Assembly: GCA_937135955.1 (NCBI GenBank)
Contig: CAKZOB010000014.1
Coordinates: forward strand, 1-42,079
From: an uncultured Anaerolineales bacterium
GTDB taxonomy: Bacteria; Chloroflexota; Anaerolineae; Aggregatilineales; Aggregatilineaceae
DNA length: 42,079 nucleotides
Direction of reading: 5' to 3'
Below the pieces are notes generated by a model. That model was not told the origin of the DNA, made no database searches, and saw only the letters and a list, made by a program, of their open reading frames with translations. The position numbers and the translations under genes are program-made. Positions 1-42,079 of the stretch are shown one piece after another (positions within the stretch are counted from its first letter, which is position 1; every line of letters starts with the position of its first letter).

Positions 1-158
1 GCCTGACCACGCACCTCCTCGCTGTAGCCTTGTGGTCGCGGTTCAGGCGTGTACCTTCGCTGACAGTGCTGGCATTTGTAGCGCTGACTGCCTGAGGCAT
101 TCCGCCCAGCTTTCACTTGACGGTCACTCTGGTGGCAATATGGACATTCTTGGCTCAT
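1..158 (-). CDS. IS1-like transposase, N-terminal zinc-ribbon part (cut by window edge)
   Basis: Reading the minus strand from an ATG at 158 gives 52 uninterrupted codons that leave the window at position 1. The peptide begins MSQECPYC and contains two CxxC pairs (CPYC, CQHC) around residues 5-8 and 29-32. Between them is GRNASGSQRYKC, then RRYTPEPRPQGYSEEVR. This is the layout of the zinc-ribbon N-terminus of IS1/InsA-type transposases, in which a Cys4 knuckle is followed by 'GY..E.R' and a helix-turn-helix. Only the zinc ribbon is inside the window, so integrity of the rest cannot be judged. A weak AGGG lies just before the ATG. Repeat copy 1 begins about 50 bp upstream, so the insertion sequence or its remnant abuts the repeat. 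The family call is from motif pattern only. Confidence 0.7.
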   Translation of the reverse strand, partial: MSQECPYCHQSDRQVKAGRNASGSQRYKCQHCQRRYTPEPRPQGYSEEVRGQ

Positions 159-205
159 ATCCCTATTTTACCAATCTCCTGAATTTTATCCACTCCCTTG
201 CTCTG

Positions 206-373
206 GGGGGCGCGTGCAAAATGTGACAGGCGGTTTGCAGCAGTCTGCTGCCCCTCACCCCTCTATCCCCTCTCCCTTGCGACGGCGTCGCGGGGCGAGG
301 GGACTTACTTTCTCTCGGCCAGGTGCTCCCCTTCGCCCGCGCCGCGGGAGAAGGGGCCGGGGATGAGGGTCAT
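206..373 (+). repeat. Dispersed structured repeat, copy 1
   Basis: First of three long copies in the window; the others are at 9875-10112 (minus) and 41937-42079. The unit has a leader (GGGGGGCGCG, then CAAAATGTGACAGG, 206-230), a GCAGCAG/CTGCTGC palindrome (237-251), and a folded core at 252-369. The core ends pair (CCCTCACCCC at 252-261 with GGGGATGAGGG at 359-369). Inside are two hairpins. Hairpin A is CCCCTC 267-272 with GAGGGG 297-302, plus GCGAC/GTCGC around a 3-nt loop at 284-286. Hairpin B is CCCCTTC 328-334 with GAAGGGG 350-356, plus CCCGC/GCGGG. Loops differ between copies while stems are kept. The core ends about 30 bp from the ctaF stop codon and could act as the 3' structure of the oxidase transcript. 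Confidence 0.85.
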
Positions 374-399
374 CGGGCGCGGCAAGGTCGCTGCCGCGC

Positions 400-990
400 T
401 CAGGATAGCGCCAGGATAGTGATCACCAGGATGGCGAAAGGAAACGACGAGGCGAACACAGCGGCGTACCAGCGGCTGTCGTAGCGCAGATGCATGAAAT
501 AGAGCACCACCAATAGCACCTTGCTGGTCGAAAGCGCCACCAGCGGCCCGGTGACCGAAAACGGCAGGCTGAGGACAGTCAGCAGCACCTCAACGGCAGT
601 GATGATCGCCAGCGCAATCGCCACGCTCACGTAGGTCAGACGGTGCGAATGTCCGTGCGCGCGCGCCCGCGGCCAGAAGTTGGCCCGCAACGCCAGCAAC
701 ACGCCCGGCGGCCCGAACGCGGGCCGTTGCGCGGCGCGTAGTTCGTCCAGGGTGATGGCATCGGCCCGCCAGCGGGGGTGTATCGGAGGCCGGTCGGGCA
801 GCAGACGCAAGACCAACCACAGCGGCACCAGGGCGATCAGGCTGCCAATCCCACCCAGCACCAGGCCAACCAGGGTAGCCAGCCATTCGTTGGCCCGCTT
901 GCTTTCGGCGATCAGGGGCGTCACCACGCCGCCGACGAACGAACCAGCGGTGACCCAAAGCGTGACCCACAACAGCGTATCGGAATTCAT
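400..990 (-). CDS. ctaF: Cytochrome c oxidase subunit IV with N-terminal membrane extension
   Basis: Last gene of the oxidase operon, starting 18 bp after the subunit III gene. The protein has 196 residues. Its C-terminal third matches prokaryotic COX4: a run of hydrophobic helices around the signature FMHLRYDSRWY, which is the 'F-M-H-L-x-[FY]-D-S-R' hallmark of CtaF/CyoD-type small subunits. This subunit helps assemble or stabilise the heme-copper core and has no redox centre. CtaF is usually about 100 residues. Here about 100 extra N-terminal residues carry two membrane segments around ESKRANEWLATLVG and VLGGIGSLIALVPLW, resembling a small glycine-rich two-helix membrane module found alone in other proteins. 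Between the halves lies a charged cytosolic stretch (about 65-110). Fusion is the simplest reading, with no frameshift visible. The family call is firm for the C-terminal half only. Confidence 0.8.
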   Translation of the reverse strand: MNSDTLLWVTLWVTAGSFVGGVVTPLIAESKRANEWLATLVGLVLGGIGSLIALVPLWLVLRLLPDRPPIHPRWRADAITLDELRAAQRPAFGPPGVLLALRANFWPRARAHGHSHRLTYVSVAIALAIITAVEVLLTVLSLPFSVTGPLVALSTSKVLLVVLYFMHLRYDSRWYAAVFASSFPFAILVITILALS

Positions 991-1008
991 TGTGCCCCGT
1001 CTCTCCGC

Positions 1009-1833
1009 TCACTCGATCAGGTAAATGATCGTGAACAGCACGATCCACACCACGTCCACGAAGTGCCAGTACAGGCCGAACAATTCGACGCCCAGGTGAT
1101 TGCTGGCCGAGTAGAGGCCGCGGCGGGCGCGCAGTAGCAGGATGATCAGCCAGCCGACGCCTCCCAATACGTGCAGGCCATGAAAGCCAGTGGTGGCGAA
1201 AAAGGCTGTGCCGAAAATGTCGCTGGCTTTGATGCCCTCGTGCATCAGTTCGTACCACTCGAACGCCTGAATGCCCAGGAACAGCGCGCCGAAGAAGATC
1301 GTCAGCCCCATCCAGTTGAAAAAGACACGCCGGTCGTCGGACTGAATGGCTTCCAGGCCCATCACCACGGCGAAGCTGCTGACGATGAGCACCGAAGTGC
1401 CCAGCGTCGCCAGGGGCAGGCTGAGCACTTCGTGCGCCGCCCTGAACGCTTCTGGATGATCGACCTTGAAGCGGATGAAGACGCCGATCAACGAGCCGAA
1501 GAAGAGCACCTCCGAAGCCAGGAAGGCCCACATCGCCAGTTTGCGATGATCTAGTTCGGTGAAGAAACGCCCGTGCAGATCGATCTCCGGAAAGCTGGCC
1601 ATGCGCAGCACGCCGTAAAGGGTGAGCGGGACGCCCAACACTAGCAGCAGCGGCGCAATGAGGCCGATGATGGTCAGGGTGGCCCCAACGCCTGCGATGA
1701 ACGGCGCGATACTCGGAGGCGGCAGGTGAATCTCTTCGCCTTCGTCGGGGGTTTCTGGAACCACCTCCGGGCAAGGCATGGCCTCGATCAGGTCTTCGGC
1801 GTCGCGTGGAGCGACTGCTTGCGCGTCAGTCAT
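1009..1833 (-). CDS. ctaE: Cytochrome c oxidase subunit III
   Basis: 274-residue membrane subunit III of the caa3 oxidase. It stabilises subunit I and lines the oxygen entry path. COX3 signatures are clear: MWAFLASEVLFFG (101-113) with the conserved glutamate, ATTGFHGLHVLGG (213-225), and GLYWHFVDVVWIVLF (253-267) in the last helix. The protein begins with about 40 acidic, proline-rich residues and then a two-helix hairpin (about 41-77) before the canonical five-helix COX3 core (about 97-273). That extra hairpin resembles small accessory oxidase subunits fused in front of COX3 in some lineages, but this is inference. The ATG at 1833 follows the subunit I stop codon by 3 bp, so translation is probably coupled. 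Confidence 0.93.
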   Translation of the reverse strand: MTDAQAVAPRDAEDLIEAMPCPEVVPETPDEGEEIHLPPPSIAPFIAGVGATLTIIGLIAPLLLVLGVPLTLYGVLRMASFPEIDLHGRFFTELDHRKLAMWAFLASEVLFFGSLIGVFIRFKVDHPEAFRAAHEVLSLPLATLGTSVLIVSSFAVVMGLEAIQSDDRRVFFNWMGLTIFFGALFLGIQAFEWYELMHEGIKASDIFGTAFFATTGFHGLHVLGGVGWLIILLLRARRGLYSASNHLGVELFGLYWHFVDVVWIVLFTIIYLIE

Positions 1834-1836
1834 GCG

Positions 1837-3471
1837 CTACTCCCCTTCTGGTGCCAGGCCCAGGCGCAGGTCGCGCGCCGGGCGACGGCTGTGTACGGTT
1901 GGAACCCGCGCGAAGTTATATTCCGGCGGCGGAGACGTCGTCGTCCATTCGAGCGTGTCCCCTTCCCAGGGATCGTTCCCCGCCGGCTCATGATGGCGGG
2001 CGCTGCGAATCATATTGTAGACCAGGATCAGCACCGAGATGCCCATGATGATCCCGCCCACGGTCGAAAGCTGGTTGAGCGCCGTCCAGCCGCGATCTTC
2101 CGGATAATCGTAGATGCGGCGCGGCATGCCCATCAGCCCCAAAATGTGCATGGGGAAGTAGGTAATATGGAAGCCGATGTAGAGCGTCCAGAACTGAATC
2201 TTGCCCAGCCGCTCGTTGAGTCGGTAACCGAACATCTTTGGCCACCAGTAGTACAGCCCGGCGAAGATGCCGAAGCCGCCGCCACCGAACACGGCGTAGT
2301 GCAGGTGCGCCACCAGCCACATTGAGTCCGCCACCACTTCGTCAATGGGCAGCACCGACTGCATGACGCCGGTGATGCCGCCGATCAGGAAGGTGGTCAG
2401 GAAGCCGACAGCGTAGAGCATGGGCGTGTCGAAGCGCAGCGAGCCGCCGATCATGGTGAAGACCCAGTTGAATACTTTCACCCCCGTCGGCACGGCGATG
2501 AGCATGGTGGTGAGCACGAAGAAAATCTCCAGCGCAGGCGGCAGGCCGATGGTGTACATGTGGTGCGCCCACGTCCAGAAGCCCTGAAAGCCGATCAGGA
2601 TGGTCGAGATCACCATGGCCTTATAGCCGAAGATCGGCTTGCGCGAGAAGACGGGGATCACCTCGGAGATGATGCCCATCGCAGGCAGCACGATGATATA
2701 GACCGCCGGGTGCGAGTAGAACCAGAACAGGTGCTGCCACAGCACAGCGTCGCCTCCCGCCGCCGGATTGAAGAACTGCGTGCCCAGGTTGCGGTCGAGC
2801 AGCAGCAGCAGGCCGTTGACCGTCAGCACGGGCGTCGCGGCGACGATCATGAAGGCCATCACCAACACCGTCCAGGGGAACAGCGGCATCTTCATCAGAG
2901 TCATGCCCGGCGCGCGCAGCTTGAGGATGGTCACGATGAAGTTGAACGCGCCGATCAGCGACGACGTGCCCACCAGCGCCACCGAAATCAGCCACAGGTC
3001 GGTGCCGAAGCCCGGCGAGTAGTCCTTGCCCGCCAGCGGCACGTAGGACGTCCAGCCGTTGGCTGCCGCGCCTCCCTCTACCAGGAAGCCCCCGTACATG
3101 GTCAGGCCGCCGAAGAGCAACAGCCAGTAGCTCAGCGCGTTCAGGCGCGGGAAGGCCATATCGCGCGCGCCGATCATCAGCGGCACGGCGTAGTTGGCCA
3201 GCCCGGCCAGCATGGGGATGACGAAGAGGAAGATCATCGTCGAGCCGTGAATGGAGAAAATCTGGTTATATTCCTCTGCCGAGACGATCTGCCCGCCCGG
3301 CAGGGCCAGTTCGGCCCGCAGGATTTGCGCCAGGAAGACGCCGATCACGAAGAAGGTGAAGGTCGTCAGCACGTACATGATGCCGATCTTCTTGTGATCC
3401 ACCGTAGTCAGCCACACCAGCAGACCGCGTGGCTGAGACTTTACCGGATAGGGCGCTGCAATTGTGGCCAT
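1837..3471 (-). CDS. ctaD: Cytochrome c oxidase subunit I, A2-type heme-copper oxidase
   Basis: Catalytic subunit of the terminal oxidase: it reduces O2 to water at a heme a3-CuB site and pumps protons. From the ATG at 3471 it has 544 residues. All metal ligands are visible: H75 and H391 (low-spin heme), H254, H303 and H304 (CuB), H389 (heme a3), and Y258 of HPAVY as the cross-linked tyrosine. The usual HPEVY glutamate is absent and the site reads YSHPAVY (252-258), the YS replacement that defines A2-type oxidases such as Thermus caa3. K-channel lysine (K332 in PTGVKVF) and D-channel entry (D104 in [10 protein letters not shown]) are kept. An upstream GTG at 3489 is in frame, but GGGAGAG lies right after it at proper distance from the ATG, so the ATG is preferred. 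The stop is 3 bp from ctaE. Confidence 0.95.
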
Positions 3472-3512
3472 AGCTGCTTTCTCTCCCACTCAATCAACGG
3501 ATACGCCCTCGC

Positions 3513-4577
3513 TCAATAGGACAACAGATAGGCGATGATGTCGGCCAGTGCCTGAGCATCCAGCTTTTCGCCATAGTTGGAAGGCATGATCTGGCAGTTG
3601 TAGCCGGTCGCCTGCACAGCGCAGGGCACCAGGATCGACTCGCGCAGGTAGGCTTCGGGGGTGTAACCCTCAGCAGCGCGTGCGTCGCTGGCCATGGCCG
3701 CGAGCGCTGGCCCCACGCCCGGCTGTTCGCCGTGACAACTGGCGCAGCCGAGTTCGCCGAAGAGCTGCTCCCCGCGCGCGACATCGCCAGCGGGCAACGG
3801 CGAGGTCAGGTCAGTGCCGATGGGCACAAAGCGCCCCAGCGAGGCCATCTGATCGGCCAGCCAGGCGTCGAACGCCGCCGGTTCCAGCACTTCTACGTCA
3901 ATAAGCATGTCGTAGTGCAGTGTGCCGCAATACTCGGCGCAGTTGCCGGGGTAAAGGCCGGGTTCTGGCACGTTGAGCCACATGGTGTTGATGTAACCGG
4001 GGATGGCATCCACCTTGCCCGCCAGGTCAGGCACCCAGAAGCTATGCTGCACATCGGTGGAGGTGATCTCCAGCAGCACATCGCGGTTGGCGGGGATGGT
4101 CAGCTTGCGCGTGGTCTTGACCCCTGTCTCCTCGCCCGCGCCCAGGAAGTATTCGTAGTCCCAGTTGAACATGTAGCCGGTCACGTGCACCGTCAGATCG
4201 GGGGTCACCTCACCGTTGTCGGCCTCGACCTGGTAGCGGGTGGTCATGAAACGGGCCGTGATCACAAAGATGACGGCAATGATCAACAGAGACACCACCG
4301 TCCAGGTGAGTTCCAGCGGGCCGTGTCCCTCGATCTGTTCGGGCATTTCGTCGCGACGGCGGCGGCGGTAGCGGATGATGGCATAGAGGATCAGCCCTTC
4401 CACCAGCAGGAAGACGGGCACCGAGATCCAGAACAGGATGGTGAACAGATCGTTGATGTCGGTGCGCGAAGCACCGCCAGAGACCGGCCCGTGCGCCCAG
4501 ACCCTGGCGGGCACAGCCAGCATCAGTAGCGCCAGAGCAATCAGGCCCAGGACAGGGGTAAAAACCGATCGCTTCAT
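3513..4577 (-). CDS. ctaC: Cytochrome c oxidase subunit II fused to cytochrome c (caa3 type)
   Basis: First gene of the operon. This 354-residue subunit carries the CuA electron-entry site and a C-terminal cytochrome c, which makes the enzyme caa3 type. A signal-like helix (1-29), two transmembrane helices (about 43-70 and 90-109) and an extracytoplasmic cupredoxin domain follow in order. CuA ligands are H178, C213, E215, C217, H221 and M224 (CAEYCGTLHYDM). The aromatic electron-entry patch is MFNWDYEYF (136-144). The cytochrome c domain (about 262-354) has heme motif CASCH (278-282) and axial M331 in IMPSNYG. Two further cysteines (C319, C328) sit in the heme domain and could form a disulfide. 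The stop lies 42 bp upstream of the ctaD ATG. A TATAAT box at 4741-4746 is the likely start of the operon transcript. Confidence 0.96.
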   Translation of the reverse strand: MKRSVFTPVLGLIALALLMLAVPARVWAHGPVSGGASRTDINDLFTILFWISVPVFLLVEGLILYAIIRYRRRRRDEMPEQIEGHGPLELTWTVVSLLIIAVIFVITARFMTTRYQVEADNGEVTPDLTVHVTGYMFNWDYEYFLGAGEETGVKTTRKLTIPANRDVLLEITSTDVQHSFWVPDLAGKVDAIPGYINTMWLNVPEPGLYPGNCAEYCGTLHYDMLIDVEVLEPAAFDAWLADQMASLGRFVPIGTDLTSPLPAGDVARGEQLFGELGCASCHGEQPGVGPALAAMASDARAAEGYTPEAYLRESILVPCAVQATGYNCQIMPSNYGEKLDAQALADIIAYLLSY

Positions 4578-4740
4578 AGGTGGTCTTCCCGGTTCTTATC
4601 CGACCATATTCGCAGGTGTACGCAGGTGAGGGGAAAAGCCCACCGTTGGGCTGCCTGGCTGTTCGTCACCGGGGTGGCGCGTCGGGGGAGATGGGTGACG
4701 TTCTTCACACGCGCTGGCCACGGAGGCCCCTCGCCCACAG

Positions 4741-4769
4741 ATTATAACCAATTATCTTCATAAAAAACA
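4741..4769 (-). promoter_or_regulatory. Candidate promoter of the oxidase operon
   Basis: The minus strand shows a perfect TATAAT (4746 to 4741) at the inner edge of an A/T-rich tract. The hexamer 17 bp upstream (TGTTTT) is a poor -35, though it lies in T-rich, UP-element-like DNA. This would give a leader of roughly 155 nt before ctaC. Confidence 0.5.
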
Positions 4770-4897
4770 GTCTTTATTGAAAAAATTATCACAGAGTGCC
4801 CTCTCTGCCCAGAACCAGGCAGGCAATGCCAGAAAAAACCTCCAAGATAGACTCCTGCCCCGGAAAATCAAAGATTATCCAAAATAACTGAAACTTC

Positions 4898-4926
4898 TTG
4901 CGATGATCCTCGTAAAATGTTAATGT
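4898..4926 (+). promoter_or_regulatory. Candidate promoter of the MFS gene
   Basis: TTGCGA (4898-4903), 17 bp, TAATGT (4921-4926). Transcription would start near 4933, leaving a short leader that still contains the GGGGTGA ribosome-binding site of the gene. The -10 match is imperfect. Confidence 0.4.
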
Positions 4927-4958
4927 AGCGATTGATTTTTATGATCGGGGTGAAAATC

Positions 4959-6323
4959 ATGGCTCAACGCCACTCGTTGCGCACTTTCTATCTGCTCATT
5001 GTCACACAGACCTTCTCGTTGATCGGCAGCGAAATGACTTCGCTGGCCGTCAGCATCTGGGTCTACAAGGAGTCGGGCAACGTTACCCCATTGACGCTGG
5101 CCGCTTTCTTCGCCGCCGTGCCCCGCCTGATCACGCCCAGCTTCGCCGGCGTGCTGGCCGACCGCTGGGATCGCCGCTACGTCATGATCCTGGCCGATGC
5201 CGGGCAGGCGGTGGGCACCTTTCTGCTGATGCTCAGCTTCTTATCCGGCACATTCCAGCTTTGGCATCTGTACCTGGTCTCGGCGCTGCAGGCTGCCTTC
5301 TCTATGTTCCAGGGACCGGCGTTCTCTGCCTCCGTGACCATGCTCGTGCCGGACCATCACCGCGACCGCGCCAATGCCGTGCAACAGATGCGCGGGGCGG
5401 CGGCGGGGCTGGTCGCGCCCACGCTGGCCGGGGCGCTCTTCGCCCTGGTGGGTGCGCCGGGTGTGATGGCCATAGACCTGTTCACCTTCGCGGTGGCGAT
5501 TACCGTGGTGGGGCTGGTGCACATCCCGCGCCCGCCGCAGACGGCAGAAGGCCGCGCCACACAGGGTAGTCTGTGGGGCGAAGCTCTGGTCGGCTTCCGC
5601 TATCTGTGGGCGCGCCAGCCGCTCTTCATGCTCGTGCTGACGGCTACAGCGGTCAATTTCTTCTTGAACATGGTGGGGGTGTTGATCACACCCTACGTGC
5701 TCAGCCTGACAGGCAGCGAGGCTACCCTGGGTGTCCTGCTCAGCCTGTTCAGCGCGGGCGCGCTGGTGGGCGGCGTGATCATGAGCGTTTGGGGTGGCAC
5801 GCGCCCGCGCACGCACACCATCTTCCCCGGCACGCTCTTCACCGGTCTGATGTTCGCCGGACTGGGAATCGCGCGTTCTCCGCTGACCCTGGGAGCAGCC
5901 GCCTTCGTCATGATGATCCCCCTGCCCATCGTCAACGCTTCATTCGACGCCATCCTGCAGATCAAAGTGCCGCCCGACCTGCAGGGGCGCGTCTTCGCCG
6001 CGGTGATGCAACTGTCTATGCTGCTCATGCCCGTGGCTTATCTGCTCTCCGGCCCGCTAGCCGATGGCGTCTTCGAGCCAGCCGTGCACAGCGACTTTTG
6101 GGCGCTGGTCGCGCCTCTGGTGGGGCAACAGGACGGATCGGGCATCGGTCTGATGGCGGTGATGGCCGGCCTACTGGTAGTGGCCATCACCGCCCTGGTG
6201 TACCTGGCCCCCAGCGTGCGGCAGCTGGAAGCGATCCTGCCGGATTACGTGGCGGTGCCAGGCGAATCGCCCGAAGTGGTGAGCGTCGGCGAGCGTTCAC
6301 CTGTGCCAGAAGGATCGGCCTGA
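4959..6323 (+). CDS. MFS efflux transporter (MFS_3 / MefA-like)
   Basis: A 454-residue, about 12-helix major facilitator protein. The loop after the second helix reads GVLADRWDRRYVMIL (about residue 62-76), the motif-A pattern of drug:H+ antiporters. The overall spacing, and the AGALVGGVIMSVWGG segment after the central loop, resembles the macrolide/enterobactin-exporter branch. Substrate cannot be told from sequence. The last loop between the final two helices (about 365-395) is longer than usual and probably faces outside. An in-frame TTG lies at 4932 and an ATG at 4941. The ATG at 4959 is chosen because GGGGTGA at 4947-4953 sits five bases before it, and because the candidate -10 box ends at 4926. 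It stands alone between divergent ctaC and convergent glmS, so it is monocistronic. Confidence 0.85.
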   Translation: MAQRHSLRTFYLLIVTQTFSLIGSEMTSLAVSIWVYKESGNVTPLTLAAFFAAVPRLITPSFAGVLADRWDRRYVMILADAGQAVGTFLLMLSFLSGTFQLWHLYLVSALQAAFSMFQGPAFSASVTMLVPDHHRDRANAVQQMRGAAAGLVAPTLAGALFALVGAPGVMAIDLFTFAVAITVVGLVHIPRPPQTAEGRATQGSLWGEALVGFRYLWARQPLFMLVLTATAVNFFLNMVGVLITPYVLSLTGSEATLGVLLSLFSAGALVGGVIMSVWGGTRPRTHTIFPGTLFTGLMFAGLGIARSPLTLGAAAFVMMIPLPIVNASFDAILQIKVPPDLQGRVFAAVMQLSMLLMPVAYLLSGPLADGVFEPAVHSDFWALVAPLVGQQDGSGIGLMAVMAGLLVVAITALVYLAPSVRQLEAILPDYVAVPGESPEVVSVGERSPVPEGSA

Positions 6324-6382
6324 CAGGCTGTTGGCAAACCTCATTCCCCCGGTAGGGCGAGAGTGAGTGAGCGAGAAATGGA

Positions 6383-6408
6383 GTCCCCTCCACACGCGGG
6401 GAGGGGAC
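6383..6408. terminator. Hairpin between convergent MFS and glmS genes
   Basis: Perfect 9-bp inverted repeat GTCCCCTCC (6383-6391) and GGAGGGGAC (6400-6408) with an 8-nt loop, centred between two convergent stop codons. There is no T-tract on either side, so intrinsic termination is uncertain. Its GTCCCCTC sequence echoes the core of the dispersed repeat. Confidence 0.5.
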
Positions 6409-6464
6409 GCGAGGGATTGCTGATCAGGACTTCTCAAAGAGTCTGCGCTGGCTGATGGCTTGCC

Positions 6465-8306
6465 CTATTCCACCGTCACGCTCTTGGCCAGGTTGCGCGG
6501 CTGATCTACGTCGCAGCCCCGCCACACAGCAATGTGATAGGCCAGCAGTTGCAGCGGGATGACCGCCACAGTCGGGCTGAGCAGGGGCGGCGTTTCTGGC
6601 ACGTAGATCACGTGATCGGCTTTGCTGCGGATCGCTGTGTCGCCGTCCGTCGCCAGCGCGATCACGATCCCTCCGCGCGATTTGGCCTGTTCTATCTGGC
6701 TGAGCATCTTCTCGTACACGGCGTCGCGCAGGCAGATCGCCAGCACAGGCATGTGCTCGTCAATCAAGGCGATCGGGCCGTGCTTCATCTCGCCTGCCGG
6801 GTAGCCTTCGGCGTGAATGTAGCTGATCTCCTTGAGCTTCAGCGCCCCTTCGAGCGCAATGGGGTAGTTGATGCCCCGCCCCAGGTACAGGAAATCGGTG
6901 TAGTGATAGAGTTCGGCGGCCAGTGCCTCGATCTGCGCTTCGCGTTCCAGCGTCTGCCCCACCAGGTCGGGCAACCGCGCCAGGTCTTCGACGTGCGCGC
7001 AGGCCGCTTCGGGCGACAGTTGGCCGCGCTCCTGCGCCAGGTAGAGCGCCAGCAGATATTGGTCGGCGATGCTGGTAGTGAAGGCTTTGGTGCTGGCGAC
7101 GCCGATCTCAGGCCCGGCCTGCATGGCGATGTAGCCGTCGGCAAGGCGCATGGCCTGGCTGCCGATGGCGTTGACAATGCTCCACAGCACCGCGCCCTTG
7201 GCGCGCGCTTCTTCCATGGCGGCCAGCGTGTCCACTGTCTCGCCAGACTGTGTGATGGCCAGCACGGCGCAGGTGTCGTCCAGGATGGGATCGCGGTAGC
7301 GATATTCGCTGCCGTAGTCCACTTCGACGGGGATGCGCGTCAACGCCTCGATGATGAACTTGCCCACCAGCCCGCTGTAGGCGCTGGTGCCGCAGGCGAC
7401 GGTGACGATGCGCGTCAGACGGCGGGCAAGCTCCGGCGTCAGGTTCAGTTCTGGCAGGCAGACGCGCCCCTCCTGGAAGTCCACGCGCCCGCGCAGCGTG
7501 TCGGTGAGCGCACGCGCCTGCTCGTGAATCTCCTTCTGCATGAAGTGCTTGTATTCGCCGCGCGCCGCGCTGACCGGGTCCCAGGGGATGGTGTGCAATT
7601 CGGCGTCTACCGGCTCACCATCCAGGGTTTGCACCTGGTAGGCATCGCGGGTGAGCGTGACCATCTGGCGGCTTTCCAGGAAGATCATGCGGCGCGTGTG
7701 TTCGAGGATGGCCGGGATGTCGGAGGCGACGAACATCTCGCCCTGACCGACGCCCACCGCCACCCCGCCCGCGTTGCCGATGCGCACGGCCACCAGGCGA
7801 TCGGGTTCAGCCGTGCTCAGGGCAACGATGGCATGAGCGCCGCGCAGCCGTTGCACGGCCCGGCGCGTGGCCTCGGTGAGATCGTAGCCGGAGTCCTGCT
7901 CGCGCTGAATCAGGTGCACGATGGTCTCGGTGTCGGTGTCGGAGGCGAAACGCACGCCCGCGGCTTCGAGTTCAGCACGTAGCTCGCGGAAATTCTCCAC
8001 GATGCCGTTGTGCACTACCACCGTCGTCCCGCTCTGGCTCAGGTGCGGGTGCGCGTTGCGCGGACTGGGTTCGCCGTGCGTGGCCCAGCGCGTATGCCCA
8101 ATGCCGATGTGCCCGTTGAGCGGTTCGGCGCTGACCAGGCGGATCAGATTGCTGAGTTTGCCCACATCGCGGCGGATGGCCAGGTGACCGTTCTGAATCA
8201 CCGCCAGCCCCGCCGAATCGTAGCCGCGATATTCCAGGCGCTGCAGGCCGTTGAGGATGATCGGCGTGGCGTCACGAGGACCGATATAACCGACAATGCC
8301 ACACAT
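6465..8306 (-). CDS. glmS: Glutamine--fructose-6-phosphate aminotransferase (isomerizing)
   Basis: Makes glucosamine-6-phosphate from fructose-6-phosphate and glutamine, the first step to UDP-GlcNAc for peptidoglycan and surface glycans. The 613-residue protein starts MCGIVGYIG, so Cys2 becomes the N-terminal nucleophile of the class II glutaminase domain (about 2-220), which also shows HTRWATHG and HNGIVENF. Two SIS isomerase domains follow, with VACGTSAYSG, TQSGETVDT and GPEIGVASTKAFT in the first and GRGINYPIALEGALKLKE and AEGYPAGEMKHGPIALI in the second. The C-terminus ends DQPRNLAKSVTVE, the family signature. A longer frame begins at 8363, but the ATG at 8306 is fixed by the Cys2 requirement and by GGGAGGG eight bases upstream. 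The leader contains a glmS ribozyme (8428-8632), so feedback by glucosamine-6-phosphate is expected. Confidence 0.98.
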   Translation of the reverse strand: MCGIVGYIGPRDATPIILNGLQRLEYRGYDSAGLAVIQNGHLAIRRDVGKLSNLIRLVSAEPLNGHIGIGHTRWATHGEPSPRNAHPHLSQSGTTVVVHNGIVENFRELRAELEAAGVRFASDTDTETIVHLIQREQDSGYDLTEATRRAVQRLRGAHAIVALSTAEPDRLVAVRIGNAGGVAVGVGQGEMFVASDIPAILEHTRRMIFLESRQMVTLTRDAYQVQTLDGEPVDAELHTIPWDPVSAARGEYKHFMQKEIHEQARALTDTLRGRVDFQEGRVCLPELNLTPELARRLTRIVTVACGTSAYSGLVGKFIIEALTRIPVEVDYGSEYRYRDPILDDTCAVLAITQSGETVDTLAAMEEARAKGAVLWSIVNAIGSQAMRLADGYIAMQAGPEIGVASTKAFTTSIADQYLLALYLAQERGQLSPEAACAHVEDLARLPDLVGQTLEREAQIEALAAELYHYTDFLYLGRGINYPIALEGALKLKEISYIHAEGYPAGEMKHGPIALIDEHMPVLAICLRDAVYEKMLSQIEQAKSRGGIVIALATDGDTAIRSKADHVIYVPETPPLLSPTVAVIPLQLLAYHIAVWRGCDVDQPRNLAKSVTVE

Positions 8307-8427
8307 GGTGAGTCCCTCCCAAAGACAGGATGAGCGGTGGGCCAGCGAACCGGACAGCGACACACCGCACGACCGGCGCGGGCACTCCGTGCATCCAACG
8401 AACGTTATGAACGTTGCTGGAACACCA

Positions 8428-8632
8428 CTGCCGCACCTTTTGGGCCGCCGTTGCCGACGGTGTTTGTGGCGCAGCTTCGGTTGGGAGGGAAGAGCAAGGG
8501 GCGTGGCGCACCCCTGACGGCATCCGCAGATCGTTCGATTTTCCCCCGCCGGAGCGGGGTTAGGCTCGCCTTGCGACGAGCAACCGTCACCTCGTATCCC
8601 CGCACCACCTTTGGCGCGCGGGGCCTTACGCT
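8428..8632 (-). ncRNA. glmS: glmS self-cleaving ribozyme in the glmS leader
   Basis: Catalytic RNA that cleaves the glmS message when glucosamine-6-phosphate binds. On the minus strand, cleavage is predicted between A8632 and G8631 in AGCGTAAGG, which aligns with the consensus A|GCGCCaGrr. Next is a hairpin, CCCCGC (8623-8618) with GCGGGG (8603-8598), then the conserved ACGAGG (8594 to 8590 and beyond). Helix TGACGG (8589-8584) pairs perfectly with CCGTCA (8520-8515). Between these strands stands AAAATCGA, a 4-nt linker and TCTGCGGATG, matching the core AUCGA...UCGGCGGAUG except one base. That base change is compensated: C8630-G8629-T8628-A8627 pairs with TGCG at 8528-8525. About 40 nt carrying two extra hairpins, with GCAA and TCCG tetraloops, sit inside the core helix loop. 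Downstream hairpins (8514-8498 and 8474-8428) form the 3' domain. Confidence 0.9.
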
Positions 8633-8852
8633 AGCGTTCCCTCATTCAGCGTCGGTAAACCTCCTCTTTCCGGATAATTCAGTGTAGAAACAGTATAACT
8701 GCCCAGGCCGGAAATGTGCAAATAAAGATTTGTAAAAAGAGCACAATTGACGATGGTCAACCAGGCGGTGGGCAAACGCCGGAACGCGACCCTTGTCAGC
8801 CTGCGCGACAGCCATCACAATTGGGGCGTTCGCTGGTGAAGAGAACAGGCCG
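8633..8852. other. Intergenic DNA between the glmS ribozyme and the LCP gene
   Basis: 220 bp. It contains the glmS promoter (8692-8721, minus) and a strong purine-rich AGGAGG (8665-8660, minus) just before the ribozyme. Toward the LCP gene I see no convincing promoter: a TTGACG at 8747 has no matching -10. Confidence 0.5.
8692..8721 (-). promoter_or_regulatory. Promoter of glmS and its ribozyme leader
   Basis: Minus strand: TTGCAC (8721-8716), 18 bp, TATACT (8697-8692). Initiation near 8685 would place about 50 nt before the ribozyme cleavage site and about 380 nt before the glmS ATG, as expected for a ribozyme-controlled message. Confidence 0.65.
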
Positions 8853-9779
8853 ATGACGAGACCTCCCTATCCCCTGGTGCCAACCTATCGCCGACCGCTG
8901 CGCTCTGCCCGTCTCCGCCGACGGCGCGGGCTGTGTCTGGTCGGTTGTTTGCTGCCGCTGCTCATGCTATGTTGCAGCCTGAGCGCGTGTATCTTGCCGT
9001 TGCTGATCACCCCTGGGCCGGTGGACATCGTGATCATGGGCGTAGACGCCCGCCCCGGCGAAGGCTATCTGACACGGGCCGATAGCATCATGCTGCTCAA
9101 CGTCACGCCGTGGCGCTTGCGGGTGAGCCTGCTCTCCATCCCGCGCGACGTATTCATTCAGGTGCCCGGCTACGGCGAGCAGCGCATCAATACCATCAAC
9201 ACCCTGGGCGAACAGGAGTCGCCCGGCTCTGGCCCGGCCCTGCTGAAAGCCAGCCTGCAGCAGAGCTTCGGCGTGGGGGTGGAGCGCTACGTCCGGCTGG
9301 ATTTCGAGGCATTCGTAGCGGTGATTGACGCGGTGGGCGGCGTGGACATTGACGTGCCCAAGCTGATCGTAGACTACGAATACCCGACTGCGGACGGTGG
9401 CGTGATGACCGTGCGCTTCGAGCCTGGGCGGCAGCACATGGACGGCGAACGGGCGTTGCAATATGCGCGCACCCGTCACCAGGACGACGATTATCAGCGC
9501 GCCGCCCGTCAACAGCAGGTGCTCGACGCCCTGCTGCGCAAGCTCTCGGACCCGCGCTATATCTACACCTGGCCGCGCGTGCTGTACGCCATTCAGGCAC
9601 ACACCGACACCAACCTCAATCTCTGGGATATGTGGCGGCTGGGGCCAGCGCTGTTGCTGGGATGGCACAACCGCGAACAGCGCGTGTTGCAGCGCGAAGA
9701 CCTGATCGGCATGGCTGCCGGCTACTGGGTGCCGGACTACGAGCGGCTGCGGCCCTGGATCGAGGCACACTTCGACTGA
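8853..9779 (+). CDS. LytR-CpsA-Psr (LCP) family cell-wall glycopolymer ligase
   Basis: LCP enzymes move glycopolymers from undecaprenyl-phosphate carriers onto peptidoglycan or other wall acceptors outside the membrane. The 308-residue protein has a short basic cytosolic end (RRRR), one membrane anchor (about 26-52) and an LCP domain (about 58-230). Visible signatures are IVIMGVDARPG (D65, R67), TRADSIMLL (R75, D77), SIPRDVFIQVPG (R98, D99), RINTINTLG (R111), GGVDIDVPK, and ALQYARTRHQDDDYQRAARQQ with R206, R208, D211-D213 and R219. These are the phosphate- and Mg-binding residues of the family. A TTG at 8793 opens the same frame, but the ATG at 8853 places the basic end directly before the helix. 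The gene is divergent from glmS; both supply wall or surface glycan. Repeat copy 2 follows about 95 bp after the stop. Confidence 0.93.
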   Translation: MTRPPYPLVPTYRRPLRSARLRRRRGLCLVGCLLPLLMLCCSLSACILPLLITPGPVDIVIMGVDARPGEGYLTRADSIMLLNVTPWRLRVSLLSIPRDVFIQVPGYGEQRINTINTLGEQESPGSGPALLKASLQQSFGVGVERYVRLDFEAFVAVIDAVGGVDIDVPKLIVDYEYPTADGGVMTVRFEPGRQHMDGERALQYARTRHQDDDYQRAARQQQVLDALLRKLSDPRYIYTWPRVLYAIQAHTDTNLNLWDMWRLGPALLLGWHNREQRVLQREDLIGMAAGYWVPDYERLRPWIEAHFD

Positions 9780-9874
9780 GGGGCAGGGCGCGTTGTGTGG
9801 CCAGGGAAAAGAGGTTGAATCGCGCAGAACCAGGTCAGCCCTGTCTTATCATTACCCACATCTTGAGCCGATGG

Positions 9875-10112
9875 CCCTCATCCCCCGGCTCCTTCTCCCG
9901 CGCTGCGCGCGAAGGGGAGCACTCGCACGACAGAGAGTAAGTCCCCTCGCCCCGCGACGCAGTCGCGAAGGAGAGGGGATGTAGGGGTGAGGGGAGACTT
10001 GTGGGTAATGCATAGCCGCGTCGGGGAGGGGGCAAGCCGAGCGAAGCGAGACTGGGGGTGAGGTCAACCACAGCGCAGCAAACTACCTGTCACATTTTGC
10101 TCGCGCCCCCCA
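9875..10112 (-). repeat. Dispersed structured repeat, copy 2, with internal extra element
   Basis: Inverted relative to copies 1 and 3. The folded core lies at 9875-9994: outer arms CCCTCATCCCC and GGGGTGAGGG, two hairpins, and the perfect CGCGAC-GCA-GTCGCG palindrome. The leader (TGTCACATTTTGC, then TCGCGCCCCCC) lies at 10088-10111. Between core and leader, about 75 bp (10017-10069) replace the short GCAGCAG palindrome found in the other copies. This block runs from GGGGAGGGGGC through a palindromic stretch to GGGGGTGAGGTCAACC, and a related block is found inside the coding region at 29920-30006. The leader ends about 20 bp before the -35 of the next gene. Confidence 0.85.
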
Positions 10113-10130
10113 ATAGAATAGAACAAATGT

Positions 10131-10159
10131 TTGACTTTTGTCATCACTCGTGCTATCCT
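10131..10159 (+). promoter_or_regulatory. Promoter of the VOC gene
   Basis: TTGACT (10131-10136), 17 bp, TATCCT (10154-10159), with an extended TGC immediately before the -10. It lies just outside the edge of repeat copy 2. The leader to the ATG at 10204 is about 38 nt. Confidence 0.7.
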
Positions 10160-10203
10160 CTGGTCATTGCACGGGCCTGGCCCACAGCACAAGGAGGATT
10201 CCC

Positions 10204-10572
10204 ATGCCCCGCGTCATACATTTCGAAATTCCCGCCCAAGAACCGCAGAAAATCGCCCGCTTCTATCAGGATGTGTTCGGCTGGACGATCGAGAAGTGGC
10301 AGGGACCGGTCGAGTACTGGCTGGTCATGACCGGGCCGGAGGGCACGCCGGGCATCAACGGCGGCCTGTACAAGCCTGAGGGCACTTTCAGCGGCACCAT
10401 CAACACGCTGGAGGTAGACGATCTCGACGCCTATCTGGCCAAAGTGAAAGCCCATGGCGGCACCGTGGTGATGGATAAGATGGTCGTGCCGTCCGTGGGT
10501 TGGCTGGCCTACTGCGCCGATGTCGAGGGCACCGTCTTCGGCCTGATGCAGTCCGATCCGCACGCCGCCTAG
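10204..10572 (+). CDS. Small VOC-superfamily (glyoxalase-like) protein
   Basis: 122 residues with the paired beta-alpha-beta3 modules of the vicinal oxygen chelate fold: VIHFEIPA...IARFYQDVFGW in the first half and INTLEVDDLDAYLAKVKAHGG...AYCADVEGTVFGLMQ in the second. It belongs to the 'predicted enzyme related to lactoylglutathione lyase' group. H6 and the terminal strand residues sit where metal ligands lie in the superfamily, but the substrate is unknown. The longest frame starts at 10138, inside the promoter. The ATG at 10204 has AAGGAGGA six to eight bases before it and is clearly the start. It is a single-gene unit with its own promoter and a GC hairpin (10602-10622) behind it, facing the convergent TatD gene. 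Confidence 0.85.
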   Translation: MPRVIHFEIPAQEPQKIARFYQDVFGWTIEKWQGPVEYWLVMTGPEGTPGINGGLYKPEGTFSGTINTLEVDDLDAYLAKVKAHGGTVVMDKMVVPSVGWLAYCADVEGTVFGLMQSDPHAA

Positions 10573-10601
10573 CCCTGGCACACCCAGTCCGCGCATCACG
10601 T

Positions 10602-10622
10602 GGCCCGCTCACCCCGCGGGCC
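10602..10622. terminator. Hairpin between convergent VOC and tatD-like genes
   Basis: Perfect 7-bp stem GGCCCGC (10602-10608) with GCGGGCC (10616-10622) and loop TCACCCC, located between two convergent stop codons. No T-tract follows, so termination activity is only inferred from position. Confidence 0.45.
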
Positions 10623-10636
10623 GCGTTCGTCCTGGC

Positions 10637-11416
10637 TCACGATCCCGCCAGCAGGCTTTGCAGGGAGGCCAGCCGGGGATCGTCGCCGACCAGCCGCGCC
10701 AGATTGGCGCGCACCTGCGCGGCGAGCGTTTGCTGATCGGTGCCGCGCAGAGCGGCCAGCGCACGCACCACGTCTATCACCAGGCGCGGCATCCCTCGCT
10801 CGCCCACCAGCCATTCCCAGCCACCAGGGTTATCGGTCTCGGTGAGCAGTTGTTCCGGCGGGACGCGGCAGGCGATGGCGCGGATGGCTTCCGAGCGCAG
10901 CACTTCCACACCGACCGTGAAGTACGCACCCCAGGCGATCAATTCGTCCAGCACGTCTAGCGGGCCGGAATACCAGTGCACGATGGCCCGCCGCACTTCA
11001 TAGTGCCGCAGCAGGTCGAGCACTTCGCGCTCGGCCCCTTTGGTGTGCAGGTTGACGATCTTGTCCTGCTCGCGGGCTGCGGCCAGGAAATACTCGAAGA
11101 CGCGCCGTTGCGCCGGATAGGTCGCCGGGTCTTCCACCCAGACCGTATCCAGCCCAATTTCGCCTAGCATGGGACTGCTATCTATCAATGGGTCGAGCGC
11201 GGACAAATCCCCGGCGAAACGGGGCGCTTCCCAGGGGTGAATGCCGAAACATGCCAGCACGTGGGGGCTGCGCTCAGCGATGGCCCGCGCCTGCTGATAG
11301 GAGTCTACGTCCATGCTCACGCTGAAGGTGAGAATATGCAGGCGGGCTATCTCGTCCAGGGCAAGGGGTAGTACCTCCCCGTAGTGATCGAGGTGAGCAT
11401 GGGCGTCAATCCACAC
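10637..11416 (-). CDS. TatD-family metal-dependent hydrolase
   Basis: 259-residue amidohydrolase-fold protein of the TatD DNase family. Metal-binding residues are all present: H6 and H8 (DAHAHLD), E86 (LGEIGLD), H124 (NLHTKG), H147 (IVHWYSG) and D195 (TETDNPGG). TatD enzymes act as 3'-5' exonucleases or related phosphoesterases. The TETDNPGG stretch differs from the usual TDSPY/F, so this may be a side branch with another substrate. An upstream GTG at 11437 is in frame, but AAAGGAGAG lies between it and a second GTG at 11416, at proper spacing. The second GTG also starts two residues before the DAHAH motif, so it is chosen. The start is about 15 bp after the CPBP stop codon; the two genes are probably cotranscribed. 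Confidence 0.88.
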   Translation of the reverse strand: MWIDAHAHLDHYGEVLPLALDEIARLHILTFSVSMDVDSYQQARAIAERSPHVLACFGIHPWEAPRFAGDLSALDPLIDSSPMLGEIGLDTVWVEDPATYPAQRRVFEYFLAAAREQDKIVNLHTKGAEREVLDLLRHYEVRRAIVHWYSGPLDVLDELIAWGAYFTVGVEVLRSEAIRAIACRVPPEQLLTETDNPGGWEWLVGERGMPRLVIDVVRALAALRGTDQQTLAAQVRANLARLVGDDPRLASLQSLLAGS

Positions 11417-11430
11417 TGGCCACTCTCCTT

Positions 11431-12084
11431 TCAGCACTCGATGTCATCTGGCTGGGCGGGGATAGCCTGGACTGCGCGCTGCTGTTCCTGCCAGTGTCGC
11501 ATCAGCAACAGGAACATCAGCGCGTCAATGACGGTGTGCGCAGCAATGGGCGCCCACAACCCGTCGCGCCACAGGGCCAGCCCGCCCAGCAACAGACCGG
11601 CGCAGGTGGCATAGAGGAAATAGGCGAACGAGATGGCGTGCAGCGCCCCGAAGATCACCGAAGCGAGCAGCAGCCCCCAGGCTGGTTGCATGGCCCCGCG
11701 AAAGAGGATTTCCTCTGGAATGCCCGCCAGCAAGCCAAAGAGCAGCGCATGGTGAGGGCGCAGCGCGGGCATGTCCAGCACCGACATCAGCAAGCGCTCG
11801 ATGCGACGCAGCGATGGCACGTTCTGAAAGACACGCCAGGCCGCGAAGGTGAAAATCTCGCCCACGAGCACGCCCAACAACACGTCGCGCAGCCAGCCAT
11901 CGCGCGGGAACCAGGCGTGCGGCAAGTCTTGCCCGGCCAGCAACGCCCACAGCGTCCCCCCGACCACCATCAGCAGCCCGGCCATAGTCCCCAACCCGAT
12001 CAACACGCGGGGGTGCAGGCGCGGCGTGACGGGTCTTTGACCAGGGGGCATGAGGTGGGGTATAGTCAGGTGCACACTCATCAT
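11431..12084 (-). CDS. CPBP-family intramembrane glutamic endopeptidase
   Basis: 217-residue multi-pass membrane protein of the CPBP/Abi (CAAX protease and bacteriocin-processing) family. Motif 1 is GIPEEILFRG with the catalytic EE and arginine (E124, E125, R129). Motif 2 is FGALHA (H149). Motif 3 is HTVIDAL (H183, D187; the usual Asn is Asp here). About six hydrophobic helices surround these. Family members cleave membrane peptides or confer bacteriocin self-immunity; no bacteriocin gene is seen nearby. Two ATGs (12084, 12081) and a GTG at 12075 compete after AAAGG, so the exact start is uncertain by a few residues. It is the first gene of a two-gene unit with tatD. Confidence 0.88.
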   Translation of the reverse strand: MMSVHLTIPHLMPPGQRPVTPRLHPRVLIGLGTMAGLLMVVGGTLWALLAGQDLPHAWFPRDGWLRDVLLGVLVGEIFTFAAWRVFQNVPSLRRIERLLMSVLDMPALRPHHALLFGLLAGIPEEILFRGAMQPAWGLLLASVIFGALHAISFAYFLYATCAGLLLGGLALWRDGLWAPIAAHTVIDALMFLLLMRHWQEQQRAVQAIPAQPDDIEC

Positions 12085-12120
12085 CCTTTCAGCAAACGCC
12101 CAGCGTCTTCTCAGAGATGT

Positions 12121-12149
12121 GTTATATCGTAAAAGTTGTCCGCCGCGAA
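12121..12149 (-). promoter_or_regulatory. Candidate promoter of the CPBP-tatD unit
   Basis: Minus strand: TATAAC (12126-12121) preceded at 17 bp by TTCGCG, a weak -35. The leader would be short, about 30 nt. Confidence 0.35.
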
Positions 12150-12271
12150 TTCGTCCCTTTTCTGTGAGTCCGGCGTCCCGTCAGTGCATCTAAGTCTAAT
12201 GAGCTAGCCCTCTTGTTTCAGCCACACAGTGTCCTCTTGGTCAGTATTTATCTAATTCTAATCAAAATAAA

Positions 12272-12300
12272 TTGATTTTTATCTGAAAAACTCGTATCAT
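12272..12300 (+). promoter_or_regulatory. Promoter of the sigma-factor gene
   Basis: TTGATT (12272-12277), exactly 17 bp, TATCAT (12295-12300), inside the only A/T-rich stretch of the gap. The 5' leader is about 80 nt. This is a housekeeping-type promoter. Confidence 0.7.
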
Positions 12301-12388
12301 GAAGGGCGAAATACTTCCATGCAACACCTCTCGGACCGCTGGCTGGGCGGGGAAAGTCCCTGCCATATCCACAAGAAGGTAGGCTCAA

Positions 12389-13450
12389 GTGGTCGCCATA
12401 ACCAAACCCGTGCACAACTTTGTCCCAGACTCGCCGCTAGAATGGGCCTCGGAGTTCGAGCCATTCGATAGCGATGTAGAGTTTGCCTTTGAGGGCGAGA
12501 CGGCGGCTGAGGAATCCGATGTAGCCTATATGCCGCAGACCGACGCCGACTTGCTGCAGTTCTATTTTCGCGACATTCGCCCCATCTCCGAACCCATTGA
12601 TCCCGAACGCGAGCAGGCCCTGGCCCGCTTGGTACAGGCCGGACTACGCGCCCAGGAGCAACTGGCTCGCCAGGACCTAGATTGCGACGAGGTTGACGAC
12701 GAGTATTGCGACGTGATCGCCCTGGCCGAGGCAGCCCGCCAGGAACTGATCCTGGCCAATACCCGCCTGGTGATCTCCATCGCCAAGAAATATCAGGGGC
12801 GCGGCCTGCCCCTGCCCGACCTGATCCAGGAAGGCAACCTGGGTCTTATGAAAGCCGTGGATCGCTTCGATCCGTCGCGGGGGGTGCGCCTGAGCACCTA
12901 CGCCACCTGGTGGATTCGGCAGTCCATCGCGCGGGCAGCAGGTGACCGCGGACGCACCATCCGCCTGCCCATCAACCAGGGGCAGCGGTGGGGGCGGCTG
13001 CGTCGTATGAGCGAGCGCCTGGCCCAGGAACTGGGCCGCGAACCGACCACTGAAGAACTGGCCGAGGAAGCCAGCCTGACCCCTGAACAGGTGGAAACTA
13101 CCTTGCTGGCCGCCCGCGAACCCGTGCAGCTCGACGAGCTGGTGGGCGACGAGGAAAATCGCCCCCGCGCCGACCTGGTCGCCGACCAGGAGAGCGAGTT
13201 GCCGGAAGAAGCGACCGCCCGGCAGTTGCTGGTGGAGTCGATCAGCTTCCTGCTGGGGGCGTTGCCTCCGCGCGAGGCACGCATCATCCGCCTGCGCTTT
13301 GGCCTGGAAAACGGCGATGCGCATAGCATGTCGCAGATCGGGCAACTGATGGGCTACAGCCGCGAACGCATCCGTCAACTGCAGCACGCGGCGCTCAGCA
13401 AACTGCGGCAGATGCAGCAGGAATACGGCCTGGCCGATTATCTGGAGTAG
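12389..13450 (+). CDS. RNA polymerase sigma factor, sigma-70 family group 2
   Basis: 353-residue sigma factor. An acidic N-terminal tail (1-48) replaces region 1.1. Region 1.2 begins [10 protein letters not shown] (about 54). Region 2 (about 116-190) includes [36 protein letters not shown] and [14 protein letters not shown], which bind core polymerase and the -10 element. Region 3 (about 196-270) and region 4 (about 282-342) follow, with the helix-turn-helix [20 protein letters not shown] contacting the -35. Region 2.4/3.0 reads [19 protein letters not shown], less conserved than the RTIRIPVHM of primary sigma, and the N-terminus is short. I therefore call it an alternative group-2 factor, not RpoD. 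GTG start with GAAGGTAGG upstream. A strong promoter and an intrinsic terminator make it a single transcription unit. Confidence 0.92.
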
Positions 13451-13499
13451 GCTCGTTTCGCCCCAGACAGCTTCGCACTGTGATCCCCCTCATGGTGTA

Positions 13500-13541
13500 G
13501 CGCGACCGGATAGCTCAGCCGTCCGGTCGCGCGCTTTCTTT
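13500..13541 (+). terminator. Intrinsic terminator of the sigma-factor gene
   Basis: Perfect 11-bp stem GCGCGACCGGA (13500-13510) and TCCGGTCGCGC (13522-13532), 11-nt loop, followed by GCTTTCTTT. Classic rho-independent shape, 50 bp after the stop codon. Confidence 0.88.
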
Positions 13542-13586
13542 GCTGGAGACAAACAACGACGGAGCGCAATTCGTCGCGAAGACATC

Positions 13587-13650
13587 GGGGGCGCAGAGAG
13601 CAGAAGCAACACGGCTCCGTGTCCTTCTCTGCACCCTCTGTGGTTCAATC
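13587..13650. repeat. Imperfect palindromic repeat remnant (second family)
   Basis: GGGGGCGCAGAGA (13587-13599) pairs with TCTCTGCACCC further on, around the exact palindrome ACACGG-CT-CCGTGT (13609-13622). The right side continues CTCTGTGGTTC. The style matches the CTCTGTG/CACAGAG-type interspersed repeats common in Chloroflexota and cyanobacterial genomes. A related string, CTCTGCGTCCTCGGC, occurs at about 18583-18610. Confidence 0.5.
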
Positions 13651-13668
13651 TCTAGCCCCAACGGATGA

Positions 13669-13698
13669 TTGTCGCCCAGGGCTGGAATCCGTTATCAT
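13669..13698 (+). promoter_or_regulatory. Candidate promoter of the PPIase gene
   Basis: TTGTCG (13669-13674), 18 bp, TATCAT (13693-13698), the same -10 hexamer as the sigma-gene promoter. The ATG is 39 bp downstream. Confidence 0.5.
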
Positions 13699-13736
13699 AG
13701 GGGCGCGGTGTCTGCGACGAAGGCGAGAGGTACGCC

Positions 13737-14852
13737 ATGCGACAAGTCCTTCCATTTTCTCGACACCTGCCCTGGGTGCTGCTGATGGCCGCGCTGGCCC
13801 TGACGCTGATTGCGCCCGCCCTGGCGCAGGAGGAGGAGGTCGTCAGCACCGTCAACGGCGATCCCATTTCTCGCGCCGACTTCCACGCCCGCGTACAACT
13901 GGTGCGCTGGCAGTATCTCCGGGAACTGAGCACGCTCTACGAGCTGACCGGCGGCAACCTGGCGCTGGTAGCCACGCACGCCACCCGGCTTGTTGCCAGC
14001 CTCAGCGATCCGCTGGCGCTGGCCGACGCTGTGCTGTCGGAGATGGAGACCGAGCGCCTGCTGTGGCAGGCGGGCGAAGCGCGGGGACTGACGCCTGCTG
14101 CCGAAGATGCCGCCGCGCGCGAGGCGGCTTTCTTTAGCCTGTGGACGAACGTGCCCATCAGCGAACTCTCTGGCAACGCCGCGGCGCAGGCGTTCATCAC
14201 CGACTGGTATGCGGGAGCACAGGCTGCCTCGGGGTTGGGGCGCGACGACATTCTGCCCCTCTTCGCCACCGAAGCGTTGCGCGCCCGTCTGTATGACCTC
14301 GTAGCCGCCAGCGTCCCCGCTGAAGAACCAGCAGTGCGCTCGCGCCATATCCTGTGCAGCTTTCACCCTGATCAGCCGGATAACACCGCTCCTCCCACTG
14401 ATGCCGAACGCGAAGCGGCCCGGCAATGCATCCGCTCCGCACAGACGCGCCTGGCGACGGGCGAACCGTTCGCCGACGTAGCCGCCGCGCTCTCCGATGA
14501 CCGCGTCAGCGCGGCCAGAGGGGGCGACCTGGGCTGGGTGCTACTCAGCTACCTGACTGAAGCCTACGCCAACGCCGCCCGCGAGGCCGATCTCAACACG
14601 ATCGTCGGGCCGGTGGAGACCGAATACGGCCTGCACCTGATCGAGGTACTCGACCGGCGCGTGCAGACGCTCACTGAAGAGCAATATCAAGAAGCGCAGC
14701 AGGGGTACTTCGAGCTGTGGGTGGACGATCTGCGCGCCCAGGCGACCATCACCCGCGCCGACGATTGGGATGTGAACGTTCCAGACACGCCCGATCTCTC
14801 GACGCTGGACGTGGCTGTGCAGCAAGCCATCGCGCAGTTGGTGGGGGAGTGA
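13737..14852 (+). CDS. Secreted peptidyl-prolyl cis-trans isomerase (parvulin / SurA-PrsA type)
   Basis: 371-residue exported foldase. A signal peptide (1-30, ending APALA-Q) is followed by a SurA_N-like helical region starting VVSTVNGDPISRADFH and a parvulin (PPIC) domain at about 200-308. The domain shows RSRHIL (201-206), FADVAAALSDDR, RGGDLGWV (261-268) and GPVETEYGLHLIEVLDRR (291-308). It should speed proline isomerisation in proteins folding outside the membrane, as PrsA does. Oddly, the residue after HIL is a cysteine (C207), and a second cysteine, C231, lies 24 residues on; these are the only cysteines in the protein and could pair. The ATG at 13737 has GAGAGG seven bases upstream. 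The next gene follows after 52 bp in the same direction and may be cotranscribed. Confidence 0.9.
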   Translation: MRQVLPFSRHLPWVLLMAALALTLIAPALAQEEEVVSTVNGDPISRADFHARVQLVRWQYLRELSTLYELTGGNLALVATHATRLVASLSDPLALADAVLSEMETERLLWQAGEARGLTPAAEDAAAREAAFFSLWTNVPISELSGNAAAQAFITDWYAGAQAASGLGRDDILPLFATEALRARLYDLVAASVPAEEPAVRSRHILCSFHPDQPDNTAPPTDAEREAARQCIRSAQTRLATGEPFADVAAALSDDRVSAARGGDLGWVLLSYLTEAYANAAREADLNTIVGPVETEYGLHLIEVLDRRVQTLTEEQYQEAQQGYFELWVDDLRAQATITRADDWDVNVPDTPDLSTLDVAVQQAIAQLVGE

Positions 14853-14904
14853 GGGCTGACTGCGGAGTTTGGGAATATTTCGGGTAAGAAAGGGGTGGCT
14901 GACG

Positions 14905-15432
14905 ATGCAGGGACAGGCGAGCATCCGACAGGGGTACGTGGCAGGCGAGTTCATGACGCGCACCTACCGCATCAGCGGGGAAGTTGAGGCGAAGGGCACA
15001 CCCATCCTGGATCAGCTCAACGATCTCAACGCGCTGTTTCTACACCTGAAGCGCATGTTCATCTCGCCGCTGCTCGACCCCACCGTGCTGACCGGCAACT
15101 TCGAGCAGGGCGAGGTGCGCAAAGACACGCTGGGGCTGGTGGTGCTCAGTCAGTGGCGCGATGGCCTGCCGCTGCGCGAGGGGCGCTACGTGGGGCCAGA
15201 TCACGTAGACCGCGAAGTGTTCGTGGTGGTATCCGGTTTCGAGGTTGAGGGAGCGATCCGCCTGCACAAATCGGTGAACGTGCCCAACTTCGTGCGCACC
15301 ACGCCCGAACAGTTCATCCCGATCTTCGACGCCAAGGCCACGCTCACCGCTCGCCGCAGTGTCGTCTTCAAAGGCGGCGCTATTCTGGTCAACCGGGGTC
15401 ATATCGAAGTCTTTGCCATGCTCAAAGATTAG
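14905..15432 (+). CDS. Uncharacterised beta-rich protein with internal duplication
   Basis: 175 residues, no signal peptide or membrane segment. Two similar units can be read. One has TYRISGEVEAKGTP, then LNDLNALFLHLKRMFISPLLDPTV; the other has GFEVEGAIRLHKSVNVPNFVR, then EQFIPIFDAKATLTARR. Each has a beta strand, a short loop, a 'dLN/pNF' turn and a hydrophobic strand ending 'l.Da.vt'. This layout is like small DUF6812-type beta domains that occur beside response-regulator genes, but I do not recognise the family with confidence and give no function. A TTG at 14869 opens the frame. The ATG at 14905 with AAAGGGGTG before it is preferred. It sits 48 bp before the receiver-ATPase gene, so the two are likely cotranscribed. 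Confidence 0.65.
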   Translation: MQGQASIRQGYVAGEFMTRTYRISGEVEAKGTPILDQLNDLNALFLHLKRMFISPLLDPTVLTGNFEQGEVRKDTLGLVVLSQWRDGLPLREGRYVGPDHVDREVFVVVSGFEVEGAIRLHKSVNVPNFVRTTPEQFIPIFDAKATLTARRSVVFKGGAILVNRGHIEVFAMLKD

Positions 15433-15480
15433 ATGACTTTCGGCAGCGCGTTCATTTACGAAGGGCTTAAGGACTCATCT

Positions 15481-16752
15481 ATGTCTCGCATACTGGTCAT
15501 TGATGACGATGTCAACCTGCTGCAGATGGTCAAGCTGATGCTGGAGCGCGTCGGGCATCAGGTCGAAATAGCCAAGGACGGGATGCAGGGCGTTCAGATG
15601 GCCGCCGATCATCAGCCCGACCTGGCCATCATTGATGTGATGATGCCTGGCCTCAGCGGATACGATGTGGTGCGCAAGATGCGCCAGGACCCGCGCACCG
15701 CGCGTATCCCCATCCTCATCCTGACCGCACGCAGTCAGCCCATGGACAAGGAAATGGCGCTGGAGGCAGGGGCCAACGCCTTCATGTCCAAGCCGGTCAC
15801 GGCGCACGAATTGACCGAGCGTGTGGAGGCGGTGATTCGAGCGGGTGTCAATTACCGGGTGCATACCGGCCTACTCACCGAACCTATCCCTTCGCGGCTG
15901 GGACGCCCGGTAGGTCGCCCCGCTGCGGATCCGCTGGCCCCGCCGCGCCAGACGCCAACTCCGCCTGTGTCCGGCGCTGCCGCGCAACCGACGAGCACCG
16001 CCGAAACCACCCGCACGTCGCCCAAACCGCCACCGCGCCTGCCCGTCACCACGGTGATCAGTTTGCGCGGTGGCACGGGGTGCACCACCATTGCCATCAA
16101 CCTGGCCGCCGCGCTGGCAGGCGATGCCCGGCGCGTGTGCCTGGCCGATTTCAGCGCCGTGGGCGGGCATGTGGCGCTCTACCTGCATCTCAAGCCCGAA
16201 CACTCGTGGCAAGACCTGCTGAGTCAGGGCGACACGCCCGCCGTCGCGCAGTTGCCCGGCCTGCTCACGTCGCATACCGCTTCCGGGTTGACAGTGCTGG
16301 CCGCCCCGCCGCGCCCGCTGGACGAGACGCTTTCCACCCCTGCCACTCATAGCGTGCTGCGCGCCCTCACGGCGACCTACGCGCCCGTGGTGGTAGACAG
16401 CCGTCAGCTCGACCCGGCGACGAAAGGCGCGCTGCAGGTCTCCAGTTCGGTGGTGGTGGTGATGACCGACGACCCCGCCGCTGTGCAATCTACCAGTCAG
16501 TTGCTGGGTGTGCTGGCAGGCATGGGGGTGGAGATGGGGCGTATCCGTGTGGTGCTGAATCATGTGCGGCCCACTTTCGACGTGCCCGCCGACGCCATCC
16601 AGAAAGCGCTCAAGCGCCCCATTTCGGTAGACGTGCCCTACGAGCCAGGGCAGCCGATCGCCGTGCGGCGCGGCGTGCCCCTGGTGAGCACCAAACCGGA
16701 TAGCGCTTTCGCCCGCAGCATTCAGCAGTTGGCGCGGACAGTGGTGTCCTGA
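15481..16752 (+). CDS. Response-regulator receiver fused to TadZ/CpaE-like atypical ParA ATPase
   Basis: 423 residues. The N-terminal receiver (about 1-122) has the acidic pocket D8-D10, phospho-acceptor D52 (LAIIDVMMPG), T82 and K104 (FMSKP), so it looks phosphorylatable. A Pro/Thr/Ala-rich linker (about 135-185) leads to a MinD/ParA-fold domain (about 190-423). Its P-loop reads VISLRGGTGCTT: the signature lysine is R196 and the P-loop lysine is C201. Loss of both lysines is known in TadZ/CpaE proteins, which dock type IVb pilus (Tad) machinery at the cell pole. No tad genes are in the window. Later motifs VCLADFSAVGG and VLNHVRP match ParA switch and base-binding positions. The ATG at 15481 (AAGGA upstream, receiver starts at once) is chosen over the ATG at 15433. 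Confidence 0.85.
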   Translation: MSRILVIDDDVNLLQMVKLMLERVGHQVEIAKDGMQGVQMAADHQPDLAIIDVMMPGLSGYDVVRKMRQDPRTARIPILILTARSQPMDKEMALEAGANAFMSKPVTAHELTERVEAVIRAGVNYRVHTGLLTEPIPSRLGRPVGRPAADPLAPPRQTPTPPVSGAAAQPTSTAETTRTSPKPPPRLPVTTVISLRGGTGCTTIAINLAAALAGDARRVCLADFSAVGGHVALYLHLKPEHSWQDLLSQGDTPAVAQLPGLLTSHTASGLTVLAAPPRPLDETLSTPATHSVLRALTATYAPVVVDSRQLDPATKGALQVSSSVVVVMTDDPAAVQSTSQLLGVLAGMGVEMGRIRVVLNHVRPTFDVPADAIQKALKRPISVDVPYEPGQPIAVRRGVPLVSTKPDSAFARSIQQLARTVVS

Positions 16753-16804
16753 TCGGCAGTTCCCGTATAACCTGGTGAGATACCGAGCGATAGGAAGGCA
16801 GCCT

Positions 16805-18421
16805 ATGAGCAGACGACGCACGATCGGCCTACCGGCCCTGTTGATTCTGGCGAGCGTGTTGGCGCTGGGCGCTATCCCCTTCGCCTGGGAAAACGGGCCT
16901 GCAGCGCAGATCGATCCCACACAGCAGCAACAGACCATAGACGCCATCATCGCCGAGCGCTTCACGCAAACCGCCGTCGTCCAGCAACAACTGGGCATGA
17001 CGCAGACCGCCGAAGCGGCGACGCTCTTCGCCCCCACCCTCACCGCTGCCTTCGTCGCCACCGTAGACGCTGCTTTCAACCAGGCGCTCACTGCCACTGC
17101 CGCTCCTCTGGCGACGGCCACTGCCGAAGCGCTGAGCCAGACCATGCCCGCTCTGCTGGCCGCTCTGAACGCCGTCGCCGACGAGCGGGCGCAGGCCATC
17201 ACCCGCTGGCTGGGCGAAAACCAGGTGACGCTTGAAGTGATGCTCGCCGCCAACGATCTGGCGACGGCAGACAGGGCGGCGCTGGCCAGTCTGTTGCCCT
17301 CGTTGCTAGCGGGGCAGGATCGCTTCCGCGCGCTGTTCGTCTACGACATCGAGGGGCGCGTGCTGGTTGCCACTGAGGAGGCTCCGGCGCTCGCCAGCGT
17401 CGCCGATCAGTCGTATTTCCGCGCCAGCCTGCAGGGGCCGCTCACGCAGCCGCCCACGCCAGACGCGAGCAGCGGCGAACTGCTGATGATCGTCACCCGC
17501 CCCATCTTCGCTGATAGCGGTCAGACCGTTGGCGTGCTGGCGGGCCTGGTAGACCTGAACACCCTGGCCGCGCTGTTCGCCGCTCCGACGGAATACGAAG
17601 GCCGCCTGGCATCTCTGCTGGGCGTCAGCCTGGAAACGACCGATTACCTCGTCTCTGGGGCCACACATAAGGCGTTGGTTCCGGCGGAACTGAGCGCCCT
17701 GCCGCGCCTGGACAGCGCTGGTGTCGCACGGGCGCTGGCCGGAGAGAACGGCACCGGCACGTACAATGACGTGATGGGCACACCCGTTGTTGGCGCGTTT
17801 CGCTGGGTGCCGGCGCTCAACGCGGCGCTGCTGGTGGAAGTGCCTCTCAGCAAAGCGGTGACGCTGGCTCCAGCGCTGCCGACTCCTACGCCCACGCCCA
17901 CCATCACCTCCACGCCGCTACCCGCTTCCGCTACCCCGCGCCCAGAAATTTTCCCCACCAACACAGTGGCGCAGGTACAGATCGCCGAGCAGGTTTTCGA
18001 GCACGGGCGCATGTTCTGGATTCGTCACACGCGGCAAATCTGGGTGATGGTCAACGTGCCGCCGGACGCACCGGGCGGCGACTGGTTCTGCTACAACGAC
18101 ACCTTTGTGGAAGGCGAGCCGGAGATTGACCCCTCGCTGGTGCCGCCGGAAGGGACGTATCAGCCGCGGCGCGGCTTTGGCAAGCTGTGGCGCAATCGCC
18201 CCGAACTGCAAAGCGCGCTGGGTTGGGCTATCACGCCGGAATTCGAACTGACCAGCAACTACACCTACATCGCTGGCGGCTACGTGCAGGACAATCAGTA
18301 CTTCCCTGGCCCCGGCGAGCACCGCCTGACCACGCTTTACAACGAGAGCATCTCGTTCTTCGAGCGGGATATCCGTGGCGATTGCCTGGGCGGCACCTGG
18401 CGCATGACAGACGTGCCGTAA
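16805..18421 (+). CDS. Secreted/membrane Cache-type sensor-like protein with C-terminal domain of unknown function
   Basis: 538 residues with one N-terminal membrane helix (about 8-27) and no second anchor. Residues 45-110 are Thr/Gln/Ala-rich (TQTA, LTATAAPLATAT). About 125-350 resembles a double-Cache extracellular ligand-binding domain: helix, then FVYDIEGRVLVAT, DQSYFRASLQG, VTRPIFADSGQTVGVLAG, and a second lobe with GTPVVGAFRWVPALNAALLVEVP. A TPTPTPT spacer (about 357-385) precedes a C-terminal domain (about 390-538) with HGRMFWIRHTRQIWVM, CYNDTFVEGEPE, PRRGFGKLWRNRPELQSALGWA. That pattern recurs in secreted Chloroflexota proteins but has no function known to me. No kinase or methyl-accepting output is attached. 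The start at 16805 has AGGAAGG six bases upstream; it follows the receiver-ATPase gene by 52 bp. Confidence 0.75.
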   Translation: MSRRRTIGLPALLILASVLALGAIPFAWENGPAAQIDPTQQQQTIDAIIAERFTQTAVVQQQLGMTQTAEAATLFAPTLTAAFVATVDAAFNQALTATAAPLATATAEALSQTMPALLAALNAVADERAQAITRWLGENQVTLEVMLAANDLATADRAALASLLPSLLAGQDRFRALFVYDIEGRVLVATEEAPALASVADQSYFRASLQGPLTQPPTPDASSGELLMIVTRPIFADSGQTVGVLAGLVDLNTLAALFAAPTEYEGRLASLLGVSLETTDYLVSGATHKALVPAELSALPRLDSAGVARALAGENGTGTYNDVMGTPVVGAFRWVPALNAALLVEVPLSKAVTLAPALPTPTPTPTITSTPLPASATPRPEIFPTNTVAQVQIAEQVFEHGRMFWIRHTRQIWVMVNVPPDAPGGDWFCYNDTFVEGEPEIDPSLVPPEGTYQPRRGFGKLWRNRPELQSALGWAITPEFELTSNYTYIAGGYVQDNQYFPGPGEHRLTTLYNESISFFERDIRGDCLGGTWRMTDVP

Positions 18422-18460
18422 GGCGCGTCGGGCGCGCTGGCTGTCTCGGATCGGCCTTTC

Positions 18461-18512
18461 TTGGGGGCTGGTTTCCCAACCCGCCCCCAACAAGTCCCCT
18501 CGCCCCGCGACG
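18461..18512. repeat. Hairpin and fragment of the dispersed repeat core
   Basis: TTGGGGGC (18461-18468) pairs with GCCCCCAA (18483-18490) and could end the preceding transcript. It is followed at once by AAGTCCCCTCGCCCCGCGACG, identical in its central part to the hairpin-A strand of repeat copy 2. Only this short piece of the repeat is present. Confidence 0.55.
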
Positions 18513-18654
18513 CCTCCGCAGAGGTAAAAGGGCGGACTTCGCCGTGTTTTCCTGAGGTCACAGAAAAACCCGGTTTGCTTTGCTCTGCGTCCTCGGCATC
18601 TCGGCGTCTCAAAATAACTGTCCCAAGAGCGAATGCGCTGAGTTGTCCCTGAAA

Positions 18655-18684
18655 TTGGGCATTTAGCGCCGCTGAGGGTACACT
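18655..18684 (+). promoter_or_regulatory. Weak candidate promoter of ino1
   Basis: TTGGGC (18655-18660), 18 bp, TACACT (18679-18684). Matches are modest. It is the best pair I see in the gap. Confidence 0.3.
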
Positions 18685-18816
18685 TTGACGCTTGAGTGGA
18701 CGGCCAGGTCTCCTCGCGTGCCGGCGAGGGGCAGCGCAACGTCCATATGTGCCAGCCTGCGCCTGCCCTCCCCGGGCGGGCCGCGAACAATCCGTTCAGG
18801 AATATAGGAGGTTTCC

Positions 18817-19971
18817 GTGTCCGATAAGGTTCGTGTCGCCATTATCGGCGTGGGCAACTGCGCCAACTCGCTGGTTCAGGGCGTGCACTACTACCGCGAC
18901 GCCCATCCGGATCAGCACGTCCCCGGTCTGATGCACGTGGTGCTGGGCGGCTATCACGTGCGCGACATCGAGTTCAGCGCCGCCTTCGATGTTGACGTGG
19001 AAAAGGTGGGCAAAGACCTCAGCGAGGCTATCTGGAGCGGGCAGAACAACACCATCAAGTTCGCCGATGTGCCGCGCCTGGGCGTCCCTGTGCATCGCGG
19101 CATGACGCACGACGGCCTGGGCAAATACCTCAAGCAGAAGATCACCAAGGCTCCCGGCCCTACCGCTGACATCGTACAAATCCTCAAAGACACTGGCACC
19201 GATGTAGTGGTCAACTACCTGCCGGTGGGCAGCGAGCAGGCCACCAAGTGGTACGTCGAGCAGGTGCTCAACGCGGGCTGCGCCTTCGTCAACGCCATTC
19301 CCGTCTTCATCGCCCGCGAACCTTACTGGCAGCAACGCTTCGCCGAGCGCGGTCTGCCGCTCATCGGCGACGACATCAAGTCGCAGGTCGGCGCGACTAT
19401 CCTGCACCGCGTGCTGACCAATCTGTTCAACGATCGCGGCCTGCGTCTGGAACGCACCAGTCAGCTCAACGTGGGCGGCAACATGGACTTCTACAACATG
19501 CTGGAGCGCGAGCGCCTGGAGAGCAAAAAAATCTCCAAGACCAACGCCGTGACCAGCCAACTGCCCTACGAGATCGATCCGGAAAACGTCTACATCGGCC
19601 CCAGCGACTACGTCCCCTGGCTCAAAGATCGCAAGTGGGCCTATATCCGCCTGGAAGGTGCGGCCTTCGGCGACGTGCCGCTCAGCCTCGAGTGCAAGCT
19701 GGAAGTGTGGGACAGCCCCAACAGCGCTGGCGTGATCATTGACGCGGTGCGCTGCGCCAAAATCGGGCTGGATCGTGGCCTGAGCGGCACGCTGGAAGCG
19801 CCCGCCGCCTACTTCATGAAGTCACCGCCAGTGCAGATGCCCGACGACATCGCCCGCGACAGCGTGGAAGCGTTCATCCGCGGCGAGAACAACCGCACGG
19901 TCAAGCCGCCGGCGGGCTGGAAGGGCAGCGACAGCCCCTCCGTGCCCCACAATCCGCACGCCGAGGAGTAG
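18817..19971 (+). CDS. ino1: Inositol-3-phosphate synthase (short bacterial/archaeal form)
   Basis: Converts glucose-6-phosphate to inositol-3-phosphate using NAD as an internal redox cofactor. It is the entry to inositol lipids or inositol-phosphate solutes. At 384 residues it matches the compact actinobacterial/Thermotoga-type enzyme. Signatures are [16 protein letters not shown] (8-23, NAD loop), [57 protein letters not shown] with the catalytic lysines, and [23 protein letters not shown] start with AGGAGGTTTCC directly before it. The C-terminal 30 residues are polar and probably disordered. A GNRA-capped hairpin (19995-20016) follows the stop. With glmS, LCP ligase and the membrane glycosyltransferase-like genes it suggests an inositol- and sugar-rich envelope; that link is inference. 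Confidence 0.96.
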
Positions 19972-19994
19972 CGCTGCGCCTCAGCCCGATGCCG

Positions 19995-20016
19995 GGGGGT
20001 CTGGCGACAGGCCCCC
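19995..20016 (+). terminator. Strong hairpin after ino1
   Basis: Nine-bp stem (GGGGGTCTG with CAGGCCCCC, one G-U pair) capped by a GCGA tetraloop, 23 bp after the stop codon. No T-tract follows, so it may protect the 3' end or assist rho-dependent ending. Confidence 0.45.
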
Positions 20017-20118
20017 TGGCTCTCGCTTGTCGTGTCAGGCATTGGCCGTGTGGGGGAAGACGGTGCGGGGAGTAAAGAGGTTTGGCGGTACATGGCGCGC
20101 TTTTCCTGCGGTTGGCCC

Positions 20119-20146
20119 TTGCAACCGGGCACGGCCATGCTATAAT
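20119..20146 (+). promoter_or_regulatory. Promoter of secG
   Basis: TTGCAA (20119-20124), 16 bp, consensus TATAAT (20141-20146) with the extended TGC before it. The leader is about 30 nt. One of the best promoters in the window. Confidence 0.8.
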
Positions 20147-20180
20147 CGCCCCGCTTGCGATCCGAGAAGTTGGGGGTCTT

Positions 20181-20417
20181 ATGACCGTTCAAGACGCTCT
20201 GCAATTCATCCAGATTCTCACGTCCATCGCCCTCATCGTCGTGATCATTGTTCAGGCGCAGGGACAGGGGTTGGGCGGCCTGTTCGGCGGGGCCGACTCG
20301 ATGGGCATCACCAAGACACGCCGCGGCCTGGAGCGCACGTTGTTCCAGATCACGGTAGGTCTGTCGGTGGCCTTTCTGGCCAACGCCATCATCCAACTGT
20401 TGATCCAGAAGATTTGA
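20181..20417 (+). CDS. secG: Preprotein translocase subunit SecG
   Basis: 78-residue SecG, the small two-helix partner of SecYE that eases SecA-driven export. Helix 1 is FIQILTSIALIVVIIVQAQG. It is followed by the conserved GQGLGGLFGGADS loop and the TRRGLERTLFQ stretch, then helix 2 (VGLSVAFLANAIIQLLIQ). The frame extends upstream to 20082, across the promoter. The ATG at 20181 is correct, since SecG begins right before helix 1 and TTGGGGGTC lies upstream. The gene has its own strong promoter and a bulged hairpin after it, so it is a single-gene unit. Confidence 0.95.
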   Translation: MTVQDALQFIQILTSIALIVVIIVQAQGQGLGGLFGGADSMGITKTRRGLERTLFQITVGLSVAFLANAIIQLLIQKI

Positions 20418-20468
20418 CCGGCGGCCTGCGCTCACTGGCAGTTTTCTGACAGGCGATCGGCGTAACGG

Positions 20469-20505
20469 AATGGGGGGTGTTTTGCGGCGAGCAGAACACC
20501 CCATT
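20469..20505 (+). terminator. Terminator-like hairpin after secG
   Basis: AATGGGG(GG)TGTTTT and AGAACACCCCATT form a stem of about 11 bp with a two-base bulge and a GC-rich loop, followed by TTGGTTTC. It lies about 50 bp after the secG stop and 40 bp before the next start. Confidence 0.55.
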
Positions 20506-20545
20506 TGGTTTCACCGGCTGCGCCCAGGCTGCCAGGGAGGAAACT

Positions 20546-22390
20546 ATGCCCAGAGGATTGCGTCTGCCTTTTGCGGCACTGGTGCTGGCGAGCGCGTTGC
20601 TGATCGCCGCGCTGCTGACGCGGAGCGACGAGGGGCGTGCTGTGCCCGCGACAGTCACGCCGGAGCCTTCCCCACAGCCTACACCCGTTTCCCTGGATGT
20701 CACGCCCGCTCCTGCACCCACCGAAGCCACAGCTACTGCGCCGGGTAATGTGCTGGTTGAGGCGTTGGTGGGGCGCATCTCGCGGCTGAACCCTCTGCTG
20801 GCGACCTACAACCCCGTTGACCGCGATATCACCGCGCTGATCTTCGAGGGGCTGGCTGCCACCAACGAATACGGCGAGATCGTGCCCGACCTGGCCGAGT
20901 CCTGGACGGTATCGCCGGACGGCCTGGAATATTTCGTGACGCTGCGCCAGGATGTGTTGTGGCACGACGGGCTGCCCTTCACGGCTGAGGACGTAGTGTT
21001 CACCTTCCGGCTATTGGGCGATCCGCTCTTCCCTGGTGCGGAAGAGCTGCGCGTCTTCTGGCGCACGGTGGAGGTGGACGCGCTCACCGAGACGATCGTG
21101 CGCTTCCGCCTGACGCAGCCGCTGGCGTCCTTCCCGGATCAGTTGCGCATGGGCATTGTGCCCGCGCATGTGTTGGAGGGCACGCCAGTGCAGGACTTGG
21201 CCCGCCACCCCTTCAACCTGTCGCCGATCGGCACCGGCCCCTATCAGTTCGAGGCGCTGACGGCGTCCGGCGGGCAGATTGACGGCGTGCAACTGCGTGT
21301 TGCACCGGTCTACCGGCAGCGCCCCGAAGGGGGGACGGGCTATCAGCTCGATCGCCTGGTTTTCCGCACCTACGACACTGTCGAGGCGGCGCTGACTGCT
21401 TTCCGGGCCGGAGAAGTGCACAGCATTGGCACTATCCCCCCCGAAGCGCTCGACGTGGCCCGCCAGACGCCCGGCCTCAGCCTGTACACTACCATTGCCC
21501 CGCGCGTGGGTGTGCTGATCTACAACTGGGAGCGGAGCGCGGTGCGCTTCGTGCGCAACCCGCGCGTACGGCTGGCGCTGGCGCACGCAATAGACCGCGC
21601 GGCGTTGGTGGCGCGTCACCTGAGCGGGCGGGCGATGCTGGCCGACAGTCCCCTGCTGCCCACCTCGTGGGCCTATGTACCGGGGTCGCCCTGGCCCGCC
21701 TATGACCTGACGCAGGCGCAGGCTCTGCTACAGACGGCTAGCTTTCTCTTCGAACAGCCGGCGCCTACGCCGGAACCAACCGCCACTGTCACCCCTGCGG
21801 AGGGCGAGCCACCCCCAGAGGGCGAAGCGACGCCCACCGCTGAGGCGACGGCTACCCCTGAAGCTACGCCGGAAGCCGAGGAGGAGCCGTTGCGCCTGTC
21901 GCTGACCATCCTCACCTACGACGATCCCGCGTTGCTGGCCCTGGCACGCGACATAGCCACTGCCTGGGGGCAGCTTGGGTTCAGGGTCTCGGCGGAAGGC
22001 GTGCCCGCGGCGGAGTTGCGGGCGCGGCTGGAAGCGGGCGACTTCGATGTGGCGTTGGTCGAGTTCAGCTTCGAGCCGAACGCCGACCCCGACCCGTTCG
22101 TCTTCTGGCATCAGGGACAATATCAGGTCGGGCAGAATTACGGCGGCATGGACGATCGCCGCATCAGCGAGGAACTGGAAGCGGCGCGGCGCGATCCCTA
22201 TGGCATCAACCGCCTGGAGCACTACCGGCGCTTCCAGCAACTCTTCGCCGAGCGCGCGCCCGCGCTGGTGCTCTATTACCCGCTGATCGGCTATGCGGCG
22301 GACGCGCGTCTGCAGGGCGTGCAGCTTGGCTTCCTGGGCGACCCCAGCGATCGCTTCCGCACCCTGCAGGACTGGCATTTCGAGGGATGA
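20546..22390 (+). CDS. ABC transporter substrate-binding protein, family 5 (peptide/nickel type)
   Basis: 614-residue exported binding protein. A hydrophobic N-terminal segment (about 8-25, no lipobox cysteine) and a Thr/Pro-rich spacer precede the SBP_bac_5 domain. Signatures are LIFEGLAATNEYGEIVPDLAESW, YFVTLRQDVLWHDGLPFTAEDVVFTF, PIGTGPYQFE, and NPRVRLALAHAIDRAALV. An unusual insertion of about 40 residues (about 404-445), rich in Pro, Thr, Glu and Ala, splits the C-terminal lobe before LRLSLTILTYDD. It looks like a flexible loop and may be exposed. No permease or ATPase genes adjoin it, so the transporter partners are elsewhere or it acts alone. The start is the ATG at 20546 with GGGAGGAAACT before it. 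The longer frame from 20477 would run through the preceding hairpin. Confidence 0.9.
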   Translation: MPRGLRLPFAALVLASALLIAALLTRSDEGRAVPATVTPEPSPQPTPVSLDVTPAPAPTEATATAPGNVLVEALVGRISRLNPLLATYNPVDRDITALIFEGLAATNEYGEIVPDLAESWTVSPDGLEYFVTLRQDVLWHDGLPFTAEDVVFTFRLLGDPLFPGAEELRVFWRTVEVDALTETIVRFRLTQPLASFPDQLRMGIVPAHVLEGTPVQDLARHPFNLSPIGTGPYQFEALTASGGQIDGVQLRVAPVYRQRPEGGTGYQLDRLVFRTYDTVEAALTAFRAGEVHSIGTIPPEALDVARQTPGLSLYTTIAPRVGVLIYNWERSAVRFVRNPRVRLALAHAIDRAALVARHLSGRAMLADSPLLPTSWAYVPGSPWPAYDLTQAQALLQTASFLFEQPAPTPEPTATVTPAEGEPPPEGEATPTAEATATPEATPEAEEEPLRLSLTILTYDDPALLALARDIATAWGQLGFRVSAEGVPAAELRARLEAGDFDVALVEFSFEPNADPDPFVFWHQGQYQVGQNYGGMDDRRISEELEAARRDPYGINRLEHYRRFQQLFAERAPALVLYYPLIGYAADARLQGVQLGFLGDPSDRFRTLQDWHFEG

Positions 22391-22421
22391 CGGCCCGGCC
22401 AGAACAGGAGTCTGCAGGGTA

Positions 22422-22483
22422 AGAGACCATGTGGAAACTCCTTGAAAACCGCGGTGATTTCTCCCGCTTTCCACATGGTCTCT
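22422..22483. repeat. Perfect 16-bp inverted repeat after the substrate-binding-protein gene
   Basis: AGAGACCATGTGGAAA (22422-22437) is the exact reverse complement of 22468-22483. The 30-nt loop holds a smaller palindrome (GAAA, CCGCGG, TTTC). It starts 32 bp after the stop codon. There is no T-tract, so it is not a standard terminator. The arms are less GC-rich than the surroundings. It could be a transcript-end stabiliser, a protein-binding palindrome or a small element end. Confidence 0.7.
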
Positions 22484-22554
22484 AAGATTCAGAAGTCGGG
22501 GCAATTTGCTCAACATGTAGTCGATCCAAATTCATTAGATGTTTTCAATCGCCC

Positions 22555-22582
22555 TTGACAGCGGGCCGTTCCAGGCTAAAAT
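22555..22582 (+). promoter_or_regulatory. Promoter of tRNA-Leu
   Basis: Consensus TTGACA (22555-22560), 16 bp, TAAAAT (22577-22582). Initiation would fall a few bases before the tRNA 5' end at 22595. Confidence 0.8.
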
Positions 22583-22594
22583 GTATCGTACCGA

Positions 22595-22679
22595 GCCGAA
22601 GTGGCGGAATTGGCAGACGCGCTGCGTTCAGGGCGCAGTCCTCATTACGGGGGTGTGGGTTCGACTCCCACCTTCGGCA
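22595..22679 (+). tRNA. tRNA-Leu (anticodon CAG)
   Basis: 85-nt class II tRNA. The acceptor stem is GCCGAAG (22595-22601) with CTTCGGC (22672-22678) and discriminator A22679. The D-arm is GCG...CGC around AATTGGCAGA. The anticodon stem CTGCG/CGCAG holds loop TTCAGGG, giving anticodon CAG at 22629-22631, which reads CUG leucine. A long variable arm (CCTC..GGGG) typical of tRNA-Leu follows, then the T-arm GTGGG-TTCGACT-CCCAC. The 3' CCA is not encoded. It has its own consensus promoter and a strong terminator. Confidence 0.97.
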
Positions 22680-22680
22680 T

Positions 22681-22712
22681 ACGCCCAGGGTTATCGCAAC
22701 CCTGGGCGTTTT
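22681..22712 (+). terminator. Intrinsic terminator of tRNA-Leu
   Basis: Perfect stem ACGCCCAGGGTT (22681-22692) with AACCCTGGGCGT (22698-22709), loop ATCGC, then a run of four T (22709-22712). It begins one base after the tRNA discriminator. Confidence 0.93.
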
Positions 22713-22731
22713 CGTTGCCCCGCGCCGGAGC

Positions 22732-22760
22732 TTGTGGTACGTTTGTGGCAGTGCTATGAA
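22732..22760 (+). promoter_or_regulatory. Candidate promoter of the FtsB/DivIC-like gene
   Basis: TTGTGG (22732-22737), 17 bp, TATGAA (22755-22760) with an extended TGC before the -10. The ATG at 22775 is very close, implying a leader of only about 7-8 nt. Confidence 0.4.
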
Positions 22761-22774
22761 ATCAGGCCGAGGCT

Positions 22775-23245
22775 ATGTCCGACGATCCGCTCACCTTCGC
22801 TTCCGGCGACGAAACGCCCCCTTTGCCCCGACGGCGCGAACGCCCGCAGCAGATCAGCAGCGTGCAGATTGTGTTCGCGCTGCTGCTCTCGATCGGGCTA
22901 CTGCTGGTGATCAACTTCAGCGGGCGGATTGCGCGCGGACAGCAGATGGAAGCCGAGCGCCAGCGTTTGCAGGCGACGATTGACGTGCTGGAGCGCGAGA
23001 GGCTCGACCTGCTGCGCACGCGCGACTATGCTGCCAGCGACGCCGCCGTGGAGGAATGGGCGCACCGCGAAGCCAAGATGGTGCGCGACGGTGAAGTGCT
23101 GGTGATCCCCATCCCTGGCAATCTGGTCGTCCCGACTGCCGCGCCGCCACCGCCGGTCTTCCTGCCCACGCCCGTGCCAGAACCCCAAATTCCCAACTGG
23201 CATCTGTGGTGGAACCTGTTCTTCGATGGCGAGCCGCCTTTCTAG
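22775..23245 (+). CDS. FtsB/DivIC-like septum formation initiator
   Basis: 156 residues with the single-pass coiled-coil layout of FtsB/DivIC, a bitopic divisome scaffold. The order is a cytosolic polar tail (1-28), one membrane helix (about 29-49, VQIVFALLLSIGLLLVINF), then a heptad-rich helix (about 55-85, QQMEAERQRLQATIDVLERE). This is followed by RTRDYAASDAAVEEWAHREAKMVRDGEVLVIPIP, which resembles the DivIC 'd..yiE..AR..l.mv..GE.v..l' motif. The C-terminal 45 residues are Pro-rich and end NWHLWWNLFFDGEPPF, a tail common in Chloroflexota versions. The name rests on topology and that motif; sequence identity in this family is always low. The stop overlaps the ribosome-binding region of the DUF1028 gene, so the two are likely cotranscribed. 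Confidence 0.75.
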   Translation: MSDDPLTFASGDETPPLPRRRERPQQISSVQIVFALLLSIGLLLVINFSGRIARGQQMEAERQRLQATIDVLERERLDLLRTRDYAASDAAVEEWAHREAKMVRDGEVLVIPIPGNLVVPTAAPPPPVFLPTPVPEPQIPNWHLWWNLFFDGEPPF

Positions 23246-23261
23246 CGATTGGAGGTTTTCT

Positions 23262-24137
23262 GTGCGCACCTTCCCCCTGTGCACGTTCTCGATTGTGGCT
23301 CACGACCCTGCCGAAGTTGCCTGGGGCGTCGCTGTGGCCAGCAAATTCCTGGCCGCGGGCGCGGTGGTGAGTTGGGCGCAGGCAGGCGCGGGCGCGGTGG
23401 CCACGCAGGCCCTCGCTCGCGTGAGCGCCGGCCCGCAGGGGCTGGCACTGATGGCAGCGGGTTTGAGCGCAGAAGACACCCTTGAACGGCTGGTGCGCGA
23501 CGATCCGGGGCGGGCGCATCGGCAAATCGGCCTGGTGGACGCGCAGGGGCGCTCAGCCGCCTATACTGGCGAGGAATGTTTGCCCTGGGCCGGTCACCGC
23601 CTGGGGCAGGGTTACACCTGTCAGGGGAACATCCTCACCGGACCGGAGACGCTCGACGCCATGGCAACGGCCTTCGAGAGTACGCCGGGCGACCTAGCCG
23701 CGCGCCTGCTGGCCGCCCTGCGGGCCGGAGACACGGCGGGCGGCGACCGGCGCGGCAAGCAGTCGGCGGGCTTGCTGGTGGTGAAGCCGGGCGGGGGCTA
23801 TGGTGGGGACAACGATCGTTACCTCGACCTGCGGGTGGACGACCATCCCGATCCGGTCAACCGGCTGGCCGAATTGCTCGACCTGCACCGACTCTACTTC
23901 GGCTCGACTCCGTCCGAAGCGCGCCTGCCGATTGACGAGGCGCTCGCCCGCGAACTGCAAACCATGCTGACCCGGCACGGCTACTACCGGGGGCCGATCC
24001 ACGGGCAATGGGACGAGGCGTCCATCGCCGCCTTCTGGCAATTCGTGGGCACGGAGAATCTGGAAGAGCGCTGGTCACCCGATGACGCACACCGGCTCGA
24101 TCCGGTGGTGCTGGATTTCATCCGCGCGCGCTTCTGA
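23262..24137 (+). CDS. DUF1028 family protein with peptidoglycan-binding-like C-terminus
   Basis: 291 residues. The N-terminal about 215 residues are DUF1028, an Ntn-hydrolase-like fold of unknown reaction. Matching stretches are CTFSIVAHDPAEVAWGVAVASKFLAAGAVVSWAQAG (read in parts), GRAHRQIGLVDAQGRSAAYTG, YTCQGNILTG, GGDRRGKQSAGLLVV and LRVDDHPDPVNRLAELLDLHRLYFG. The C-terminal about 65 residues (LARELQTMLTRHGYYRG, IHGQWDEASIAAFWQFVGTENLEERW) look like the putative peptidoglycan-binding module often fused to this domain. No signal peptide is seen, so a wall role is unproven. A frame from 23226 overlaps the preceding gene. The GTG at 23262 with GGAGG seven bases upstream is chosen. The stop lies one base from that of the convergent NACHT gene. 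Confidence 0.85.
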   Translation: MRTFPLCTFSIVAHDPAEVAWGVAVASKFLAAGAVVSWAQAGAGAVATQALARVSAGPQGLALMAAGLSAEDTLERLVRDDPGRAHRQIGLVDAQGRSAAYTGEECLPWAGHRLGQGYTCQGNILTGPETLDAMATAFESTPGDLAARLLAALRAGDTAGGDRRGKQSAGLLVVKPGGGYGGDNDRYLDLRVDDHPDPVNRLAELLDLHRLYFGSTPSEARLPIDEALARELQTMLTRHGYYRGPIHGQWDEASIAAFWQFVGTENLEERWSPDDAHRLDPVVLDFIRARF

Positions 24138-24138
24138 C

Positions 24139-26733
24139 CTACACCAGGCCGGGCAATGGCTCGCCCAGGCGCATCTGTAGCTCGGCCAGCGCTTCGTAGG
24201 CAGCGCCGCGCACCGAGGGATCGCGGTCGCACAGGGCAGCATAGAGCGGTTTGAGGGCGGGCACGTGACCCAGCCGCGCTAATGTCTGCGCCGCCATGAT
24301 GCGATAGAGCGTCTGTCCTTCCTGCAGCACGCGCACCAGCATCTGACGCGCATTCGGCCCGGCGGGGACGCCTTCGCCATGATCGGCGGCCCAGGCGATC
24401 AGCCAGCTCAGCGCGTCAGCTTCGGGGTGACGACGCGGCCCCTGGCGCTCCGGCGACTGCGCGGCAGTGAAAGCGTCCTGTGCTGCTGTGCGCACATACC
24501 ACTGCTCGTCTTCCATCATGGCGCGGTAGAGCGCGGTCAGCGCCCAGGGTGCGCGGATGCGGCGCAACCCATAGACTGCCGCGCGGCGGATTTCCACCTC
24601 TTTGGCGACGATCGCTTCGCGCAGGATGTCGTGCCCGTTGCCGGGCAGGGCGGCCAGTGCTTCGGCGATGGCACGGCGCACCTCGTGTCCTTCCTGGAAC
24701 AGGCCGTGAATCATGATCTCGATGGCCTGCTCGGTGCCGATCGCGCCCAGCGCCAGGGCTGCGGCCAGCTTCACGTCCTGATCTTCGTCGGCGAGCATGG
24801 CCGCCAGGTCTTTGACGGCTTCGGGATTGCCCAGCGCGCCGAGTCCCACGCAACCGAGTCGGCGAATGTTGGCGTCGGCGGCATGCAACGCCTGACGCAG
24901 GATGAACAGCACATTGCGGTCGCGCGAGGCGATCAACGCGGCCAGGGCGCGTTCGCGCACCAATGGGTACTGCTCGTTCGCCAGCAACGCTTTGGCCAGC
25001 CGTGTGAAGATATCGCCGCGCCAGGGAGCGTCAGCGGGCGCATCCGGCAGCCAGTGCACCAGGTCGAACAGGTTGCTATAGAACAGATCGGGCGGCACGC
25101 TGAGCTTGCGATAGATGACGGGCACGATGTTGATACGCCCGGCGGCGAAGCCGAGCGCTTCTTGCCAGGCCGGTTCCAGTGCCAGTTCGGTGGGGCGCTC
25201 CGATCCCGGCTCCAACAGCGTCTCGCTGGCCAGGAAGCTGGTCAGGCGGGGGTGGACGAAGGCATAGCGCTCGCCCGCGTATTCCCTGAGCAAGCCATCC
25301 TTGACCAGATCGGGCAGGGCGTCGTTCCCTTTGACCTTGCCGCTGGCATTGAGCGCAGTGATGGCGTCTGCCGCTGACAATGGCCCGCCCGCGTCGAGTT
25401 GAGCGGCGGCCAGGGCGGGCAGCGCCTCGCGCCACGAAGTATGCGACAGGCGGCGCAGCACGAAGGCATCGTACCAGCCCTGACGGCCAATCTCGCGGGT
25501 GTCGTCGGCCAGACCAGCCCACAGCTTGAGCGTGACATCGAAGATGCTGCGTCCACGGTTGTCCTGTGTCAGGCGACGCATAACCTGTTCGTCCGGGGCT
25601 GCGGCGCGGCGTTGTGTCCGCGGCCAGGCGGCGGCCCAGCGTTCGGCCAGAGCGGTGTAGTCTTCGTCGCGCCAGGCGCGCAGGAAGACCGGTGTATAAC
25701 CCGCCTCGACCAGCGCTTCATAGCCCACAGGTGGCCCGGCCACCACGATCAGGTTGTGCCCGTAGAGCGCCCCCAACTGACGCAGCCAGCCCAGGTAGGG
25801 GGCGCGCGCGGCGGGCGTCAGTTCGTCGAAGCCGTCAATGAGCACCAGCGCGCGGCCACGCTCCAGAGCAGGGTAAATGACGCTCCCCGCTACACGGGCC
25901 GTCATGGCGCTCAGGCGGCGCTGCGCGGCGCGTACCAGCGGCTCCGCTGGATCAACCGCCACATTCTTCCCCTTGCTGTACAGGGCGGGGTCTAGCTCGA
26001 TATCGCAGAGATGCACCAGCACGGGGGTGAGGGTCGAGAGATCTACCGGGGGCAGGCGTTGCTCGTCTTCCTCGGTCAGGCCGTACTGTTCGCGACGTTG
26101 CTGGCGCACATCGTAGAGCTTTTCCAGCGCCCGTTCCTGGATGCGCTGACGTTCGGCGGCGCGGGCGCGGCGTTGTGCTTCGGGCAGGTCTTTTTCTTCG
26201 TCCAGGATAGCCCGGGCGGACAGGTCCTCGAATGTCTCGAAGGTCACCTCGCCCAGCGCCATCAGCGCCAGCGTCGCCAGCGTCACGCTCTTGCCCATGC
26301 CACCCGCACCCAACAGCGCCACCAGCCGGTCGCCCGCGCCCAGGTCGGTCAGCGGGATGGTCTCCAGGTTATAGGGCGCGTAGCTTTGCGGCATGTCGTG
26401 AAAGACTGGCACCACGTCGAAAACGTCGCGGGCCAACCCTTCGTCTCCGCTGGGCGCAACGACCGGCGGCGGGGGCAGCAGCAAACGGGGTTCGAGCAAC
26501 ACTTCTGTCAGCGGGAACAGGTCACCGGCCAGGTGATAGGACTGTAGAATGCGCAGCAGATCGCGGGCGTAGCGGGTGTCGGCGGCCTGTCCTACGAAGC
26601 GCCGCGTCTCTTCGATCTGTGTCTCGGTAGCCTGTTGCAGGCGGGCCAGGCGGCGACGTAAGCGCCAGGTGATGAGGGCCAGGACGCCGCCGGTAGCAAA
26701 GCCAGCCAGGAAGGAAAGCGGATCAAAGCGCAT
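24139..26733 (-). CDS. Membrane-anchored NACHT-type ATPase with C-terminal HEAT repeats
   Basis: 864 residues. An N-terminal membrane helix (about 7-24) is followed by a basic stretch and coiled coil (25-50). Walker A is LGAGGMGKSVTL (141-152, K148). Walker B is ALVLIDGFDEL (295-305), the NACHT form with D300 and following acidic D303-E304. A Glu/Arg-rich helical insertion (about 175-228) lies between. After the winged-helix-like region (about 400-520) come about seven HEAT/PBS-lyase-type repeats (about 590-860), for example IRRLGCVGLGALGNPEAV and VKLAAALALGAIGTEQAI. This is the STAND plan: sensor repeats, nucleotide switch, effector. The N-terminal part would be the effector, and here it is only a membrane anchor. 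NACHT-HEAT proteins include defence and signalling proteins; which applies here is unknown. It starts 12 bp after the zinc-ribbon gene. Confidence 0.88.
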   Translation of the reverse strand: MRFDPLSFLAGFATGGVLALITWRLRRRLARLQQATETQIEETRRFVGQAADTRYARDLLRILQSYHLAGDLFPLTEVLLEPRLLLPPPPVVAPSGDEGLARDVFDVVPVFHDMPQSYAPYNLETIPLTDLGAGDRLVALLGAGGMGKSVTLATLALMALGEVTFETFEDLSARAILDEEKDLPEAQRRARAAERQRIQERALEKLYDVRQQRREQYGLTEEDEQRLPPVDLSTLTPVLVHLCDIELDPALYSKGKNVAVDPAEPLVRAAQRRLSAMTARVAGSVIYPALERGRALVLIDGFDELTPAARAPYLGWLRQLGALYGHNLIVVAGPPVGYEALVEAGYTPVFLRAWRDEDYTALAERWAAAWPRTQRRAAAPDEQVMRRLTQDNRGRSIFDVTLKLWAGLADDTREIGRQGWYDAFVLRRLSHTSWREALPALAAAQLDAGGPLSAADAITALNASGKVKGNDALPDLVKDGLLREYAGERYAFVHPRLTSFLASETLLEPGSERPTELALEPAWQEALGFAAGRINIVPVIYRKLSVPPDLFYSNLFDLVHWLPDAPADAPWRGDIFTRLAKALLANEQYPLVRERALAALIASRDRNVLFILRQALHAADANIRRLGCVGLGALGNPEAVKDLAAMLADEDQDVKLAAALALGAIGTEQAIEIMIHGLFQEGHEVRRAIAEALAALPGNGHDILREAIVAKEVEIRRAAVYGLRRIRAPWALTALYRAMMEDEQWYVRTAAQDAFTAAQSPERQGPRRHPEADALSWLIAWAADHGEGVPAGPNARQMLVRVLQEGQTLYRIMAAQTLARLGHVPALKPLYAALCDRDPSVRGAAYEALAELQMRLGEPLPGLV

Positions 26734-26745
26734 GGCGTTCTCTCG

Positions 26746-27447
26746 TCACAGGGCTATCAGGATACGTCCGCAACTTTCGCAGGTGATCAACTCCAGCCCC
26801 TGGCGCACCTGCTGCACCGTGGCCGTCGTCTGCCCCACACCGCAGATCGAGCAACTGTCGCCTTCCAGCACCGCTATGGCGTAACCGTTTTTGCGCGCGC
26901 GCAGGTTCTGATACAGCGCCAGATATTCGGAGCTGATTGTCTGTTCAAGCTGCTGGCGGTCTGCTTTCAGGCGACGGACTTCACTTTTGAGCCGTTCCAA
27001 TTCGGCTTTCAGCGTGGTTTGTGCCGCTGCCCACTGCTCTTCGACCGCTTGCAGGTGAGCGCGAGCCGTGTGCAGCGCTTCTTGCAATTCCTCGACGGCG
27101 ATCATGGTTTCCAGCAGCGCGTCTTCCAGGGCGGCGTGCCGTCGCTGGCGCTCGGCGATCTTGTGCTGGATATCTTCCAGTTCCTTGGGATTGTTGACGG
27201 TGCCCCCATACAGCCGGGCATTGAGTTGCTTCGTCTGCTCGGCGACTGTCTTGATCTCCAGGTTGAGGTCGGCGGCGCGCGTTTCCTGCGGGCGCAGGCG
27301 ATCTTCGAGCGCGGTCACCTGGGCGCGCGCTTCCTGGCAGGCGCGGTTGTCTTCCAGCGCTGCGGTCACTTCGCGCACGCGCGCGCGGCGAGACTCCAAT
27401 TCCAGGTCGAGCTTCTGCAGGCGGTAGAGAGTCCTGGTCTGGCTCAT
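26746..27447 (-). CDS. Coiled-coil protein with C4-type zinc ribbon (zf-RING_7 family)
   Basis: 233 residues. Residues about 3-180 are a long charged coiled coil interrupted at LYGGTVNNPKELEDIQHKI, the conserved break of this family. The C-terminus forms a Cys4 ribbon with CSIC (199-202) and CESC (223-226) around YAIAVLEGDSCSICGVG and LELITCESCGRIL. The family (PF02591) is widespread and is usually described as a putative nucleic-acid-binding housekeeping protein with no proven function. The frame extends to 27525, but the ATG at 27447 is where family members begin (SQTRTLYRLQKLDLE), and the TATAAT box at 27531-27536 lies too close for the longer start. It is first in a two-gene unit with the NACHT-HEAT gene. 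Confidence 0.88.
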   Translation of the reverse strand: MSQTRTLYRLQKLDLELESRRARVREVTAALEDNRACQEARAQVTALEDRLRPQETRAADLNLEIKTVAEQTKQLNARLYGGTVNNPKELEDIQHKIAERQRRHAALEDALLETMIAVEELQEALHTARAHLQAVEEQWAAAQTTLKAELERLKSEVRRLKADRQQLEQTISSEYLALYQNLRARKNGYAIAVLEGDSCSICGVGQTTATVQQVRQGLELITCESCGRILIAL

Positions 27448-27530
27448 GGTTGTCTCTGAACTGGCGGTTAGCGCCGGGCGTTGTAAAATGAGCTTACTGA
27501 CTTCCAGGCGGACACAGAACGGCACCGCGC

Positions 27531-27560
27531 ATTATACACCACGCCGGAATCGGTGGGCAA
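27531..27560 (-). promoter_or_regulatory. Promoter of the zinc-ribbon / NACHT-HEAT unit
   Basis: Minus strand: TTGCCC (27560-27555), 18 bp, consensus TATAAT (27536-27531). The leader to the ATG at 27447 is about 75 nt. It lies in the 154-bp divergent gap; no clear plus-strand promoter for the membrane-protein operon was found there. Confidence 0.65.
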
Positions 27561-27601
27561 ACCTGCGGAACAAGGTTGCGCCGCCTGGCGCAGAGGGTGC
27601 T

Positions 27602-29269
27602 ATGCAGACACTGCGATCCGTATACATCTCGACGGCTGAATGGCGCTGGGTGATCGTGATCTGCGGCCTGCTGGTGGCGCTGACGATTGTCCCCTATGCC
27701 TGGGCGCTGGCCCGCAATGAGAGCACCTCCGAATGGCAGTTCATGGGGATGCTGACCAACCCCAGGGACGGCGCGACCTACCTGGCCAAGATCGAGCAGG
27801 GCCGCGAGGGATCGTGGCTGTTTCAGCTTCGGCATACTCCTCAGAGACACGACGGAGCCGTGTTCCACACCTTCTACCTGTTCCTGGGGCACGCGGCGCG
27901 AGTGCTGGCGCTATCGAGCCTGGTGACCTTTCATCTGGCGCGCATGGCAACCAGCTTTTTCATGTATATTTCACTTTATCAGCTCGGCGCGACGGTGTGG
28001 GTGCGGCAACGCCCGCGCCGGTTGTTCTTTGTGCTGAGCGCCATTGGGACTGGGCTGGGCTGGCTGGTGCTGTTCTTCGATCCGGAGCAGCTCGCCCCCG
28101 ATCTATCGGTCCCCGAAGCCTTCCCCTTCTATGCGTCTTTGGCCAACCCCCACTTTCCGATGAGCATCGCCTGCCTGGCGCTGATCGCCTCCGCCTACCT
28201 GGTGGTATTCCGGCGCGGCTACACCGATCCGCCCAGCGTTGAAAACGGCGGGCTGGGGATATTGCTGCTCTCGATGGTGCTGGCGCTCATTCAGCCGACC
28301 GCGCTGATCCCTATCGCGGGCGCACTGGTGCTGTACGTGGGCGTGCGCGCCTGGATCACGCGCGAACTGCCGTTGCACGAGTTACGCTGGGCCTCCATGC
28401 TGTGGCTGCCGATCATCCCCTTCGCCGTTTACGACTACGCCGTGTTCCACTTCAACTCGATCATGGGCGAGTTCAACGCGCAGAACGAAACGCCTTCGCC
28501 GGCACCATGGCTGACGCTGATCAGCTATGGTCCATTGCTGCTGGTGGCGCTACCGGGGTTGATTCGCGCTGTGCGTCACTTCGAGCGCGACGGCGATCAA
28601 CTGATGTTGCTGTGGCTGATCGTGAACGTGGCCGGGCTGTATGCGCCGTTCAACCTGCAACGCCGCCTGATGATGGGGCTGATCCTGCCGCTGGTCTACT
28701 TCGCTGTGCGCGGCCTGGAAGATACCTGGTTCTACCGCGTGCCAGCGCGTTGGCGTAGCATGGCCTTCATGGCACTGCTGGCCCTGCTGGTGCCGAGTAA
28801 CATCCTGGTACTGGGTATTCCCCTGTTTGGGACGGTGGCGAATCCGGATAGCGGCCTGGAGACCGGCCTGCTGGTGGAGACCGACTACTGGCACGCGATG
28901 GAATGGCTGCGCAACCAGGGCGAACCGGATGCCGTAGTGCTGGCTGCACCGAACATCAGCCTGTGGATACCGGCCTACACGCGCCAGGTAGTCGTCTATG
29001 GCCATCCTTTCGAGACGGTGCCCGCCGACGAGCGCTTGCGACAGGTCGAGCGTTTCTACCGGGGACAGGACTGCGACACCCTGTTGAGCGACGACCTGCC
29101 GTTCCGCGTCCGCTATATCCTGTGGGGGCCGCAGGAACGCACCTTTGGCGCAGAAGACGATGACGGCAACACTTACCCCGATGCCGGAAAGTGCCTTGAG
29201 ACCCTGCCGCCGCAGCGTATCGAGGGAGAAGTGAACGAGGGTGACGTCACCATCTACGTCCTGCGCTGA
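27602..29269 (+). CDS. GT-C-like polytopic membrane protein, paralogue A
   Basis: 555 residues, about 11-12 hydrophobic helices and a soluble C-terminal part (about 410-555). After the first helix comes DGATYLAKIEQGREGSWLF and RHTPQRHDGAVFHTFYLFLG. This acidic, aromatic extracytoplasmic loop resembles the first loop of GT-C glycosyltransferases, where a catalytic Asp binds lipid-phosphate sugar. No family name is certain and catalysis is inferred. Gene A' (31399-33003) is a clear paralogue: shared landmarks include ISTAEWR/ISAAEWR, the DG..YLAK loop, FHLAR, GLGW/GVGW, QNETPSPAPW, and NLQRRLMMG/NVQRRLLEG. The frame runs up to 27446, but the ATG at 27602 with GAGGG upstream is chosen because the upstream part overlaps the divergent promoter. 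It ends 1 bp before gene B. Confidence 0.75.
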   Translation: MQTLRSVYISTAEWRWVIVICGLLVALTIVPYAWALARNESTSEWQFMGMLTNPRDGATYLAKIEQGREGSWLFQLRHTPQRHDGAVFHTFYLFLGHAARVLALSSLVTFHLARMATSFFMYISLYQLGATVWVRQRPRRLFFVLSAIGTGLGWLVLFFDPEQLAPDLSVPEAFPFYASLANPHFPMSIACLALIASAYLVVFRRGYTDPPSVENGGLGILLLSMVLALIQPTALIPIAGALVLYVGVRAWITRELPLHELRWASMLWLPIIPFAVYDYAVFHFNSIMGEFNAQNETPSPAPWLTLISYGPLLLVALPGLIRAVRHFERDGDQLMLLWLIVNVAGLYAPFNLQRRLMMGLILPLVYFAVRGLEDTWFYRVPARWRSMAFMALLALLVPSNILVLGIPLFGTVANPDSGLETGLLVETDYWHAMEWLRNQGEPDAVVLAAPNISLWIPAYTRQVVVYGHPFETVPADERLRQVERFYRGQDCDTLLSDDLPFRVRYILWGPQERTFGAEDDDGNTYPDAGKCLETLPPQRIEGEVNEGDVTIYVLR

Positions 29270-29270
29270 G

Positions 29271-31406
29271 ATGAGCGGGCGTTCCGCGTTGGTTTTCGTC
29301 ATCCCCCTGGCCGTCGTCCTGGCGGCGTTTTTATTGGCGGTTGGCCTGGGGGGAGACCATCTGCCGACCCCGCGCGACGCCGATTTCTCCGACGCCATGA
29401 CCTCGCACTGGCCAAATGCGCTGTTTCTGCGCCGCGCGGTGCTGGAAGATGGCGTTCTGCCCCTGTGGCGACCCTTGATCATGAGCGGGACGCCCTTTGC
29501 TGCCAATCCGCTGAACAAAGTCTGGTATCCGTTCCAATGGCTTGTCTTGTTGTTGCCCCCCGCCTGGCATCTGAGTCTGTTGATCTGGCTGCATCTGATC
29601 CTGGCGGGGGCGGGGGCCTGGGCCTGGGCACGGGCAACCGGTTTGCCGGACGGCCCGGCGATGCTGGCCGGTGTGGGCTACGCCTTCGCCCCGCGCGTGA
29701 TCGCCGCAGTGGGAGCCGGGCATGTGGACCTGGTCTATGCGGCGGCGTGGACGCCCTGGCTGCTGTGGGCGGTGGAACGGGTGTTGTCCGGCCCCTCGGA
29801 ACGGCGGGCGGCGCTGTGGCTGGGGCTGTTCGCGGCGCTGTGTCTGCTGGCGGATGTGCGCCTGAGCGCTTATGCCTTCGCCCTGACCGCCGCGTATACG
29901 TTGTGGCGATGGCGGGCGCTGCCCTCCGCCTTATCTCACCGGCCATACATGGAGAAGGGGCGGCGAGGCGCGTTAGCGTCGAGCGGGGGTGAGGTCAACC
30001 GGCGACGGGCAGCCCTGCGCCTGCTCGCCGCCGGTCTGTTCGCTGCCGGGCTGAGCGCCGTGCAATGGGTGCCGTTGCTGCTGTGGCGCGCCGACCTGAC
30101 GCGGAGCAGCCTCACCCCGCACGGAGCGGCACTGTTCAGCCTGCGAGCCGAGGACTGGTTCGGCCTGTTTTTCGGTGACCACGGCGGGCTGGGGGAGATG
30201 CTGGTCTACGTCGGCATCAGCACGCTGGCGCTGGCCCTGGCGGCGGTGTTGCTGCGCCCGCGCGCTCTGCTTTTCTGGCTGGTAGTGGTGCTTTTGGCTG
30301 GCGCTCACGCCATGGGCGAGAACTTCGTCCTGTGGCGCGCCCTGGTGGAAATCATCCCGCCGTTGCGCTGGTGGCGTGTGCCCCCGCGAAGCTGGTTTCT
30401 GGCGGCGCTGCTCCTGCCCTACCTGGCCGCGTGGGGGGCACACCTGCTGGCGACGAATCCGCCCGATCGCCGGTCGGCGCGGCTGCTGGTTGTGGCAACG
30501 CTGGGCGGGGGCATGGCCTGCGGCGGATTCAGCCTGGCCGCGCTCTCCGCTGACCTGGGGTGGGGGACAGCGATCGGGACGCTGGCCCTGCCGCTCACGG
30601 CGCTGACGATGGCGCTGGCTTTGGGGCGCGTTCTATCACCGCGCGCGCTGCTCATCGCTTTTTCGGTCGTCATGATAGGCGACATGCTATGGATTGATCA
30701 GTCGCTGGTAGTGGGACGTTCGCCAGCCGTGTGGTTGGAACCCTATCGCCCGTTGGCGGAGTATCTGCGCGAGGCGGGAGCGGTGCGCGTATATTCGCCT
30801 ACTTATAGCCTGCCCCAGCAGGCCGCCGCCTACTGGCAGATCGCGCAGTTCGACGGCGTGGATCCCTTCCAGACCCGGGCGTATGTTGCGGCGGCTGAGG
30901 TGGCAACAGGCGTGCGCGCCGAGGGCTACAGCGTCACCATCCCGGCCTTTGTGCCCGACGAAGAGAGTCAAGCCGAAGAGGAAACTCTGGCGACGGCTAA
31001 CTGCGATGCTCCTCTGCGCCCTGACGTGCTGGGGGCCTGGCTGGTGACGCATGTGGTCGCAGCGTGTCCGCTCAGCGCCGAGGGGTTGGTGCTGGAAACG
31101 CAGATTGGCAATGCCTACGTCTACCGCAACACCTACGCGCCGGATGTGACGTTGGACTGGGACGGGCCAAATCGCGTCACCGTCCGTCTGAACGAGCCAT
31201 ACTCTGGCCCGCTGTACGCCATCGCCAACGGGCGCTGGCGCGACGCGCCGGGCGATCTGCCGGGACTGCCCGGCCCGCTGGACGGCACGCGCAGCGAGTG
31301 GACTTTCGCCTATGACCCTGGTGAGGTCTGGTTGGCGCTGGGGGCAGGGGCGGCCCTGATCGTGCTGGGGGTGTTGTTGCTGTGGGGAGCGGCGCGCCAT
31401 GCCTGA
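29271..31406 (+). CDS. YfhO-like polytopic membrane protein, paralogue B
   Basis: 711 residues, about 12 membrane helices with a C-terminal extracytoplasmic region (about 490-685) and a final helix. The first loop reads DFSDAMTSHWPNALFLRR, then GVLPLWRPLIMSGTPFAANP and WYPFQW. This is the YfhO pattern of an acidic start, 'G.lPlWnp', 'G.P..aN' and 'YP'. YfhO/GT-C proteins glycosylate lipids or wall polymers; the substrate here is unknown. Gene B' (32996-35344) is a paralogue. B carries about 28 extra residues (about 219-245, HRPYMEKGRRGALASSGGEVN region) in a cytosolic loop. They coincide with a dispersed-repeat fragment in the DNA, and B' lacks them. The ATG at 29271 follows the gene A stop codon by 1 bp; its stop overlaps the A' start by 8 bp. 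Translation is coupled along the operon. Confidence 0.78.
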   Translation: MSGRSALVFVIPLAVVLAAFLLAVGLGGDHLPTPRDADFSDAMTSHWPNALFLRRAVLEDGVLPLWRPLIMSGTPFAANPLNKVWYPFQWLVLLLPPAWHLSLLIWLHLILAGAGAWAWARATGLPDGPAMLAGVGYAFAPRVIAAVGAGHVDLVYAAAWTPWLLWAVERVLSGPSERRAALWLGLFAALCLLADVRLSAYAFALTAAYTLWRWRALPSALSHRPYMEKGRRGALASSGGEVNRRRAALRLLAAGLFAAGLSAVQWVPLLLWRADLTRSSLTPHGAALFSLRAEDWFGLFFGDHGGLGEMLVYVGISTLALALAAVLLRPRALLFWLVVVLLAGAHAMGENFVLWRALVEIIPPLRWWRVPPRSWFLAALLLPYLAAWGAHLLATNPPDRRSARLLVVATLGGGMACGGFSLAALSADLGWGTAIGTLALPLTALTMALALGRVLSPRALLIAFSVVMIGDMLWIDQSLVVGRSPAVWLEPYRPLAEYLREAGAVRVYSPTYSLPQQAAAYWQIAQFDGVDPFQTRAYVAAAEVATGVRAEGYSVTIPAFVPDEESQAEEETLATANCDAPLRPDVLGAWLVTHVVAACPLSAEGLVLETQIGNAYVYRNTYAPDVTLDWDGPNRVTVRLNEPYSGPLYAIANGRWRDAPGDLPGLPGPLDGTRSEWTFAYDPGEVWLALGAGAALIVLGVLLLWGAARHA
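29920..30006 (+). repeat. In-frame dispersed-repeat fragment inside gene B
   Basis: GGGGGTGAGGTCAACC (29985-30000) is identical to 10054-10069 in repeat copy 2. In both places it is preceded at similar distance by a GG[AG]GA[AG]GGGGC string (29951-29961 and 10023-10033), with a palindromic GC stretch between. The fragment is read through in frame and adds a basic, Gly/Ser-rich loop absent from paralogue B'. Confidence 0.7.
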
Positions 31407-33003
31407 GGGGGGCGTGATCTCCGCGGCGGAATGGCGGCGCGTGACTGTCTTCGCCGCTGCTGTGATGATCCTGACTCTGCTGCCTTACCTGGCTGGGGCA
31501 CTGGCAGCGGGCGACGGCTGGATGTTCGGCGGGTTTGTCTTCGGCGTGGAAGATGGCTATAGCTACCTGGCCAAGATGCGCCTGGGCGCGCGCGGCGACT
31601 GGCTCTTCACGCTGCGCTACACGCACGAGCCACACGACGGCGCGCCGCTGTTCCTGCCCTATCTGTTGCTGGGCAAACTGACGGCGCTGCTCGTTGATCC
31701 GCGCAGTTCCGATCTGCCCGCTGCTTTGATAATTGTGTTTCACCTGGCGCGGTTGATCTGTGGGTTCGGCCTGATCCTGGTCACCTATCGCTTTGTCGCC
31801 GTCTTTGTGCGTCGCCCGGCGACGCGCTTGCTGACTCTGGCGGCGATTGCGCTCGGCGGCGGGGTGGGATGGGTGGCGAACGTAGCCGGGGCAACCGACG
31901 CGCTGCCCGTTGACTTCTACATCCCGGAAGGATTCAGCTTCCTGATCCTACTGGGTCTGCCACACCTGGCCCTGGCGCGGATGGCGTTGCTGGGCGGACT
32001 GTTGCTGCTTTTCCGCACTCTGGGGGCGACTCACTGGCCGCCCTGGGCGCTCGCTGCCGGGCTGTGCTGGGTCGTGATGGGCCTGTGTGTGCCGTTCTAC
32101 CTGGCGGTCGTCTACGTGGTGCTGGGCGCGTGGGGGCTGGCCGTCTGGGCGCGGACGCGGCGTTTCCCCTGGGCGTTGGCCTGGCGGGCGGGGATAGCGG
32201 CCCTGGTGACGCTGCCCCTGCTGTTGGTGACCGCTTACGCCTTCCTGACCAACGAAGTGCTGGGCGCGTGGTCGTCTCAGAATCAATTGCCGTCGCCTGC
32301 ACCGATCCACTATGTGCTGGGATATGTCATTCTGGCTGTGCCCGCCCTGATCGGGGCGCGTTGGGCATGGCAGCGCGGCGCTCCGCCGCATCTGTTGCTG
32401 GTGGCGTGGATCGTGGTCGCGCCGGTGCTGGTTTATCTGCCGGTGAACGTGCAGCGTCGCCTGCTCGAAGGGGTCATCGTCCCGTTGGGGGTGCTGGCCG
32501 TCGTCGGGCTGCGCCTGAGCTTCCCGCCTGGGCGACGGTGGCGGCGGGCGCGGGCGTTCTGGCTGGCGGCGTTGCTCAGTGGCGCTGCCTTGCTCTGGCT
32601 GGGCGCGCTGTTCACGGCGCTGAAGCCGGATCGCCCGATCTTTCAGCCGGGCGCTGAATTGCGGGCGATGGGCGCTCTCAACCGGATCGCCCCGCGCGAT
32701 GCCGTGGTATTGGCCCTGAAGGAGACGGGCAACGTGCTGCCCGCGTGGACTGATCTCAAGGCGTATGTGGGACACGGGCCGGAGACTATAGACGCCGACC
32801 GAAAAGAGAGGCTGGCAGAACAATTCTTCGCTGGAGCGCTCGATCCGGTGGCGCAACGCGAACTGTTGGCCACGGTGGACTACGTTTTCTTCGGCCCGCA
32901 GGAGCAGGCCATCGCCGGAAGCAGAAGGTCGCTCGATCTGCCGCTGGCGTTGCCGCCAGAAGAGACTGCCCCTGTGCTCATCTACGAGGTGCCTCATGAG
33001 TGA
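31399..33003 (+). CDS. GT-C-like polytopic membrane protein, paralogue A'
   Basis: 534 residues with about 11-12 helices and a C-terminal soluble part (about 410-534). It repeats the design of gene A. The first extracytoplasmic loop reads VEDGYSYLAKMRLGARGDWLF followed by RYTHEPHDGAPLFLPYLLLG. Later landmarks are FHLARLICGFGL, GVGWVANVAG, YIPEGFSFL, QNQLPSPAPIHY, PVNVQRRLLEGVIVPLG, then APRDAVVLALKETGN and YVGHGPET before VDYVFFGPQE. The Asp in the first loop is the candidate catalytic residue if the GT-C assignment holds. The start overlaps the gene B stop by 8 bp, and the stop overlaps the B' start by 8 bp (both ATG-to-TGA overlaps of the same size). No signs of damage. Confidence 0.75.
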   Translation: MPEGGVISAAEWRRVTVFAAAVMILTLLPYLAGALAAGDGWMFGGFVFGVEDGYSYLAKMRLGARGDWLFTLRYTHEPHDGAPLFLPYLLLGKLTALLVDPRSSDLPAALIIVFHLARLICGFGLILVTYRFVAVFVRRPATRLLTLAAIALGGGVGWVANVAGATDALPVDFYIPEGFSFLILLGLPHLALARMALLGGLLLLFRTLGATHWPPWALAAGLCWVVMGLCVPFYLAVVYVVLGAWGLAVWARTRRFPWALAWRAGIAALVTLPLLLVTAYAFLTNEVLGAWSSQNQLPSPAPIHYVLGYVILAVPALIGARWAWQRGAPPHLLLVAWIVVAPVLVYLPVNVQRRLLEGVIVPLGVLAVVGLRLSFPPGRRWRRARAFWLAALLSGAALLWLGALFTALKPDRPIFQPGAELRAMGALNRIAPRDAVVLALKETGNVLPAWTDLKAYVGHGPETIDADRKERLAEQFFAGALDPVAQRELLATVDYVFFGPQEQAIAGSRRSLDLPLALPPEETAPVLIYEVPHE

Positions 33004-35344
33004 GCGGACGACGCGTGATGTCCCGGCCTGGCTACCGTTCGCCCTGTTGCTGGGCGCAGCCTTGTTGCTCTACTGGCCGATCTTCGCCGGACAGACGCTG
33101 TTCTGGGGGCTACCTACGCTGCAATTCTACCCCTGGCGCGAGTTCGCCTTCGCCGAGCTGCGGGCCGGGCGGCTGCCTGTTTGGAATCCTTATGTGGGCG
33201 GGGGTGCACCCCTGCTCGCCAACTATCAGACGGCGCTCTTCTACCCGCCCAACTGGTTGATGCTGTTGCTGCCCGGCCCGCTGGCCATGGCGCTGGGGGC
33301 GCTGCTGCATATTCTGTGGGCGGGGGTGGGGATGTGGTTGCTGACCGGCGCACTGGGCTACAGCGCGTTTGGGCGCGGGGTCAGCGCGCTGAGCTACGCC
33401 CTGAGCGGCTATCTGATCGCGCGGCTTGGCTCGTTCCCCACGCATAACGCGGCGGCCTGGCTGCCCTGGGTGTTGTGGCTGGTGCATCGCGTCGCGACGC
33501 ACCAGCGCCCGCGCGACCTGGGCGGGCTGGGGCTGGCGGTGGGGCTGTTGTTGCTGGTGGGGCACGCGCAGACGGCCTGGTACGGGCTGCTCGGCGCGGG
33601 AGCCTATGCCCTGGGGCTGACAGTCTGGGGTAGGCTCACAGCGCCATGGCGCAGGCGGGCAAAGGGCTTGCTGTTGACGGGGGTAGGCGTCGCGCTCGGT
33701 GTGGGCATTGCGGCGGTGCAGTTGCTGCCGACGGCTGAATACCTGCGTCATTCTGACCGCGCGACAGGGGTAAACTACGAGCGCCTGACCAATCTCTCCT
33801 ACCATCCGGCCAGGTTGATCGCATTGTTTGCGCCCAATTTTTTCGGCTCGCCCGCCGATGGCAGCTATTACACCGAGGGCGCGTACTTCGAGGATGCTGC
33901 CTATGTGGGTTTCGTCCCGCTGATCGCGGCGGGCGCGGCGTTGATCGCCTGGGCACGCCGCCGTGACTGCGTGCCCGCTCTGGCGACCGCCCCTTTCTGG
34001 GCGGGGTTGGCGGTCGTGGGCCTGTTCTTCGCCCTGGGCAAACACAATCCCGCTTTTCGCCTCTTCTACGATCACGTGCCCACTTTCGGTGCTTTCCGCG
34101 AGCCGGTGCGCTGGCTGATCCTCACCGAGCTGGCGTTGTCTGCGCTGGCGGGGGTGGGTGTGGAACATTGGGGGCGCGGGCCGCGTGTGGTCTTCTGGTC
34201 GCGGCTGGCGGCGGCTGGCGGGGGCGGCATGGCGCTGATGGCGCTGGGCGCGCGCGCCTGGGCCGATCTGCCATTGCCAGAACTGGAGACAATGGCGCTG
34301 GCCGTGGCAGTGCTGGGAGCCTGTATTGCCGTCGCCGCGCTGCTGACGCTGGTGCAACCCCTCGCCCCGGCGACGACTACCCCGCGCAGCCTGTGGCGGG
34401 CGACGGTGCTGCTGGCTGTGACGCTCGATCTGGCCTGGTTCGCCGATGGGCTGAACCCGACCGTCCCCGCTTCGTTCTTCGAACGGCGCGAGGGCATCTC
34501 TGTGCCGGGGCGGGTCTACTGGTTCGACACCTATCAGCACGACGTGACTTTCGGCACAGAAACGGAAGAGGACAAGACGCCGCCGGTCGAGGGCTTCTTC
34601 GATCTGGGCGACTACCGGATCGCCGTCTGGCGGCGCGATGAGCTGCGGGCGTCGCTGCTGCCGAATATCAACATGCTGGATCGTGTCTCCACGCTGGACA
34701 ACAACGATCCGCTGGTGCCAGACTGGCACAATCGCTACGTGGCGCTGATCGAGGAACTGGGGCCGCAGGCCGGAGCGCTGTTGGGGGCGGCGGGGGTGAC
34801 CCGTACCTTTGGGGGCGCACCGGAGGGCTGGCAGGGGCCGAATCCAGCGGTTGCACCTGGCGCAGACGGGGCGATGGCCTGGTTGGTGCCAGAAGCGATA
34901 TGGGCTGGCTCCGACGAGGGGCTCGTCGAGGCGCTGCGCGATCCGGCCTGGAATCCGGCGCGGACGGTCATCCTGACGGGCAACTCTTCCCCCTCCGGCC
35001 TGGCTGAGGCGTTTTCCTCCGGCTCAGTCAGCGTTGTCAGAGAGCTTCCCGCCGAGCGGCGCTTCCGCGTCGTGACGGACGCACCCGCTTACCTGGTCTT
35101 CGCCGAGACGTGGTATCCGGGCTGGTCGGCGACGGTGAACGGGGCGCGCGTGCCCCTGCTGCGGGCCAACCTGGCTTTTCAGGCGGTCGCGGTGCCCGCT
35201 GGCGAGTCCGAGGTCGTCTTTCGCTACCGGATCAATCATTTTGCCGCAGGCGCGGGGGTTTCCGCGCTGGCGCTGCTGCTCGCACTGGCGTTATTGTCGG
35301 TGAGGTCTCGCTGTTTGCGCTCGCGTCCAACTTCAGCGTCCTGA
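32996..35344 (+). CDS. YfhO-like polytopic membrane protein, paralogue B'
   Basis: 782 residues, about 12-13 helices, a large extracytoplasmic C-terminal region (about 490-750) and a last helix. The N-terminal loop reads GLPTLQFYPWREFAFAELRAGRLPVWNPYVGGGAPLLANYQTALFYPPNW (seen in parts), the full YfhO signature. The end shows VFAETWYPGWSATVNG and VPAGESEVVFRYR, also typical of YfhO C-termini. Such proteins are thought to transfer sugars from lipid carriers at the outer face of the membrane; acceptor and sugar are unknown. It is the last of the A-B-A'-B' operon. The stop is 8 bp from that of the convergent membrane-protein gene, with no room for a terminator. Confidence 0.85.
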   Translation: MSERTTRDVPAWLPFALLLGAALLLYWPIFAGQTLFWGLPTLQFYPWREFAFAELRAGRLPVWNPYVGGGAPLLANYQTALFYPPNWLMLLLPGPLAMALGALLHILWAGVGMWLLTGALGYSAFGRGVSALSYALSGYLIARLGSFPTHNAAAWLPWVLWLVHRVATHQRPRDLGGLGLAVGLLLLVGHAQTAWYGLLGAGAYALGLTVWGRLTAPWRRRAKGLLLTGVGVALGVGIAAVQLLPTAEYLRHSDRATGVNYERLTNLSYHPARLIALFAPNFFGSPADGSYYTEGAYFEDAAYVGFVPLIAAGAALIAWARRRDCVPALATAPFWAGLAVVGLFFALGKHNPAFRLFYDHVPTFGAFREPVRWLILTELALSALAGVGVEHWGRGPRVVFWSRLAAAGGGGMALMALGARAWADLPLPELETMALAVAVLGACIAVAALLTLVQPLAPATTTPRSLWRATVLLAVTLDLAWFADGLNPTVPASFFERREGISVPGRVYWFDTYQHDVTFGTETEEDKTPPVEGFFDLGDYRIAVWRRDELRASLLPNINMLDRVSTLDNNDPLVPDWHNRYVALIEELGPQAGALLGAAGVTRTFGGAPEGWQGPNPAVAPGADGAMAWLVPEAIWAGSDEGLVEALRDPAWNPARTVILTGNSSPSGLAEAFSSGSVSVVRELPAERRFRVVTDAPAYLVFAETWYPGWSATVNGARVPLLRANLAFQAVAVPAGESEVVFRYRINHFAAGAGVSALALLLALALLSVRSRCLRSRPTSAS

Positions 35345-35352
35345 CGTGTTCC

Positions 35353-36486
35353 TCATCCCGCCACGACGAAGGCGATCAGCGCGATCCACAGGGTGCTGTA
35401 GAGCAATGCGCGCCGTTGGCGATGCACAGCGGCGTACCACACCACGGCCAACACCAGACCGGGCATGAAGCGCAACAACCCCAGGAACTCGCGGTAGGTA
35501 GAGAAGGGCACGAAAGGCATGATCGCCGCGTTGAACAGCAGCAGGCACGCCGGTAGATCGCAATGCCCGGTTTGCCAGTCGCGGATCGTTCGCCACAGAC
35601 CCCACATGCTGGGCAGCGCTGCCGCCGGGAGTGCCAGCAACACGCCCAGCACCAGGAAGACCAGCAGCCCTCCTTCGGTGGCGATGCGCCAGATGCCCGC
35701 GTAGGGGATGATCTCGAAGGGAGTCGCCAGCGCGCCCCCCGAACCGACTCCCGGTGTGCCCAGCCAGACGATCAGGGCGATTTGCCAGGCGAAGAAAGGG
35801 GCGGCGGAGATGAGCGCCAGCGGGATCGCGCTGCGCCAGCGCCGTTGAATCAGCAGATGAAGGACGACGGCGGCAGCGCACAGCAGGGCGGTCTCTTTGG
35901 CCAGCGCGGCCAGGGCCAGCAGGACCGCCGCTGCTCGCAGTCGTTCGCGCACTGCCAGCCAGAGCGCGCCGATGACCAGCCCATAGGCCAGGGCCTCGTT
36001 GGTGCTCAGGCGGACGGCCATGAACACGCCGGGGAACAATCCGTAACTCAGCGCGTACCAGCGGCTGACTCGCGCCTGCACCAGCAGGTCTTCGAGCAGG
36101 GCGGTGCTACTCACCAGGGCGATCAGGTTGATGAGCACGAAGGCCCAGGGGATCAGCGAGGGATGGCCCAGGCTCAACACACGGCCCAGCGCAGGTAGCA
36201 GGATGCGTTGCAAGCGATAGGCGGGGGCGTCCAGGCAGTCCGGCGATGCGGCGGGGTCGCGGGCGATGTAGTAGGCAAACTGTCCGTCGTAGCCTTCGGT
36301 GCCTTCGGCGCAGTCGGTGCCATCGGCGCCGGCGCACGCGCTGAAGCACTCGCCCAGGGTGACGAACGCCAGCGGGTCGGCGTCGTTGGCGGCCAGGATA
36401 GCGCTTAGGTAGATCAGGCTCAGCAGCAGTACGACCGTCCAGGGCCGAAACTGCGTATAAGGGGGCAGGGCGCGCAGTTTGATCAT
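35353..36486 (-). CDS. GT-C-like polytopic membrane protein (mannosyltransferase-like)
   Basis: 377 residues with about 8-9 membrane helices. After helix 1 comes an extracytoplasmic loop with a cysteine cluster (CFSACAGADGTDCAEGTEGYDGQ, read in part) and then YYIARDPAASPDC, APAYRLQRILLP. The 'GYDGQFAYYIARDP...YR.qRi.lP' string is shared with many uncharacterised sugar-transferase-like membrane proteins, where the Asp of YDG is the candidate catalytic residue. Four cysteines in the loop (about 47-59 and 83) probably form disulfides outside. It is the last gene of the kinase operon, 62 bp after the PHP gene. No good ribosome-binding site is visible before the ATG at 36486. Confidence 0.7.
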   Translation of the reverse strand: MIKLRALPPYTQFRPWTVVLLLSLIYLSAILAANDADPLAFVTLGECFSACAGADGTDCAEGTEGYDGQFAYYIARDPAASPDCLDAPAYRLQRILLPALGRVLSLGHPSLIPWAFVLINLIALVSSTALLEDLLVQARVSRWYALSYGLFPGVFMAVRLSTNEALAYGLVIGALWLAVRERLRAAAVLLALAALAKETALLCAAAVVLHLLIQRRWRSAIPLALISAAPFFAWQIALIVWLGTPGVGSGGALATPFEIIPYAGIWRIATEGGLLVFLVLGVLLALPAAALPSMWGLWRTIRDWQTGHCDLPACLLLFNAAIMPFVPFSTYREFLGLLRFMPGLVLAVVWYAAVHRQRRALLYSTLWIALIAFVVAG

Positions 36487-36548
36487 CGGTTGGCAGTGAT
36501 CGGTTTTCAGCAGATCAATGAAGGCAAAGTACCTTGCCGTGGTACGCT

Positions 36549-37379
36549 CTAGATGGGCAGCCAGCGAGTGATGCGCCGTCCCTCGAAGCTGGCCAGGCGA
36601 GTGAACCCCGCCCAGCGCGCCACGTCAAGCGCCACTTCCAGGCCGCTGCCGACCTGATGGGGGCGGTGACTGTCGCTGCCGATGGTCAGGATTTCGCCGC
36701 CCAGTTCGCGGTACCAGCGCAGCGACTCCGGCCCAGGGTGCACTTCTCCCACGCCCGATCGCAGCGACGACGTGTTGATCTCCAGGCCGATGCCGTTCTC
36801 GATGCAGGCGCGCCACACCGGGCGCACCAGGTCTTCCCAGTCTCGGATGTCGAAACCACCTAGCGCCGCATAGCCCACGCGCTTGACCACGTCGGGATGC
36901 GCCAGTACGTCGAAGCCGCCGAAGCGTGCCAGCCGTTCCAGTTCGACAAAGTAGCGCTCGAAGGAGTCACGCGGGCCGTGTGCCATAAAATAGCTGGTGT
37001 CGAACACGATCTCTTCGCCCACCCAGTGCAGGCTGCCCAGCACGAAGTCGTAGGGCCAGGCGGCCAGCACAGGGGCCATTGTCTGATGAAACAGATGGTA
37101 TTCGCCCAATTCCACGCCCGCGCGAATCGTCAGCCCACGCGGGCCAAACTCGCGCCGCGCTGCTTCCAACGCCGCAAAATAGCGTTCCGGGCGATAGTAA
37201 CCGTAGCACATATCTTCGGGTTTGGGATCGAAGTGATCGGTGAAGGCAATCTCGGCGATGCCCAGTGCCAATGCCTGCTGACACATCTCAGCCATTGTCG
37301 CCTGGCAGTCGCAACTGGCCTCGGTGTGCACGTGATAGTCCTGGGGCAGCCGCCCGTTCAGGTATTCAGAGTGAGTCAT
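36549..37379 (-). CDS. PHP-family histidinol-phosphatase-like phosphoesterase
   Basis: 276-residue PHP-domain protein of the HisJ/HisK type. Metal ligands are seen at H16 and H18 (DYHVHTEAS), H49 (FTDHF), E90 (AGVELGEY), H118 (LGSLHW), H161 (VLAHPDVVKR), and D236/H238 (GSDSHRP), a complete three-metal set. Such enzymes remove phosphate from histidinol-phosphate in the histidine pathway. Relatives act on other small phosphates, and no his genes lie nearby, so the substrate is open. It starts 28 bp after the GTPase-like/VOC gene and belongs to the same minus-strand run behind the histidine kinase. Confidence 0.88.
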   Translation of the reverse strand: MTHSEYLNGRLPQDYHVHTEASCDCQATMAEMCQQALALGIAEIAFTDHFDPKPEDMCYGYYRPERYFAALEAARREFGPRGLTIRAGVELGEYHLFHQTMAPVLAAWPYDFVLGSLHWVGEEIVFDTSYFMAHGPRDSFERYFVELERLARFGGFDVLAHPDVVKRVGYAALGGFDIRDWEDLVRPVWRACIENGIGLEINTSSLRSGVGEVHPGPESLRWYRELGGEILTIGSDSHRPHQVGSGLEVALDVARWAGFTRLASFEGRRITRWLPI

Positions 37380-37407
37380 GAGCCTTGCAGTCCTTTTGAT
37401 AGCTGTC

Positions 37408-38439
37408 TCAGCGGCGCGAGTAAACGAAGTCCCCTTCGATCAGATGCAGCAGAGTGCCGTCCGGGTCGGCAATGGCGGCCAGACGTACTCCGTAGGGTGT
37501 ATTGACAGGTGCGCTGTGTAGCGTCACGCCCGCATGGGCCAGCCGCGCCACAATGGCGTCCAGGCCGCTGACGCGCAGCGCCAGATAGAGAGCATCTCCC
37601 CGCCCGCCGGACGGCGGCGGGGCGTTTTCCTCGCTCACCAGCACCAGCGTCGCGCGGCCTGTATCCAGGTGAGTGAGGGTACGCGGCGGGTCGGAGCCGG
37701 GCACGTCAATCTGTCCCAGCACGCGGAAGCCCAGCAGGTCGCGGTAGAAAGCGAGCGCCCGCATCAGATCGCCTACGCGGATGGCCACGTGATCCAGCCG
37801 CTCGATGCGCGGTGCGGGCGTGATGGTGGCCTGGTGAGAGGGCGGCCTCTCAGCCTCGTCGTGAGGGATCAGCAGTGGCGCGATAGTCTCCGTCCCGGCA
37901 AAGATCGGCGGCGGGACGCGATCAGGATTTTCGATATAGCGCACCATGCGCCGGATCAGGCGATGCACCGTCTTGGGTTCGTCCGGCACATAGGGCATGA
38001 TCGGCAGCGAGGGGTGCAGTCCCAGGATCGAGCGGATTTCGTCGGACGAGAGGGCTTCGGGTTCGTTCTGGCGTGCCGCGGCAATGATCAGGTCGGCAGT
38101 GGGGTGCAGTTCCGCCAGGCGATGCAGCGCATTGTGAATGGTGCGCGGGGCCAGGATTTTCACAGCGTCAATGATGGCAATGTAGCCGTCACAGTTGAGC
38201 AGGCCCGCTCCCTGCGCCATCTCGTCGCTGAGCATCTGCACATAGACCGGATGTGTCCCTACCGTCGTCAGCTTCACAAAGCCCAGCATATCCGGCGCAT
38301 CGCCAACCCGTGTCTGCGGTGGCTCCATTTCCCACACGGTGTGCATGAAGTCGCGCGTGGAGACGGGCGAACGCTGCCGGGTGCTCCCTGCGGTATCCCA
38401 ATCGGGACTATAGAAGCCAAATACGGCGATTTTGAGCAT
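37408..38439 (-). CDS. Fusion of a degenerate small-GTPase-like domain and a VOC domain
   Basis: 343 residues. Residues 1-175 follow the order of an MglA/Ras-like fold: a first strand IAVFGFYS, then STRDFMHTVWEMEPP, FVKLTTVGTHP at the switch-II position, GYIAIIDAVKIL, LIIAAARQNEPEALSSDEIRSILGL (N/TKxD-strand position) and LPIMPYVPDEPKTVHRLI. The P-loop GxxxxGK[ST] is missing (GFYSPDWDTAGS) and the NKxD motif reads ARQNEP, so nucleotide binding is doubtful. Residues about 205-340 are a VOC/glyoxalase domain (LDHVAIRVGDLMRALAFYRDLLGFRVLG, then DPDGTLLHLIEGD). I know of no described function for this combination. The ATG at 38439 is chosen because strand 1 starts directly after it. It is 53 bp after the kinase stop and 28 bp before the PHP gene. 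Confidence 0.7.
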   Translation of the reverse strand: MLKIAVFGFYSPDWDTAGSTRQRSPVSTRDFMHTVWEMEPPQTRVGDAPDMLGFVKLTTVGTHPVYVQMLSDEMAQGAGLLNCDGYIAIIDAVKILAPRTIHNALHRLAELHPTADLIIAAARQNEPEALSSDEIRSILGLHPSLPIMPYVPDEPKTVHRLIRRMVRYIENPDRVPPPIFAGTETIAPLLIPHDEAERPPSHQATITPAPRIERLDHVAIRVGDLMRALAFYRDLLGFRVLGQIDVPGSDPPRTLTHLDTGRATLVLVSEENAPPPSGGRGDALYLALRVSGLDAIVARLAHAGVTLHSAPVNTPYGVRLAAIADPDGTLLHLIEGDFVYSRR

Positions 38440-38492
38440 GTGCCGAGCGCCTTTCGCCCCCTGCCGCATTTTCTATGGCAGGAGCTGGCCGA

Positions 38493-41400
38493 TTATACCG
38501 CCTCGGACGCCGGAACGGGGGGCAGGGTGAAATAGAACAGGCTGCCCTGGCCTGGCTCGCTTTCCACCCCCACCGTGCCCGACAGGCGCTCGACGATGCG
38601 CTGCACGATGGAGAGGCCCAGGCCGTGACCCTCGACATGCCCTTCGCTCAATTGAGTGAATGGAGTGAACAACAAAGCCTGTTGCTCGGCGGTGAGGCCC
38701 ACGCCGTTGTCGCGTACCCAGAAGCGCGGCGTGCCATCGGGTAGCACGTCCGCGCCCAGTTCTACCCGCGGTGGATTTCCACCATACTTCAGCCCATTGC
38801 TGATGTAGTTTACCCACACTTCGACAATCCAGGGCGCGTAGCCCATGGCCGCCGGCCAGGTCTCCGCTACCACGACCTCCGCCTCGTACTCCATGATCAG
38901 ATAAGCCAGACGATCCAGGGCATCCTGGACAATGGCGGCCATATTCAGCGGATGCGTCTTCAACTCGCTCTGCCGCATCCGGGCCAGCAAGAGCAGTTCG
39001 TCAATGATGTTGCCCATGCGCCGCGCGTTGTCGGCGATCATCCGCATGAAGGTACGGCGCGCCTCGTCGGTGAGGCTGGCCTTCTCGTCGAGCAACAACT
39101 CGGAATAGCCGAGGATCGGGCTGAGCGGGCTTTTCAGATCGTGTGCCACCGTGCGGGCGAAAGTATCCAGTTCCTGGATGAGCTGTTCGCGTTCCTGCGC
39201 GGCCTGGATGCGTTCGGTCACGTCTTTGGCGATGGTCAGCACGCAGGGCGTGCCATCCAGTTCCACCGCTTCTGCCGAGACCAACGCCACGCCGGTCTCG
39301 CCCGACTTGCGCCGGAAGGTTATTTCCACGTTGCGCACTGCGCCTTGCTCCATGATCGTGCCGGTGATGGCGCGGCGTTCCTCAGGTTCCGGCCATACGG
39401 TCACCTCATCGAGCGTGCGCCCGATGATCTCTTCGCGCTCGTAGCCCACCATTTCCAGGAAGCTGTCGTTGACATCCACGAAGCGCCCCTCGTACAGCGT
39501 GTGGATGAGCATGGCATCGGGGCTGGCCCGGAACGCGCGCGAGAACTTCTCTTCGGATTGCCGCAGCGAATCCACCAGGCGGGCATTGTCTATGGCAATG
39601 GCCGATTGGTTGGCCAGCGCCATCATCAGTTCCAGGTCCTGGTGCGTGAAGCTACGCCCGCTGGGCAGGTTGATCGCCGTCAACGTCCCCAGGCTGCCAT
39701 CGTGAAAGGTCATGGGCACGACGATGATGTCGCCGCAGTTGGTCTCGATGCGGCGCTGCTGCACAGCGGGCGACTCGCGCGGATCGGGTTCGTCTTTGGG
39801 CGAAAGCGCCGGTCGCCCCTCGCGCAAGACCCAGCCTGTCAGCCCTTCCCACAGCTCGTCCAGGTCGGGGCGCTCGATCAGGTGCGCGCCCGGCCCGCCG
39901 GCCACGAAGTGCAGCACAGTGCTGACGGTGCGATCGAGCATGATCAGCGACACACGGTCGGCGTAGAGTGCCGCGGCGACATTGTCTACCACTGCCTGCA
40001 GGAGTTCGGGTAGGTCGCGCGCTGCCAGCAGCGTATGGCTGGCGCTGTAGAGGATTTGCGTGCGGAACAGGCTTTCCTGCAACGCCTGTTCAGCCTGCTT
40101 GCGGGCGGTGATGTCCTCCTTGACGCCCAGGTAATGCGTGATGTGCCCTTCGGCGTCCTTGATGGGCAGAATGGTGGCAAATTCCCAGTACAGCTCGCCG
40201 TTCTTCTTCTTGTTCAGAAACTCACCGCGCCATTCGCCACCATTGGTGATCGTGTCCCACAGCTCCTCATATTCGGCGGCAGATGTGTGCCCCGACTTGA
40301 GAATGCTGGGGCGCTGACCGATGACTTCCTCGGCGCTGTAGCCCGTCACTGCCGTGAAGCGCGGGTTGACGTATTCGATGACCCCGTTGGTATCGGTGAT
40401 GATGACGACGCTGGGACTTTGCTCGACGGCGCTGGAGAGCTTGCGCAACTGTTCTTCGACCTGGCGGTGTGTGGTGATGTCTACCAGACTCTCAATGCCG
40501 CCGATTACCTGGCCGGTGGGGTCGGTGAGCAATTCGACGTTTTTGATCACGGTGCGCTCTGCGCCGTCCTTGGTGCGCACTGTGCACTCGATCCCGCGCA
40601 ACGGCCCCAGGGTCAGATCGGAGCCGGGGCACAGCCCGCAGTGCGCCTGGCAGTCCGCCTGACTGACGAGCGTGCACGGTTGCCCCAACAATTCTTCAGC
40701 CGTGTAGCCGAGCAATTGCTGAGCTTTCTCGTTCAGGCTGGTGATCGTCCCCTGGCGATCCACGGTGAAGATAGCCGTCGGCACGACGCGGTATACCAGT
40801 TCGGCGTATTCCCTGGCCCGGCGCAAGGCCCGTTCGCTCATCCTCTGCTCGCTGATATCGCGGACCGACATCACGCGGATAGAGCGCCCGGCATAGGGCC
40901 AGTCTTTGCTACGCACCTCCGCGGGAAAATGTGTGCCGTCGCGCCGCACCAGCGTCAGTTCGGTGGCGCTGATGCCGGTGCGCATGAGGCGCTCGCGGGC
41001 CAGCGGGCGCATCTCCGGCGCGATCAGCTCGAACACCGACTTGCCAAGTAGATCGTCCGGCCTGTAGCCGAGCAGTTGTGCCAGTGGACGATTCACTGCC
41101 AGGATCACGCCTGAGTCGTGAATGATCAGCGCTTCCAGAGCCACACTGGCCAGCCGGCGGAAGCGCTCTTCGCCCGCGCCTGTGCCCCAGGTGTCCCGTA
41201 CGAACTGTGGCGGCAGCGCTGCCAGGTCCGACGACAGCGCCTCTGCCGGACTCACGGGGCGTTGTCGGCTCAGGTACACGATCAGGGCCAGGGCGGTCGC
41301 TGCCAGCAACCCCAGCAGCCAGCGCTCGGCACTTTCGGTCAGGTGCGCGCTCCACAACACCAGTGCCCAGCCAGCCCAGGTGAGCGCTGTCACCAATCCC

Positions 41401-41837
41401 AACCAGAAGCCAGACGGCAGGAAGAACGCCGTGCCAATGAGCAACAACATCAGGTAGGCGGTCTGTTCGGTCTGTTCGGTGAGGTAGAGATGCAGCAGGT
41501 TGTTGGCCAGCACCAGCCCGGCGATCATCGCCCCGAAAGGGTACACCCAGGTGCCGGGCAGCGGTTGGCGGCGCAGGAGAACGTGGAGGCCGAGGAGCAG
41601 CACGGCAGTCAGCAAGGCGGAAAGAGCCAGCGTCGAGCCGCTATTGCCCTGGATCAGCAGCGCATGTCCCCCCGCCAGGATCAGGTACAGCACTCCCAGC
41701 CCCGCAGTCAGGGGGCGCAGACTCCCGCGCGTCACTTCCAACAGCGTAGAACGCCACGGCGTAGCCAGCGGGTTGCGCTGCTGTGCAGATATTCCCTCTT
41801 CTAGCCATGCCTCGCCGGGAGGTCGCTGATCAGCCAT
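38493..41837 (-). CDS. Multi-PAS/GAF membrane sensor histidine kinase
   Basis: 1114 residues from the ATG at 41837. About six to seven N-terminal helices (43-190) form a membrane sensor or anchor. Then come PAS1 (about 225-333), PAS2 (341-458), PAS3 (467-579), GAF (591-753), PAS4 (759-875), HisKA with H899 in VAHDLKSPLSPILGYSELL, and HATPase with N-box N1014 (SNGLKYGG), DNGVGL (1043-1048) and GHGLGLSIV (1070-1078). It autophosphorylates on H899. No response regulator is adjacent. PAS2 has a cysteine group (C388, C396, C400, C403, C418) that could bind a metal or Fe-S cluster. A GTG at 41888 lies upstream in frame, but TATAAT at 41897-41892 would put the transcript start at about that point, so the ATG with AGGGTG before it is preferred. 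Confidence 0.93.
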   Translation of the reverse strand: MADQRPPGEAWLEEGISAQQRNPLATPWRSTLLEVTRGSLRPLTAGLGVLYLILAGGHALLIQGNSGSTLALSALLTAVLLLGLHVLLRRQPLPGTWVYPFGAMIAGLVLANNLLHLYLTEQTEQTAYLMLLLIGTAFFLPSGFWLGLVTALTWAGWALVLWSAHLTESAERWLLGLLAATALALIVYLSRQRPVSPAEALSSDLAALPPQFVRDTWGTGAGEERFRRLASVALEALIIHDSGVILAVNRPLAQLLGYRPDDLLGKSVFELIAPEMRPLARERLMRTGISATELTLVRRDGTHFPAEVRSKDWPYAGRSIRVMSVRDISEQRMSERALRRAREYAELVYRVVPTAIFTVDRQGTITSLNEKAQQLLGYTAEELLGQPCTLVSQADCQAHCGLCPGSDLTLGPLRGIECTVRTKDGAERTVIKNVELLTDPTGQVIGGIESLVDITTHRQVEEQLRKLSSAVEQSPSVVIITDTNGVIEYVNPRFTAVTGYSAEEVIGQRPSILKSGHTSAAEYEELWDTITNGGEWRGEFLNKKKNGELYWEFATILPIKDAEGHITHYLGVKEDITARKQAEQALQESLFRTQILYSASHTLLAARDLPELLQAVVDNVAAALYADRVSLIMLDRTVSTVLHFVAGGPGAHLIERPDLDELWEGLTGWVLREGRPALSPKDEPDPRESPAVQQRRIETNCGDIIVVPMTFHDGSLGTLTAINLPSGRSFTHQDLELMMALANQSAIAIDNARLVDSLRQSEEKFSRAFRASPDAMLIHTLYEGRFVDVNDSFLEMVGYEREEIIGRTLDEVTVWPEPEERRAITGTIMEQGAVRNVEITFRRKSGETGVALVSAEAVELDGTPCVLTIAKDVTERIQAAQEREQLIQELDTFARTVAHDLKSPLSPILGYSELLLDEKASLTDEARRTFMRMIADNARRMGNIIDELLLLARMRQSELKTHPLNMAAIVQDALDRLAYLIMEYEAEVVVAETWPAAMGYAPWIVEVWVNYISNGLKYGGNPPRVELGADVLPDGTPRFWVRDNGVGLTAEQQALLFTPFTQLSEGHVEGHGLGLSIVQRIVERLSGTVGVESEPGQGSLFYFTLPPVPASEAV

Positions 41838-41891
41838 CTCTCCCACCCTGTTCCCAGGCCCTGCCAGCATTCTCTGGATGCCGGTCACTCA

Positions 41892-41920
41892 ATTATAGTG
41901 CTAGCCACGCTAGAAAACTA
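41892..41920 (-). promoter_or_regulatory. Promoter and palindromic site upstream of the kinase operon
   Basis: Minus strand: consensus TATAAT (41897-41892) with a poor -35 (TAGTTT, 41920-41915) at 17 bp. The spacer holds a perfect palindrome CTAGC-CAC-GCTAG (41901-41913), placed where a repressor or activator could act. Transcription would start near 41885. Confidence 0.5.
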
Positions 41921-41936
41921 TAGGGAGGCACAGGCG

Positions 41937-42079
41937 GTGCGCGCGCAAACTGTGACAGGCAATGTGCAGCAGTCTACTGCCCCTCACCCCTCTATCCCCT
42001 CGCCCTCGCGACTGCGTCGCGGGGCGAGGGGACTGACTGTCTGTCGCGCGAGCGCTCCCCTTCGCCCGCAGCGCGGGGG
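41937..42079 (+). repeat. Dispersed structured repeat, copy 3 (cut by window end)
   Basis: Same orientation as copy 1. The leader (GCGCGCAAACTGTGACAGGC), GCAG/CTGC palindrome, CCCTCACCCC arm (41981-41990) and hairpin A are present. Hairpin A here is nearly perfect over 16 bp (CCCCTCGCCC and CGCGAC against GTCGCG and GGGCGAGGGG, one bulged T). Hairpin B is truncated by the window end. It lies about 40 bp upstream of the TATAAT of the kinase operon. Confidence 0.85.

Follow-up and report, generated by a model that had tools for sequence, protein, structure and literature searches.

The RNA encoded on the minus strand upstream of glmS in the window (the whole stretch of DNA analysed, 42,079 nt) is in all likelihood a complete glmS ribozyme, whose response to glucosamine-6-phosphate (GlcN6P) and cleavage are drawn from its family; a self-cutting RNA switch very probably stands before the gene whose product makes GlcN6P. 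Comparison with relatives from the same class, Anaerolineae, also supports, by covariation, a helix (P0) that ties the leader on the substrate side of the cleavage site to the strand between P3 and P4 (J3/4). A second possible partner of that strand, the Shine-Dalgarno of glmS, leads us to propose tentatively that self-cleavage acts on translation as well. The sequence-only reading that this analysis followed up had neither P0, nor the complementarity of J3/4 to the Shine-Dalgarno, nor the breadth of the ribozyme's distribution in the class.

A very probable ribozyme in the glmS leader

Inspection of the minus strand of 8643-8420 recovered every element that the sequence-only reading had listed, in the order claimed: A8632/G8631 with CGTAAGG, ACGAGG at 8595-8590, AAAATCGA at 8542-8535, 4 nt, and TCTGCGGATG at 8530-8521, together with the perfect helix formed by TGACGG (8589-8584) and CCGTCA (8520-8515). 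The start of glmS lies at 8306, 325 nt from the cleavage site, in agreement with the roughly 300 nt given there. The features are listed below, where A1 denotes the alignment of the window with 12 relatives from its family (13 sequences) and A2 that of 96 distinct class sequences. Helix names follow the accessible parts of PMC11602151 and PMC7125110, and the assignment of TGACGG/CCGTCA as P2 is our own.

6465-8306, minus strand: glmS, glutamine--fructose-6-phosphate aminotransferase, 613 aa (Pfam SIS and glutamine amidotransferase domains, GlmS matches)
8425-8428, minus strand: P3.1 3' strand, GTGG (from the sequence; class-wide covariation z 3.2, 0/1000 permutations)
8430-8475, minus strand: P4 with internal loop and GCAA tetraloop, L4 (RF00234 alignment and sequence)
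8498-8514, minus strand: P3 hairpin (RF00234 alignment, folding and sequence), whose loop L3, CCA(C), can pair with GTGG at 8428-8425 to give P3.1
8515-8520, minus strand: P2 3' strand, CCGTCA (pairing in A1 and A2)
8525-8528, minus strand: P2.2 3' strand, TGCG, nt 53-56 (paired in 13/13 family sequences)
8536-8538, minus strand: P2.1 3' strand, TCG of AUCGA (pairs with 8594-8592 in 13/13 family sequences)
8584-8589, minus strand: P2 5' strand, TGACGG (pairs with 8520-8515; z 14.9 against swapped partners)
8590-8595, minus strand: ACGAGG, the P2.1 5' strand (8594-8592) and adjoining core strand (invariant in A1; matches RF00234)
8598-8623, minus strand: P1 hairpin, base CCCCGC/GCGGGG (6/6 pairs change on both sides in A2)
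8627-8630, minus strand: P2.2 5' strand, CGTA, nt 2-5 (paired in 13/13 family sequences)
8631-8632, minus strand: expected cleavage site between A(-1) and G1 (equivalent to the known glmS ribozyme position)

The covariance-model search of the minus strand that had been proposed was performed as a permissive scan of 8280-8760 with RF00234; the alignment to 8643-8420 spans all 167 positions of the model, and its score of 23.2 bits (E 0.0019 for the 481 nt scanned) does not reach the gathering score of 37 bits, a cut-off set by curators that is no property of the molecule. A default Rfam scan of the window missed the ribozyme and reported a tRNA as its only match. Across the whole 4.28-Mb genome the locus was the sole RF00234 match at E 10 or better (E 0.004), and it stands upstream of the single glmS gene found at E 1e-100. 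Features of RF00234 found in the sequence were the cleavage-site A followed by GCG, then P1 and ACGAGG, the P2 helix closing the core, and placement in the glmS leader, to which the full-length alignment added P3, the P3.1 pseudoknot and P4 with its internal loop and GNRA loop. The A at -1 recurs in 145 of 150 parsed relatives. The assignment to the glmS ribozyme class was borne out by the full-length match and by the core pairing of the family, and that of the host to Chloroflexota by the 13 best named GlmS matches, 59-69% identical, all of them Anaerolineae or other Chloroflexi records. By analogy with the family, the RNA would bind GlcN6P and be cleaved at 8632/8631; as a GlcN6P-activated self-cleaving element of the glmS 5' leader, it would lower glmS expression when GlcN6P is plentiful.

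Spread in the class, core pairing and inserted hairpins

Of 396 genomes of the class, RF00234 has matches in 221 (E 0.5 or better), and the gathering score is exceeded in 116. A model made from the 13 sequences of A1 (R1) matched 16 of the 18 genomes of the window's family, 13 of which had supplied the model, and 54 in a sample of 301 genomes from the phylum; it also matches loci above the 37-bit gathering score. The 99 matches that R1 gave in 100 class loci outside the model, loci pre-fetched as RF00234 matches, indicate that the family form and the rest form one group and say nothing of frequency. The sequences of the class entered the set as RF00234 matches, for the most part from the roughly 150 listed, and do not give the true share of genomes. 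Parsing by sequence anchors found 151 of them; dropping L001, of which the window is a duplicate, left 150, and dropping L083, L089 and L106, the three from outside the phylum, left 147, so that the window itself is absent from both sets. Loci that did not fit the anchors were left out, and L009, L024, L038 and L132, for example, seem to have a misplaced cleavage site, which adds noise. For comparison we used 31 reference ribozymes, mostly from Bacilli (the best-scoring loci of 61 genomes plus three loci from GlmS matches), and 20 loci from other classes of the phylum fetched with R1, of which 16 could be parsed. A plasmid search with GlmS (315 records) showed no Deinococcota in either its ten named groups or the 60 rows listed.

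In A1, 98.3% of structure cells were paired, with all 7 pairs of P2.1 and P2.2 present in 13/13 sequences. In A2, an alignment that was fitted to the model's structure and leans towards it, 95.1% of cells were paired versus 63.5% in shuffles and 36.6-50.0% when partners were slid by 1-3 columns, and 24 of 25 pairs showed changes on both sides; the open-end pair of P2 was mostly unpaired across the class (67/95 cells). These comparisons show the double-pseudoknot core (P2, P2.1 and P2.2), and its P3/P4 support is present as well. A chance resemblance, or membership of some other RNA class, is hardly credible: the score does lie below the Rfam cut-off, and the single-sequence folding energy is not unusual (z -1.15) and was set aside as evidence for a ribozyme, but the position before glmS and the full-length match argue against it, and the pairing in 13/13 sequences of A1 and the covariation among the 96 distinct class sequences of A2 do so strongly.

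The sequence-only reading had further described a compensated core base pair. P2.2 does still pair in the window, through C8630-G8525, G8629-C8526, U8628.G8527 and A8627-U8528, but compensation of a C5-G53 pair was rejected as a novelty because pair 5-53 is a known variable one (PMC7125110, in the part accessible to us) and A with A is common in the class. At nt 53 the 150 parsed sequences divide into 74 with A, 63 with G, 12 with U and 1 with C. The 12 sequences with U53 all have A5 and are the 12 relatives in the window's family, which makes the pair A-U in 13/13 family sequences, from 7 genera. Sequences with G53 nearly always have C5, and those with A53 mostly have A5, often followed by U6, for which a bulged A5 with a U6-A53 pair is possible. 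Since C-G, A with A and A-U all occur at 5-53 in the class, the A-U pair may have arisen from A.A and not as compensation of C-G. In the window there is, in addition, a U-G wobble at 4-54; C occupies nt 4 in 139/147 relatives, U4 also occurs in L113, and U4 together with U53 was found, among the sequences examined, only in these two. A separate observation concerns nt 26, the base before ACGAGG (window 8597-8596 region), which is G in 136/150 parsed sequences; the window's family, with 13 sequences, has U or A there, and A at nt 25.

These deviations might mark a decayed relative that keeps the fold while the U4.G54 wobble, the A-U pair at 5-53 and the U at nt 26 have abolished cleavage, an explanation we consider very improbable. 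The rarity of the U4 and U53 combination and the prevalence of C4 favour it, as does the strong slowing of the Thermoanaerobacter core in vitro by most single changes at 5-53, according to the accessible part of PMC7125110. The same part of that study (Andreasson 2020) describes 5-53 as poorly conserved yet sensitive in vitro; the mildest change there is C5U, which gives a wobble pair, and this mildness counts against decay, together with the formation of P2.1 and P2.2 in 13/13 family sequences and the retention of A5-U53 in all 13 of them across 7 genera.

Two hairpins are inserted in the core:

8564-8581, minus strand: hairpin A, 7 perfect bp with a GCAA loop (98.1% of cells paired)
8544-8559, minus strand: hairpin B, 6 perfect bp with a TCCG loop (95.5-98.5% of cells paired)

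Both had been noted before, as an insertion in the loop of the core helix, a placement that we refine to J2/2.1, between the P2 5' strand and the P2.1 3' strand. Both are present and covary in A2, with changes on both sides in 7/7 pairs of hairpin A and in 6/6 pairs of hairpin B among the 96 distinct relatives, 11-18 of which have gaps in hairpin B. They are, however, not peculiar to the RNA of the window. The stretch from ACGAGG to AUCGA, P2 strand included, is 50 nt long in the window, at least 40 nt in 128 of the 150 parsed sequences (3 of which come from outside the phylum) and below 20 nt in 16 of them; it measures 9-10 nt in all 31 reference ribozymes, none of which contains the hairpins. 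In 13 of the 16 parsed sequences from other classes of the phylum it spans 51-115 nt, a share biased by the use of R1, which itself contains the hairpins, to find them. The J2/2.1 hairpins are, by these sequence comparisons, a conserved decoration of the Chloroflexota ribozymes. The glmS ribozyme is in this way extended in a large phylum in which the curated cut-off misses many members; the literature within reach, from which most subscription papers were missing, yielded no account of glmS ribozymes in Chloroflexota or Anaerolineae, or of the leader helix described below.

The leader helix P0 and the Shine-Dalgarno of glmS

Sequences flanking and within the ribozyme that bear on its output are as follows:

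8313-8322, minus strand: glmS Shine-Dalgarno region, TTGGGAGGGA (perfect 10-bp complement of 8490-8481; duplex -19.4 kcal/mol)
8481-8491, minus strand: J3/4 pyrimidine tract, TTCCCTCCCAA (8491-8485 forms the P0 3' strand, and 8490-8481 is the complement of the glmS Shine-Dalgarno)
8637-8643, minus strand: P0 5' strand, GAGGGAA, on the leader side of the cleavage site (complementary to 8491-8485)
8660-8666, minus strand: GAGGAGG, a Shine-Dalgarno-like leader element that no start codon follows at the usual spacing (from the sequence)
8692-8720, minus strand: sigma-70-like promoter, TGCACA, 17 nt, TATACT (a consensus match only; 1 found, 0.2 expected in shuffles)

P0 runs in the window from G8643-C8485 through A8637-T8491, and in the relatives, too, P3 and P4 are separated by a pyrimidine-rich tract with complementarity to the leader just before the cleavage site. 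To quantify this, the best ungapped stem between the leader (-13 to -2) and its own J3/4 was compared with the stems obtained when partners were permuted among sequences, giving 17.93 versus 13.94 for the 147 sequences (z 18, 0/1000 permutations) and 16.66 versus 13.19 for the 72 whose leaders are less than 75% identical (z 12, 0/1000). Control regions gave no signal, either from a stretch further upstream in the leader (z -0.7) or from P4 (z -0.4), and pairing of the upstream leader (-65 to -15) with J3/4 was rejected (z 0.6 and 0.5). The same test applied to helices of known ribozymes returned z 14.9 for P2 and z 3.2 for P3.1, which puts P0 close to P2. The best stem reached at least 6 bp in 120/147 sequences, and the 72 non-redundant ones contained 39 different duplexes of at least 7 bp, from GGGAAAGA/TCTTTCCC to CCATGACG/CGTCATGG. 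The share of stems of at least 6 bp was 0.71 with the own partner versus 0.46 with swapped partners, which often attain that length because many leaders are alike. Comparison of the sequences thus shows P0 to be a helix supported by covariation in the class. The signal was absent from the 31 reference ribozymes (z 0.9) and likewise from the 16 sequences that represent other classes of the phylum (z -0.4); L320, one of the latter, has a 7-bp match. Among the samples examined, P0 has so far been seen in the window's class. No description of such a covarying helix on the substrate side of the cleavage site was found in the papers within reach.

J3/4 also co-varies with the Shine-Dalgarno of glmS, as shown in the subset of sequences whose J3/4 carries CTCC like that of the window. 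Own versus permuted partners gave z 10 for 127 sequences and z 7.5 for 64 non-redundant ones; with CTCC in J3/4 the values were z 8.8 (n 80), 7.0 (n 41) and 7.8 (n 58), and without it z 2.7 (n 47) and 1.6 (n 31). CTCC is absent from 58 of the 147 sequences, and P0 persists where it is absent (z 6.4, n 31). Control stretches gave z 2.3 for P4, z 2.7 for 52-33 nt before the start codon and z 0.6 just after it, a weak background that perhaps comes from ancestry. Stems of at least 6 bp for both P0 and the Shine-Dalgarno pairing were found in 35 of the 64 non-redundant sequences, and in 25 of these 35 the two overlap by at least 3 nt.

Covariation was seen for both pairings, which could be mutually exclusive. 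A possible reading, to which we give rather less than even credence, is that the Anaerolineae glmS ribozyme is also a translational switch, its leader acting as an antisequestor that is lost by self-cleavage. In the uncut RNA, P0 would keep the J3/4 tract off the ribosome-binding site. After self-cleavage the leader, with its P0 strand, would leave the message, and the freed J3/4 would pair with the Shine-Dalgarno by way of an unpaired toehold beside P0 (8484-8481), so that translation would stop too; the cut message would decay by RNase J, as expected from the family.

Folding computations do not show the switch. In the window, the minimum-energy fold pairs the Shine-Dalgarno with J3/4 whether the RNA is cut or not, and as an isolated duplex P0 reaches -12.7 kcal/mol versus -19.4 for J3/4 with the Shine-Dalgarno, so a switch would need co-transcriptional kinetics or the tertiary structure of the ribozyme; P0 can, on the predicted order of events, form well before the Shine-Dalgarno is transcribed. 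Nested folding, which ignores pseudoknots, tertiary contacts and transcription order, was applied to the 112 messages that passed length limits among 129 with the glmS start seen. The unpaired share of the Shine-Dalgarno was 0.259 uncut versus 0.183 cut, and higher uncut in 82/112. A leader swapped in from another sequence gave 0.235, above the cut form in 76/112, and the own leader did better than the other one in only 64/112, which is not significant (p 0.078). Thermodynamic support for the switch was not obtained.

The genome also has a TIGR00649 match (567.7 bits, cut-off 400; model name MG423), which we take to be the RNase J family. RNase J degrades the cut glmS mRNA in Bacillus subtilis, and with the enzyme encoded here decay alone could be the output. 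We see an even chance that the output is the ordinary one, in which cleavage merely exposes the cut message to RNase J, P0 has the purely structural task of holding the substrate strand, and base composition and ancestry account for the complementarity of J3/4 to the Shine-Dalgarno. Besides the RNase J gene, the persistence of P0 where J3/4 lacks CTCC, the non-significant swapped-leader folding and the weak signals in two control stretches agree with this explanation. It accounts less well for a Shine-Dalgarno signal well above the controls in the CTCC subset, also when similar sequences are removed, and for the overlap of the two pairings in most sequences having both stems. Should the translational switch hold, translation would be a possible second output of a ribozyme known above all as a trigger of mRNA decay.

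The Shine-Dalgarno-like element of the leader has counterparts elsewhere, with GGAGG, AGGAG or AAGGA in the leaders of 106/147 relatives versus 31/145 control stretches. A short upstream ORF served by the leader GGAGG was rejected, because GGAGG or AGGAG is followed by ATG, GTG or TTG at 5-10 nt in 26/102 leaders, about the estimated chance level. As an idea only, the element might protect the uncut 5' end from RNase J.

Ribozymes before other genes and comparison with known systems

In sixteen further glmS-type ribozymes of the class, GCG[GA]CU replaces GCGC[CA] and is accompanied by UCAGCGG, which suggests a P2.2 with a bulge after G3 (C2-G56, G3-C55, bulge, C-G54, U-A53). Andreasson proposed that a bulge moved towards the centre of P2.2 can give higher activity than a mismatched helix (PMC7125110, accessible part), and these ribozymes may show such a shift in nature. 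Of the 16, seven stand immediately ahead of glutamine synthetase genes, recognised by Pfam in L140, L145, L149, L312 and L315 and by the look of the sequence in L142 and L146. The other nine (L301, L303-L305, L307, L309-L311 and L316) belong to one family (f32) and lie upstream of an ogt/AraC-type gene, identified by Pfam in L301, L304, L305, L307 and L316 and by eye in the other four, with a small ORF ahead of it in L303 and L309 and, where the DNA was long enough, an EamA-like gene as well (by eye). In seven of these nine, glutamine synthetase follows 2.2-2.8 kb further on (by Pfam in L304, L305, L307, L310 and L316, by the sequence start in L303 and L309); the DNA fetched for L301 and L311 ends short of that position. 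L241 also precedes glutamine synthetase, yet has the usual core. Glutamine synthetase was hence seen at 15 of 17 loci (the 16 with the rearranged P2.2, and L241), the DNA ending early at the other two. Ribozymes in this position suggest that the GlcN6P regulon is wider, and among the papers within reach no report of them was found.

Other ribozymes precede glutamate-synthase-type genes (Pfam Glu_synthase; L148 in genome G288, L300 in G192 and L138 in G034, the last with FAD and 4Fe-4S domains besides), lie about 320-530 nt before a DegT/DnrJ/EryC1 aminotransferase gene (L162, L167, L173 and L227/L319; Pfam was applied to L162, and the others start alike), or precede an ORF with CofD and phosphoglucomutase/phosphomannomutase domains (L024/L155 in G245).

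With the RF00234 ribozymes of Bacillus subtilis, Thermoanaerobacter tengcongensis and Bacillus anthracis, as described in the accessible parts of PMC11602151 and PMC7125110, the window shares the cleavage site, P1, P2, P2.1, P2.2, P3, P3.1, P4 with its GNRA loop and the place before glmS. It differs from the RF00234 references in the two J2/2.1 hairpins, the leader helix P0, and A5-U53 with U4.G54 in P2.2. The glmS variants of Deinococcus-Thermus that McCown described in 2011 (RNA 17:728) reportedly carry further stems within the catalytic core and altered supporting substructures. The likeness to the window concerns the presence of extra stems within the core; given these reported variants, such stems are in themselves no novelty. 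Translational riboswitches use anti-Shine-Dalgarno and anti-anti-Shine-Dalgarno strands, and here likewise three strands (leader, J3/4 and Shine-Dalgarno) could pair in mutually exclusive ways. Unlike in those riboswitches, the switching event proposed here would be the removal of a strand by self-cleavage, which, if true, would make this a natural riboswitch with an expression platform driven by strand loss.
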